NCBI GenBank assembly: GCA_022822085.1
Contig: JAJECK010000137.1
Location: 1 to 37,374, forward strand
Source: Candidatus Poribacteria bacterium
Lineage (GTDB): Bacteria > Poribacteria > WGA-4E > WGA-3G
DNA length: 37,374 bases
Direction: 5' to 3'
The notes under the pieces were generated by a model. It did no database searches, was not told where the DNA came from, and saw only the letters and a program-made list of their open reading frames with translations. The position numbers and the translations under genes are program-made. Shown in pieces: positions 1 to 37,374 of the stretch. How positions within the stretch are numbered: the first letter of the stretch is position 1; every line of letters starts with the position of its first letter.

Positions 1-37
1 CGAGCGACATGGGATCAGCATGTCGCGCCGGTTTGCC

Positions 38-487
38 TTACTCCTCTTGAAGCTGGCAAGGGAGTCTTGGGTTCGGACAAATCAATCCTGGTGCTGGTTT
101 CTGTCCCTCATCAAGACAATCTGGGTCTGTTTGTCGTTCACATGGGGGTGGGTTCGCTGTCTGTGTAGCATCAACGAATATTGTAGTACTGAACAGAAGC
201 ACTCCCCACAACAATATGAGAACTGCTGCAGTAGTCCGTCTCTGCTTGTTTTTCTTGCTATGTGGTTTATGATTAACATGTGGGATTCTCTCAACCTGTT
301 CCGTTTCATCGTGCCTGTCCATCTGTTTTAGGGATAACATTCCCCATAACGAGAGAACAAGTGCGGCGATGCTGAGATGGATCGCATACTCCGGTAGAAA
401 GATAACAAAGCATGAGATAGTAGAAAGTCCACCAAATCCAACAAGGTATGCTATATCACTGTTTGTTGTCAATAGTCTATTTTTCAC
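38..487 (-). CDS. Small membrane protein of unknown function
   Basis: I do not recognise this 149-residue protein. It has two closely spaced hydrophobic segments near the N-terminus (roughly residues 12-55), a charged His/Lys/Arg-rich stretch, and a third hydrophobic segment (TAAVLILLWGVLLFSTTIFV). A short Pro/Cys-rich tail follows, with four Cys in about 30 residues, which could lie outside the membrane and form disulfides. The start is taken as GTG at 487 because GGAGG lies 10 nt upstream of it. An in-frame TTG at 526 would put that ribosome site inside the gene. It stands alone on the minus strand, followed upstream by about 480 bp without an intact gene. It could be a chance ORF, but the membrane pattern and ribosome site argue for a real gene. 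Confidence 0.55.
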   Translation of the reverse strand: MKNRLLTTNSDIAYLVGFGGLSTISCFVIFLPEYAIHLSIAALVLSLWGMLSLKQMDRHDETEQVERIPHVNHKPHSKKNKQRRTTAAVLILLWGVLLFSTTIFVDATQTANPPPCERQTDPDCLDEGQKPAPGLICPNPRLPCQLQEE

Positions 488-578
488 AATTATATATCCT
501 CCAATAATATTTGTCAAACATATCAAACTCCTGTTAATCTTATACCATTTCTATTTAAGAAACTGTCATAAAGGAAAC

Positions 579-620
579 CTCCTTAAAGTCCCACTAATAA
601 GGGGGATTTAGGGGGTTCTT
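579..620. repeat. Imperfect inverted repeat of the CCCCCTAAATCCCCC type
   Basis: A C-rich arm (CCTCCTTAAAGTCCC) and a G-rich arm (GGGGGATTTAGGGGG) face each other across a short AT spacer and pair at about 11 of 15 positions. Similar G-run/ATTTA/G-run palindromes are scattered between genes in several phyla. No function is claimed. Confidence 0.4.
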
Positions 621-711
621 CCAATCTTCCAATTAGCAATGAGACATTATTATTTAGAAATGGTATTATATATGTCTTAAACGGAATAAGTTAATACAAA
701 TTGCGGAATTT

Positions 712-745
712 TCTATAATTTCGTGTTTTTTTACGAAAATTATAG
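712..745. repeat. AT-rich stem-loop in the gap before the transposase remnant
   Basis: The arms CTATAATTTCGTG and ACGAAAATTATAG pair with one bulge around a T-rich loop. The rest of 488-970 is very AT-rich and holds no gene that I can support. The hairpin could be a terminator or the end of a decayed mobile element. Confidence 0.4.
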
Positions 746-970
746 ATACTGCACCTGCTGCCATAGTATTGGACATTATCATCATTTATAAGTTAATAAA
801 AAATATAAAAATATGAAACTATATATATCTTATAATGATATAATTTTGTATATTATATGACATAATACGTATGTTTTGTCAAAATAAATTAAACATTATA
901 TAAACTTTTTAATTTAGATTATAGTTAATTTCTGGCATAATAAAGAAAATAATACTTTGGAGATTAACTA

Positions 971-1550
971 ATGTACAAATATGATGAAATAAAAGATAAT
1001 CCGGATAAGTTCCAATAACTAACGGGTTGGACTATAGAAGAATTTTTGGCACTTCTTCCGATTTGGGCAACATATTTTTTAGCGTTTGTCTCTATCAAAA
1101 CACTTGATGGTCAAGAGCGAAAAAAAAAACGGCGTTGGATCACTTATAAAAATAGTCGTTTGTCAAATATGAAAGATAAACTTCTGTTTATCTTGATTTA
1201 TCTATGACACGCCTTGCCCCAAGATGTTCACGGTCCGTTCTTTTATATGTCTCAACCTGAGACATATAAATGGGATACACCTGCTTTCACAGATATTAGA
1301 TCAGGTATTAGATGAACTCGGTGAGGTGCCATCTCGTGAAGCAACTCCTGAGACTTTTGAAAAAGAGCCAGATGTTAAAAGAGACACAACGACACCTGAA
1401 CATTTTTTTCAAGATTGCACAGAGCGTCCGAAAGACCCACAAGTTCAAAGGACTATTATAGTGGCAAAAAGAAACAACACACTGTCAAAAATAATCTGCT
1501 ATTTAATGCTGTGTGCAAAATATTGGTCCTGTCTCCTATGTGCAAATGTC
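971..1550 (+). pseudogene. Decayed DDE transposase (HTH_Tnp_4 / DDE_Tnp_4 type), 3' truncated
   Basis: Reading from the ATG at 971 gives a typical N-terminal helix-turn-helix of this transposase family: LTGWTIEEFLALLPIW, then KLLFILIYL, HGPFFYMSQPETYKW, then HLLSQILDQVLDELGEVPSR. The frame is broken by stops at 1016-1018 (TAA) and 1205-1207 (TGA), by a one-base shift near 1274 just after YKW, and by another near 1450. After the second shift the frame continues as YYSGKKKQHTVKNNLL, the segment leading into the catalytic DDE domain in this family. Homology stops at about 1548, where the repeat element starting near 1551 takes over, so most of the DDE domain is missing. A GGAG lies just upstream of the ATG. 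The element is clearly dead; the family assignment rests on recognised motifs. Confidence 0.8.
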
Positions 1551-1726
1551 TAATAAATCGGTCCTTTGGCGAGGTTAGGAAACCCCGCCAGCAGCGGATG
1601 AAAAAGGCGAGGTTAGGAAACCCCGCCAGCAGCGGATGAAAAAGGCGAGGTTAGGAAACCCCGCCAGCGGAGGAGCGAAACCTACCTCGTACGGATAAAA
1701 AAGACCGAATTAATAAATTAATCTTC
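1551..1726. repeat. Inverted-repeat element B, copy 1, with three tandem heads
   Basis: A 38 bp unit (GGCGAGGTTAGGAAACCCCG...) starts at 1568, 1606 and 1644, the third running into the common body of the family. The whole is bracketed by AATAAATCGGTCC on the left and GACCGAATTAATAAATTAATC on the right, which pair with each other. Other copies are at 10801-10914 and 32891-33011; both have a single head. The left terminal repeat is cut short where it meets the transposase remnant. Confidence 0.8.
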
Positions 1727-1760
1727 GGACGGGACTGAAGGGACCGTGTTCATGCACGAA

Positions 1761-1790
1761 CTATAAAAATATCGTCCGGACGGGACTGAA
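1761..1790. repeat. Short dispersed repeat C, copy 1
   Basis: The core TATAAAnAT..CGTCCGGACGGGACT recurs at 33052-33080 and 35288-35320. It contains the palindrome GTCCGGAC. A half copy (CGGACGGGACTGAAG) ends near 1740. Between here and glnE nothing else is recognisable. Confidence 0.6.
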
Positions 1791-1993
1791 GAGCGTTACT
1801 CGGCTCCTCAGTTCCTTTAGTTTATCTCATGGGTTTTGCTACGCTGGACTTGACCATCGATTTTAACTTTTAGTAAAACACAAAAGCGATAATTCTTAAA
1901 ACTAAATAACCGTGGACATCCATTAATTTGCAATACAAACTATTTTTTGGTAATATAATATCAATCATCATATAAAAAATATTGGGGGAAATG

Positions 1994-4900
1994 ATGAATT
2001 ACGAAGAACTACCACTGCCACAGAGTCAGAGAGAAGAAATTCATCAACTGTTATCTAACTTTACCAACACTCAGGTAGAGTTAGACAGTGACTCCATACT
2101 GCGAAGTCTGTTGGAACTTTGCACTGATGACAAAGAAGTGCAGACCTGTTTTGAAGATATCGTTATCCCTATACTGGCTGCCTGTCTAAATTCACCAAAT
2201 CCAGAAGCGGCATTAAATAATTTTTCGCGTTTTACATCAGTTACTTTTAGTCGGAAATGTGTATATCAACTCTTACGAGATGCCCCTTTTTTGATACCTT
2301 CCGTGGTCCTTAGTTTCGGTGCATCTTCCTATCTGTCCGAAATTATGATTAGGAATCCAATCTATTTCTATGACATCATTGATACAAATGTGATGGGAAC
2401 ACCAAAACTACGCGATGTCATGTATAACGAACTTTCATCATCAATCAATAGATATAGAGATGTCAAGCAGAAATTACGAATCATACGACGATATAAGAGA
2501 CGAGAAAGTCTCCGAATTGCCCTACGGGATCTTCTCCATGAGGCAAATGTTGAGACAACGATATTAGAGTTATCACATTTAGCAGAAGCTGCATTACAAC
2601 ACTGTTATGAAATTGGTTGTAATCAGATAATGAAACCAAAGTTTGGTACTCCCCTGAATGAAGATGGGACTTCTCCCTCTCGTTTTGCTGTAATTGGAAT
2701 GGGGAAACTGGGCGGTTATGAGCTTAATTTCAGTTCAGATATTGATCTTATCTTTGTGTATTCAGATGAAGGAAAAACAGATGAAGGGACTGATAATAGT
2801 GAATATTATACTCGTCTATGTGAGTTTATAATTAAAGCAATGAGCGAAGTAACAGCAGATGGTTATGTGTTCCGTGTGGATATCCGTTTGCGTCCAGAGA
2901 GCAGTGCAGGTGTCATCATCCGTTCAATGGAAAGTTATGAAAGTTACTACGAAGGTTGGGGGGATTTATGGGAACGTCAGGCGTTAATTAAAGCGCGTCC
3001 TGTCGCAGGCGATATCGCCTTCGGGGAAGAATTCATCCGTATGATTCAGCCTTTTGTGTATCAACGTTACTTAGATGGCGTTACACTCAATGAAATAAAA
3101 AACGATATTCGCAATACAAAGACACGGATAGAGGAACGACTTATAGGTGAAAGAATTGACATAGAAAAACATGTAAAACTCGGTCCGGGAGCTATACGGG
3201 ATATTGAGTTTACCGTTCAATGTTTGCAGATGATACATGGTGGAAGAAGTAAGTCTTTATGTTCACAAAACACATTGGAAACACTTACTGCATTGGAGAC
3301 AAACGAGTTTCTTGAGGCTGAGGACGTTCAAATCTTGACTCAATCATATCGTTTCTTACGAAAGGTAGAAAATGCAATCCAGATTGAGTCGGATCAACAA
3401 AGGTATTCAGTTCCAGCGAAATTGGATGAAGCAACACAGCTTGCACGAAGGTTAGGTTATAACGATAATGCGCTTGAATCCTTTCAACAAGATTACCAAA
3501 AACATACATCACAAGTACGTGAAATCTTTGAAAAGGTGATGCATGTTTCCGATCCTGATCAGTTAGATATTGCTGTATTGCTACACCAAGATGACATAGG
3601 TCAGATAGAACAACAACTGGGTAATTTCGGTTTTGAGAATACGCGTGAAGCTCACCGTTTACTACGGCAACTTGCCAACGGCGGTGAAGGCCAGCAGTTT
3701 TCTCCATCTGTCCGGCGGACTTTTTTTAAACTTGCCCCTTCTTTATTGAAGTGTATTAGTGAGGCACCTGATCCGGATATGGCACTCCGCTATTTTGAGG
3801 CATTCGCAGCTAAAGTAGGGGCACGAAGTAGTTACTACACTATGTTCATGGAGAGACAAGGGGCACTTGAAGCTATTACAACAGTCTGTGGATCAAGCCT
3901 TTACTTAGCAGACTTACTGATAACAAGTCCAGAACTATTTGATCTTTTGACAGTGCCTACTTTCACTGAATTTCCCAAAACTCTTGTTCAAAAACAGGAA
4001 GAGGTAAAACAGATACTCAATAACTCAGTTGAATCACAAATTTTGAGTTTACTAAGACGATACAAGAATGATGAGATCTGGCGTATCGCTTTGCGAAATA
4101 TACTCGGAAAAGCTGATCTACCAACGACTACTGAAGAACTCTCCGATTTAGCTGAAGCGATTCTACAGGAGATGTTTCAAAAAGTAGACGGTCAACTTAG
4201 CATAGAACACGGAACACCTATGAATGAAGACGGTTCACCTGTAACTTTTGCAATCATTGCGATGGGGAAATTCGGAGGACGCGAACTCAATTTCAGTTCT
4301 GATTTAGATATCATGTATGTCTACACAGCAGACGGTAAGACAACACACGGAATGCCAAATTCCGAATATTTCTCAATCCTCGGATTAGAGTTAGTGAATC
4401 AACTGGGTGGAAATCACGGTATGAGCATTTATGAACTTGATTTACGACTCCGTCCTTACGGCGCAGGTGGTGCGATCGCATTGCCATTACAAGGCTATCA
4501 GAACTACTACGAAAACTCCGCAGAAATATGGGAACGGCAAGCACTTACACGCGCACGGGTAGTCGCAGGAGATGTTGAAGGATTAGGCAACGATTACATA
4601 GAAATGGCGCATTCATTCTGCTATTCTCACCCTCCATCACCAGAAGATATTGCAGAGATAGTCCATACACGTAAACGAAAAGAGTCTCAAGCAACTCGCA
4701 AATCAAAACCGCGTCGCAGACGTAGTGGCAAAGTTCAGAGAGCAACTGCCAATGTGAAATCTGGGTATGGTGGATTGGTTGACATTGAATTTGCTGTCCA
4801 AACACTTCAACTTATTCACGGTGCTGAGTGTAAATCAGTCCGAGTGCCAAATACACTCACTGCGATTGACAGACTTCATGAAATTGATGTTCTCACACTA

Positions 4901-5143
4901 TCACAACACAAAGGATTATCAGACGCATACCGATACCTACGCCGTGTGGAAAACGCATTGCGGATAGTTCATGACAGGGCACTGGATGCTTTACCAACCA
5001 ATCGTGCGGAATTGAACCAATTATCACGTAGACTTGGATACGAGGAAACCGAAGAAACATCTATCGTAGAGGCATTTATGCAAGATTACGGTCAGTGGAC
5101 TGAAAAAACACGCACCTTATTCAATGAAATCCTTGTCAAATGA
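1994..5143 (+). CDS. glnE: Bifunctional glutamine synthetase adenylyltransferase/deadenylase
   Basis: GlnE attaches AMP to, and removes it from, a Tyr of glutamine synthetase in response to PII. This controls ammonia assimilation in the cytoplasm. The protein has the expected two half-repeats. Each begins with a nucleotidyltransferase motif, GKLGGYELNFSSDIDL near residue 240 and GKFGGRELNFSSDLDI near 760, with both DxD pairs intact. Each ends with a GlnE helical motif (GAIRDIEFTVQCLQ near 400, GGLVDIEFAVQTLQ near 930). At about 1049 residues it is roughly 100 longer than E. coli GlnE. Part of the excess is a strongly basic loop (KSKPRRRRSGK, about residue 905-915) just before the second helical motif. 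The ATG at 1994 is preferred because GGGGGA lies 5 nt upstream; ATG 1991 is possible. No glnA or glnB is nearby. Confidence 0.95.
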   Translation: MNYEELPLPQSQREEIHQLLSNFTNTQVELDSDSILRSLLELCTDDKEVQTCFEDIVIPILAACLNSPNPEAALNNFSRFTSVTFSRKCVYQLLRDAPFLIPSVVLSFGASSYLSEIMIRNPIYFYDIIDTNVMGTPKLRDVMYNELSSSINRYRDVKQKLRIIRRYKRRESLRIALRDLLHEANVETTILELSHLAEAALQHCYEIGCNQIMKPKFGTPLNEDGTSPSRFAVIGMGKLGGYELNFSSDIDLIFVYSDEGKTDEGTDNSEYYTRLCEFIIKAMSEVTADGYVFRVDIRLRPESSAGVIIRSMESYESYYEGWGDLWERQALIKARPVAGDIAFGEEFIRMIQPFVYQRYLDGVTLNEIKNDIRNTKTRIEERLIGERIDIEKHVKLGPGAIRDIEFTVQCLQMIHGGRSKSLCSQNTLETLTALETNEFLEAEDVQILTQSYRFLRKVENAIQIESDQQRYSVPAKLDEATQLARRLGYNDNALESFQQDYQKHTSQVREIFEKVMHVSDPDQLDIAVLLHQDDIGQIEQQLGNFGFENTREAHRLLRQLANGGEGQQFSPSVRRTFFKLAPSLLKCISEAPDPDMALRYFEAFAAKVGARSSYYTMFMERQGALEAITTVCGSSLYLADLLITSPELFDLLTVPTFTEFPKTLVQKQEEVKQILNNSVESQILSLLRRYKNDEIWRIALRNILGKADLPTTTEELSDLAEAILQEMFQKVDGQLSIEHGTPMNEDGSPVTFAIIAMGKFGGRELNFSSDLDIMYVYTADGKTTHGMPNSEYFSILGLELVNQLGGNHGMSIYELDLRLRPYGAGGAIALPLQGYQNYYENSAEIWERQALTRARVVAGDVEGLGNDYIEMAHSFCYSHPPSPEDIAEIVHTRKRKESQATRKSKPRRRRSGKVQRATANVKSGYGGLVDIEFAVQTLQLIHGAECKSVRVPNTLTAIDRLHEIDVLTLSQHKGLSDAYRYLRRVENALRIVHDRALDALPTNRAELNQLSRRLGYEETEETSIVEAFMQDYGQWTEKTRTLFNEILVK

Positions 5144-5187
5144 ATATATTTTATGATATTAGAACAATTTCAACAAAGGAGGTATGA

Positions 5188-6246
5188 ATGGATTCGGATT
5201 CGCTGTCAATTGGTGCTAATTTCCCCAAAAATGTGATTATATGTGTCGGAGATGGAATGGGGTTTGAAGCTGTCAAAGCTGCGAGTTATTACGCATCAGG
5301 TGAAATCGGCACGTTATCTTTTGAACAGTTCCCTTATCAAGCAGAAATTGCAACGTACGCAGCAAATACACCAATGACAGATTCAGCCGCTGCCGCTACT
5401 GCAATGGCAACAGGGCACAAAGTCAACAACGGTGTTATTAGTATGGAAATTCCGGGGAACGGAACACCATTAAAAACGCTATTGGAAATTTCACAAGACC
5501 TTAACAAAAGAACTGGCTTGGTCTCAACTACCTATATAACGCATGCTACACCTGCCGCATTCGGTGCACACAACGCACACCGAAACAACCTTGGTGAAAT
5601 TGCACATGATTACCTACATTCGACACGTCCTAACGTCATTTTGGGAGGTGGTGGAAACGGACTAACCGAAGAACGTGCTGAAGTTGCGGGGTATACTGTT
5701 GTCTCAAATCGTGAAGAGTTACTGAACCTGAAGACTGATACAGAAACGCATGTGTCTGGTCAGTTTGGAGAGACAAATCTTCCGTATATGTTTGATGGCA
5801 GAGATAATCTACCGCATCTCACTGAAATGGCATCAGTTGCTTTGGATATTTTGTTGCAACAGGAAGAAGGATTTTTCCTACTTCTTGAGGGTGGACGTAT
5901 TGATCATGCAGGACATTCTAACGATATTGATCGACAACTATTAGAGACGATTGAGTTTTCTAATGCTATACAAACCGTTTATGATCGCGTATCGGATAAT
6001 GATGATACTATCATATTGGTTACCGCAGACCATGAAACTGGCGGACTTATAGTACACGAGAACACAGGACAAGGAAATGTCCCTGATATATCATGGAGTA
6101 CAGGTGGACATACTGTGAGTAATGTTCCACTCTATGGTTGGGGCAGAAATGCAGAACATGTTGAAGGTGTCATGAACAATACAGATCTGATAAAGATAGT
6201 ATTAGGTAATGGAAACTTCACAGGGCTGCAGCTCAAATTATTATAA
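5188..6246 (+). CDS. Alkaline phosphatase (PhoA/PhoD-type AlkP fold), no signal peptide
   Basis: This is a metal-dependent phosphomonoesterase of the alkaline phosphatase family. All key motifs are present: GDGMG (Asp22, metal), TDSAAAATAMATG with the nucleophile Ser66, HATPAAFGAHNAHR, EGGRIDHAGHSND (metal His and Asp), ADHETGG, and a C-terminal HTVSNVPLYGWG. Length (352 residues) is a little short of the family norm, because the crown and a leader are missing. Family members are normally exported, but this N-terminus (MDSDSLSIGANFPKN) has no hydrophobic stretch, and AAAGGAGG sits 5 nt before this ATG, so the start looks right. It begins 44 bp after glnE and may share its transcript. It is followed by repeat A in a convergent gap. 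Its substrate is unknown. Confidence 0.9.
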   Translation: MDSDSLSIGANFPKNVIICVGDGMGFEAVKAASYYASGEIGTLSFEQFPYQAEIATYAANTPMTDSAAAATAMATGHKVNNGVISMEIPGNGTPLKTLLEISQDLNKRTGLVSTTYITHATPAAFGAHNAHRNNLGEIAHDYLHSTRPNVILGGGGNGLTEERAEVAGYTVVSNREELLNLKTDTETHVSGQFGETNLPYMFDGRDNLPHLTEMASVALDILLQQEEGFFLLLEGGRIDHAGHSNDIDRQLLETIEFSNAIQTVYDRVSDNDDTIILVTADHETGGLIVHENTGQGNVPDISWSTGGHTVSNVPLYGWGRNAEHVEGVMNNTDLIKIVLGNGNFTGLQLKLL

Positions 6247-6342
6247 GATTATGTCGGAAATTCACTTTACACCAGGGAATCCGTTAAATCTACAAGCGGG
6301 AATCAGTTATCATTTTTGATGCGTTCTTTAGAATCGGTATTT

Positions 6343-6452
6343 ACAGTATATCTTATAAATCATAATAGGACACCTTCATCGTCCGGGCGCGGTTACCTCG
6401 TCCCTATAAGAAAGGATTCTTCTAAACGGGCGGGGAGACCCCGCCCCTACAG
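6343..6452. repeat. Repeat A, copy 1: double-hairpin element at a convergent gene end
   Basis: About 105 bp that recur at 36853-36953 with only a few changes and a small indel. The element carries a GAGGT/ACCTC-type palindrome near 6388-6404 and a strong hairpin with arms GGGCGGGG (6428-6435) and CCCCGCCC (6439-6446), followed by CTACAG. Both copies lie between convergent genes, so a two-way terminator role is plausible. Confidence 0.8.
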
Positions 6453-6481
6453 TAATTTATGAGGGACGCTCTAGTTGTTAA

Positions 6482-7099
6482 TCAGCTATGTCTATTACAC
6501 AACATTTTGAGATATTCCGTTGTGTTTTTTTCTGCATTTGTTGGTCTCATTATACCAGACATTACTGCAACACCTGTAGCACCTGCGGACAAACAGTCCC
6601 TGACTCTTACAGGTGTAACACCTCCAAGTGCAAATACCGGTCCATCTACTTGTTTTGCTAACTTATTGAGTTTTTCTATACCAACTCCCGGGCTATTATA
6701 AGTCTGATAAATTGGGCTGTACGTGATGAAATCAGTTCCTTCTGCTTCTCGTTTTTTCGCAGTTTCAACACTGTGTATTGAACATCCAATCAGAATGTCT
6801 TTAACTGTTTTTTCTCGGACTTGAATTACAGAAGTGTCATTATCAGGTAGATGAACACCAGAAGCACCTACATCAACAGCAACCTGCACATTGGTATTGA
6901 TAAACAGGTGTGCATTGTATGTTTCACACAACTGTGAAATAGGTTGTGCTAATTGAAAAAGCGAAATATCATCTAAATCCTTCTCGCGCAACTGGATTGC
7001 TTTGACACCTGCATCCAATATCTCTGAAACAACTGTCAGTAAAGGTTTGGGAGCACATCTGTTCCTATCTGTGATGACATATAGTTTAAAATCAATCAT
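6482..7099 (-). CDS. Thiamine phosphate synthase family protein (ThiE/TenI-like)
   Basis: A 205-residue TIM barrel of the ThiE/TenI superfamily, which acts in thiamine biosynthesis. Visible motifs are QLREKD (residues 37-42), GVHLPDND, a His in GCSIHS, ALGGVTP and GVAVMSGIM. ThiE joins the thiazole and pyrimidine halves of thiamine; TenI is a thiazole tautomerase. Several features lean to TenI: HLP in place of ThiE's HLGQxD, loss of the Mg-binding ND pair (here INTN), no Lys in the loop that is normally T-x-SK (here QTYNSPG), and the ending VAVMSGI. It starts 5 bp after rsmB ends, so the two form an operon. No other thiamine gene and no TPP riboswitch were seen. The family is certain; the exact reaction is not. 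Confidence 0.8.
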   Translation of the reverse strand: MIDFKLYVITDRNRCAPKPLLTVVSEILDAGVKAIQLREKDLDDISLFQLAQPISQLCETYNAHLFINTNVQVAVDVGASGVHLPDNDTSVIQVREKTVKDILIGCSIHSVETAKKREAEGTDFITYSPIYQTYNSPGVGIEKLNKLAKQVDGPVFALGGVTPVRVRDCLSAGATGVAVMSGIMRPTNAEKNTTEYLKMLCNRHS

Positions 7100-7104
7100 T
7101 TTCT

Positions 7105-8475
7105 CTATGATACGCGGCGAAGTCTTGCTGCGAAAGTGCCATCAACTCCGTGTTCATGGGGTAAGGTCTGCAGGAATCCTTCTTTGGTTATAGCGGTCCC
7201 TGGTATATTTGGCAAATAGTTACTGGCATGTTCTATAGTGAACATCGGAAAGTCCTTCATGAACTGATTGACGATTACCTCGTTTTCAGATTGTTCTATT
7301 GAACATGTGCTATAGACCAATATGCCGCCCTTTTTTATGTGTTGGGCAGCATTACACAAAATACGGTATTGCAGTTTAGTTAGGTTATGCAATTGAGCTT
7401 CAGTCTTATTCCATCGGATATCTGGATGTCGTCTGAGTGTGCCAAAACCGGAACATGGTGCATCAATTAGAACAGCATCCGCAGTGTTGATAAAACTGAG
7501 GTCCGCATTTGTAGCATCAATTGTTTTGCTTTCAACATTTTGAACTCCCAGTCGTTGGCAGTTCTCTTTTAGCAATGCAAGTTTCTCCTCAGAAATGTCG
7601 GCGGCGATTATCTTACCTATGTTCTTCATCAGAGTTCCGATATGGGTCGTTTTTCCACCAGGTGCTGCACAGAGATCAACTACCAATTTTGTCTCATCCG
7701 ATAGGAGAAGATATGGAATCAACATAGCACTTTCATCTTGGGCATACACATCCGCACGGCTTAGTATTTCTTTCAGTCTCTTCTGTTTTTTGGGATATGA
7801 TTCAGGAACATTCGTCCCTGTTGATTGGTTTCCTATCAATATCGCTTCAGGAGAGTACTTACCGATTTGCGTTGAGAATCCTTCTGCATTTAAGTCTTCA
7901 CATAGTTTTTCACGATCTGTAATCAGTGTGTTTGTACGAACTGATAGGGTGGCAATTTTATTGCTTGCTTCACAAAATGCCTGTGTCCATTCAATTCCAC
8001 GAGTCTCAATCCACCTTTTTACTAACCAATCAGGATATGATTGGCAAACAGATATATGTTCTATAGGTTGTGTTTTGAGCGGAGGATAGGATAATTCAGT
8101 TTTTTTTCGCTGGATTGAACGTAAAACTGCATTTATAAAACCGGCAGTTTTTTTATTCTTTTTGGATAGTTGGACTGTTTCGAATATGGCGGCATGGGGA
8201 GGAATACCGTCAAGGTGTAATAATTGGAAGGTACCGATTCTGAGTATAGAACGATGTCGGATATCTAACCGAAAGCGAGGATTGACAAAGTGCTTCAACA
8301 CCCAATCCAATTGTTTTTGCCAACGAATGACCCCATAAACAAGGGCATTTGTCAATCGTCGTTCTCTATTGTTTAACTGATATCGGTCAAATGATTTGTC
8401 AACGACAGACGAAATTGACGCATTGGTTTGAGATAGGTCTATCAGACATGCCAATGCGACTTCGCGAGCGTTCAT
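7105..8475 (-). CDS. rsmB: 16S rRNA (cytosine-967-C5)-methyltransferase RsmB
   Basis: RsmB methylates C967 of 16S rRNA using S-adenosylmethionine. The first 140 residues form a NusB-like RNA-binding domain (ALVYGVIRWQKQLDWVLKHF, then INAVLRSIQR). The Rossmann methyltransferase follows with VVDLCAAPGGKTTHIG (motif I), the catalytic pair LIDAPCSGFGTLRRHPD and LVYSTCSIEQSENE, and a C-terminal ARLRR end. Both conserved Cys are present. Length (456) is normal. The ATG at 8475 has only a distant AGAGG upstream. It lies downstream of rpsT on the same strand and 5 bp ahead of the ThiE/TenI gene. Confidence 0.93.
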   Translation of the reverse strand: MNAREVALACLIDLSQTNASISSVVDKSFDRYQLNNRERRLTNALVYGVIRWQKQLDWVLKHFVNPRFRLDIRHRSILRIGTFQLLHLDGIPPHAAIFETVQLSKKNKKTAGFINAVLRSIQRKKTELSYPPLKTQPIEHISVCQSYPDWLVKRWIETRGIEWTQAFCEASNKIATLSVRTNTLITDREKLCEDLNAEGFSTQIGKYSPEAILIGNQSTGTNVPESYPKKQKRLKEILSRADVYAQDESAMLIPYLLLSDETKLVVDLCAAPGGKTTHIGTLMKNIGKIIAADISEEKLALLKENCQRLGVQNVESKTIDATNADLSFINTADAVLIDAPCSGFGTLRRHPDIRWNKTEAQLHNLTKLQYRILCNAAQHIKKGGILVYSTCSIEQSENEVIVNQFMKDFPMFTIEHASNYLPNIPGTAITKEGFLQTLPHEHGVDGTFAARLRRVS

Positions 8476-8532
8476 TATAGGTGTCGACCTCTAAGATGAA
8501 AAATCGGTGTTAGATACGACTCCAACAATATC

Positions 8533-8555
8533 GGGGTTAAAAACCCCTCCTACAA
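8533..8555 (-). repeat. REP-like GTAG hairpin between rpsT and rsmB
   Basis: Read on the minus strand this is TTGTAG-GA followed by the hairpin GGGGTT/AACCCC. It sits after rpsT and could also act as an attenuator or weak terminator, although it lacks a T tract. Confidence 0.55.
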
Positions 8556-8567
8556 TATATGTTCAAA

Positions 8568-8831
8568 TTATGCGGTGAGTGCGTTTAACTTGCGAGCGAT
8601 TCGAGATTTTTGTCGATTGGCTGTGCCTTTTTTGATGACACCTTTACTCGCTGCTCTATCAAGTAAACCCGATGTAACTTTGCACAATTCTTGTGCTGTT
8701 TCAACATCTCCTGCCTGCAATGCTAATTCTGTATTTTTGAGCGAACTTCTGAGTGTAGCCTTACGATGTCTGTTCCGATCGCGTTTTTTCACATCCGCTC
8801 TTGCATGTTTTTTCGCAGATTGTCTATGCAA
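8568..8831 (-). CDS. rpsT: 30S ribosomal protein S20
   Basis: S20 binds 16S rRNA and helps assemble the small subunit. This 87-residue basic protein has the family pattern: QSAKKHARADVKKRDRNRHR at the N-terminus, a middle helix, and KGVIKKGTANRQKSRIARKL near the end. No ATG fits. Translation must start at TTG (8831), with AAAGGAG 10 nt upstream. A UUG start is also known for E. coli rpsT, where it is tied to feedback control of translation. A sigma70-like promoter lies at 8879-8907 (minus). Confidence 0.95.
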   Translation of the reverse strand: MHRQSAKKHARADVKKRDRNRHRKATLRSSLKNTELALQAGDVETAQELCKVTSGLLDRAASKGVIKKGTANRQKSRIARKLNALTA

Positions 8832-8878
8832 AACGTAATATCTCCTTTGATTGATGTTATGTTAAAATACCAGAATTA

Positions 8879-8907
8879 ATGATACTACAAAAATCGGTGT
8901 TTGTCCA
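8879..8907 (-). promoter_or_regulatory. Candidate sigma70 promoter of rpsT
   Basis: On the minus strand TGGACA is separated by exactly 17 bp from TATCAT, about 50 bp before the TTG start of rpsT. Seen by eye only. Confidence 0.45.
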
Positions 8908-8932
8908 CTTTTTTTGATTTGGGGATAGAGGT

Positions 8933-8947
8933 CCTCAACGGTTGAGG
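8933..8947. repeat. Perfect 7 bp palindrome CCTCAAC-G-GTTGAGG
   Basis: A short perfect stem in the gap between the M28 peptidase gene and the rpsT promoter, next to the REP-like hairpin at 8959-8979. It may be a degraded member of the same family or part of a terminator. Confidence 0.4.
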
Positions 8948-8958
8948 TTTGTTAGCTT

Positions 8959-8979
8959 GAGTGGAAACTCCTCCTACAA
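8959..8979 (-). repeat. REP-like GTAG hairpin downstream of the M28 peptidase gene
   Basis: The minus strand reads TTGTAG-GAG then GAGT/ACTC around TTCC. It lies just past the peptidase stop codon. Confidence 0.5.
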
Positions 8980-8992
8980 CTCAAATCGAAAG

Positions 8993-10609
8993 TCACCGAA
9001 TAATCACTAACTTTTTTACGATAGAATGCGTTTCACCTTTCGATTCAACTGAAATATAGCATATATAGACACCCGGTGAGACTACTAACCCATATACAGT
9101 CTGCTGATTCCACCAGGTTCGCCATATCCGTTTGTTGAGCCTATCAACAACACCATCAATTCTTTGGATTATTTTACCACGAACATCATAAACGATTATC
9201 TTCATGCTGCTAATTTCAAGATTTCCTTCCACACGAAATTCAGTACGTTCGTTGAAACGAACAGGATTTGGGGAGATAATAATTTCCTTCAAAATGAATG
9301 CTTCATCTAAGATAACTTCCCGCTTGACAGATGCTGCACCGAGGGGAAAATGCGCTACAACAGTGATGGTGTTTGGACCGGGTGATAATGGAATCGTTGC
9401 ATGATATGTCTGTGTTTCTCTGTCTATATCAGCCCTGACTTTACTCGGATAGATTACTATGTCAATTGGATACTCTGATTGATATGTGCCTGATATTTCC
9501 AATGGATTTTGTTTGACAATGTCAGGTAACTCAAATGATAGTTCCGGTAACTTCCTATCTGGATTGAACATGTCTATAAGTAGACTATCTACTGTGATAA
9601 GTACAAGTTGTGTAACCTTAGCAACTAATCGGAAGTTGATTTTATCAACAGTATCGCCATAAGTATGATAATATGGATTTGCATTATAGTTTTGGGAATC
9701 CCGCCACGGTGTAGAACTTTCGATTAAGGTTACAGCTGGATATCCTGCCTCCCAAAAAGGTTTATGTGATGAGATATCAACAAATTCATCTTGTGTTTGC
9801 CGAATAGTCAGTCCAATGTTGTGCCATGTATTTGCAATTGCGAGTGCCCGACTAATCCAGATAGATTCCCTGTTAGCGATAACTTCAACAAAATCGCTTT
9901 TCCAGTTGTAACCTATCATATCCATATTGAAGACTGCGGCAATTTTTTCAGATTCTGGTGTCCGTAATATCTTGCTTGATTCACTGTGTTTTTTTTCACT
10001 TCCGATTGTCTGTTGGATATAGTTTCGACTGCCTAAAAATCCGAGTTCCTCACCACCCAACGCGATAAATTTAATTTCATGCTCGTATACATTTTGGCTT
10101 AGTATTTCAGCAACAGTCAACATAGCTGCCATACCTGTACCATTTTTATTTGCCCCCGGTGCGGTTGATGCTAACGGATTCCAGTTGGGTTCCTGATCAG
10201 CTTTTGTATCATAATGTGCACATATAATAAATACCCGTTTGCTTGTAGAATTCTTTTTGGGTGGCAGGGTTGCGATGACATTGCGTATTCCACTGACATT
10301 CTGCTCAGTTACTTGTAAGTGTTTGTAGCTGCGAAATTTCGTTTTGATATAATCTATAATGTTCTGTGTCGCATCTTGATGATGCGCGTTGCGCGTTCTG
10401 AAAGTCTGTTTCGTTGGAAACTGCGAGATATTGTCTTGCAGTGCTGTAACATGCGATAACAGAGAATCCGTCTGCACTTTGGTAAGAAGGTCATTACTTC
10501 TATCTGCTGATGCTGTATAGGAGGATAATAAAATCAATATCAGGACGATACATAAGGCAAAGATAGTTATGTAATAGGTCTTATTGTATGATTGTGGAGA
10601 AATTGTCAT
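8993..10609 (-). CDS. Exported M28-family peptidase-like protein with C-terminal sorting-type domain
   Basis: A 538-residue protein with a hydrophobic N-terminal segment (residues 13-34), so exported or membrane-anchored. The M28 aminopeptidase domain shows AHYDT (metal His), GGEELGFLGS (catalytic and metal Glu), NMDMIGYN (metal Asp) and YYHTYGDTVDK (metal His). However, the motif normally GAxDNxSG is GANKNGTG, with Lys155 in place of the Asp that bridges the two zinc ions. The enzyme may therefore be inactive, mononuclear or altered. After about residue 370 come Ig-like beta strands, then a C-terminal module (NPVRFNERTEFRVE, VYDVRGKIIQ, SPGVYICYI, KKLVIIR) that resembles FlgD/type IX sorting domains. 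The start is ATG 10609, with no clear ribosome site. The gene is monocistronic. Confidence 0.85.
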   Translation of the reverse strand: MTISPQSYNKTYYITIFALCIVLILILLSSYTASADRSNDLLTKVQTDSLLSHVTALQDNISQFPTKQTFRTRNAHHQDATQNIIDYIKTKFRSYKHLQVTEQNVSGIRNVIATLPPKKNSTSKRVFIICAHYDTKADQEPNWNPLASTAPGANKNGTGMAAMLTVAEILSQNVYEHEIKFIALGGEELGFLGSRNYIQQTIGSEKKHSESSKILRTPESEKIAAVFNMDMIGYNWKSDFVEVIANRESIWISRALAIANTWHNIGLTIRQTQDEFVDISSHKPFWEAGYPAVTLIESSTPWRDSQNYNANPYYHTYGDTVDKINFRLVAKVTQLVLITVDSLLIDMFNPDRKLPELSFELPDIVKQNPLEISGTYQSEYPIDIVIYPSKVRADIDRETQTYHATIPLSPGPNTITVVAHFPLGAASVKREVILDEAFILKEIIISPNPVRFNERTEFRVEGNLEISSMKIIVYDVRGKIIQRIDGVVDRLNKRIWRTWWNQQTVYGLVVSPGVYICYISVESKGETHSIVKKLVIIR

Positions 10610-10800
10610 GGTGCTTTTTGTGTAGTCTGCTTGTTAGAATCTCTATGATAAAGCGCACTAACATTCCATCTTTCTATAGTTTTGTATTTTTTTCTCTTGT
10701 AGCAAAACAGGTTTTTGAACCAGGATTTTCAGGATGAACCAAATTATCTTTATATAGTAAATCATATAATTACTTGAACACTTCTGTAGCGCAAACTTTA

Positions 10801-10914
10801 TGAAGATTAAAAAATAATTTCGGTAATGTGGCGAGGTTAGGAAACCTCGCCAGCGGCGGATCGAAACTTGCCTCGTACGGATAAAATATTACCGAATTAA
10901 TAAATTAATCTTCA
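10801..10914. repeat. Inverted-repeat element B, copy 2, inside a GTAG palindrome
   Basis: The ends TGAAGATTAA and TTAATCTTCA are perfect inverted repeats, continuing inward with mismatches to CGGTAAT and ATTACCG. An inner perfect hairpin GGCGAGGTT/AACCTCGCC starts at 10831. Outside the element the flanks GTAGCGCAAACTTTA (10786-10800) and TTTAGTTTGCG (10915-10925) also pair, so the element sits in the loop of a REP-like hairpin. Copies are at 1551-1726 and 32891-33011. Confidence 0.8.
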
Positions 10915-10934
10915 TTTAGTTTGCGTCTGATAGT

Positions 10935-10960
10935 GCACAAACTAAAAGTTTGTGCTACAA
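10935..10960 (-). repeat. REP-like GTAG hairpin
   Basis: A perfect 9 bp stem, GCACAAACT and AGTTTGTGC, with a 3-base loop, followed on the plus strand by CTACAA (TTGTAG on the minus strand). The remaining DNA of 10610-11387 holds these repeats, AT-rich sequence and no gene. Confidence 0.65.
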
Positions 10961-11192
10961 CATACTGAGTAGTTTTTGCTCCCAAAACACACCAGTATTA
11001 GTGTGAAGGTAATTCTAAAACTCACAATAAATCCTTTTCGGATTCCCGGATGACATAGAATATTTGTTAAACTTAGATATTTGTGGAGTTTTCGTACATT
11101 CTTATTTTATCATTATATTTATTGATGTGTAAAGTTTTTGTGTTGTGACACCCGGCGCCATTTAATCGTTTCACATCCCTATTGTTGTTAAG

Positions 11193-11208
11193 GAGGTTTT
11201 CTAACCTC
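11193..11208. repeat. Small hairpin GAGGTT/AACCTC
   Basis: A 6 bp perfect stem with loop TTCT in the leader region of the LamG gene. It matches the arms of element B and may be a fragment of that family. Confidence 0.4.
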
Positions 11209-11235
11209 GATCTCATTTCCTTACACTGCACAATT

Positions 11236-11256
11236 AGAAGGAAAACCCTTCTACAA
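11236..11256 (-). repeat. REP-like GTAG hairpin
   Basis: The minus strand reads TTGTAGAAGGGTTTTCCTTCT: the stem AGAAGG/CCTTCT begins within the GTAG. Confidence 0.55.
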
Positions 11257-11387
11257 ACACCAAAATTGACATTTTTTGTCAGGTATGATAGTATTATCTG
11301 CAGTCAATATTTGAACCAAACCGGAAGTATATATTCTTGAATAATACTATCTGTGTTGTTTGAAAATTAGATTAAGGAGAGAGGACG

Positions 11388-12152
11388 ATGAGAATAATTA
11401 TATCTGTTTGGACATTAACTGCACTCCTGATGTGCGTGACTATTGGTGTTTCTGCAGAAGAAGCTTTGGTGGCATACTATTCATTTGATGGTGATTCGGA
11501 CGATTCTTCTGGAAACGAAAATCATGGTGTGATTAAAGGTGCCTCAAAATGGGACAAGGGTCAATTCGGTGATGCTATCCATCTAAATGTTGGTTCACAC
11601 GTTGAAATGGCGATATCTGACACGTTACATGGAGATCTTTTCAAAACTGACCCGTTCACTATTTCTGTATGGATAAATCCGACTTTTGAAGGAGGTGAAT
11701 GGCAACAAATTTGGCGAAGTCTACCTGGTTCACCTGCAGGTCATAATACCTTATTTGTTAACTCAGCTCAAGGCTTATTGTCCTGGAGGGGCGTTGTCGC
11801 CGGATGGACTGTTTTGTGTCAGACTGATGGTGGTGACATCAAGAAGGACGAGTGGAGTCATGCTGTCGTCCAAAGTGATGGAAAGAAATTTAGGATATAT
11901 GTTAATGGTAAGTTGGCTAAAGAGACAGACTTTCAGGAAACCGGTGGTGCAAATGAAACCTACCGGCTTGGTGGTGAAGGTGGTGAAGGTTACGGTGGTG
12001 CGATTGATGATGCCGCAATTTTCTCTCGTGCCTTAAGTGAGAATGAGATAAATGCTTTGGGTGATGGATTTGATGCACTTTTGTCTGTTGAAACTAAAGA
12101 CAAACTGACAACAAGGTGGGGAAAAATCAAAGGTTTTGGATTTTCACGTTAG
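11388..12152 (+). CDS. Secreted LamG/concanavalin A-like domain protein
   Basis: A signal peptide (residues 1-23, cleaved near VSAEE) is followed by one LamG-type lectin domain: LVAYYSFDGDSDDSSGNENHG at the start, FTISVWINP in the middle, EWSHAVVQSDGKKFRIYVNG near residue 165, and IDDAAIFSRALSENEINAL at the end. Such domains usually bind carbohydrates at or outside the cell surface. The last 20 residues (KDKLTTRWGKIKGFGFSR) resemble the tail of the partial protein at the right edge (SKLATTWGKLKIR). AAGGAGAGAGG lies just before the ATG and a strong terminator follows, so this is a single-gene unit. No catalytic residues can be assigned. Confidence 0.88.
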   Translation: MRIIISVWTLTALLMCVTIGVSAEEALVAYYSFDGDSDDSSGNENHGVIKGASKWDKGQFGDAIHLNVGSHVEMAISDTLHGDLFKTDPFTISVWINPTFEGGEWQQIWRSLPGSPAGHNTLFVNSAQGLLSWRGVVAGWTVLCQTDGGDIKKDEWSHAVVQSDGKKFRIYVNGKLAKETDFQETGGANETYRLGGEGGEGYGGAIDDAAIFSRALSENEINALGDGFDALLSVETKDKLTTRWGKIKGFGFSR

Positions 12153-12172
12153 TAGGAATCCTAAGAATGAAA

Positions 12173-12211
12173 CTGAATATCTCTGAATCATTTCTGAGAT
12201 ATTCAGTTTTT
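12173..12211 (+). terminator. Rho-independent terminator of the LamG gene
   Basis: A perfect 11 bp stem (CTGAATATCTC at 12173-12183, GAGATATTCAG at 12196-12206) is followed by five T. It starts about 20 bp after the stop codon. Confidence 0.85.
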
Positions 12212-12243
12212 ATCCAAAATACTTGTAAACATTGTAGAGTCAA

Positions 12244-12447
12244 TTAGGGAGTCCCGCGTTTTTGACCTTTTTCCCATTCTCTTGCCCCTTCTCTTGTAGT
12301 TTTATTTCCAACTTTCTGAAGATGAATGTCATCGCCAAATTCACGTTGGTGTTCCCTTTCGCGTCTTTCAAGATCATTAGTAATGCCACTGCGGATGATT
12401 TTCTTGCCATCTTTTACATGATATTTGTAGGTGTCACGTTCTGCCAT
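12244..12447 (-). CDS. Minimal GIY-YIG-like protein
   Basis: A 67-residue protein that looks like the core of a GIY-YIG nuclease. TYKYHV corresponds to the GIY strand, IIRSGITNDLERREREH to the YIG strand and the catalytic-Arg helix (usually YxGxTxDLxRRxxxH), and REGAREWEKGQK to the last helix, where the metal-binding Glu sits. It lacks anything beyond the core. Similar short ORFs are common in bacteria and mostly uncharacterised. The ATG at 12447 is chosen because AAAGGAGG lies 8 nt upstream; a GTG at 12456 would overlap that site. It is divergent from the ATPase/DUF4435 pair and has its own promoter candidate. Activity and any part in defence are unproven. Confidence 0.75.
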   Translation of the reverse strand: MAERDTYKYHVKDGKKIIRSGITNDLERREREHQREFGDDIHLQKVGNKTTREGAREWEKGQKRGTP

Positions 12448-12493
12448 CGGTCTCACCTCCTTTCACAGCAGAATCAAAATTGTGTTAACGTCT

Positions 12494-12522
12494 ATTTTAC
12501 TATATTCTACATTGAAATGCAA
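12494..12522 (-). promoter_or_regulatory. Candidate promoter of the GIY-YIG-like gene
   Basis: Minus strand TTGCAT, 17 bp spacer, TAAAAT, about 45 bp before the start codon. The divergent promoter at 12551-12579 has the same TTGCAT box and spacing. Confidence 0.5.
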
Positions 12523-12550
12523 TCTTAATTATCACTTTTTTAGTTAACTT

Positions 12551-12579
12551 TTGCATTTTGCTGAAAAATGTGTTATTCT
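12551..12579 (+). promoter_or_regulatory. Candidate promoter of the PARIS-like operon
   Basis: TTGCAT, 17 bp spacer, TATTCT, about 64 bp before the ATPase ATG at 12643. Confidence 0.45.
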
Positions 12580-12642
12580 TTTATTGATTACTGACACGGT
12601 GCAAATTAGAAAGGTATTGTCGTCTAAATAAAAGGACAAATT

Positions 12643-13911
12643 ATGACTAACTATTATATAGAGTCATTTAAGGTGACCAAACTGTGGGGTCATCGAGATA
12701 TTGACTTAACTTTTAACAATGATGTGAATATATTAATTGGTCTGAATGGTTCTGGTAAAACCACTGTTTTGCACCTTTTGTATTCTATCTTATCAGTTAA
12801 TTTACAAAATCTCTTTGAAATCAATTTTGACCAAGTAGAGATTAAGTTAACGAGTTTTAAAGGTAGATCTGTACGGACGATTAAGGTTAATCATGTCGAT
12901 AATAGATTATTGAAACTCAGCATTGGAAAAAAGGTTATTCCGATCAATAAATTCTCATTTTCTGATCGAACATTTCACCAAGCCAGCTTGTTTGATGAAG
13001 GCGAACCGGTAATCAGACAATTATTGCCAAAAAAAGTTTACGATGAATTAACGTCCTTTGTTCCTATTGTTTGGCTTCCTGTAAGTCGCCGTTTGCCTGT
13101 AGCAGAAGATAAGGAAGAACGATATTCAAGGAGGGAAACTTTGGAATCGGTAGACTTACGCCTCAAGGAATTGTTAACAGGTCTCTCTCGTTATCGTTCT
13201 GAATTAAATGCACAACTTTCAAAACGTTATAGGAACTTCGAAAATCAAGTTTTGTCAGTGATACTTTATAGTAAGGAACACGACCATATTGATTCAATTC
13301 CTTCTTCCTTGCCGAACGAATCTGAAAAGAAACAATTAATAGGTGCTTTTGATGCTGCTGGACTTTTAAATGAGCAGATGCAGTCCAGAATTGAAGAGCA
13401 TTTCGCTGCTGCAGAGAAAGTAGGAAAACGGATTAGTGATAACGTCGGTTACGAATTAGAGGATATTCTTGTAGTCCCGCTTATCAGTCGAACAAAATCA
13501 ATGGTTGAATATGCAAGGAAACTTGAAAAGCATAGAAATGACATTTTTGCTCCACTACGTCTCTATGAAGACATCGTCAATACATTTTTTGAAGATAAAA
13601 CTATTATAGTTGATGAAAGTGGTAGTTTGGAAATTAAGTCGTCTTCACAATCAGCATTTAACTGGCGATTCCTTTCTTCAGGAGAGAAACAAATTTTGAT
13701 TTTGCTCACGCAAGCACTCCTTAGACTTAATAATCCTGTGGTATATATAGCTGATGAACCAGAGTTGTCGCTTCATGTAACTTGGCAAGAAAAACTTCTT
13801 GATTCATTAGAAAAAATTGGAGGACAAAAACAAATAATCGTTGCAACGCACTCTCCTGATATTGTCGGGAAATATAGGGAAAACGTAATTATTTTAGGAA
13901 AGGAGAGTTAA
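12643..13911 (+). CDS. AAA/SMC-like ATPase, AriA-type component of a PARIS-like defence system
   Basis: A 422-residue ATPase of the AAA_15/AAA_21 (OLD-like) class. Walker A is GLNGSGKT (residues 33-40), the ABC-type signature LSSGEKQIL is near 344, Walker B VVYIADEPELSLH is near 366-378, and the His switch VATHSPDIV is near 401. The middle is helical and charged, consistent with a coiled-coil or lid insert. It has no TOPRIM domain of its own. The stop codon overlaps the next start (TAATG), and that gene encodes a DUF4435 protein. This pairing is the layout of PARIS, where AriA senses a phage trigger and releases the AriB toxin. AAAGGA lies 6 nt before the ATG. Assignment to PARIS is by architecture; a different OLD-like two-gene system is possible. 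Confidence 0.8.
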   Translation: MTNYYIESFKVTKLWGHRDIDLTFNNDVNILIGLNGSGKTTVLHLLYSILSVNLQNLFEINFDQVEIKLTSFKGRSVRTIKVNHVDNRLLKLSIGKKVIPINKFSFSDRTFHQASLFDEGEPVIRQLLPKKVYDELTSFVPIVWLPVSRRLPVAEDKEERYSRRETLESVDLRLKELLTGLSRYRSELNAQLSKRYRNFENQVLSVILYSKEHDHIDSIPSSLPNESEKKQLIGAFDAAGLLNEQMQSRIEEHFAAAEKVGKRISDNVGYELEDILVVPLISRTKSMVEYARKLEKHRNDIFAPLRLYEDIVNTFFEDKTIIVDESGSLEIKSSSQSAFNWRFLSSGEKQILILLTQALLRLNNPVVYIADEPELSLHVTWQEKLLDSLEKIGGQKQIIVATHSPDIVGKYRENVIILGKES

Positions 13912-14759
13912 TGGAATTTATCCGAACTGATTCTGGAATAGTAAACACAGATCTTTTTTACCCAAATATACTTGTATTTGTTGAGGGGCATACAGATTTC
14001 CCTTTCTATGAGGAAGTACTAGGAAACTACAATTATCATCTGAAGGCACAAGGAGGAAAAACTGAATGTAAGAAATTAGTTGAGGTCCTATTAGAAAAAG
14101 ATCTTCCGTTTGTTGTTGTACTTGATGGAGATTATGGGATCCTTGAGACCAAACGTAGTAAACATAGACGTGTAGTATTACTTCATCGTTATTCATTTGA
14201 GAATTATCTTATTGAAAAGGAACCCATTGAACAGTTTTGTCGCGATTATAAGGCATCTGAGAATCGTTTAAAACAATTGGAAAACGAATATAACGCAATT
14301 CTGGATTTAACAAGACAGAAATTTGAAGAACTTATAATACTAGATGTTGCACATCAACGTGCAGAAACAGGGAAAGATGTCCTTCCAGATAAGTCTGGCC
14401 GATTTTTCAAGAAAAGTAAGAAAGTAGAATTTTCGGACAGTCAGATTGAACAACACACAAAAGCAGCCAAGAATGTTAATCAAGATGAGATTAATGAAGC
14501 AACAGCTTTAGTGAAAAAGTATCAAGAAGAACGTCGTTTTGTAGACATGATTCCCGGTCATTTTGCTTTTGGTATTATTGGGCGTTTTGTTAGTAATATA
14601 GTTGGAGGAAGCATAAAATATGATGATTTGAGAATTTATCTATCAAGAGTAGTGTGGAAATTAGTAAAGAGAAGCGACCATAACAGTTTGAAAAATCGAC
14701 TACGACAGGCAGTCCGAGATGCTGCACATATGCGTAAAATTAGTATATTTAAAACATAG
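13911..14759 (+). CDS. DUF4435 (TOPRIM-like) protein, AriB-type effector of a PARIS-like system
   Basis: A 282-residue protein with the DUF4435 hallmarks: FVEGHTDFPFYEEVL (residues 23-37, with the TOPRIM Glu), VVVLDGDYG (about 68-76, Asp pair) and YSFENYLIE (about 94-102). A Lys-rich helical segment follows (about 120-210), then a C-terminal helical domain. In PARIS the DUF4435 protein AriB is an RNase toxin, shown in E. coli to cut host tRNA when freed from AriA. Its ATG overlaps the ATPase stop by one base and is preceded by AAAGGAGAG, so the two are translationally coupled and probably made in a fixed ratio. It is followed 45 bp later by accD. The function in this organism is inferred. Confidence 0.78.
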   Translation: MEFIRTDSGIVNTDLFYPNILVFVEGHTDFPFYEEVLGNYNYHLKAQGGKTECKKLVEVLLEKDLPFVVVLDGDYGILETKRSKHRRVVLLHRYSFENYLIEKEPIEQFCRDYKASENRLKQLENEYNAILDLTRQKFEELIILDVAHQRAETGKDVLPDKSGRFFKKSKKVEFSDSQIEQHTKAAKNVNQDEINEATALVKKYQEERRFVDMIPGHFAFGIIGRFVSNIVGGSIKYDDLRIYLSRVVWKLVKRSDHNSLKNRLRQAVRDAAHMRKISIFKT

Positions 14760-14792
14760 TAAAGATTCATATCAGAGTGTTTTGAATTAGAA

Positions 14793-14798
14793 TATAAT
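14793..14798 (+). promoter_or_regulatory. Possible -10 box for a leaderless accD transcript
   Basis: TATAAT stands 6 nt before the accD ATG, so transcription would begin at or next to the start codon. No convincing -35 box is seen 17 bp upstream. Confidence 0.3.
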
Positions 14799-14804
14799 AT
14801 AAAT

Positions 14805-15572
14805 ATGTCTCCAGACACCTTTGCTTGCAGAAATTGCAATGCAGATATCAAGTTAGAAGCATTAATCAAGAACCTAAAGGTTTGTCCAGAATGTGATGCT
14901 CACTTCCCGATGAGTGCACAGGAACGGTTAGACCTTCTTGTAGATTCTGATAGTTTTGAAGAAACTGATGTAAACCTATACTCCATAGATGCGTTAGAAT
15001 TCCCTGAATATCCAGATAAACTTGAACGTGATATAACGAAAACTGGACTCAGATCAGAGATGCTTTCTGGTACAGCAGAAATCGGAGGATATTCGGTAGC
15101 AATTGCAATTGGAGATGTCGGTTTTATCGGTGGGACATGTGGTGCAGTTATCGGTGAGAAGGTAACCCGATGCATCGAGTATGCTGGAAAAAACAATTTA
15201 CCGCTCGTTATTGTATCCGTGAGTGGGGGTATGCGGATGCAGGAGGGTACTTTGGCATTGATGCAGATGGCAAAAACCGCTGCTGCATGCGCTGAATACG
15301 CAAAAAATGGTGGATTCTATATTTCGGTAGTTACAGATCCAACATTTGGTGGTGCTACGGCGAGTTACACATCGCTTGGTGATGTGATTGTTGCAGAACC
15401 CGGGGCACGTGTTGGGTTTGCGGGTCCTTTGGCTGTTGCGAGCCTACAGGAAGAACTCCCCGAAAACTTCCAGAAAGCTGAGTCATTGGTCGCGCATGGA
15501 TTTATCGACCATATTGTTCACCGAACAGGCATGAGACAATTACTGATTGACCTGCTCTCATTCGTAAATTGA
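14805..15572 (+). CDS. accD: Acetyl-CoA carboxylase carboxyltransferase subunit beta
   Basis: AccD forms, with AccA, the carboxyltransferase that moves CO2 from biotin to acetyl-CoA for fatty acid synthesis. The N-terminal zinc ribbon is visible (CRNC at residues 8-11, CPEC at 27-30). It is followed by the crotonase-fold core: GGTCGAVIGEKVTR, VSVSGGMRMQEG, PTFGGATASYTSLGD and ARVGFAGP. At 255 residues it is about 50 shorter than the E. coli protein, mostly at the two ends. There is no Shine-Dalgarno before the ATG. Instead TATAAT ends 6 nt upstream, which would suit a leaderless transcript. It lies 45 bp after the DUF4435 gene but is unlikely to be related in function. accA is not in the window. 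Confidence 0.93.
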   Translation: MSPDTFACRNCNADIKLEALIKNLKVCPECDAHFPMSAQERLDLLVDSDSFEETDVNLYSIDALEFPEYPDKLERDITKTGLRSEMLSGTAEIGGYSVAIAIGDVGFIGGTCGAVIGEKVTRCIEYAGKNNLPLVIVSVSGGMRMQEGTLALMQMAKTAAACAEYAKNGGFYISVVTDPTFGGATASYTSLGDVIVAEPGARVGFAGPLAVASLQEELPENFQKAESLVAHGFIDHIVHRTGMRQLLIDLLSFVN

Positions 15573-15784
15573 TCATGATTCTCCTATATTCCGATTGCAG
15601 CGATATGAATCTTGGTATATCATTTACATTGATGAATTGTGAATTCACGCCTTTTTCTGTCACTATATCGTAATTTTATCGTTTTAAATAAAAGCAACGG
15701 AAAAATAAGAGACATATAAATACTAATATAGATCGTTTTAATACAAACTAATTTATCCATTATACAAGGACAAAGATAATAGAA

Positions 15785-18061
15785 ATGCCGAAATCATTAG
15801 TAGTAGTTGAATCTCCAGCAAAAGCAAAAACAATTGAAAAAATATTAGGAAAAGACTATATTGTTGATTCCTCTGTTGGACATATTCGAGACCTACCCAA
15901 AAAAGATCTTGGTGTTGATGTTGATAATAACTTCACTCCAAAATATGTGCTTATACGCGGCAAAGGACCGGTCGTTAAAGCAATCAAGGAAAAAGCAAAA
16001 AAGGTTGATTGTATATATCTCGCTGCGGACCCGGATAGAGAAGGAGAAGCAATTTGTTGGCACCTCGCAACAGAATTAATCAAGTCGAAAAAACCGATTT
16101 ATCGCATTGTCTACAATGAGGTAACACAAAACGCTATTTTAGAAGCAATTGAAAATCCTGGTACAATTAATCAAGCACTTGTGGATGCGCAGCAGGCGCG
16201 CCGTGTTTTAGATAGACTTATCGGATGGAAGATCAGCCCGATCTTATGGCGCAGTGTTAAACCGGGATTGAGCGCAGGTCGGGTGCAATCTGTTGCTGTG
16301 CGACTTATCTGTGAACGTGAGGCGGAAATTGAAGCATTTAATCCTGAAGAATATTGGACAATAACTGCCACACTTACACCTAAACCCAAAGAACATCTGT
16401 TTCCAGCAAAACTCCATAAAATTGGAACCAAGAAGGGTGAGATAAACAACTACGGATTTCGTATTGATGAGGAACGGGCGAAGGAATTAACCGATGACGC
16501 AAAGGAACAGACTTATGTCGTTGAGAAAGTTCAAAAACGTGAACGGAAACAGAATCCTGTTCCACCTTTCATTACGAGTACTTTACAACAAGAAGCATCC
16601 CGTAAACTCCGTTTTTCTGCCAAACAAACCATGATGATAGCGCAGCAGTTATATGAAGGGTTGACTATCGGAGATGAAGGTTCTGTTGGACTTATCACCT
16701 ATATGCGAACAGATTCAACCCGTGTTGCTCAGGATGCCCTAACTGCGGTTCGGAAATATATTAAGAGTAAATACGGTTCTGATTATTTGCCTACCCGTGC
16801 AGTCAATTATCGGAGCAAAAAAGACGCTCAAGATGCACATGAGGCGATTCGTCCCACACTTCAACTGCGTACACCCGAATCCATAAAACAATTCTTGAGT
16901 AAGGATCAATTCCGTCTCTATGACTTGATATGGAAAAGGTTTATTGCAAGTCAGATGAAACCTGCGATATTTGACGCAACGACGATTGACATCAAAGCAG
17001 GACGTTACACATTCCGCGCGACCGGCTCCGTTATCAAGTTTGATGGTTTTAGACGGATTTATATGGAGGGTCAAGACGATGTTACGAATGGTGCCACTGG
17101 AGATGAGGCTGAGAATGTAAATTTACCTGATGTAAAGGAAGGTGAAGAACTTGATCTACGTAAGATGGATCCGAAGCAACACTGGACTCAACCTCCCCCG
17201 AGATATAATGAAGCCACACTTGTCAAAGCATTAGAAGCAAAAGGTATTGGACGACCAAGTACCTATGCGTCAATAATTTCAACCATTCAGGAGCGAGAAT
17301 ATATAACTAAAGAGCAGCGAAGACTGTTACCCACTGATGTCGGTAGACTTGTCAATGAACTCTTAGTCCACGGTTTTCCTGAGATTGTTGACGTTGAATT
17401 TACTAAAGAGATGGAACAGAAACTTGATACCATAGCAGAAGGTAAGACTGGTTGGGTGGACACACTGGGTGAATTTTATCCATCATTCCAAGAAGCATTG
17501 AAAGACGCACCAGATAAGATGTACGAGGCTCGAAAAGCCATGGAAACAGAATCGGGTGAAGTGTGCGAAAAATGCGGTGGTAACATGATTGTGAAATGGG
17601 GGAGATATGGGAGATTTCTGGGGTGTTCAAACTATCCTGAATGTGAAAATATCAAACGTCTGAACGGTGATGATACAGTTGCGGAAGAACCTGAAGAAAC
17701 AGACACAGCTTGTGATAAGTGTGGTGAACCGATGGTGATAAAGCAGAGCCGTTCTGGGGCACGTTTTATGGCATGTAGTGGCTATCCAAAGTGCAAAAAT
17801 GCAAAACCGATTCCTATGGGTGTTGACTGTCCGGAACCTGATTGTGACGGGTACTTAGGAGAACGTCGGAGTAAACGAGGGAGAGTATTCTACGGGTGTA
17901 GCAATTATCCGACTTGTGGATTTGCCAGTTGGGATAAACCGTTACCGGAGCCATGCCCAAAATGTGATGCACCTTATATCGTTGAGAAAGCACAAAAAGA
18001 CGGTGATCCTATTCACACTTGTGCTGATAAGTCATGTGATTTTAAAAGAGCAATAGCTTAA
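15785..18061 (+). CDS. topA: DNA topoisomerase I
   Basis: TopA is a type IA enzyme that relaxes negative supercoils through a 5'-phosphotyrosyl link. The 758-residue protein begins with the TOPRIM domain (LVVVESPAKAKTIEKILG, with Glu9, and YLAADPDREGEAICWHL). It continues with the GLSAGRVQSVAVRLI gate region, the active-site segment GLITYMRTDSTRV (Tyr near 306) and GIGRPSTYASIISTIQ. The C-terminus carries four Cys4-type zinc ribbons (CEKCGG, CDKCGE, CPEPDC, CPKCDA), one more than in E. coli. Start ATG 15785 has only a distant AAGGAC. The 212 bp before it are AT-rich and hold no gene. It lies 66 bp ahead of ftsE. Confidence 0.96.
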   Translation: MPKSLVVVESPAKAKTIEKILGKDYIVDSSVGHIRDLPKKDLGVDVDNNFTPKYVLIRGKGPVVKAIKEKAKKVDCIYLAADPDREGEAICWHLATELIKSKKPIYRIVYNEVTQNAILEAIENPGTINQALVDAQQARRVLDRLIGWKISPILWRSVKPGLSAGRVQSVAVRLICEREAEIEAFNPEEYWTITATLTPKPKEHLFPAKLHKIGTKKGEINNYGFRIDEERAKELTDDAKEQTYVVEKVQKRERKQNPVPPFITSTLQQEASRKLRFSAKQTMMIAQQLYEGLTIGDEGSVGLITYMRTDSTRVAQDALTAVRKYIKSKYGSDYLPTRAVNYRSKKDAQDAHEAIRPTLQLRTPESIKQFLSKDQFRLYDLIWKRFIASQMKPAIFDATTIDIKAGRYTFRATGSVIKFDGFRRIYMEGQDDVTNGATGDEAENVNLPDVKEGEELDLRKMDPKQHWTQPPPRYNEATLVKALEAKGIGRPSTYASIISTIQEREYITKEQRRLLPTDVGRLVNELLVHGFPEIVDVEFTKEMEQKLDTIAEGKTGWVDTLGEFYPSFQEALKDAPDKMYEARKAMETESGEVCEKCGGNMIVKWGRYGRFLGCSNYPECENIKRLNGDDTVAEEPEETDTACDKCGEPMVIKQSRSGARFMACSGYPKCKNAKPIPMGVDCPEPDCDGYLGERRSKRGRVFYGCSNYPTCGFASWDKPLPEPCPKCDAPYIVEKAQKDGDPIHTCADKSCDFKRAIA

Positions 18062-18127
18062 TCTGTTCTGCACTTGAACGGGAGACGTGTAGAAAATGAT
18101 GGACAATCACTTGGAATGTGATTAATC

Positions 18128-18799
18128 ATGATACAACTTCATCAAGTTAATTTCAGTTATCGTGACCTAAGTGTTTTGGAAAGAGCGAGTTTTCGTCTTG
18201 AGCGCGGGGAGTTCGGTTTCCTCGTAGGTGGCAGTGGATCTGGAAAGACGACACTTTTAAAACTACTTTATGGAGCATTAACGCCAGTTTCTGGGACTGT
18301 GAATGTTCTTGGGCAATCCCTTGCTGAACTAACACCCTCTACATTGCCCTACTTCAGACGAAAAATTGGAATTGTGTTTCAAGACTACAATCTTGTTGAG
18401 TACAAAACTGTTGAGCAAAATCTGGCAATTCCACAAAAATTAATTGGAACAAAAGGACAGATATTGCAGGAAAATGTAAATAATCTATTACATCAAATGG
18501 GGTTGGTTCACCATAAGAAAGCGTATCCAAGCCAAATTTCATACAACGAACGGCAGCGGCTTGTTATTGCGAGGGCAATAATTAATAGTCCATTATTACT
18601 CATTGCTGATCAACCAACAGATACACTTGATCCATCACTTACCCTTGAAATGCTTGCACTCTTTGATGCACTTAATTTTCAAGGAACTACAGTCTTAGTT
18701 TCCACTACGGATCCTGATCTCCCTGATAGATATATCCGTGCAAAAAACGCCGCACCAAAACGTGTTTTCACACTGAAAGATGGACATATATCAGCATAA
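18128..18799 (+). CDS. ftsE: Cell-division ABC ATPase FtsE with degenerate catalytic motifs
   Basis: FtsE pairs with the membrane protein FtsX to drive wall hydrolases at the division site. The protein aligns end to end with FtsE (223 residues) and is followed by ftsX. Walker A is intact (GGSGSGKTT, near residue 35), as is the Q-loop (FQDYNLVEYKTVEQN). Three other motifs have lost key residues. The ABC signature LSGGE is ISYNE (Tyr139, Asn140), the Walker B Glu is Gln162 (ADQPTDTLDP), and the H-loop His is Thr194 (VSTTDPD). These changes predict ATP binding but little or no hydrolysis. The reading frame is clean, so this is not simple decay. A GGAATG about 9 nt before the ATG could be a weak ribosome site. 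Confidence 0.88.
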   Translation: MIQLHQVNFSYRDLSVLERASFRLERGEFGFLVGGSGSGKTTLLKLLYGALTPVSGTVNVLGQSLAELTPSTLPYFRRKIGIVFQDYNLVEYKTVEQNLAIPQKLIGTKGQILQENVNNLLHQMGLVHHKKAYPSQISYNERQRLVIARAIINSPLLLIADQPTDTLDPSLTLEMLALFDALNFQGTTVLVSTTDPDLPDRYIRAKNAAPKRVFTLKDGHISA

Positions 18800-18847
18800 C
18801 TTTCCTTAACTTATATAGTAAATTATGTAAATAAGTTCACATATATT

Positions 18848-18914
18848 CTGTCCGAGCGATCTCCAAATCGCGACGAAACCACTGATAGTCAGGAATCGGA
18901 GTTCCCTCGGACAG
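18848..18914. repeat. Nested stem-loop in the ftsE-ftsX gap
   Basis: CTGTCCGAG (18848-18856) and CTCGGACAG (18906-18914) pair perfectly, and inside lies a smaller stem GCGAT/ATCGC. ftsE and ftsX usually overlap or nearly touch, so this 205 bp gap is unusual. Confidence 0.5.
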
Positions 18915-19004
18915 TTCAGATGTCCAGTTAATTGTAGAATCCACTATAAACAAAACTACAAATTGTGTTTGTAAGTTATTCTTATTTTTTAAGATATATA
19001 TAAA

Positions 19005-19880
19005 ATGCGATACAAGATTCAAAACGCTTTCACTCATATAGGTCTAACCGGATTCAATAACATATTAAGTCTTATTGCGATTGCTTTTATCACTTTATTA
19101 CTCAATACATTTCTGTTCAATCATAATACTATTTTCAAAGAGTTATCATTGAGAGAGACTGTAGCACCCCTCGTTGCTTATGCTAATGATACGGTAGTAG
19201 AGGAAGATGCGAGGGTTTTTGCAAACCAGATTCAAAAAAATGAACATATAGAATTTATTGCGTATGTTTCAAAAGAAGAAAATCTTAACCGTGCTGAAAA
19301 GCAGTTTGGACCGCTCGGTAGATTGATAAAGAACGGATTTTCGGGGAGTAATCCGTTTCCTGCGTCCTTAGAGATTTATGTTGACTCAGATAGTGTTTCA
19401 CGGAAAACATTGGAACAGATCGCATTTGACATAGAAGCGTATGAAACAATTGATGATGTTATTTTTACAGGTCATGGAATACTGGCAGATATTTCTCGCG
19501 AAACTAATCGAATGACAATAGTAAGTATAGCAATTACAATTCTATTTTCGTTGCTTCTCATCCGCGCTGCTATTCTGAGAACAGGTCAATACCGTAATCA
19601 GGAGATACATCTATTAAATCTCACTGGTGCTACGCAAGGACATCTTAGGTTCCCTTTTATTATGCACGGCGTATTTCTGGGTTTTATCGGATCAGTTTTA
19701 GGTATAATCTGTTTCTATTTGCTCTACAGTCTGTTTATATTCCAACTTGGCGTCCTCGAATTCATTCCATACCATCAACTGATTGCTATAGTTGGAACGG
19801 GTGTCATCATCGGCATTGTCTCAGGTATATCGGCATTTCGTAAGTATGCAAATACCTATAGAAAAAGGTTGGTAACATAA
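19005..19880 (+). CDS. ftsX: Cell-division ABC-type membrane protein FtsX
   Basis: FtsX is the membrane partner of FtsE and passes its signal to periplasmic peptidoglycan hydrolase activators. The 291-residue protein has the family layout. There is one transmembrane segment near residues 18-40, an extracytoplasmic domain with EFIAYVSKEENLNRAEKQFG and NPFPASLEIYV, and then three transmembrane segments (about 170-190, 215-245, 260-280). The second of these follows HLLNLTGATQGHLRFPF, the cytoplasmic coupling loop that touches FtsE. No Shine-Dalgarno is seen before the ATG, only an AT-rich TATATAAA. The gap to ftsE holds a nested stem-loop. polX follows after 26 bp. Confidence 0.92.
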   Translation: MRYKIQNAFTHIGLTGFNNILSLIAIAFITLLLNTFLFNHNTIFKELSLRETVAPLVAYANDTVVEEDARVFANQIQKNEHIEFIAYVSKEENLNRAEKQFGPLGRLIKNGFSGSNPFPASLEIYVDSDSVSRKTLEQIAFDIEAYETIDDVIFTGHGILADISRETNRMTIVSIAITILFSLLLIRAAILRTGQYRNQEIHLLNLTGATQGHLRFPFIMHGVFLGFIGSVLGIICFYLLYSLFIFQLGVLEFIPYHQLIAIVGTGVIIGIVSGISAFRKYANTYRKRLVT

Positions 19881-19906
19881 AGGGATTTATAGGATCACGC
19901 TTGACA

Positions 19907-21658
19907 ATGAAAAACATAGAAATAAGTGTAATCTTTAAAAACATTGCCAAACTCTTAACAATAAAGGGGGAGGCATCATTTCGCATTAAGTCTTATGAGA
20001 AAGCTGCTGACATAATTAGTGATTTAGCCGAAGACGTTAGTGAATTGATTGAAGCAGGTAAATTCCAAAGTTTTTCAGGAATTGGCAAAACAATTGAAGA
20101 TAAATCGAAAGAGATACTGGAAACTGGTACCTGCCAAGCTTATGAAAAGCTTATAGCAGAGATGGGGATTGAGGCATTAGACCTATTGGAATTGCGAGGG
20201 GTAGGCGGTAAAACTGCTGGTGTCCTCTATAATGACCTTGGTATTAAAAATCTAAATGACCTCTCATATGCCCTTGATTCCGGAAAACTTCAAGGAGTAA
20301 AAGGCATTGGGAAGAAGACGCTTGAGACTATTTCTGATAGCCTTATATTTCTCAAGACCTATAAAGGTACCCGCATTCTGGCAAGATGCTTAGATATTGC
20401 CAAACATCTTTCAAAAATATTAGATAATTGTGATTCTGTCAATCAATACCAATTCACAGGTGATGTGCGAAGACTTGAAGAAGTTTGTCGTAGCATTGAA
20501 ATCGTAGTGGAGTGTTCTGATGACATAATCGCAACGAAAAACGCTCTTGTTGAAACATTTTCCACACATCAACAACCTCTACAGACCGTAATTAACGAAC
20601 CACAGAATTATACTGCGAAAATCCCAATATTAGAACCTATAGAAAAAATCCACCTGTTCGTAGACAGCGGTTTGCCAGTTACCGTCTATCTGTGTTCGGC
20701 AGTAGATTTTGAGTCCGTGCTATTCCTCACAACTCCAACTCCTGAACATCTTAACGCTATTCCTTCTGTAAATGAACGATGTGAAAGTAAAGAGTCATTA
20801 ACTGAATTACAGAATAAAACTGAAGTTGAAATATATGATAAATTAGGGATGTCGTTTATTCCACCGGAACTACGGAAATATCCTGACTCAGTTACTTTAG
20901 CGATTGAAGATCAGTTGCCACAACTTATTGAATTCAATGATTTACGTGGTGATTTGCATACGCATACCGATTGGAGTGATGGCGCACATTGTATGGAAGA
21001 TATGGTTGAAGCTGCTATCGCCCGAGAATTGGACTATTATGCGATTACGGATCATTCTGTATCCTCATCTGTTGCCAACGGTTTAGATCAACAACGGCTA
21101 TTGAAACAGATAAAATATGTGCATCAACTCAATGAGAAGACAGAAGGTATTACACTGTTAGCGGGTTCAGAAGTAGATATTCTAAGAGATGGTTCCCTTG
21201 ATTACTCTGATGAAATTCTTGCTCAGCTTGATATCGTAGTGGCAAGTGTTCATAGTAATTTCACACTTTCGGAAGCCGAGATGACGAAACGGGTGATTTG
21301 TGCGATTGAAAATCCGTATGTCATGATTATCGGTCATCTAACAGGTCGTTTGCTCGGAAGAAGACAGGAATATCCGATCAATGTGCCCGAAATTATACAC
21401 GCAGCTGCCGAGAACAATACAATTCTGGAGATAAATGGTTCACCGAGTAGGCTGGATTTAGGACCAGAATATGTGCGTCAAGCAAAGGAAGCGGGTGTGC
21501 TGATTGCAGTAAATACAGATGCACATTCAATACCGGAATCAGAGCGATATAAGTATGGGGTGAATGTTGCACGCAGGAGTGGATTGACAAAAGAGGATGT
21601 CCTCAATACATATCCATTAGAGCAACTACGCCAGATTTTAAACCGAGATATTAGTTGA
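19907..21658 (+). CDS. polX: PolX-family protein: degenerate polymerase domain, intact PHP nuclease
   Basis: PolX couples a family X DNA polymerase to a 3'-5' exonuclease of the PHP fold for gap-filling repair. The N-terminal helix-hairpin-helix regions are normal (FRIKSYEKAA, LELRGVGGKTA, LQGVKGIGKKTLE). The polymerase active site is not. The usual GSxRRxxxxxGDxD reads GDVRRLEEVCRSIE, so both Asp are lost (Ser196, Glu198), and the third Asp (VDLR) is Thr259 in PVTVYL. The PHP domain keeps its metal ligands: DLHTHTDWSDG, ITDHS, AGSEVDIL, ASVHS, IGHLTGR and VNTDAHS. The protein is therefore probably a nuclease without polymerase activity. ATG 19907 matches the family start (MKN.EI..IF..IA); a TTG at 19901 is nearer the AGGA. 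Length is 583. Confidence 0.9.
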   Translation: MKNIEISVIFKNIAKLLTIKGEASFRIKSYEKAADIISDLAEDVSELIEAGKFQSFSGIGKTIEDKSKEILETGTCQAYEKLIAEMGIEALDLLELRGVGGKTAGVLYNDLGIKNLNDLSYALDSGKLQGVKGIGKKTLETISDSLIFLKTYKGTRILARCLDIAKHLSKILDNCDSVNQYQFTGDVRRLEEVCRSIEIVVECSDDIIATKNALVETFSTHQQPLQTVINEPQNYTAKIPILEPIEKIHLFVDSGLPVTVYLCSAVDFESVLFLTTPTPEHLNAIPSVNERCESKESLTELQNKTEVEIYDKLGMSFIPPELRKYPDSVTLAIEDQLPQLIEFNDLRGDLHTHTDWSDGAHCMEDMVEAAIARELDYYAITDHSVSSSVANGLDQQRLLKQIKYVHQLNEKTEGITLLAGSEVDILRDGSLDYSDEILAQLDIVVASVHSNFTLSEAEMTKRVICAIENPYVMIIGHLTGRLLGRRQEYPINVPEIIHAAAENNTILEINGSPSRLDLGPEYVRQAKEAGVLIAVNTDAHSIPESERYKYGVNVARRSGLTKEDVLNTYPLEQLRQILNRDIS

Positions 21659-21669
21659 AAGGAGCATTT

Positions 21670-23601
21670 GTGAAGCGAAGCCTATTTTCCCCAGCAAAAC
21701 GCGCCATCATTATTGGTATGGATGGTGCAAGTATGGAACTTGTTAACAATATGATTGAATGGGGACACACTCCTAATATGCAGAGGTTGCGTGATAATGG
21801 GGTGTATCGTCCAATGATCGGTGTATTTCCGACATTGACCCCACCAGGTTGGACAGCACTGTCTACCGGTTCGTGGCCAGGTACACATGCTGTGATGGAT
21901 TTCAACATTCGCGCTTTAGGCAAAGAACTGGATGAAACAGTATGGGGTATTAATACAGGTTTGTGTCAGTCGGAATATCTATGGAATCTTGTAGAACGGG
22001 CAGGTTGTAGACCGATTTTGGTGAAATGGGAAATGTCCTGGCCCCCGACTGTCAAAACAGGAATTCAGGTTGAAGGCACAGGTCCGGGAGTGTCAAACCA
22101 TCATCAGATAGCAGGTTATCACCTATTTGTAGCGGGGAAATGGGCACCACATCCAATCGGTGGACAGCGCGATCCTGAGACTCTTGATCCAAGTGCATTG
22201 CAAAAGATAAAACACATAGATTCAGTAACAATCAATTTTATTGATGAAAGCAAATGGGAAGGAACATTACCACTATCTAACAAGCCAGTCCTTGAGGTAG
22301 AACTAACGATACAGCCATTAGCACGCGGTAGAGGAAATATGAATCGCGGCAAAACCGGTGAACCGAAATCCTTTTTTGGACTGATACTCGCCTCAGGAGA
22401 TGATGGATATGATAGTATAAAGATATATAGCAGTCGCTCATGTGATGATGTCGTTGCTGAACTCGGTGTTGGTGATTGGAGTGAGTGGTGGCTTGATACA
22501 TTTGTCATAGATGGAAATGATGTTGAAGGTTATGTTCGTATGAAACTTATTACATTGACATCAACAGCAGATGCTTTTGAACTCTTTGTCCCACAGATTT
22601 GGCCGCGAACAGATTATACGGTGCCTTCTGATATCGCAACTGCCATAGATAAGCATGTAGGTTCCTTCCTTCAGAATCCTGCTCGCGATGCGCTCGGACA
22701 AGTGGATGATGACACATATTTTGAACTGTTAGACTATCACCATCAACGTCTCGCTGATGTCGCAACATACCTTGCTAACGACAATGAGTGGGATGTTCTC
22801 ATGGTAGAAACACATGCCCCTGACTATGCCAGTCATTTCTTCCTGAGTCAGGCGGATGAAATCAGTGGTGCATCACAAGAGACAATCCATCGGTGTAGAG
22901 AAGGATTGCGCCGCACTTATGAGTCTGTTGACAGTATGATTGGTCAGATTGCTGAACTTGCTGATGCGGAAACAGTTGTGCTAATCTGTGCAGACCATGG
23001 CGGTACTCCGAATCAATTTCGTGCAGTTGATATAGAAAAAGTGTTGGAAGAGACAGGATTTATTGTCAAACTGCAAAACGGTGATATTGACTGGGCCCAA
23101 ACTCGTGCGATGAATGTTGGATTGGTACATATCTTTATTAACCTTGTTGGACGTGAACCGAACGGAATTGTAGCACCTGACGACTATGAAGCAACACAAC
23201 ACGAGATTATCGCAGCACTCCACGCATACAGTGATCCAGAAACAAGTAGACATCCCTTTTCGTTGGCAGTGACAAGGGAAGATGCTGAGATGTTAAACCT
23301 ACATGGTGACCTTGTAGGTGATGTTGTCTATGCACTCCGACCAGAGTTTGATGGTGCACACGGTAAGCAGTTGCCATCAGTTAGTTTTGGGATCGGAGGT
23401 CAACACTCCACATTTATCCTCTCTGGTGCGGGTGTTCGTCAGGGAATTGCATTAGAAAGACAAGTACGTGTGGTTGATGTTGCCCCAACGCTTTGTTATC
23501 TGTTAGGGTTGCCGATGCCTACGAATGTTGAAGGTGGTGTTGTTTATGAGGCATTAGAGGATCCAAATTGGCACTTAACAAAACTGTTGGAATTGGAGTG
23601 A
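21670..23601 (+). CDS. Type I phosphodiesterase/nucleotide pyrophosphatase family protein (AlkP superfamily)
   Basis: A 643-residue member of the alkaline phosphatase superfamily of the phosphodiesterase type. Metal and nucleophile motifs are visible. GMDGASMEL (about residue 20) holds the first Asp, and FPTLTPPGWTALSTG (about 56-70) the Thr nucleophile. Later come ETHAPDYASHFF, CADHGG and GGQHSTFILSG near the C-terminus. A beta-rich insert lies between about 180 and 310. There is no signal peptide. The GTG at 21670 is preferred because AAAGGAG lies 5 nt upstream; the TTG at 21655 would sit before this site and overlap polX. It starts 11 bp after polX, so the two are very likely cotranscribed. 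The substrate is unknown. Confidence 0.85.
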   Translation: MKRSLFSPAKRAIIIGMDGASMELVNNMIEWGHTPNMQRLRDNGVYRPMIGVFPTLTPPGWTALSTGSWPGTHAVMDFNIRALGKELDETVWGINTGLCQSEYLWNLVERAGCRPILVKWEMSWPPTVKTGIQVEGTGPGVSNHHQIAGYHLFVAGKWAPHPIGGQRDPETLDPSALQKIKHIDSVTINFIDESKWEGTLPLSNKPVLEVELTIQPLARGRGNMNRGKTGEPKSFFGLILASGDDGYDSIKIYSSRSCDDVVAELGVGDWSEWWLDTFVIDGNDVEGYVRMKLITLTSTADAFELFVPQIWPRTDYTVPSDIATAIDKHVGSFLQNPARDALGQVDDDTYFELLDYHHQRLADVATYLANDNEWDVLMVETHAPDYASHFFLSQADEISGASQETIHRCREGLRRTYESVDSMIGQIAELADAETVVLICADHGGTPNQFRAVDIEKVLEETGFIVKLQNGDIDWAQTRAMNVGLVHIFINLVGREPNGIVAPDDYEATQHEIIAALHAYSDPETSRHPFSLAVTREDAEMLNLHGDLVGDVVYALRPEFDGAHGKQLPSVSFGIGGQHSTFILSGAGVRQGIALERQVRVVDVAPTLCYLLGLPMPTNVEGGVVYEALEDPNWHLTKLLELE

Positions 23602-23638
23602 ATTTAGTGTTTTGATGTAACAAGTATTATATCATTGA

Positions 23639-25153
23639 TTATTGCACACGATGGATATAGATGTCATTATCTTTACCTCGCGCATCACTCCAAACAACGA
23701 TTGCACTACCTGCACCTACCGAAATTGCTTGAGGAGTAATCTGCTCTTTTTCTGCAGCACATACTGGCACTCCGTTTTGATTCCATAATGTTTTCCCATT
23801 AACATCAACTCTTTGTGCGTAGATTGCATCTTCAGTTGTATTTCCAAAGTCTTCTCTATAGTCGAGCCAATAAGCGATTGCACCACCAACACCATCTGAA
23901 ACGAGCATAGGATTCTGTTGTACCCCGCCTTCAGTGCATATAGGAACACCGTTCTTATCCCAAAGAATTTTACCTTCAACATTGACGCGTTGTGCGTAGA
24001 TATCAGCGAAGATATCCCTATCATCCCACCAGACAACGATAAATCCACCTTCACCATCTCCTACACAACTGTGTTGTTGTTGATTAGCAGAGAGTTCACA
24101 AATCGGAATTCCGTCTTTTTTCCATAAGGTTTTTCCTTCTGCATTGATATGTTGTGCGTAGAGTTGTGCAGCTGTGAATATATTTGGATCATTGCGATAA
24201 TCTGCCCACACACAAAATGCCCCGCCATTACCGTCCGATACGATTGTAGGCGCACCTTGGTTACCTTCTGCTGAACATATAGGAATTGGAGAATCCCATA
24301 CAACATTACCCTTGCTATCAATCCGTTGTGCCATTACATTCCAATCGGGAGTGCTGATATCCCACCATACAACGAACGCTCCACCTTCTCCATCACTTAT
24401 TATGGCAGGATCGTATTGATCCCCTTCCCCTTGAAACACTGCAATACCGTTATCCTCCCAGACGATTTTTCCATCATCAGACAATTTTTGTGCATAGATG
24501 TCTTGATTCCCCGCACGCCAATCCTCCCATATAACAATTACGCCACCGTTTCCATCGGAAATCGCGGTAAAATCGTCTTGCAAATTAGGCTCCACGCAAA
24601 CAGAAACACCATCTTGATTCCATAATTTATCACCATTTGCATTTATACGTTGTGCATAACTATCTTGAGAACCGTTCCTTGTATCTCCCCAAACGATGAT
24701 CGCTCCACCTTTCATGTCGGGGACGATTACAGGAGCACCTTGAGCAGCATCGTGATTGCATACAGGAATACCATCCTGACCCCAAACGATACCTCCATTG
24801 TTATCTATGCGTTGGGCATAAATATCATAATTTCCATTACGTCCATCACGCCAAGTGACAATAACACCATCATTTCCATCAGTTGTAAGTGCGGGGAAAT
24901 ATTGTTCGTTTTCAGCGGTACATATAGGCAGGTTTTCAATATGTTTCCATTCTGTGTGGGCAGTAATGGGTATATTAATGAGAAGCAAACATATAAAATT
25001 GAAGGTGAATGAAGCGGTAAGAAAGTATCTCCTTTGATTGGATGTAGTACAGACTAAATTGAATAACGATGTTCCAATAAATTGTGTCACTACATTGTGC
25101 AAACATCTATGACAAGATGTCTGTCCTCTATTGATATTGAATAAAGAGATCAT
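23639..25153 (-). CDS. Secreted repeat protein, probable eight-bladed beta-propeller
   Basis: I do not recognise a named family with known function. The 504-residue protein consists of about 54-residue repeats with the pattern Q..P.ISDG.GGAIVVW.D.R....DIYAQR....G..LW...G.PIC. Seven are complete. The last stops after DNDIYIHRVQ, and the missing W...G.PIC piece is present at the start of the repeat region (WKHIENLPICTAE), so the ends would close one ring. A hydrophobic export signal lies at about residues 43-66. The ATG at 25153 has no ribosome site and gives an odd 40-residue leader. AAAGGAG lies near 25030 just before the hydrophobic segment, without a normal start codon in frame, so the true start is uncertain. 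It converges with the phosphodiesterase gene (37 bp gap). Confidence 0.82.
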   Translation of the reverse strand: MISLFNINRGQTSCHRCLHNVVTQFIGTSLFNLVCTTSNQRRYFLTASFTFNFICLLLINIPITAHTEWKHIENLPICTAENEQYFPALTTDGNDGVIVTWRDGRNGNYDIYAQRIDNNGGIVWGQDGIPVCNHDAAQGAPVIVPDMKGGAIIVWGDTRNGSQDSYAQRINANGDKLWNQDGVSVCVEPNLQDDFTAISDGNGGVIVIWEDWRAGNQDIYAQKLSDDGKIVWEDNGIAVFQGEGDQYDPAIISDGEGGAFVVWWDISTPDWNVMAQRIDSKGNVVWDSPIPICSAEGNQGAPTIVSDGNGGAFCVWADYRNDPNIFTAAQLYAQHINAEGKTLWKKDGIPICELSANQQQHSCVGDGEGGFIVVWWDDRDIFADIYAQRVNVEGKILWDKNGVPICTEGGVQQNPMLVSDGVGGAIAYWLDYREDFGNTTEDAIYAQRVDVNGKTLWNQNGVPVCAAEKEQITPQAISVGAGSAIVVWSDARGKDNDIYIHRVQ

Positions 25154-25181
25154 GGCTTCGACATTTAATTCGTCGTGGCAA

Positions 25182-26753
25182 TTACATCAACAATTCTTCA
25201 CCTATCGGGAAAAATTGGTCTGCTATAGCTTGTAAATCCATTGATGTGTTATGCTCAAAGGCAACCACCTCAATTCTTTTCTGTTGTTGTTTAATAAGTT
25301 CAGCGAGAGGACAGAAATCGCCGTCTCCACTTGCTAAAATAACTGCATCCAAAGTACCGAGCATAGAAACGACATCTACAGCGATTCCAACGTCCCAATC
25401 TCCCTTAGCAGAACCATCTCCTCGTAATCGTAAATCTTTGCTGCGAATAGTATATCCATTATGTTCTAATAACGAAATAAAATTGCCTTGTTTTATTTCT
25501 GGTATTTGAACGATATACGCATAAGCACAGATAAGTTGCCGAGGTCCTACAATTAAGTCAAGCAGTTTGATGTAATCAACTCTCCGTTCAAAACGGTCTT
25601 TTGCAGCATAAAACATATTTTGGACATCAACAAACACGCCAACACGTTCATCTGTTGTTTTCTTCTCAGTATCTGTAATCAATTCAGATTGAGGTACATC
25701 AATATGTTTAACTGTCATCCGAATTTTGTTTAGTGCCTCTTTTGATACCTCATGTGATTTTCCTAATAGGTCAAATCGATTCTGCATATCTGATTTTAGT
25801 TGTTCTAAAGCTTGGTTTTCATTGAACATTGCTTCTTCAACTAACTTTAGTTCAACCATAAATGATTCTGTAGATGTTTTGAATTGATTTAGTTCATTGA
25901 GTTGTGTGGAGATTTCTTCATGTTTCGTGAGTAGCTGCTGATGTTCTGTATCTAATTGTTGAAGATTAGCAGTGGTATTATCAAATTGGGTAACTTTTTC
26001 TTGAAGAGTATCATTTTCGCGTTGAAGAATAATAAGTTTTTCCTCTTTTTCTTGAAAAGATGTTATTCTTCTTTTAAACCTTTCGTTTTCTTCAATCAGG
26101 AATTTGCAATGTTGTTCCAGCCGTTTATTCTTTTTTTGTAGAGCAGACTGATGTGCTTTTAATTCATCTATTGCCGCTTCAAACTGTTTTATTTCAATGT
26201 GTTGTTGCTCAATTTCTTTAGAGGGTATATCAAATTGGTTAGTATAGTTTTCGTGTAGATCTTGAACTTCTGAGGAGGGGGTAGGTTGAACAAGAGAATC
26301 TGCAATTTGTGTCTGTGGATTTTCAAGCGGGTCTTTGTATGCTTCGTATGCAGTTGACATCAAGTGGAACCCATGAGCATGCACATCCTCACGCGAGTCG
26401 TTCAGGAGTGCCCACACGACACTACCAAATTCACCAGATTCAATTAATGGATCGGGTGATTTAAAAAATGTCTTTATTTCATCAACCAACATATATCCCA
26501 CTCGTGAAATCGCTGCTTCTGCCTTATTTGACAGATGTTCTAAAATCATTACCTCAATTTGAGATTGATTGAAGAAAGCATTGGTCAATCTATTTAGCAT
26601 CTCTTGTTTCGTAGATGAATTTATCTTATCTGGATCGGTAACAATACCTGTGTTCATCAATAGTTGGAAAATTTCTCTCTCAGAAAAAAGGATAGTAAGT
26701 AACCATGCAAATTGTTCATTAGGTATTAATGATTTAAGATTTTGTTTAGTCAT
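25182..26753 (-). CDS. NYN-domain (DUF88/LabA-like) putative RNase with long coiled coil
   Basis: The C-terminal third (about residues 370-523) is a NYN domain, a PIN-like fold that acts as a metal-dependent RNase in characterised members. VGVFVDVQNMFYAA, KGDWDVGIAVDVVSM and DAVILASGDGDFCPL carry the acidic residues expected of the active site. Before it lies a coiled coil from about 180 to 345, rich in Glu, Gln, Lys and Leu, and before that a helical domain of about 130 residues that I do not recognise. There is no export signal, so it is cytoplasmic. GGAGG precedes ATG 26753 by about 7 nt. Its downstream neighbour on the same strand is the propeller gene, 28 bp away. The RNA target is unknown; a role in RNA decay or defence is only a guess. 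Confidence 0.85.
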   Translation of the reverse strand: MTKQNLKSLIPNEQFAWLLTILFSEREIFQLLMNTGIVTDPDKINSSTKQEMLNRLTNAFFNQSQIEVMILEHLSNKAEAAISRVGYMLVDEIKTFFKSPDPLIESGEFGSVVWALLNDSREDVHAHGFHLMSTAYEAYKDPLENPQTQIADSLVQPTPSSEVQDLHENYTNQFDIPSKEIEQQHIEIKQFEAAIDELKAHQSALQKKNKRLEQHCKFLIEENERFKRRITSFQEKEEKLIILQRENDTLQEKVTQFDNTTANLQQLDTEHQQLLTKHEEISTQLNELNQFKTSTESFMVELKLVEEAMFNENQALEQLKSDMQNRFDLLGKSHEVSKEALNKIRMTVKHIDVPQSELITDTEKKTTDERVGVFVDVQNMFYAAKDRFERRVDYIKLLDLIVGPRQLICAYAYIVQIPEIKQGNFISLLEHNGYTIRSKDLRLRGDGSAKGDWDVGIAVDVVSMLGTLDAVILASGDGDFCPLAELIKQQQKRIEVVAFEHNTSMDLQAIADQFFPIGEELLM

Positions 26754-26906
26754 GAAAGGCCTCCATATTTTTTATTGCGTGTATAATTAGAATATAACAA
26801 TCATAAGATTGTGCTTAAATATGTTAGAAAATTAAACTGTTACTATAATTTCTCTTAATATGGATTAAAATACAAATAGATTGAACCGAGTAACTATAAC
26901 TAATCC

Positions 26907-28277
26907 TTATATTTTAATTATTTTGTTGGATCCTGTCTGGATGGAGCGGGTAGCATTACGTGTATCTACGACAATATTGGCATGTTTAACAACCATATTG
27001 AAATCTATAATGCTATGGTCAGTAAGGATAACAACGCAATCAACACTTTCTATAACTGAAGAAGTGAGCGTTTCAGAATGATAAGTATCCACTCCCCCGA
27101 GGATAATTTTTGAAACGTACGGGTCATGATATAAAATTTGTGCACCTTTGTCAAGCATTAATCTTATGACTTCAAGAGAAGGTGATTCACGTGTATCCCC
27201 AATGTCCTTTTTGTATGCTACACCGATTACGAGGACTTTTGAACCGTTGATAGGTTTCTTGTGAAGATTAAGTGCTTGAATAATTTTATCAAGTACATAT
27301 TTTGGCATACTGTTATTAATATCACTTGCCAGTTCAATAAATCTTGAATTTTGTTGATAAGATCGAGCCTTCCAAGAAAGATAATGCGGATCAATTGGTA
27401 TACAATGTCCACCTGGACCTGGCCCCGGATAAAAGGGCATGAATCCAAATGGTTTAGTGGCAGCTGCATCTATAATTTCCCAAACATCCATTTCCATCCG
27501 ATCACAAATCAATGCTACTTCATTAATCAGCCCTATATTTACATTGCGAAAGGTGTTCTCCAATAATTTTGCCATCTCTGCAATACGTGGTGAAGACACT
27601 GTGTGAGTCTTATTTATAAATTGCTCATAAAAGGTCTTTGCTACACGTGTGCAATTTTTCGTAACACCACCAACGATTTTCGGTGTATTTGTCATGAAAT
27701 AAGTGCTATTTCCAGGTTCAATACGTTCTGGTGAATAAGCAAGATAGAAGTCCTGTCCTACTCTTAGCGAATCGTCTGTTTTAGTTTGTGTGGATTGCGT
27801 AGTAGATATGTTCGTATCACCCGATTTTGGTTTGCAGGAGTTTGCCTGAAGTCTTGGAAGGACAACTTCCTCTGTTGTGCCAGGGTAGGTTGTGCTTTCA
27901 AGGATTATCAGTTGTTCGGATTGCATATTCTGAGCTACATTTTCAACTGCAGATATTATATATTGCATATCCGGTGTTCTATTTTCATCTAAAGGTGTCG
28001 GCACACAAATGTTGATAGTATCTACTTCACTAAGAATACTAAAATCGTCGGTTATCCGAATTTGTTTGGACTTAATCAGTTGTCCGAGAATTGTGTCAGG
28101 CACATCGGGAACAGGTGATATACCATCATTTATCCGTTGAATTTTCTCTTGGTTGATATCAAATCCTGTGACTCTGAATCCTGCATTTGCGATTGCAACC
28201 ATTAGAGGCATACCGACATATCCGAGCCCAATAACACCAGCATGTGCACTACAAGATTCTATTTTCTTAATTAACAT
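26907..28277 (-). CDS. UDP-N-acetylglucosamine 6-dehydrogenase-like nucleotide sugar dehydrogenase
   Basis: An NAD-dependent enzyme that oxidises C6 of a UDP-sugar to the uronate, feeding O-antigen or capsule sugars. Domains: the N-terminal Rossmann fold (GVIGLGYVGMPLMVAIANAGF, residues 14-34), a middle domain with ICVPTPLDENRTPD, AYSPERIEPGN and GPGPGGHCIPIDPHYLSWKAR (catalytic Cys), and the C-terminal domain with GVAYKKDIGDTRESPSLEV. The HYLSWKAR type of ending points to the WbpA-like UDP-GlcNAc group rather than UDP-glucose dehydrogenase. An extra Ser/Thr/Gln-rich stretch of about 20 residues (SGDTNISTTQSTQTKTDDS) interrupts the segment before AYSPER. The start is ATG 28277 with a weak GAGA. 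It is the last gene of a minus-strand group with gmhB and the heptose kinase. Confidence 0.9.
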   Translation of the reverse strand: MLIKKIESCSAHAGVIGLGYVGMPLMVAIANAGFRVTGFDINQEKIQRINDGISPVPDVPDTILGQLIKSKQIRITDDFSILSEVDTINICVPTPLDENRTPDMQYIISAVENVAQNMQSEQLIILESTTYPGTTEEVVLPRLQANSCKPKSGDTNISTTQSTQTKTDDSLRVGQDFYLAYSPERIEPGNSTYFMTNTPKIVGGVTKNCTRVAKTFYEQFINKTHTVSSPRIAEMAKLLENTFRNVNIGLINEVALICDRMEMDVWEIIDAAATKPFGFMPFYPGPGPGGHCIPIDPHYLSWKARSYQQNSRFIELASDINNSMPKYVLDKIIQALNLHKKPINGSKVLVIGVAYKKDIGDTRESPSLEVIRLMLDKGAQILYHDPYVSKIILGGVDTYHSETLTSSVIESVDCVVILTDHSIIDFNMVVKHANIVVDTRNATRSIQTGSNKIIKI

Positions 28278-28286
28278 ATTCTCAAA

Positions 28287-28317
28287 TTAACGACTTGTGC
28301 CAGTTAACTATTTGTTT
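28287..28317. repeat. 31 bp dispersed repeat D, copy 1
   Basis: It starts TTAACGACTTGTGCCAGTTAA and matches 28 of 31 bases at 32790-32820. TTAAC and GTTAA form a short inverted repeat 11 bp apart. This copy lies right before the sugar dehydrogenase start codon, so it could be an operator. Confidence 0.5.
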
Positions 28318-28381
28318 GGATTGTATTCACATAAAATGGATTTAACATATAAACATAAAATTAGATAATGGTGGTGTTTTG

Positions 28382-28942
28382 TCATATTGTTCTGAGTAAC
28401 CATCTTGAGGCGGAATATAGGTTCGTAAATATTTTGTTTGGCATTTTTGTTTTTGGATCAGACCTATTAAAGTAGGATAAAGAGTCTCGTCCATGTCCTG
28501 TAAGAACGAGTATTGGTTGTGCACCGGCACTTTGTGCTGCTTGTATATCACTAATTGAATCTCCAACGAAACATGCTTCAGTAACTTCAAAATCATGCTC
28601 TTTTGCTGCGGAATACAACATACCCGGCTTCGGTTTACGACATAGACAATTATCATCAGGATGATGTGGACAGTAGTATATGTATTCAATATGTCCACCA
28701 TTATTATTTATTTCAGATATCATCTGTTGATGGATGATAGAAAGTTGTTTTTCTGTGAATAATCCCTTTCCAATACCTGCTTGATTGGTAGCCAAAAATA
28801 TGCGAAAACCGGACTTTGTCAAGTTATGTATTGCTTCTAAAGCATTTGGTAAGAATGTAAAATCGCTCCAACTGGTGACATAACCAGAGTTAGGAGGATT
28901 CTTATTGATAACACCATCCCTGTCAAGTATGACGGTTTTCAT
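28382..28942 (-). CDS. gmhB: D-glycero-D-manno-heptose 1,7-bisphosphate 7-phosphatase
   Basis: GmhB removes the 7-phosphate of heptose bisphosphate in ADP-heptose synthesis for the lipopolysaccharide core. The 186-residue HAD protein shows LDRDGVIN (nucleophile Asp7), ATNQAGIGKG (motif II), the zinc-binding loop CPHHPDDNCLCRKPKPGM (Cys, His, Cys, Cys plus the motif III Lys) and FVGDSISDIQAA (motif IV). The length is typical. GGAG lies 7 nt before ATG 28942. It follows the heptose kinase by 33 bp, which supports the pathway assignment. Confidence 0.93.
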   Translation of the reverse strand: MKTVILDRDGVINKNPPNSGYVTSWSDFTFLPNALEAIHNLTKSGFRIFLATNQAGIGKGLFTEKQLSIIHQQMISEINNNGGHIEYIYYCPHHPDDNCLCRKPKPGMLYSAAKEHDFEVTEACFVGDSISDIQAAQSAGAQPILVLTGHGRDSLSYFNRSDPKTKMPNKIFTNLYSASRWLLRTI

Positions 28943-28975
28943 TCCGTTGCTCCGTTGAGAGGTGTTTTATTATGT

Positions 28976-30025
28976 TTATGTGCATTTCTCTATAGCCTCG
29001 CTAAGTTCATCTTGGGTGACATTTGCACACCCCATCTTGCCAACAACTATTCCACCTGCAATACTTGAAAGGACCGCTGCGTTATTGTTATCCGCACCTG
29101 CGGCAAGTGCCAGTGTGAACACAGAAGCTACAGTATCTCCAGCACCAGTGACATCAACGACATCTGTTGAGTGAGGGGGAATGTGTTCAACTTGCATATC
29201 CCCATTTGAGTCACGTTGAAAAAGTGACATACCTTCTTCTTCGCGTGTAATCAACAATGTAGACAGTGAAAGTCGATTTAATATATTTTCAGCTACTGTT
29301 TTAAGGTCGGATACATTGTTTATTTCTTCCTGAACTGCCTCTCCTGCTTCCTTGTGATTCGGTGTGAGTGCTGTTACACCTTTGTAATGCCAAAAATTAT
29401 CATGCTTTGGATCTACGACAATTGGAACACTCCGAACCTTAGCAAGACTAACAAGTTCATTTATTAGTATCTGACTAAATACCCCTTTGTCATAATCTGC
29501 AAAAATAATTGCATCGGTGTTATCCAATCGTGATCTGACCGAATTAATAATCGCTGTTCTTCCTAATCCGGTAATTTCCTGCTTTGTTTCCCTATCAATT
29601 CTAATGAGATGTTGTCCTTGGCGTGGCACCAGATCATTAGATGTGTTGAAGGTATTTTGCGTGGATTCTGTTGTGTCAGATTGAACAATAACGCGTGTTT
29701 TTTTGCTTGTGTGTCGTAGAACATCAACGCAAATATCCGATGTTCCGATGCCAATAGTGTTTAGCATCTGGAACAATTGTTCTCCATCTCTATCTTTTCC
29801 AACAACCCCAATCAGTTCAGCCTTACCCCCCAAACTGACAATATTTTGGGCTACATTTGCGGCACCACCACAACCTAATTTTTCACCATTGATCTCTATT
29901 ATAGGGACAGGTGCTTCAGGTGAAATACGGTGAACATCACCCCAAATGTATTCATCTAAGATGATATCACCTACGATCATTATCTGTTTATTTTGAAATT
30001 GTGTAAGTATATTTGTTAAGTTCAC
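28976..30025 (-). CDS. hldA: D-glycero-beta-D-manno-heptose-7-phosphate kinase
   Basis: This PfkB-family sugar kinase phosphorylates heptose 7-phosphate at C1, the step before GmhB. IMIVGDIILDEYIWGDVHRISPEAPVP is the family N-terminus (positions 15-41), followed by LGCGGAANVAQN. TPNHKEA lies in the middle and DVVDVTGAGDTV (catalytic Asp) near residue 295. It ends after the kinase fold at 349 residues, so the nucleotidyltransferase half found in HldE must be encoded elsewhere. An insert of about 22 residues (SDTTESTQNTFNTSNDLVP...) splits KTRVIVQ from HLIRIDRE; it resembles the insert in the nearby sugar dehydrogenase. The start is GTG 30025 with no visible ribosome site, chosen because it fits the family N-terminus. 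gmhB is next. Confidence 0.9.
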   Translation of the reverse strand: MNLTNILTQFQNKQIMIVGDIILDEYIWGDVHRISPEAPVPIIEINGEKLGCGGAANVAQNIVSLGGKAELIGVVGKDRDGEQLFQMLNTIGIGTSDICVDVLRHTSKKTRVIVQSDTTESTQNTFNTSNDLVPRQGQHLIRIDRETKQEITGLGRTAIINSVRSRLDNTDAIIFADYDKGVFSQILINELVSLAKVRSVPIVVDPKHDNFWHYKGVTALTPNHKEAGEAVQEEINNVSDLKTVAENILNRLSLSTLLITREEEGMSLFQRDSNGDMQVEHIPPHSTDVVDVTGAGDTVASVFTLALAAGADNNNAAVLSSIAGGIVVGKMGCANVTQDELSEAIEKCT

Positions 30026-30140
30026 AAGATAATAATAGCATAACTTGATAGGTTAAAGCAACCTACATTCTGATAGGAAATCGCACCTACCACTGTTTTG
30101 AAAGTATTAGGAACATTCCATCTCTTGCAGCGAATTCCCG

Positions 30141-31517
30141 TTATATTAGTTTTTGTTCCCACCAATTGAGATAGTCTGCATCGCTAATATTAGGAGAAAG
30201 GCCGCGTTGTTCCATTTTTTCTTTGAATGAATCATCCATGTTTTCATCCCAGTAGTTTTTTATTTCATCTGACTCCGGAGTTTCTCCCATATCTCCTGTT
30301 GTTTGTGTCCATGCATCCAATTGATTGCTCAGGTCTTTTCGTACTTCATTGAAATTCTTATCATCTGCAAGATTGTTGACTTCATAAGGATCGTTCTTTA
30401 TATCGTATAGTTCTTCATCAGGACGTGTCTGCTGTAGAAAATGTTGTTGTGCTTGTGTCAGTTCGCCTTTCTCAGCTAAGATGTGTATCAATGTCCACAA
30501 TGGATATTGAAGTTTTTTATATCCGTTGAATTGCATATACGGTAGTTCATGATGATAGTTTCGAATGAGTTTATATTGTTTCGTGCGAATACAACGGATA
30601 CGGTCATCTGTGCCATCACACCGGTCGCGAGCCGCGAAGATTGCCTCGCGGGATGTTGCATCCTGTCCAAGAAAAATCTGTCCTTGAACATAACTTGGAA
30701 TATCAATACCTGTTAAGGATAGTGATGTAGGCATAAAGTCAACACCGCTAACAAGCTCATCACTGACAACACCAGCGTCAATATTGTTTGGATACCTCAC
30801 AATTAGTGGTATGTGTATGCCTCCATCATATAGAAATTGTTTGCAGCGAATATGTGCGCGTCCATGATCACTGATGAAAAAGACGATTGTGTTATCGGTT
30901 AGTCCTTCATCATCCAAACGATTGAGTATCTTACCTACTTTTTTGTCTAAAATCTGAATACTTTCCAGATAAAGTGCCCAATCTTTTCGTGTCAGAGGAT
31001 GATCAGGATAGTATTCTGGCAAATCCACATCATCAGGATTTATCGGACGTTCTGGATCCGGTTTGAAAACACGATGTGTGTCTGGGATATTGATTTGTGC
31101 ATAAAAAGATTGTCCTTCTGACCGTTCACTCCAATCTATACCGTCAAAGGGGTTTTCTCTTTGGAAGTTGAAGTCGGTTTTGCCACGACGGTTATAGGGT
31201 GGTCCTGGACTATTACAGGTGAAATATCCTGCTTCTCTGAAACAATCGGTGATTAATTTCATATCTGCGCGCAAAGGTTTGTCACGATTGCTGCGATGGT
31301 TATGTGCATCAAAGTGTGTCTGATATGTTCCCGTAATTAGTGCAGAGCGACTCGGTGAACAGACTGGACAGGTTACATAAGCATTAGAAAATCGTGTGCC
31401 TTCTTCTGCGAGTCGGTCTATATTGGGTGTAGAGACTGCTGGTGTCCCATAACATCCTAAATCTGGTGAGAGATCTTCTCCGTATATCCACAGAACATTC
31501 GGTAGCGTTGTTGCCAA
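30141..31517 (-). CDS. Type I sulfatase (arylsulfatase A family), no signal peptide
   Basis: Sulfatases hydrolyse sulfate esters using formylglycine made from Cys or Ser in CxPSR. The motif CSPSRSALITGTY is present (Cys53), so the Cys-type maturation enzyme is needed. Other ligands: IYGEDLSPDLGCYG at the N-terminus (usually DD, here ED), FFISDHGRAH near 230 and a Lys/His-bearing loop further on. The C-terminal ELYDIKNDPYEVNNLADD is typical. TTG 31517 is chosen as the start because AAGGAG lies 6 nt upstream and it places LPNVLWI where the family begins. The earlier ATG at 31598 would add 27 unrelated residues. No export signal is present with either start. The substrate is unknown. Confidence 0.88.
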   Translation of the reverse strand: MATTLPNVLWIYGEDLSPDLGCYGTPAVSTPNIDRLAEEGTRFSNAYVTCPVCSPSRSALITGTYQTHFDAHNHRSNRDKPLRADMKLITDCFREAGYFTCNSPGPPYNRRGKTDFNFQRENPFDGIDWSERSEGQSFYAQINIPDTHRVFKPDPERPINPDDVDLPEYYPDHPLTRKDWALYLESIQILDKKVGKILNRLDDEGLTDNTIVFFISDHGRAHIRCKQFLYDGGIHIPLIVRYPNNIDAGVVSDELVSGVDFMPTSLSLTGIDIPSYVQGQIFLGQDATSREAIFAARDRCDGTDDRIRCIRTKQYKLIRNYHHELPYMQFNGYKKLQYPLWTLIHILAEKGELTQAQQHFLQQTRPDEELYDIKNDPYEVNNLADDKNFNEVRKDLSNQLDAWTQTTGDMGETPESDEIKNYWDENMDDSFKEKMEQRGLSPNISDADYLNWWEQKLI

Positions 31518-31702
31518 AATTATCTCCTTAAATTTGCGTGAGTTTGATAATTCTACAAAATGTCTCCGTCGGTTGGGTTGAGGAATGAAAGCCGGCATTT
31601 TTACTCAATAGAGAGCACACTATGTTGGGTTTCGTCCCTCAATCCAACGGACAGTGGTTTTTGTATTTAATTATCAAACTCACGTTATGGTATAAATTGC
31701 TG

Positions 31703-31720
31703 TTAGAATTCTTCCTACAA
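31703..31720 (-). repeat. REP-like GTAG hairpin
   Basis: Minus strand TTGTAG-GA then the palindrome AGAATTCT. It lies in the gap between the sulfatase and lipoprotein genes. Confidence 0.45.
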
Positions 31721-31740
31721 AGATCATCCACTAAAATCGC

Positions 31741-31761
31741 GGTTAGAAACCCATCTTACAA
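31741..31761 (-). repeat. REP-like hairpin (GTAA variant)
   Basis: Minus strand TTGTAAGATGGGTTTCTAACC, with stem GGTT/AACC. It is 20 bp from the previous member of the family and in the same orientation. Confidence 0.45.
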
Positions 31762-31796
31762 TATTATTCACCAAATAGGTGGTAACTTGAGTTGTC

Positions 31797-32351
31797 TTAA
31801 AACTCTTCATAAGTAATTACGCGAGGATTGCGAAACTGGTCATATATCATAAATAATTCAGGTTTACTACGATAGGAAGTTCCAGTTATTAATATCCGAG
31901 AATTACCGAACTGTATATATTGTGGATCAGAATCTTCACCTAATCTTACGGGTATCCTCCCGGGTGACTTATACGAATAACCGTTTTTACTTTCTATAAT
32001 CTGTACACGCTCATTTATGGTGATTTTTAAACCCAATGCCTGTATCCATTTGATAGATTGTCGCGGGCTTAGCACGACAAGTCTTTCGGTTCGGTTTCCG
32101 ATTTTTCTGATCGGGGAAAGTGTTGGAATTTTTGGTTTGTGAATATTAGAATTAACAGGAAGAGATGATCTATAACGTTTAATGAGGTCTGACAGTGCTT
32201 GTGACTCTGCTATTAAATCCTCTTCCTGTATCTTTAAAGCTTGTTGTTTTTCTAAAGCCTGTTCCTCTGTGAGTTTCGGTGCACAACTGATGTAGGAAAC
32301 ACTAACCGCGAGGAGCAAAACTATAAGGATAGCTCTGTTTTGAATGTTCAT
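31797..32351 (-). CDS. Putative lipoprotein of unknown function
   Basis: I do not recognise this 184-residue protein. It has a lipoprotein signal (hydrophobic residues 7-21, lipobox YISC with Cys at about 23), so it should be anchored in a membrane facing the periplasm. A short charged helix follows (KLTEEQALEKQQALKIQEED), then a Pro-rich linker and a beta-rich C-terminal domain. That domain contains RLVVLSPRQSIKWIQALGLK and PQYIQFGNSRILITGTSY, with no catalytic motif. AAAGGTGAT precedes ATG 32351 at normal spacing. It stands alone on the minus strand. Confidence 0.7.
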   Translation of the reverse strand: MNIQNRAILIVLLLAVSVSYISCAPKLTEEQALEKQQALKIQEEDLIAESQALSDLIKRYRSSLPVNSNIHKPKIPTLSPIRKIGNRTERLVVLSPRQSIKWIQALGLKITINERVQIIESKNGYSYKSPGRIPVRLGEDSDPQYIQFGNSRILITGTSYRSKPELFMIYDQFRNPRVITYEEF

Positions 32352-32443
32352 TTTATCACCTTTTTGGTATAGACTATATATTTAATTGTCCATTAAAATT
32401 ATCACAAGATTATATTGATGTCAAGCGATTCGTCTTATAGGGT

Positions 32444-32733
32444 GGGTGTGTCCAGTTTTTGTCACCTATCTGTCTGAACACGGATTATTGCCAAATCAAA
32501 GGTATACATCATGACGCATGCTGCTTTTGGCATTCCCCAGATTTCACCGATTGCGCGGATTATATGCCTGGAGATGCCAAGTTGTTTTGCGTCTGGACGA
32601 TAGCCCATCTTTGTGCCGGCCGCTTCCAGATTACGCATTGGGGGATAGCACAACTCACGTTATGTTACAAAACGTATGCGAGTTTGGTGTCCTCCGCGAT
32701 TTCGACAACACATGCCAAAAACTGGACACACCC
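32444..32733. mobile_element. 290 bp MITE-like element with perfect 18 bp terminal inverted repeats
   Basis: GGGTGTGTCCAGTTTTTG at 32444-32461 and its exact reverse complement at 32716-32733 bound the element. The 9 bp sequence GTCTTATAG lies just outside on both sides (32432-32440 and 32734-32742), with three extra bases on the left, consistent with a target duplication. The interior is richer in GC than its surroundings. It has a 63-codon open frame on the minus strand (32462-32653) that I do not recognise. No transposase is encoded, so it would be non-autonomous. Confidence 0.75.
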
Positions 32734-32789
32734 GTCTTATAGACTGGGTGATTTAGTTTCAATATTTTCTATGATTTTTTGCTATTACG

Positions 32790-32820
32790 TTAACGACTTG
32801 TACCAGTTAACTTATTGTTT
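32790..32820. repeat. 31 bp dispersed repeat D, copy 2
   Basis: 28 of 31 bases match the copy upstream of the sugar dehydrogenase. Here it has no gene immediately downstream. Confidence 0.5.
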
Positions 32821-32890
32821 ATCATGTTTTTACATATATTGGTTTGTCCTATACAACTTTCGTCCCTACCAAATTAACGGGACCAATGCC

Positions 32891-33011
32891 ATATAAAGAT
32901 TAAGAAAATAAATCGGTCGTTTGGCGAGGTTAGGAAACCTCGCCAGCGGAGGAGCGAAACCTGCCTCGTACGGATAAAAAAGGACCGAATTAATAAATTA
33001 ATTCTTCATTA
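32891..33011. repeat. Inverted-repeat element B, copy 3, inside a palindrome
   Basis: It has the same body as copies 1 and 2: a perfect GGCGAGGTT/AACCTCGCC hairpin and outer arms ATCGGTC and GACCGAAT. It is flanked by AACGGGACCAATGCC on the left and GGCATTCCTCGGG on the right. At 35173-35204 the same two flanks are joined by only TATT, giving an apparent empty site. Confidence 0.8.
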
Positions 33012-33051
33012 GGCATTCCTCGGGACTAAAGAGGGTGTTAAGGATGTTTTT

Positions 33052-33080
33052 CTATAAACATTGCGTCCGGACGGGACTAA
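33052..33080. repeat. Short dispersed repeat C, copy 2
   Basis: CTATAAACATTGCGTCC followed by GGACGGGACTAAA, matching 1761-1790 closely. Between here and the PhyH gene there is only a small hairpin GTATAG/CTATAC (33190-33204); no gene is seen in 32743-33239. Confidence 0.6.
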
Positions 33081-33239
33081 AAAGCATCTTAAGAGAAAGA
33101 AGGACTGGCAAAACGACAATTTCTGTAAAATGGTGTAATTTCAGAATAGTTCTGATAGTCCAGCGCGGTTACAAAGCACTAAATCCACGGTATAGATGCT
33201 ATACGGTATTCCCGCCTACAGTTTGTGCGTTAGTCCTGA

Positions 33240-34082
33240 TTAGTTCTTGTTTAACCTATCTACCACATACCGATCTCGAAACAGTGTTCGCCGCATCGGT
33301 GGCATCTGCTCAAGCAATTTTGGATTCGGTTTGTAGACTCTTGCATATCCACTATCAACAGGACTGTAAAGGTTAAATATTGCTAATCTATCATTGTCTG
33401 TATTTGTCCAAGGATTTGCACTATGTGTCAATGCCTCTGTGAAAAATAGTAGTGACCCCGGAGGACATCCATAAGTACTCCATATATCCGATTCTGGGTT
33501 TTGGATTTCAGCGGGTGCTGTGTAAACAGATTTATGACTGCCTGTTACCAATAGTGTTCCACCTTGTCTATTTTTCACTTCGTTCAATTCCCATACCACT
33601 CGTGTGTGTGGACTATACCCTTTCCCCGGAAATGCGTTATAATAGTGTGCATCACCTGGGAAGCGAAGTAAACCGTTGCCGTTATGTGGACCAAAACCAC
33701 CCATACCGGGCGTGCGGTAAAATAGAGTTGTGCTTTCCACTGTATAGCCGTAGCAATCAGAGCTGCTTACAGAAGGATGTGCTGTGAACTCATTGAGCAG
33801 TGAAACGACTAATGGATGGTCAATCAATTTCTGAAGTGGACCGCCGAGGGTATTGCGTTCATGTTCAGGAATTGATTCTGGATCGTGATGCAATCTATTA
33901 GCGAAATCTTGCATCTCCTTCAATTCAATTCCTGATAATACCTCTGGCATTAACAACCAACCGTGTGTATCAAATTGATATGTCTGTTCAGAGGTCATCT
34001 GAGGTACAACTAAACCCTCAGAGTTGTATCTCGGTAATTCATAGGTTATTGTAGGTAATAAGACATTATTTTTAGTTTGCAT
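33240..34082 (-). CDS. PhyH-family Fe(II)/2-oxoglutarate-type dioxygenase with an HxG metal motif
   Basis: A 280-residue protein of the phytanoyl-CoA dioxygenase superfamily, whose members use Fe(II) and 2-oxoglutarate to hydroxylate or halogenate small molecules. After FDTHGWLLMPEVL (family start) come GPHNGNGLLRFPGD, RVVWELNEV, LLVTGSHKS, LLFFTEALTHSANPW (distal His) and DRLAIF (2-oxoglutarate Arg). The first metal motif reads HNG, where the usual HxD has an Asp. Its reaction is unknown. ATG 34082 has AGAGAA upstream; a TTG at 34115 would add 11 residues and lacks a ribosome site. It follows its paralogue by 44 bp, so the two form an operon. No signal peptide. Confidence 0.85.
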   Translation of the reverse strand: MQTKNNVLLPTITYELPRYNSEGLVVPQMTSEQTYQFDTHGWLLMPEVLSGIELKEMQDFANRLHHDPESIPEHERNTLGGPLQKLIDHPLVVSLLNEFTAHPSVSSSDCYGYTVESTTLFYRTPGMGGFGPHNGNGLLRFPGDAHYYNAFPGKGYSPHTRVVWELNEVKNRQGGTLLVTGSHKSVYTAPAEIQNPESDIWSTYGCPPGSLLFFTEALTHSANPWTNTDNDRLAIFNLYSPVDSGYARVYKPNPKLLEQMPPMRRTLFRDRYVVDRLNKN

Positions 34083-34126
34083 AATATAGTTCTCTATACA
34101 TTTAGAAAGTGACAAGAAGCCAATTG

Positions 34127-35059
34127 TTATATTTCTATTGGATAGGCTGAAGTACGATTGCCAAAATCACCGTTGACAACGTTGCCTCCCGCATACACGT
34201 CTCGGAATAGCGTTTGTCGTTTTGCAGGCATAGTTTCCAGAAGTTGTTGATTAGGCATCCAATTTGACCAGCGACTTGCAACAGTATTATATAGATAAGA
34301 GACCTGGACACGATTGATCTCAGAGTGATGGGAGACAGTTCTCTTATTCTTCTGAGTTATGGATTCAGTGTATAAGAAAAGCGATCCTTGTGGACATGTG
34401 TATGTTTCCCATAGTGGTGTATCCATATCTATAACATTTTCGGGCAAAGGATATGCGGATTTGTGGCTGCCGGAAATGAATTGAAAGTCATTGGTTGTTT
34501 CATTGACATCTGATATTTCCCAGATAGCTCGTGTCAACCCGCTCCATCCACGTCCTGGCACACATCGATAGATATGAGAATCCCCAGGTAATCTAAACAA
34601 GCCACTGCCCCTATTATTTATTGTCTGTGCTTCTACATCATGCTTATCTGTCCCCAATATTACTTCTGTTTCTTCAAGTCGGAATCCGTAGCAATCCTCA
34701 CTTGCCAGGGGAGGATATGCTAAAAATTCGTTCAGAAAACCTACGACAACTGGATGATCAACCAGTTTTTGTAGAGGACCGCCAAGTCCACCACGTTCTG
34801 GTACTGCTATGCTGGTAGGATCGGAATTCAGACGTTCACAGAAGTCACGCATTTCTAATACTTCTTCGTTAGACAACACATTAGGAATTAGCAACCATCC
34901 ATTTCGATCAAAGTCATACTTCTGTTTTTGTGTTGGAATGACGACAGGTTCTCCGTCAGCATTGGTGCTGGTCAAGTCTTCAGGTTCTACTTCCAATGCA
35001 CTCCCGAGATTCTTGTTCACAATAAAAGGTTTTTTTGTTGCCAGTTCTCTGTAAGTCAT
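34127..35059 (-). CDS. PhyH-family paralogue lacking both metal-binding His (putative pseudoenzyme)
   Basis: A 310-residue homologue of the next gene, similar along its whole length: FDRNGWLLIPNVL, GGPLQKLVDHPVVVGFLNEF, SGSHKSAYPLPE, PAKRQTLFRDVY. Where the partner has GPHNG this protein has TINNRG, and where the partner has EALTHS it has ESITQKN. Both predicted iron His are therefore absent, though an HH pair lies ten residues further on. It may be a non-catalytic partner or bind a ligand only. AAAGGA precedes ATG 35059 by 6 nt, and it is the first gene of the pair. Confidence 0.85.
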   Translation of the reverse strand: MTYRELATKKPFIVNKNLGSALEVEPEDLTSTNADGEPVVIPTQKQKYDFDRNGWLLIPNVLSNEEVLEMRDFCERLNSDPTSIAVPERGGLGGPLQKLVDHPVVVGFLNEFLAYPPLASEDCYGFRLEETEVILGTDKHDVEAQTINNRGSGLFRLPGDSHIYRCVPGRGWSGLTRAIWEISDVNETTNDFQFISGSHKSAYPLPENVIDMDTPLWETYTCPQGSLFLYTESITQKNKRTVSHHSEINRVQVSYLYNTVASRWSNWMPNQQLLETMPAKRQTLFRDVYAGGNVVNGDFGNRTSAYPIEI

Positions 35060-35172
35060 AGGAATCCTTTCTATAGAAAGATATGTATAAGCGTGAGTCT
35101 ATCATGTAATTGATAATATGTAAAGAGATCAGAATTTCGGATTTGAGTTGATAACTCGGATTGCGCGAAATC

Positions 35173-35204
35173 AACGGGACCAATGCCTATTGGCATTCCT
35201 TGGG
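35173..35204. repeat. Palindrome equivalent to an empty insertion site of element B
   Basis: AACGGGACCAATGCC, TATT, GGCATTCCTTGGG. The two arms match the flanks of element B copy 3 (one change), without the 121 bp between them. Confidence 0.65.
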
Positions 35205-35287
35205 TATTCGGGATGATTTTCGTGGGATTCCGCTTACAATATTGCATCTTTTGTCCCATAGTGGCGATATGTTTTTAGAATCCCGAT

Positions 35288-35320
35288 ATCATAAACATTT
35301 CGTTCGGACGGAACTCTAAA
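35288..35320. repeat. Short dispersed repeat C, copy 3
   Basis: ATAAACATTTCGTTCGGACG then GAACTCTAAA, a diverged copy of 33052-33080. The stretch 35060-35491 holds this, the empty-site palindrome and a REP-like hairpin, and no gene. Confidence 0.5.
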
Positions 35321-35322
35321 TC

Positions 35323-35342
35323 GGTTGGAAGCCCTTCTACAA
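35323..35342 (-). repeat. REP-like GTAG hairpin
   Basis: Minus strand TTGTAGAAGGGCTTCCAACC with stem GAAG/CTTC. Confidence 0.5.
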
Positions 35343-35491
35343 TCATCTGTTCTATTCTATGAGTTGTTTAGGTTCTTCTTATGAGTCATCTAACGCCTCT
35401 TGCTTAGTGTTTATCGCGTTGCATAGGAATAATATTGATAGTTCTACACAATTATGAGAAAATACATAAGAAATTTAACACAAGGATGAAA

Positions 35492-36844
35492 ATGAAAAAC
35501 GATAAAAAAACAATTTTTGGTTGGTGTATGTATGATTTGGCAAATTCAGCATACATTACGACTGTCAGTGCAGCATTACTACCGATTTATTTTAGAGAAG
35601 GTATCGTTGGGAAAAGTGGGGTAGATGTATTTGGAGCCACGGTCAGTGCTTCAGCAATGTGGGGATTTATGTTGGGGTTTGCCGCATTGCTTGTATTTCT
35701 GTTTGCTCCTGTGCTCGGTTCTATAGCGGATTTCTCTGCGGCGAAAAAGAAGTTTCTGATTAGTTTTGCGTATTTCGGGAGTCTGTTCGCTACTTTGCTC
35801 TTTTTCTGCGGACAAGGGGTCGCGGACGAAACAGGGGAAATAGTCCAAACCGGTGATGTATGGTATACAGTGATTTTATACATTTGCACTCAAGTATGCT
35901 TTGTTGGAGCAAATGTATTCTACGATGCTTTTTTACCGCATATTGCTACAGAAGATCAGATTGATTCTGTCTCTGCTAAAGGTTATGCGTATGGTTATGT
36001 TGGCGGCTCATTCCAATTTGGAATAGCACTTGCATTGGTCGCTTTACACGATAGAATAGGGATTAGCCAAACACTTGCTGTCCGAATAGGCATGGCGATG
36101 ACAGGACTTTGGTGGGCTGGATGGACGCTGTTTACTGTGAGGTATTTAAGAGAAGTAGAGACCGATGAAGAGTTACCTGAAAAATATGGGAAAATGCCAA
36201 AACTGTTTGCATATCTGTCGCTCGGCATAGATCGGACCATCAATACAGTAAGAAAAGTAGGAAATTTCCGGCAACTCACCATATTTGTCCTTGCCTATAT
36301 GGCATATAACGATGGCGCACACACTGTCACCAGTATGGCGGCGATATATGGTAAAGATGAATTAGGACTTGGCACGACAGCTCTTATGGTTACACTCTTG
36401 TTGGTACAAATCGTAGCGATTGGTGGGGCATTGGCATTTAGCAGAATTGCAGATCGGATTGGTGCCAGACGTGCAGTGATGATTTCTTTAGTCTTATGGA
36501 GTGGCGTTGTGATTTATGCATATTTTATTCACACTGCAACAGAATTTTTTGTTTTAGGAATGATTGTGGGGGTTGTGCTTGGGGGGACACAAGCATTGAG
36601 TCGTTCTTTCTATGGTGCTATGATTCCAGAGAATGCAAGTGCTGAGTTCTATGGATTCTTTTCTGTCTTTAGTAAGTTTTCTGCTATTTGGGGACCGTTC
36701 ATATTTGGTTTCATTAAACAGGTAACTGGTCAAGCCAGGCTTGCTATTATTTCATTGATTGTTTTCTTTATCGTTGGATTTATTCTACTTGCGTTTGTCA
36801 ATGATGAAAAGGCTAAAGCGGAGAAACTTGCTTTTGAATCATAG
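35492..36844 (+). CDS. MFS transporter, UMF1/Atg22-like
   Basis: A 450-residue inner-membrane transporter with about twelve hydrophobic segments. It begins with FGWCMYDLANSAYITTVSAALLP, the hallmark of the UMF1 (Atg22-like) branch of the major facilitator superfamily. This is followed by APVLGSIADFSAAKKKFL (the loop 2-3 motif), VFYDAFLPHIA, YMAYNDGAHTV near the middle and GGTQALSRSFYGAMIPENASAEFYGFFSVFSKFSAIWGP late in the protein. Yeast Atg22 exports amino acids from the vacuole; bacterial members are uncharacterised. The start is ATG 35492 because AAGGA lies 5 nt upstream; earlier in-frame starts lack this. It converges with the right-edge gene across repeat A. Confidence 0.9.
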   Translation: MKNDKKTIFGWCMYDLANSAYITTVSAALLPIYFREGIVGKSGVDVFGATVSASAMWGFMLGFAALLVFLFAPVLGSIADFSAAKKKFLISFAYFGSLFATLLFFCGQGVADETGEIVQTGDVWYTVILYICTQVCFVGANVFYDAFLPHIATEDQIDSVSAKGYAYGYVGGSFQFGIALALVALHDRIGISQTLAVRIGMAMTGLWWAGWTLFTVRYLREVETDEELPEKYGKMPKLFAYLSLGIDRTINTVRKVGNFRQLTIFVLAYMAYNDGAHTVTSMAAIYGKDELGLGTTALMVTLLLVQIVAIGGALAFSRIADRIGARRAVMISLVLWSGVVIYAYFIHTATEFFVLGMIVGVVLGGTQALSRSFYGAMIPENASAEFYGFFSVFSKFSAIWGPFIFGFIKQVTGQARLAIISLIVFFIVGFILLAFVNDEKAKAEKLAFES

Positions 36845-36852
36845 AAGAATCT

Positions 36853-36953
36853 ACAGTATATCTCATAAATCATAATAGGACACCTTCATCGTCCGGGCGA
36901 GGTTACCTCGTCCCTATAAAGGGTTCTTCTAAACGGGCGGGGAGACCCCGCCC
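36853..36953. repeat. Repeat A, copy 2: double-hairpin element at a convergent gene end
   Basis: Nearly identical to 6343-6446, starting 8 bp after the transporter stop codon. It has the GGGCGAGGT/ACCTCGTCCC palindrome and the GGGCGGGG/CCCCGCCC hairpin. The tail after the hairpin is GGAC rather than CTAC. Confidence 0.8.
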
Positions 36954-36977
36954 GGACAAGTGATTTCTGAATATGTC

Positions 36978-37374
36978 TCATCTAATTTTGAGTTTGCCCC
37001 AAGTTGTAGCAAGTTTTGATCGGGGTGCAACATCAAATGGATTTCCTGGACCACCATTTGGAATGTTATCACCAGTAATCGCTACATTATAAAATCTTGC
37101 TCTTGCATCACCGACTACAAGTCCTACCTGACCGCCACTTAATGGCGGTGGATCAAATACTTCAAATACTTTGTCATTGATTCGGAATTCAAGTGTGCTA
37201 TCCTCTTTTACAGTTGCGGTTAGATCGTACCATACACCTTTTTCTGCGACAAAGAGAAATGGAATTGCCACAAATCCCTCACCAATAACGTCCTTAATTA
37301 TTCTTGCAATGTTGTTTACATAGTCAATAGTAAATACATATCGACTATTTTGATCACTTCTATCGTGCAGGGTC
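36978..37374 (-). CDS. Partial secreted ConA-like/3-keto-disaccharide hydrolase-like domain protein (C-terminal part)
   Basis: Only the last 131 codons are in the window. The frame stays open to the right edge, so the start lies outside. GVWYDLTATVKEDSTLEFRIN followed by GGQVGLVVGDARARFYNVAI is the second half of a concanavalin A-like sandwich, as in LamG and DUF1080 (3-keto-disaccharide hydrolase) proteins that act on polysaccharides outside the cell. It ends NPFDVAPRSKLATTWGKLKIR, sharing the KLxTxWGK(I/L)K tail with the LamG protein at 11388. No catalytic residues can be judged from this piece. Confidence 0.8.
   Translation of the reverse strand, partial: TLHDRSDQNSRYVFTIDYVNNIARIIKDVIGEGFVAIPFLFVAEKGVWYDLTATVKEDSTLEFRINDKVFEVFDPPPLSGGQVGLVVGDARARFYNVAITGDNIPNGGPGNPFDVAPRSKLATTWGKLKIR

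Follow-up and report, generated by a model that had tools for sequence, protein, structure and literature searches.

A candidate pseudo-ATPase derived from FtsE, fixed throughout a Poribacterial family and linked with the loss of EnvC

Can a bacterial lineage keep the division complex FtsEX when its ATPase subunit lacks the residues of ATP hydrolysis and, if so, what would such a complex do? The question is raised by a 37,374-nucleotide stretch of a Candidatus Poribacteria genome (hereafter, the window), in which the open reading frame at 18128-18799 (+) encodes, as read from its translation, an FtsE-type ABC ATPase of 223 amino acids. FtsEX hydrolysis is critical, for a reason that is not clear (PMC7343993), and each ATP site of an ABC protein is built from Walker A, Walker B and H-loop motifs on one side and from the partner subunit's signature on the other (PMC7756269).

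In the window protein, the translation and the family alignment showed an A-loop tyrosine (Tyr11, 18158..18160), a Walker A motif GGSGSGKTT with Lys40 (residues 34-42, 18227..18253), a Q-loop glutamine (Gln85 in VFQD, 18380..18382) and the Mg2+ ligand of Walker B (Asp161 in LLLIADQ, 18608..18610), all on the plus strand like the features that follow. The canonical signature region LSGGE was instead ISYNE (residues 137-141; degenerate signature SYNE, residues 138-141, 18539..18550), the catalytic glutamate was Gln162 (18611..18613), the H-loop histidine was Thr194 (in STTD, 18707..18709) and, in the D-loop region (18623..18631), the canonical Asn166 was lost and Asp168 was kept. On this motif reading, the protein does not have the complete ATPase set of Walker A and B, catalytic Glu, H-loop His and LSGGE. 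The initial annotation, which described an FtsE with intact Walker A and Q-loop, Gln for the catalytic Glu, Thr for the H-loop His and an intact gene beside ftsX, was thus accurate on each of these points.

The best curated family for the window protein was FtsE (TIGR02673), with 219.5 bits, below the equivalog cut-off of 264.85 bits; among the matches listed, members of the same Poribacterial family scored 212-246 bits and canonical Poribacterial FtsEs 259-301 bits. An AlphaFold model based on a diverse alignment that included canonical FtsEs reached a pLDDT of 92.8, and a model based on family sequences only (pLDDT 57.6) was set aside. Foldseek ranked E. coli FtsE (8hd0, TM 0.92-0.94) first for the retained model, and the next matches were for the most part further FtsEs and relatives of type VII; in several of these FtsE structures the Glu-to-Gln substitution that is natural in the window had been engineered. 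Consistently with an FtsE identity, the gene lies upstream of an intact ftsX (19005..19880, +, 291 aa, also aligned with its relatives), whose product exceeded the Pfam cut-off for FtsX_ECD (46.9 bits) as well as for FtsX (36.6 bits) and has its extracellular domain at residues 58-152 (19176..19460, +); NCBIfam FtsX models matched this protein below their own cut-offs. The conserved neighbours, recognised by synteny, are an accD-like gene named by sequence resemblance (14805..15572, +) and topA (15785..18061, +) upstream, and a PolX/PHP gene (19901..21658, +) downstream. By descent and fold the window protein is an FtsE, but neither its score nor its motifs qualify it as an FtsE equivalog.

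Two side observations were made on the surroundings of this locus. The PolX/PHP protein (19901-21658) had no Pfam palm match, and the site compared, where polymerase X normally carries its catalytic aspartates in a GDID-type motif, reads SIE/SLE in the family and QLE/RLE in a second Poribacterial family, f2; the polymerase part is probably dead by sequence, with the PHP domain remaining. Further upstream, two adjoining genes (12643-14759), one for an AAA_21 ATPase and the other for a protein with DUF4435, resemble AriA and AriB of the PARIS anti-phage defence.

To place the window protein among its relatives, orthologues were searched in 60 relatives and then in all 85 genomes available for the phylum, the family being defined at the GTDB level (59 genomes, 4 genera). 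Orthologues of ftsE were present in 54 of the 59 family genomes and all 54 were read; the hydrolysis motifs were lost in every one. The catalytic position held Gln in 16 orthologues (all of the window's genus), Ala in 37 and Gly in one, and the H-loop position held Ser in 29, Ala in 13 and Thr in 12. The signature read S-x-N-E throughout, Asn replacing the second Gly in 54/54, and the first Gly position varied and was still Gly in 21/54. The three changes noted in the initial annotation are thus fixed in related genomes, with the restriction that its Tyr-Asn pair in place of Gly-Gly holds for the window itself and only its second half for the family. All 16 FtsEs read from other Poribacterial families were canonical, with Glu and His in 16/16, and 77 of the 80 FtsE-like loci drawn from a genome collection lay outside the family, in other phyla, where Glu and His were kept in 77/77 (a SAGE signature being found in four). 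Six residues essentially invariant in canonical Poribacterial FtsE (V105, G140, E162, N166, E180 and H194) were lost in 54/54; the Walker A Lys, Walker B Asp, Q-loop Gln, A-loop Tyr, signature Ser138 and the D-loop Asp168 were kept in 54/54. In the five family genomes without ftsE (G008, G011, G062, G063 and G066) topA was missing as well, so that a shared binning or assembly gap, rather than gene loss, probably explains the absence.

When did these changes arise? In a tree of FtsE-like sequences built with the motif columns included, the family formed one clade (SH-aLRT 100), whose stem of 0.62 changes per site arose from within the canonical FtsEs of Poribacteria. In the searches, the paralogues (~31-40% identity) made up a set of their own. 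Both results support descent from FtsE rather than from LolD/MacB paralogues. On this topology, the hydrolysis motifs were lost once, on the long stem branch, in the common ancestor of the family.

We then considered the periplasmic side of the pathway. When the Peptidase_M23 proteins of eleven genomes were sorted, an EnvC-like protein, with a coiled coil and a degenerate LytM domain, occurred only together with canonical FtsEX. It aligned over most of its length with the EnvC proteins of V. cholerae (8tzk) and E. coli (6tpi), and it is called EnvC-like on architecture and alignment, its NCBIfam scores lying below the EnvC cut-off. A profile search of the phylum was positive in 22 of the 26 non-family genomes and in none of the 59 family genomes, and a lenient repeat search in family genomes, five single-contig ones included, returned only the M23-domain matches of other proteins. 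The four EnvC-less genomes outside the family (G036 and G039 of f2, G038 and G053) had no detectable FtsE orthologue or FtsX, an absence that for G053, as for its EnvC, is qualified by a genome 79% complete. In f2, the locus (L143, from G039) runs accD-topA-polX, the PolX/PHP gene directly following topA and ftsEX being cleanly absent; in G038 (L145, family f4) topA was present with no ftsEX beside it. Since f2 and G038 grouped with f4 in a topA tree, apart from the window's family, two or more losses of EnvC in Poribacteria are probable, as far as gene content and this tree indicate.

The rest of the division pathway was largely in place in the family. FtsZ, FtsA and FtsW were retained, the FtsZ C-terminal peptide was kept (DIPSFLR in the window's genome), Amidase_3 enzymes were present (usually three per family genome among the matches listed) and LysM-M23 genes remained. 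By eye, one family amidase has an insert resembling a regulatory helix. ORF lengths among the matches listed had suggested that a compact amidase (~285 aa) was lost together with EnvC; the idea was dropped, as a comparable insert occurs in an amidase of the family.

We compared selection on the locus by pairwise NG86 dN/dS, restricted to pairs with dS 0.05-1.5 and with topA, also our control for assembly gaps, as the control gene. The dN/dS of family ftsE was 0.085 in genus g1 and 0.066 in genus g2, that of the neighbouring topA was 0.073-0.076, and that of canonical ftsE in genus g8 was 0.030, two to three times lower than in the family. Within FtsX, the extracellular domain was the most constrained part (0.072 in g2, 0.126 in g1). 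By these ratios, family FtsE is maintained under purifying selection with some constraint lost. Sequencing error, chance, decay or a pseudogene as the source of the altered motifs was ruled out by the 54/54 relatives, by the purifying dN/dS and by there being no internal stops listed. A related possibility is that FtsEX lost its job when EnvC disappeared and is a relic with decaying motifs, a reading in line with the raised dN/dS of family FtsE and with f2 and G038 already having no ftsEX. We consider it improbable, because ftsEX is kept in all 54 family genomes in which the locus is present (the other five being without topA too), ftsE and topA have equal dN/dS, selection still acts on the extracellular domain of FtsX, and decay would hardly spare all the nucleotide-binding residues and fix Asn140 in every orthologue.

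What, then, would such an FtsE still do? That the nucleotide-binding residues were spared and the catalytic ones lost argues for retained nucleotide binding and abandoned hydrolysis, and we infer that family FtsE keeps Mg-nucleotide binding and has lost ATP hydrolysis. The complete retention of the Mg- and phosphate-binding residues might also suit slow hydrolysis through another arrangement of residues, with an EnvC-independent cycle persisting, and some ABC proteins with degenerate sites do stay functional (PMC7756269). Against this, both sites of the homodimer have lost the signature together with the catalytic Glu and the His, and the replacements vary (Gln, Ala or Gly for the Glu; Ser, Thr or Ala for the His), as they should where catalysis has been given up; we regard persistent slow hydrolysis as quite improbable.

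The missing activity might alternatively be supplied by another protein. No second FtsE or FtsX was found in the family genomes, which have one FtsX_ECD gene each; the next-best FtsE-like ABC proteins (~31-40% identity) form a separate set common to all Poribacteria. The initial annotation had left two options, FtsE as an ATP-binding scaffold or reliance on another ATPase. The fixed changes and the lack of a second FtsE favour the former, and we found no support for the latter, in which a LolD/MacB-type ATPase would energise FtsX or heterodimerise with FtsE. Many FtsE/LolD-like ATPases are indeed encoded in every genome, but they also occur in Poribacteria with canonical FtsE, and none lies beside ftsX in the window. 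Moreover, an asymmetric dimer needs a canonical signature from the subunit with degenerate Glu and His (PMC7756269), whereas the second signature Gly of family FtsE is Asn in 54/54; since both halves of the site are degenerate, family FtsE would form no intact site, whether it pairs with itself or with some canonical ABC partner. Help from another ATPase thus appears very improbable.

The reading that we favour, and consider moderately probable on the genomic evidence, is that FtsEX in this family has been uncoupled from the ATP-driven activation of EnvC and amidases and kept as a nucleotide-binding, non-hydrolysing scaffold of the divisome with a partner other than EnvC. In the common ancestor of the family, FtsE would have lost its ability to hydrolyse ATP. 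The present protein would bind Mg-nucleotide and hold FtsX in one fixed state, and the complex would be tethered to the Z-ring through the conserved FtsZ tail, to which FtsE binds in E. coli. The hydrolysis stroke that activates amidases through EnvC would have been given up, and the FtsX extracellular domain would touch some non-EnvC partner, FtsEX serving as a static divisome scaffold. Cell separation would be left to the remaining LytM and amidase proteins (LysM-M23, Amidase_3). Because selection continues to constrain the extracellular domain of FtsX, such a new periplasmic partner is likely in the family. With the apparent disappearance of EnvC from the family, this persisting constraint is what the comparison of genomes adds to the initial annotation.

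Two features of FtsE and FtsA count against the scaffold reading, as does the part of its constraint that family FtsE has lost. The signature Gly-to-Asn change could weaken the ATP sandwich, so that FtsE may be nucleotide-bound yet monomeric, or may not bind at all. In E. coli, FtsEX that does not hydrolyse ATP acts on FtsA and blocks septal peptidoglycan synthesis, and the family must therefore have changed its FtsA or the response of FtsA; an FtsA alignment, searched for a change escaping dead FtsEX, showed that family FtsA is divergent. The fuller proposal, that a whole family divides with a homodimeric FtsE without any functional ATPase site, FtsEX having passed from an ATP-driven transmembrane switch to a scaffold that is held by nucleotide and has a new periplasmic partner independent of EnvC, is put forward tentatively, as a reading just short of an even chance.

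The same residues allow a different outcome, namely that FtsEX is permanently switched on: Glu-to-Gln or Glu-to-Ala would lock the ATP-bound, closed dimer, and FtsX would constitutively activate a new periplasmic hydrolase in place of EnvC, with control by recruitment or expression. The window carries exactly the Glu-to-Gln change by which ATP-bound FtsEX has been trapped, the extracellular domain of FtsX is under constraint, and the family still encodes amidases and LysM-M23 proteins. In E. coli, FtsE E163Q traps the ATP-bound complex and impairs division, and S139/G141 and H195 contact ATP (PMC11491553). Such traps need an intact signature, however, and the closed dimer should be less stable with an invariable Asn at the second Gly and with the His lost as well. 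The catalytic position holds Ala, not Gln, in most family members, and no partner hydrolase was found. We therefore judge a constitutively active complex unlikely, though it deserves some weight.

The known systems nearest to the scaffold proposed here include the FtsE/FtsX type VII ABC mechanotransmitters that work with EnvC, PcsB, CwlO or RipC, with which the family shares fold, nucleotide-binding motifs, an adjoining FtsX with extracellular domain, and descent, and from which it differs by the absent catalytic Glu, H-loop His and second signature Gly, by the sub-equivalog score and by having no EnvC. The engineered FtsE(E163Q)X and FtsE(E165Q)X complexes solved by cryo-EM (8w6j, 8i6r, 8jia) have the identical Glu-to-Gln change at the same place as the window, but in the family the change is natural and clade-wide, is accompanied by loss of the His and the signature Gly, and is to Ala in most members. 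The degenerate sites of ABCB11, CFTR, TAP and Pdr5 likewise have no Walker B Glu, in many cases alongside an altered H-loop and signature, and keep nucleotide binding (PMC7756269), which family FtsE would do judging from its residues; those proteins retain one consensus site per dimer, whereas a homodimeric family FtsE would have none. Poribacteria without FtsEX (f2, G038 and G053) resemble the family in having no EnvC and differ in that FtsEX was not detected there at all, in f2 being gone from the same locus.

We found no earlier report of a degenerate FtsE or of a Poribacterial FtsE in the open-licence literature. The window protein is a candidate FtsE-derived pseudo-ATPase, fixed in one Poribacterial family and linked to EnvC loss. 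The family would be a natural example of a lineage that abandoned hydrolysis along with EnvC and yet retained and conserved FtsEX itself, separating in evolution the scaffold role of FtsEX from its role in activating hydrolases. The pattern of canonical FtsE with EnvC, against a dead FtsE or no FtsEX without EnvC, fits control of EnvC as the main reason for the ATPase cycle. The family might also provide a natural hydrolysis-dead FtsEX for biochemistry, and it predicts a new protein that binds FtsX. As ecological background, the Entoporibacteria are a sponge-associated group (PMC8546597).

Unusual FtsZ genes were also observed in the family. In L174:5904-10211 (G017) and L175:5178-9479 (G027), a single open reading frame joins three parts: an ECF sigma factor with Sigma70 regions 2 and 4, a complete FtsZ with Tubulin and FtsZ_C domains, and the alpha subunit of DNA polymerase III (PHP, DNA_pol3_alpha, finger and HHH_6 domains). 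Many family genomes contain comparable ORFs (1349-1450 aa). In those that were checked, a normal DnaE is encoded too, the fusion being the second. No report of this fusion was found in the open-licence literature. Sigma-FtsZ fusions without the polymerase (551-586 aa), and one of 413 aa with the sigma factor and the FtsZ GTPase domain only, were also present (L167:6341-8101 and L168:1814-3055, both in the window's genome; L173:7899-9554, in G020). Altogether, family genomes have two to four FtsZ-domain genes each, compared with one in almost all other Poribacteria.
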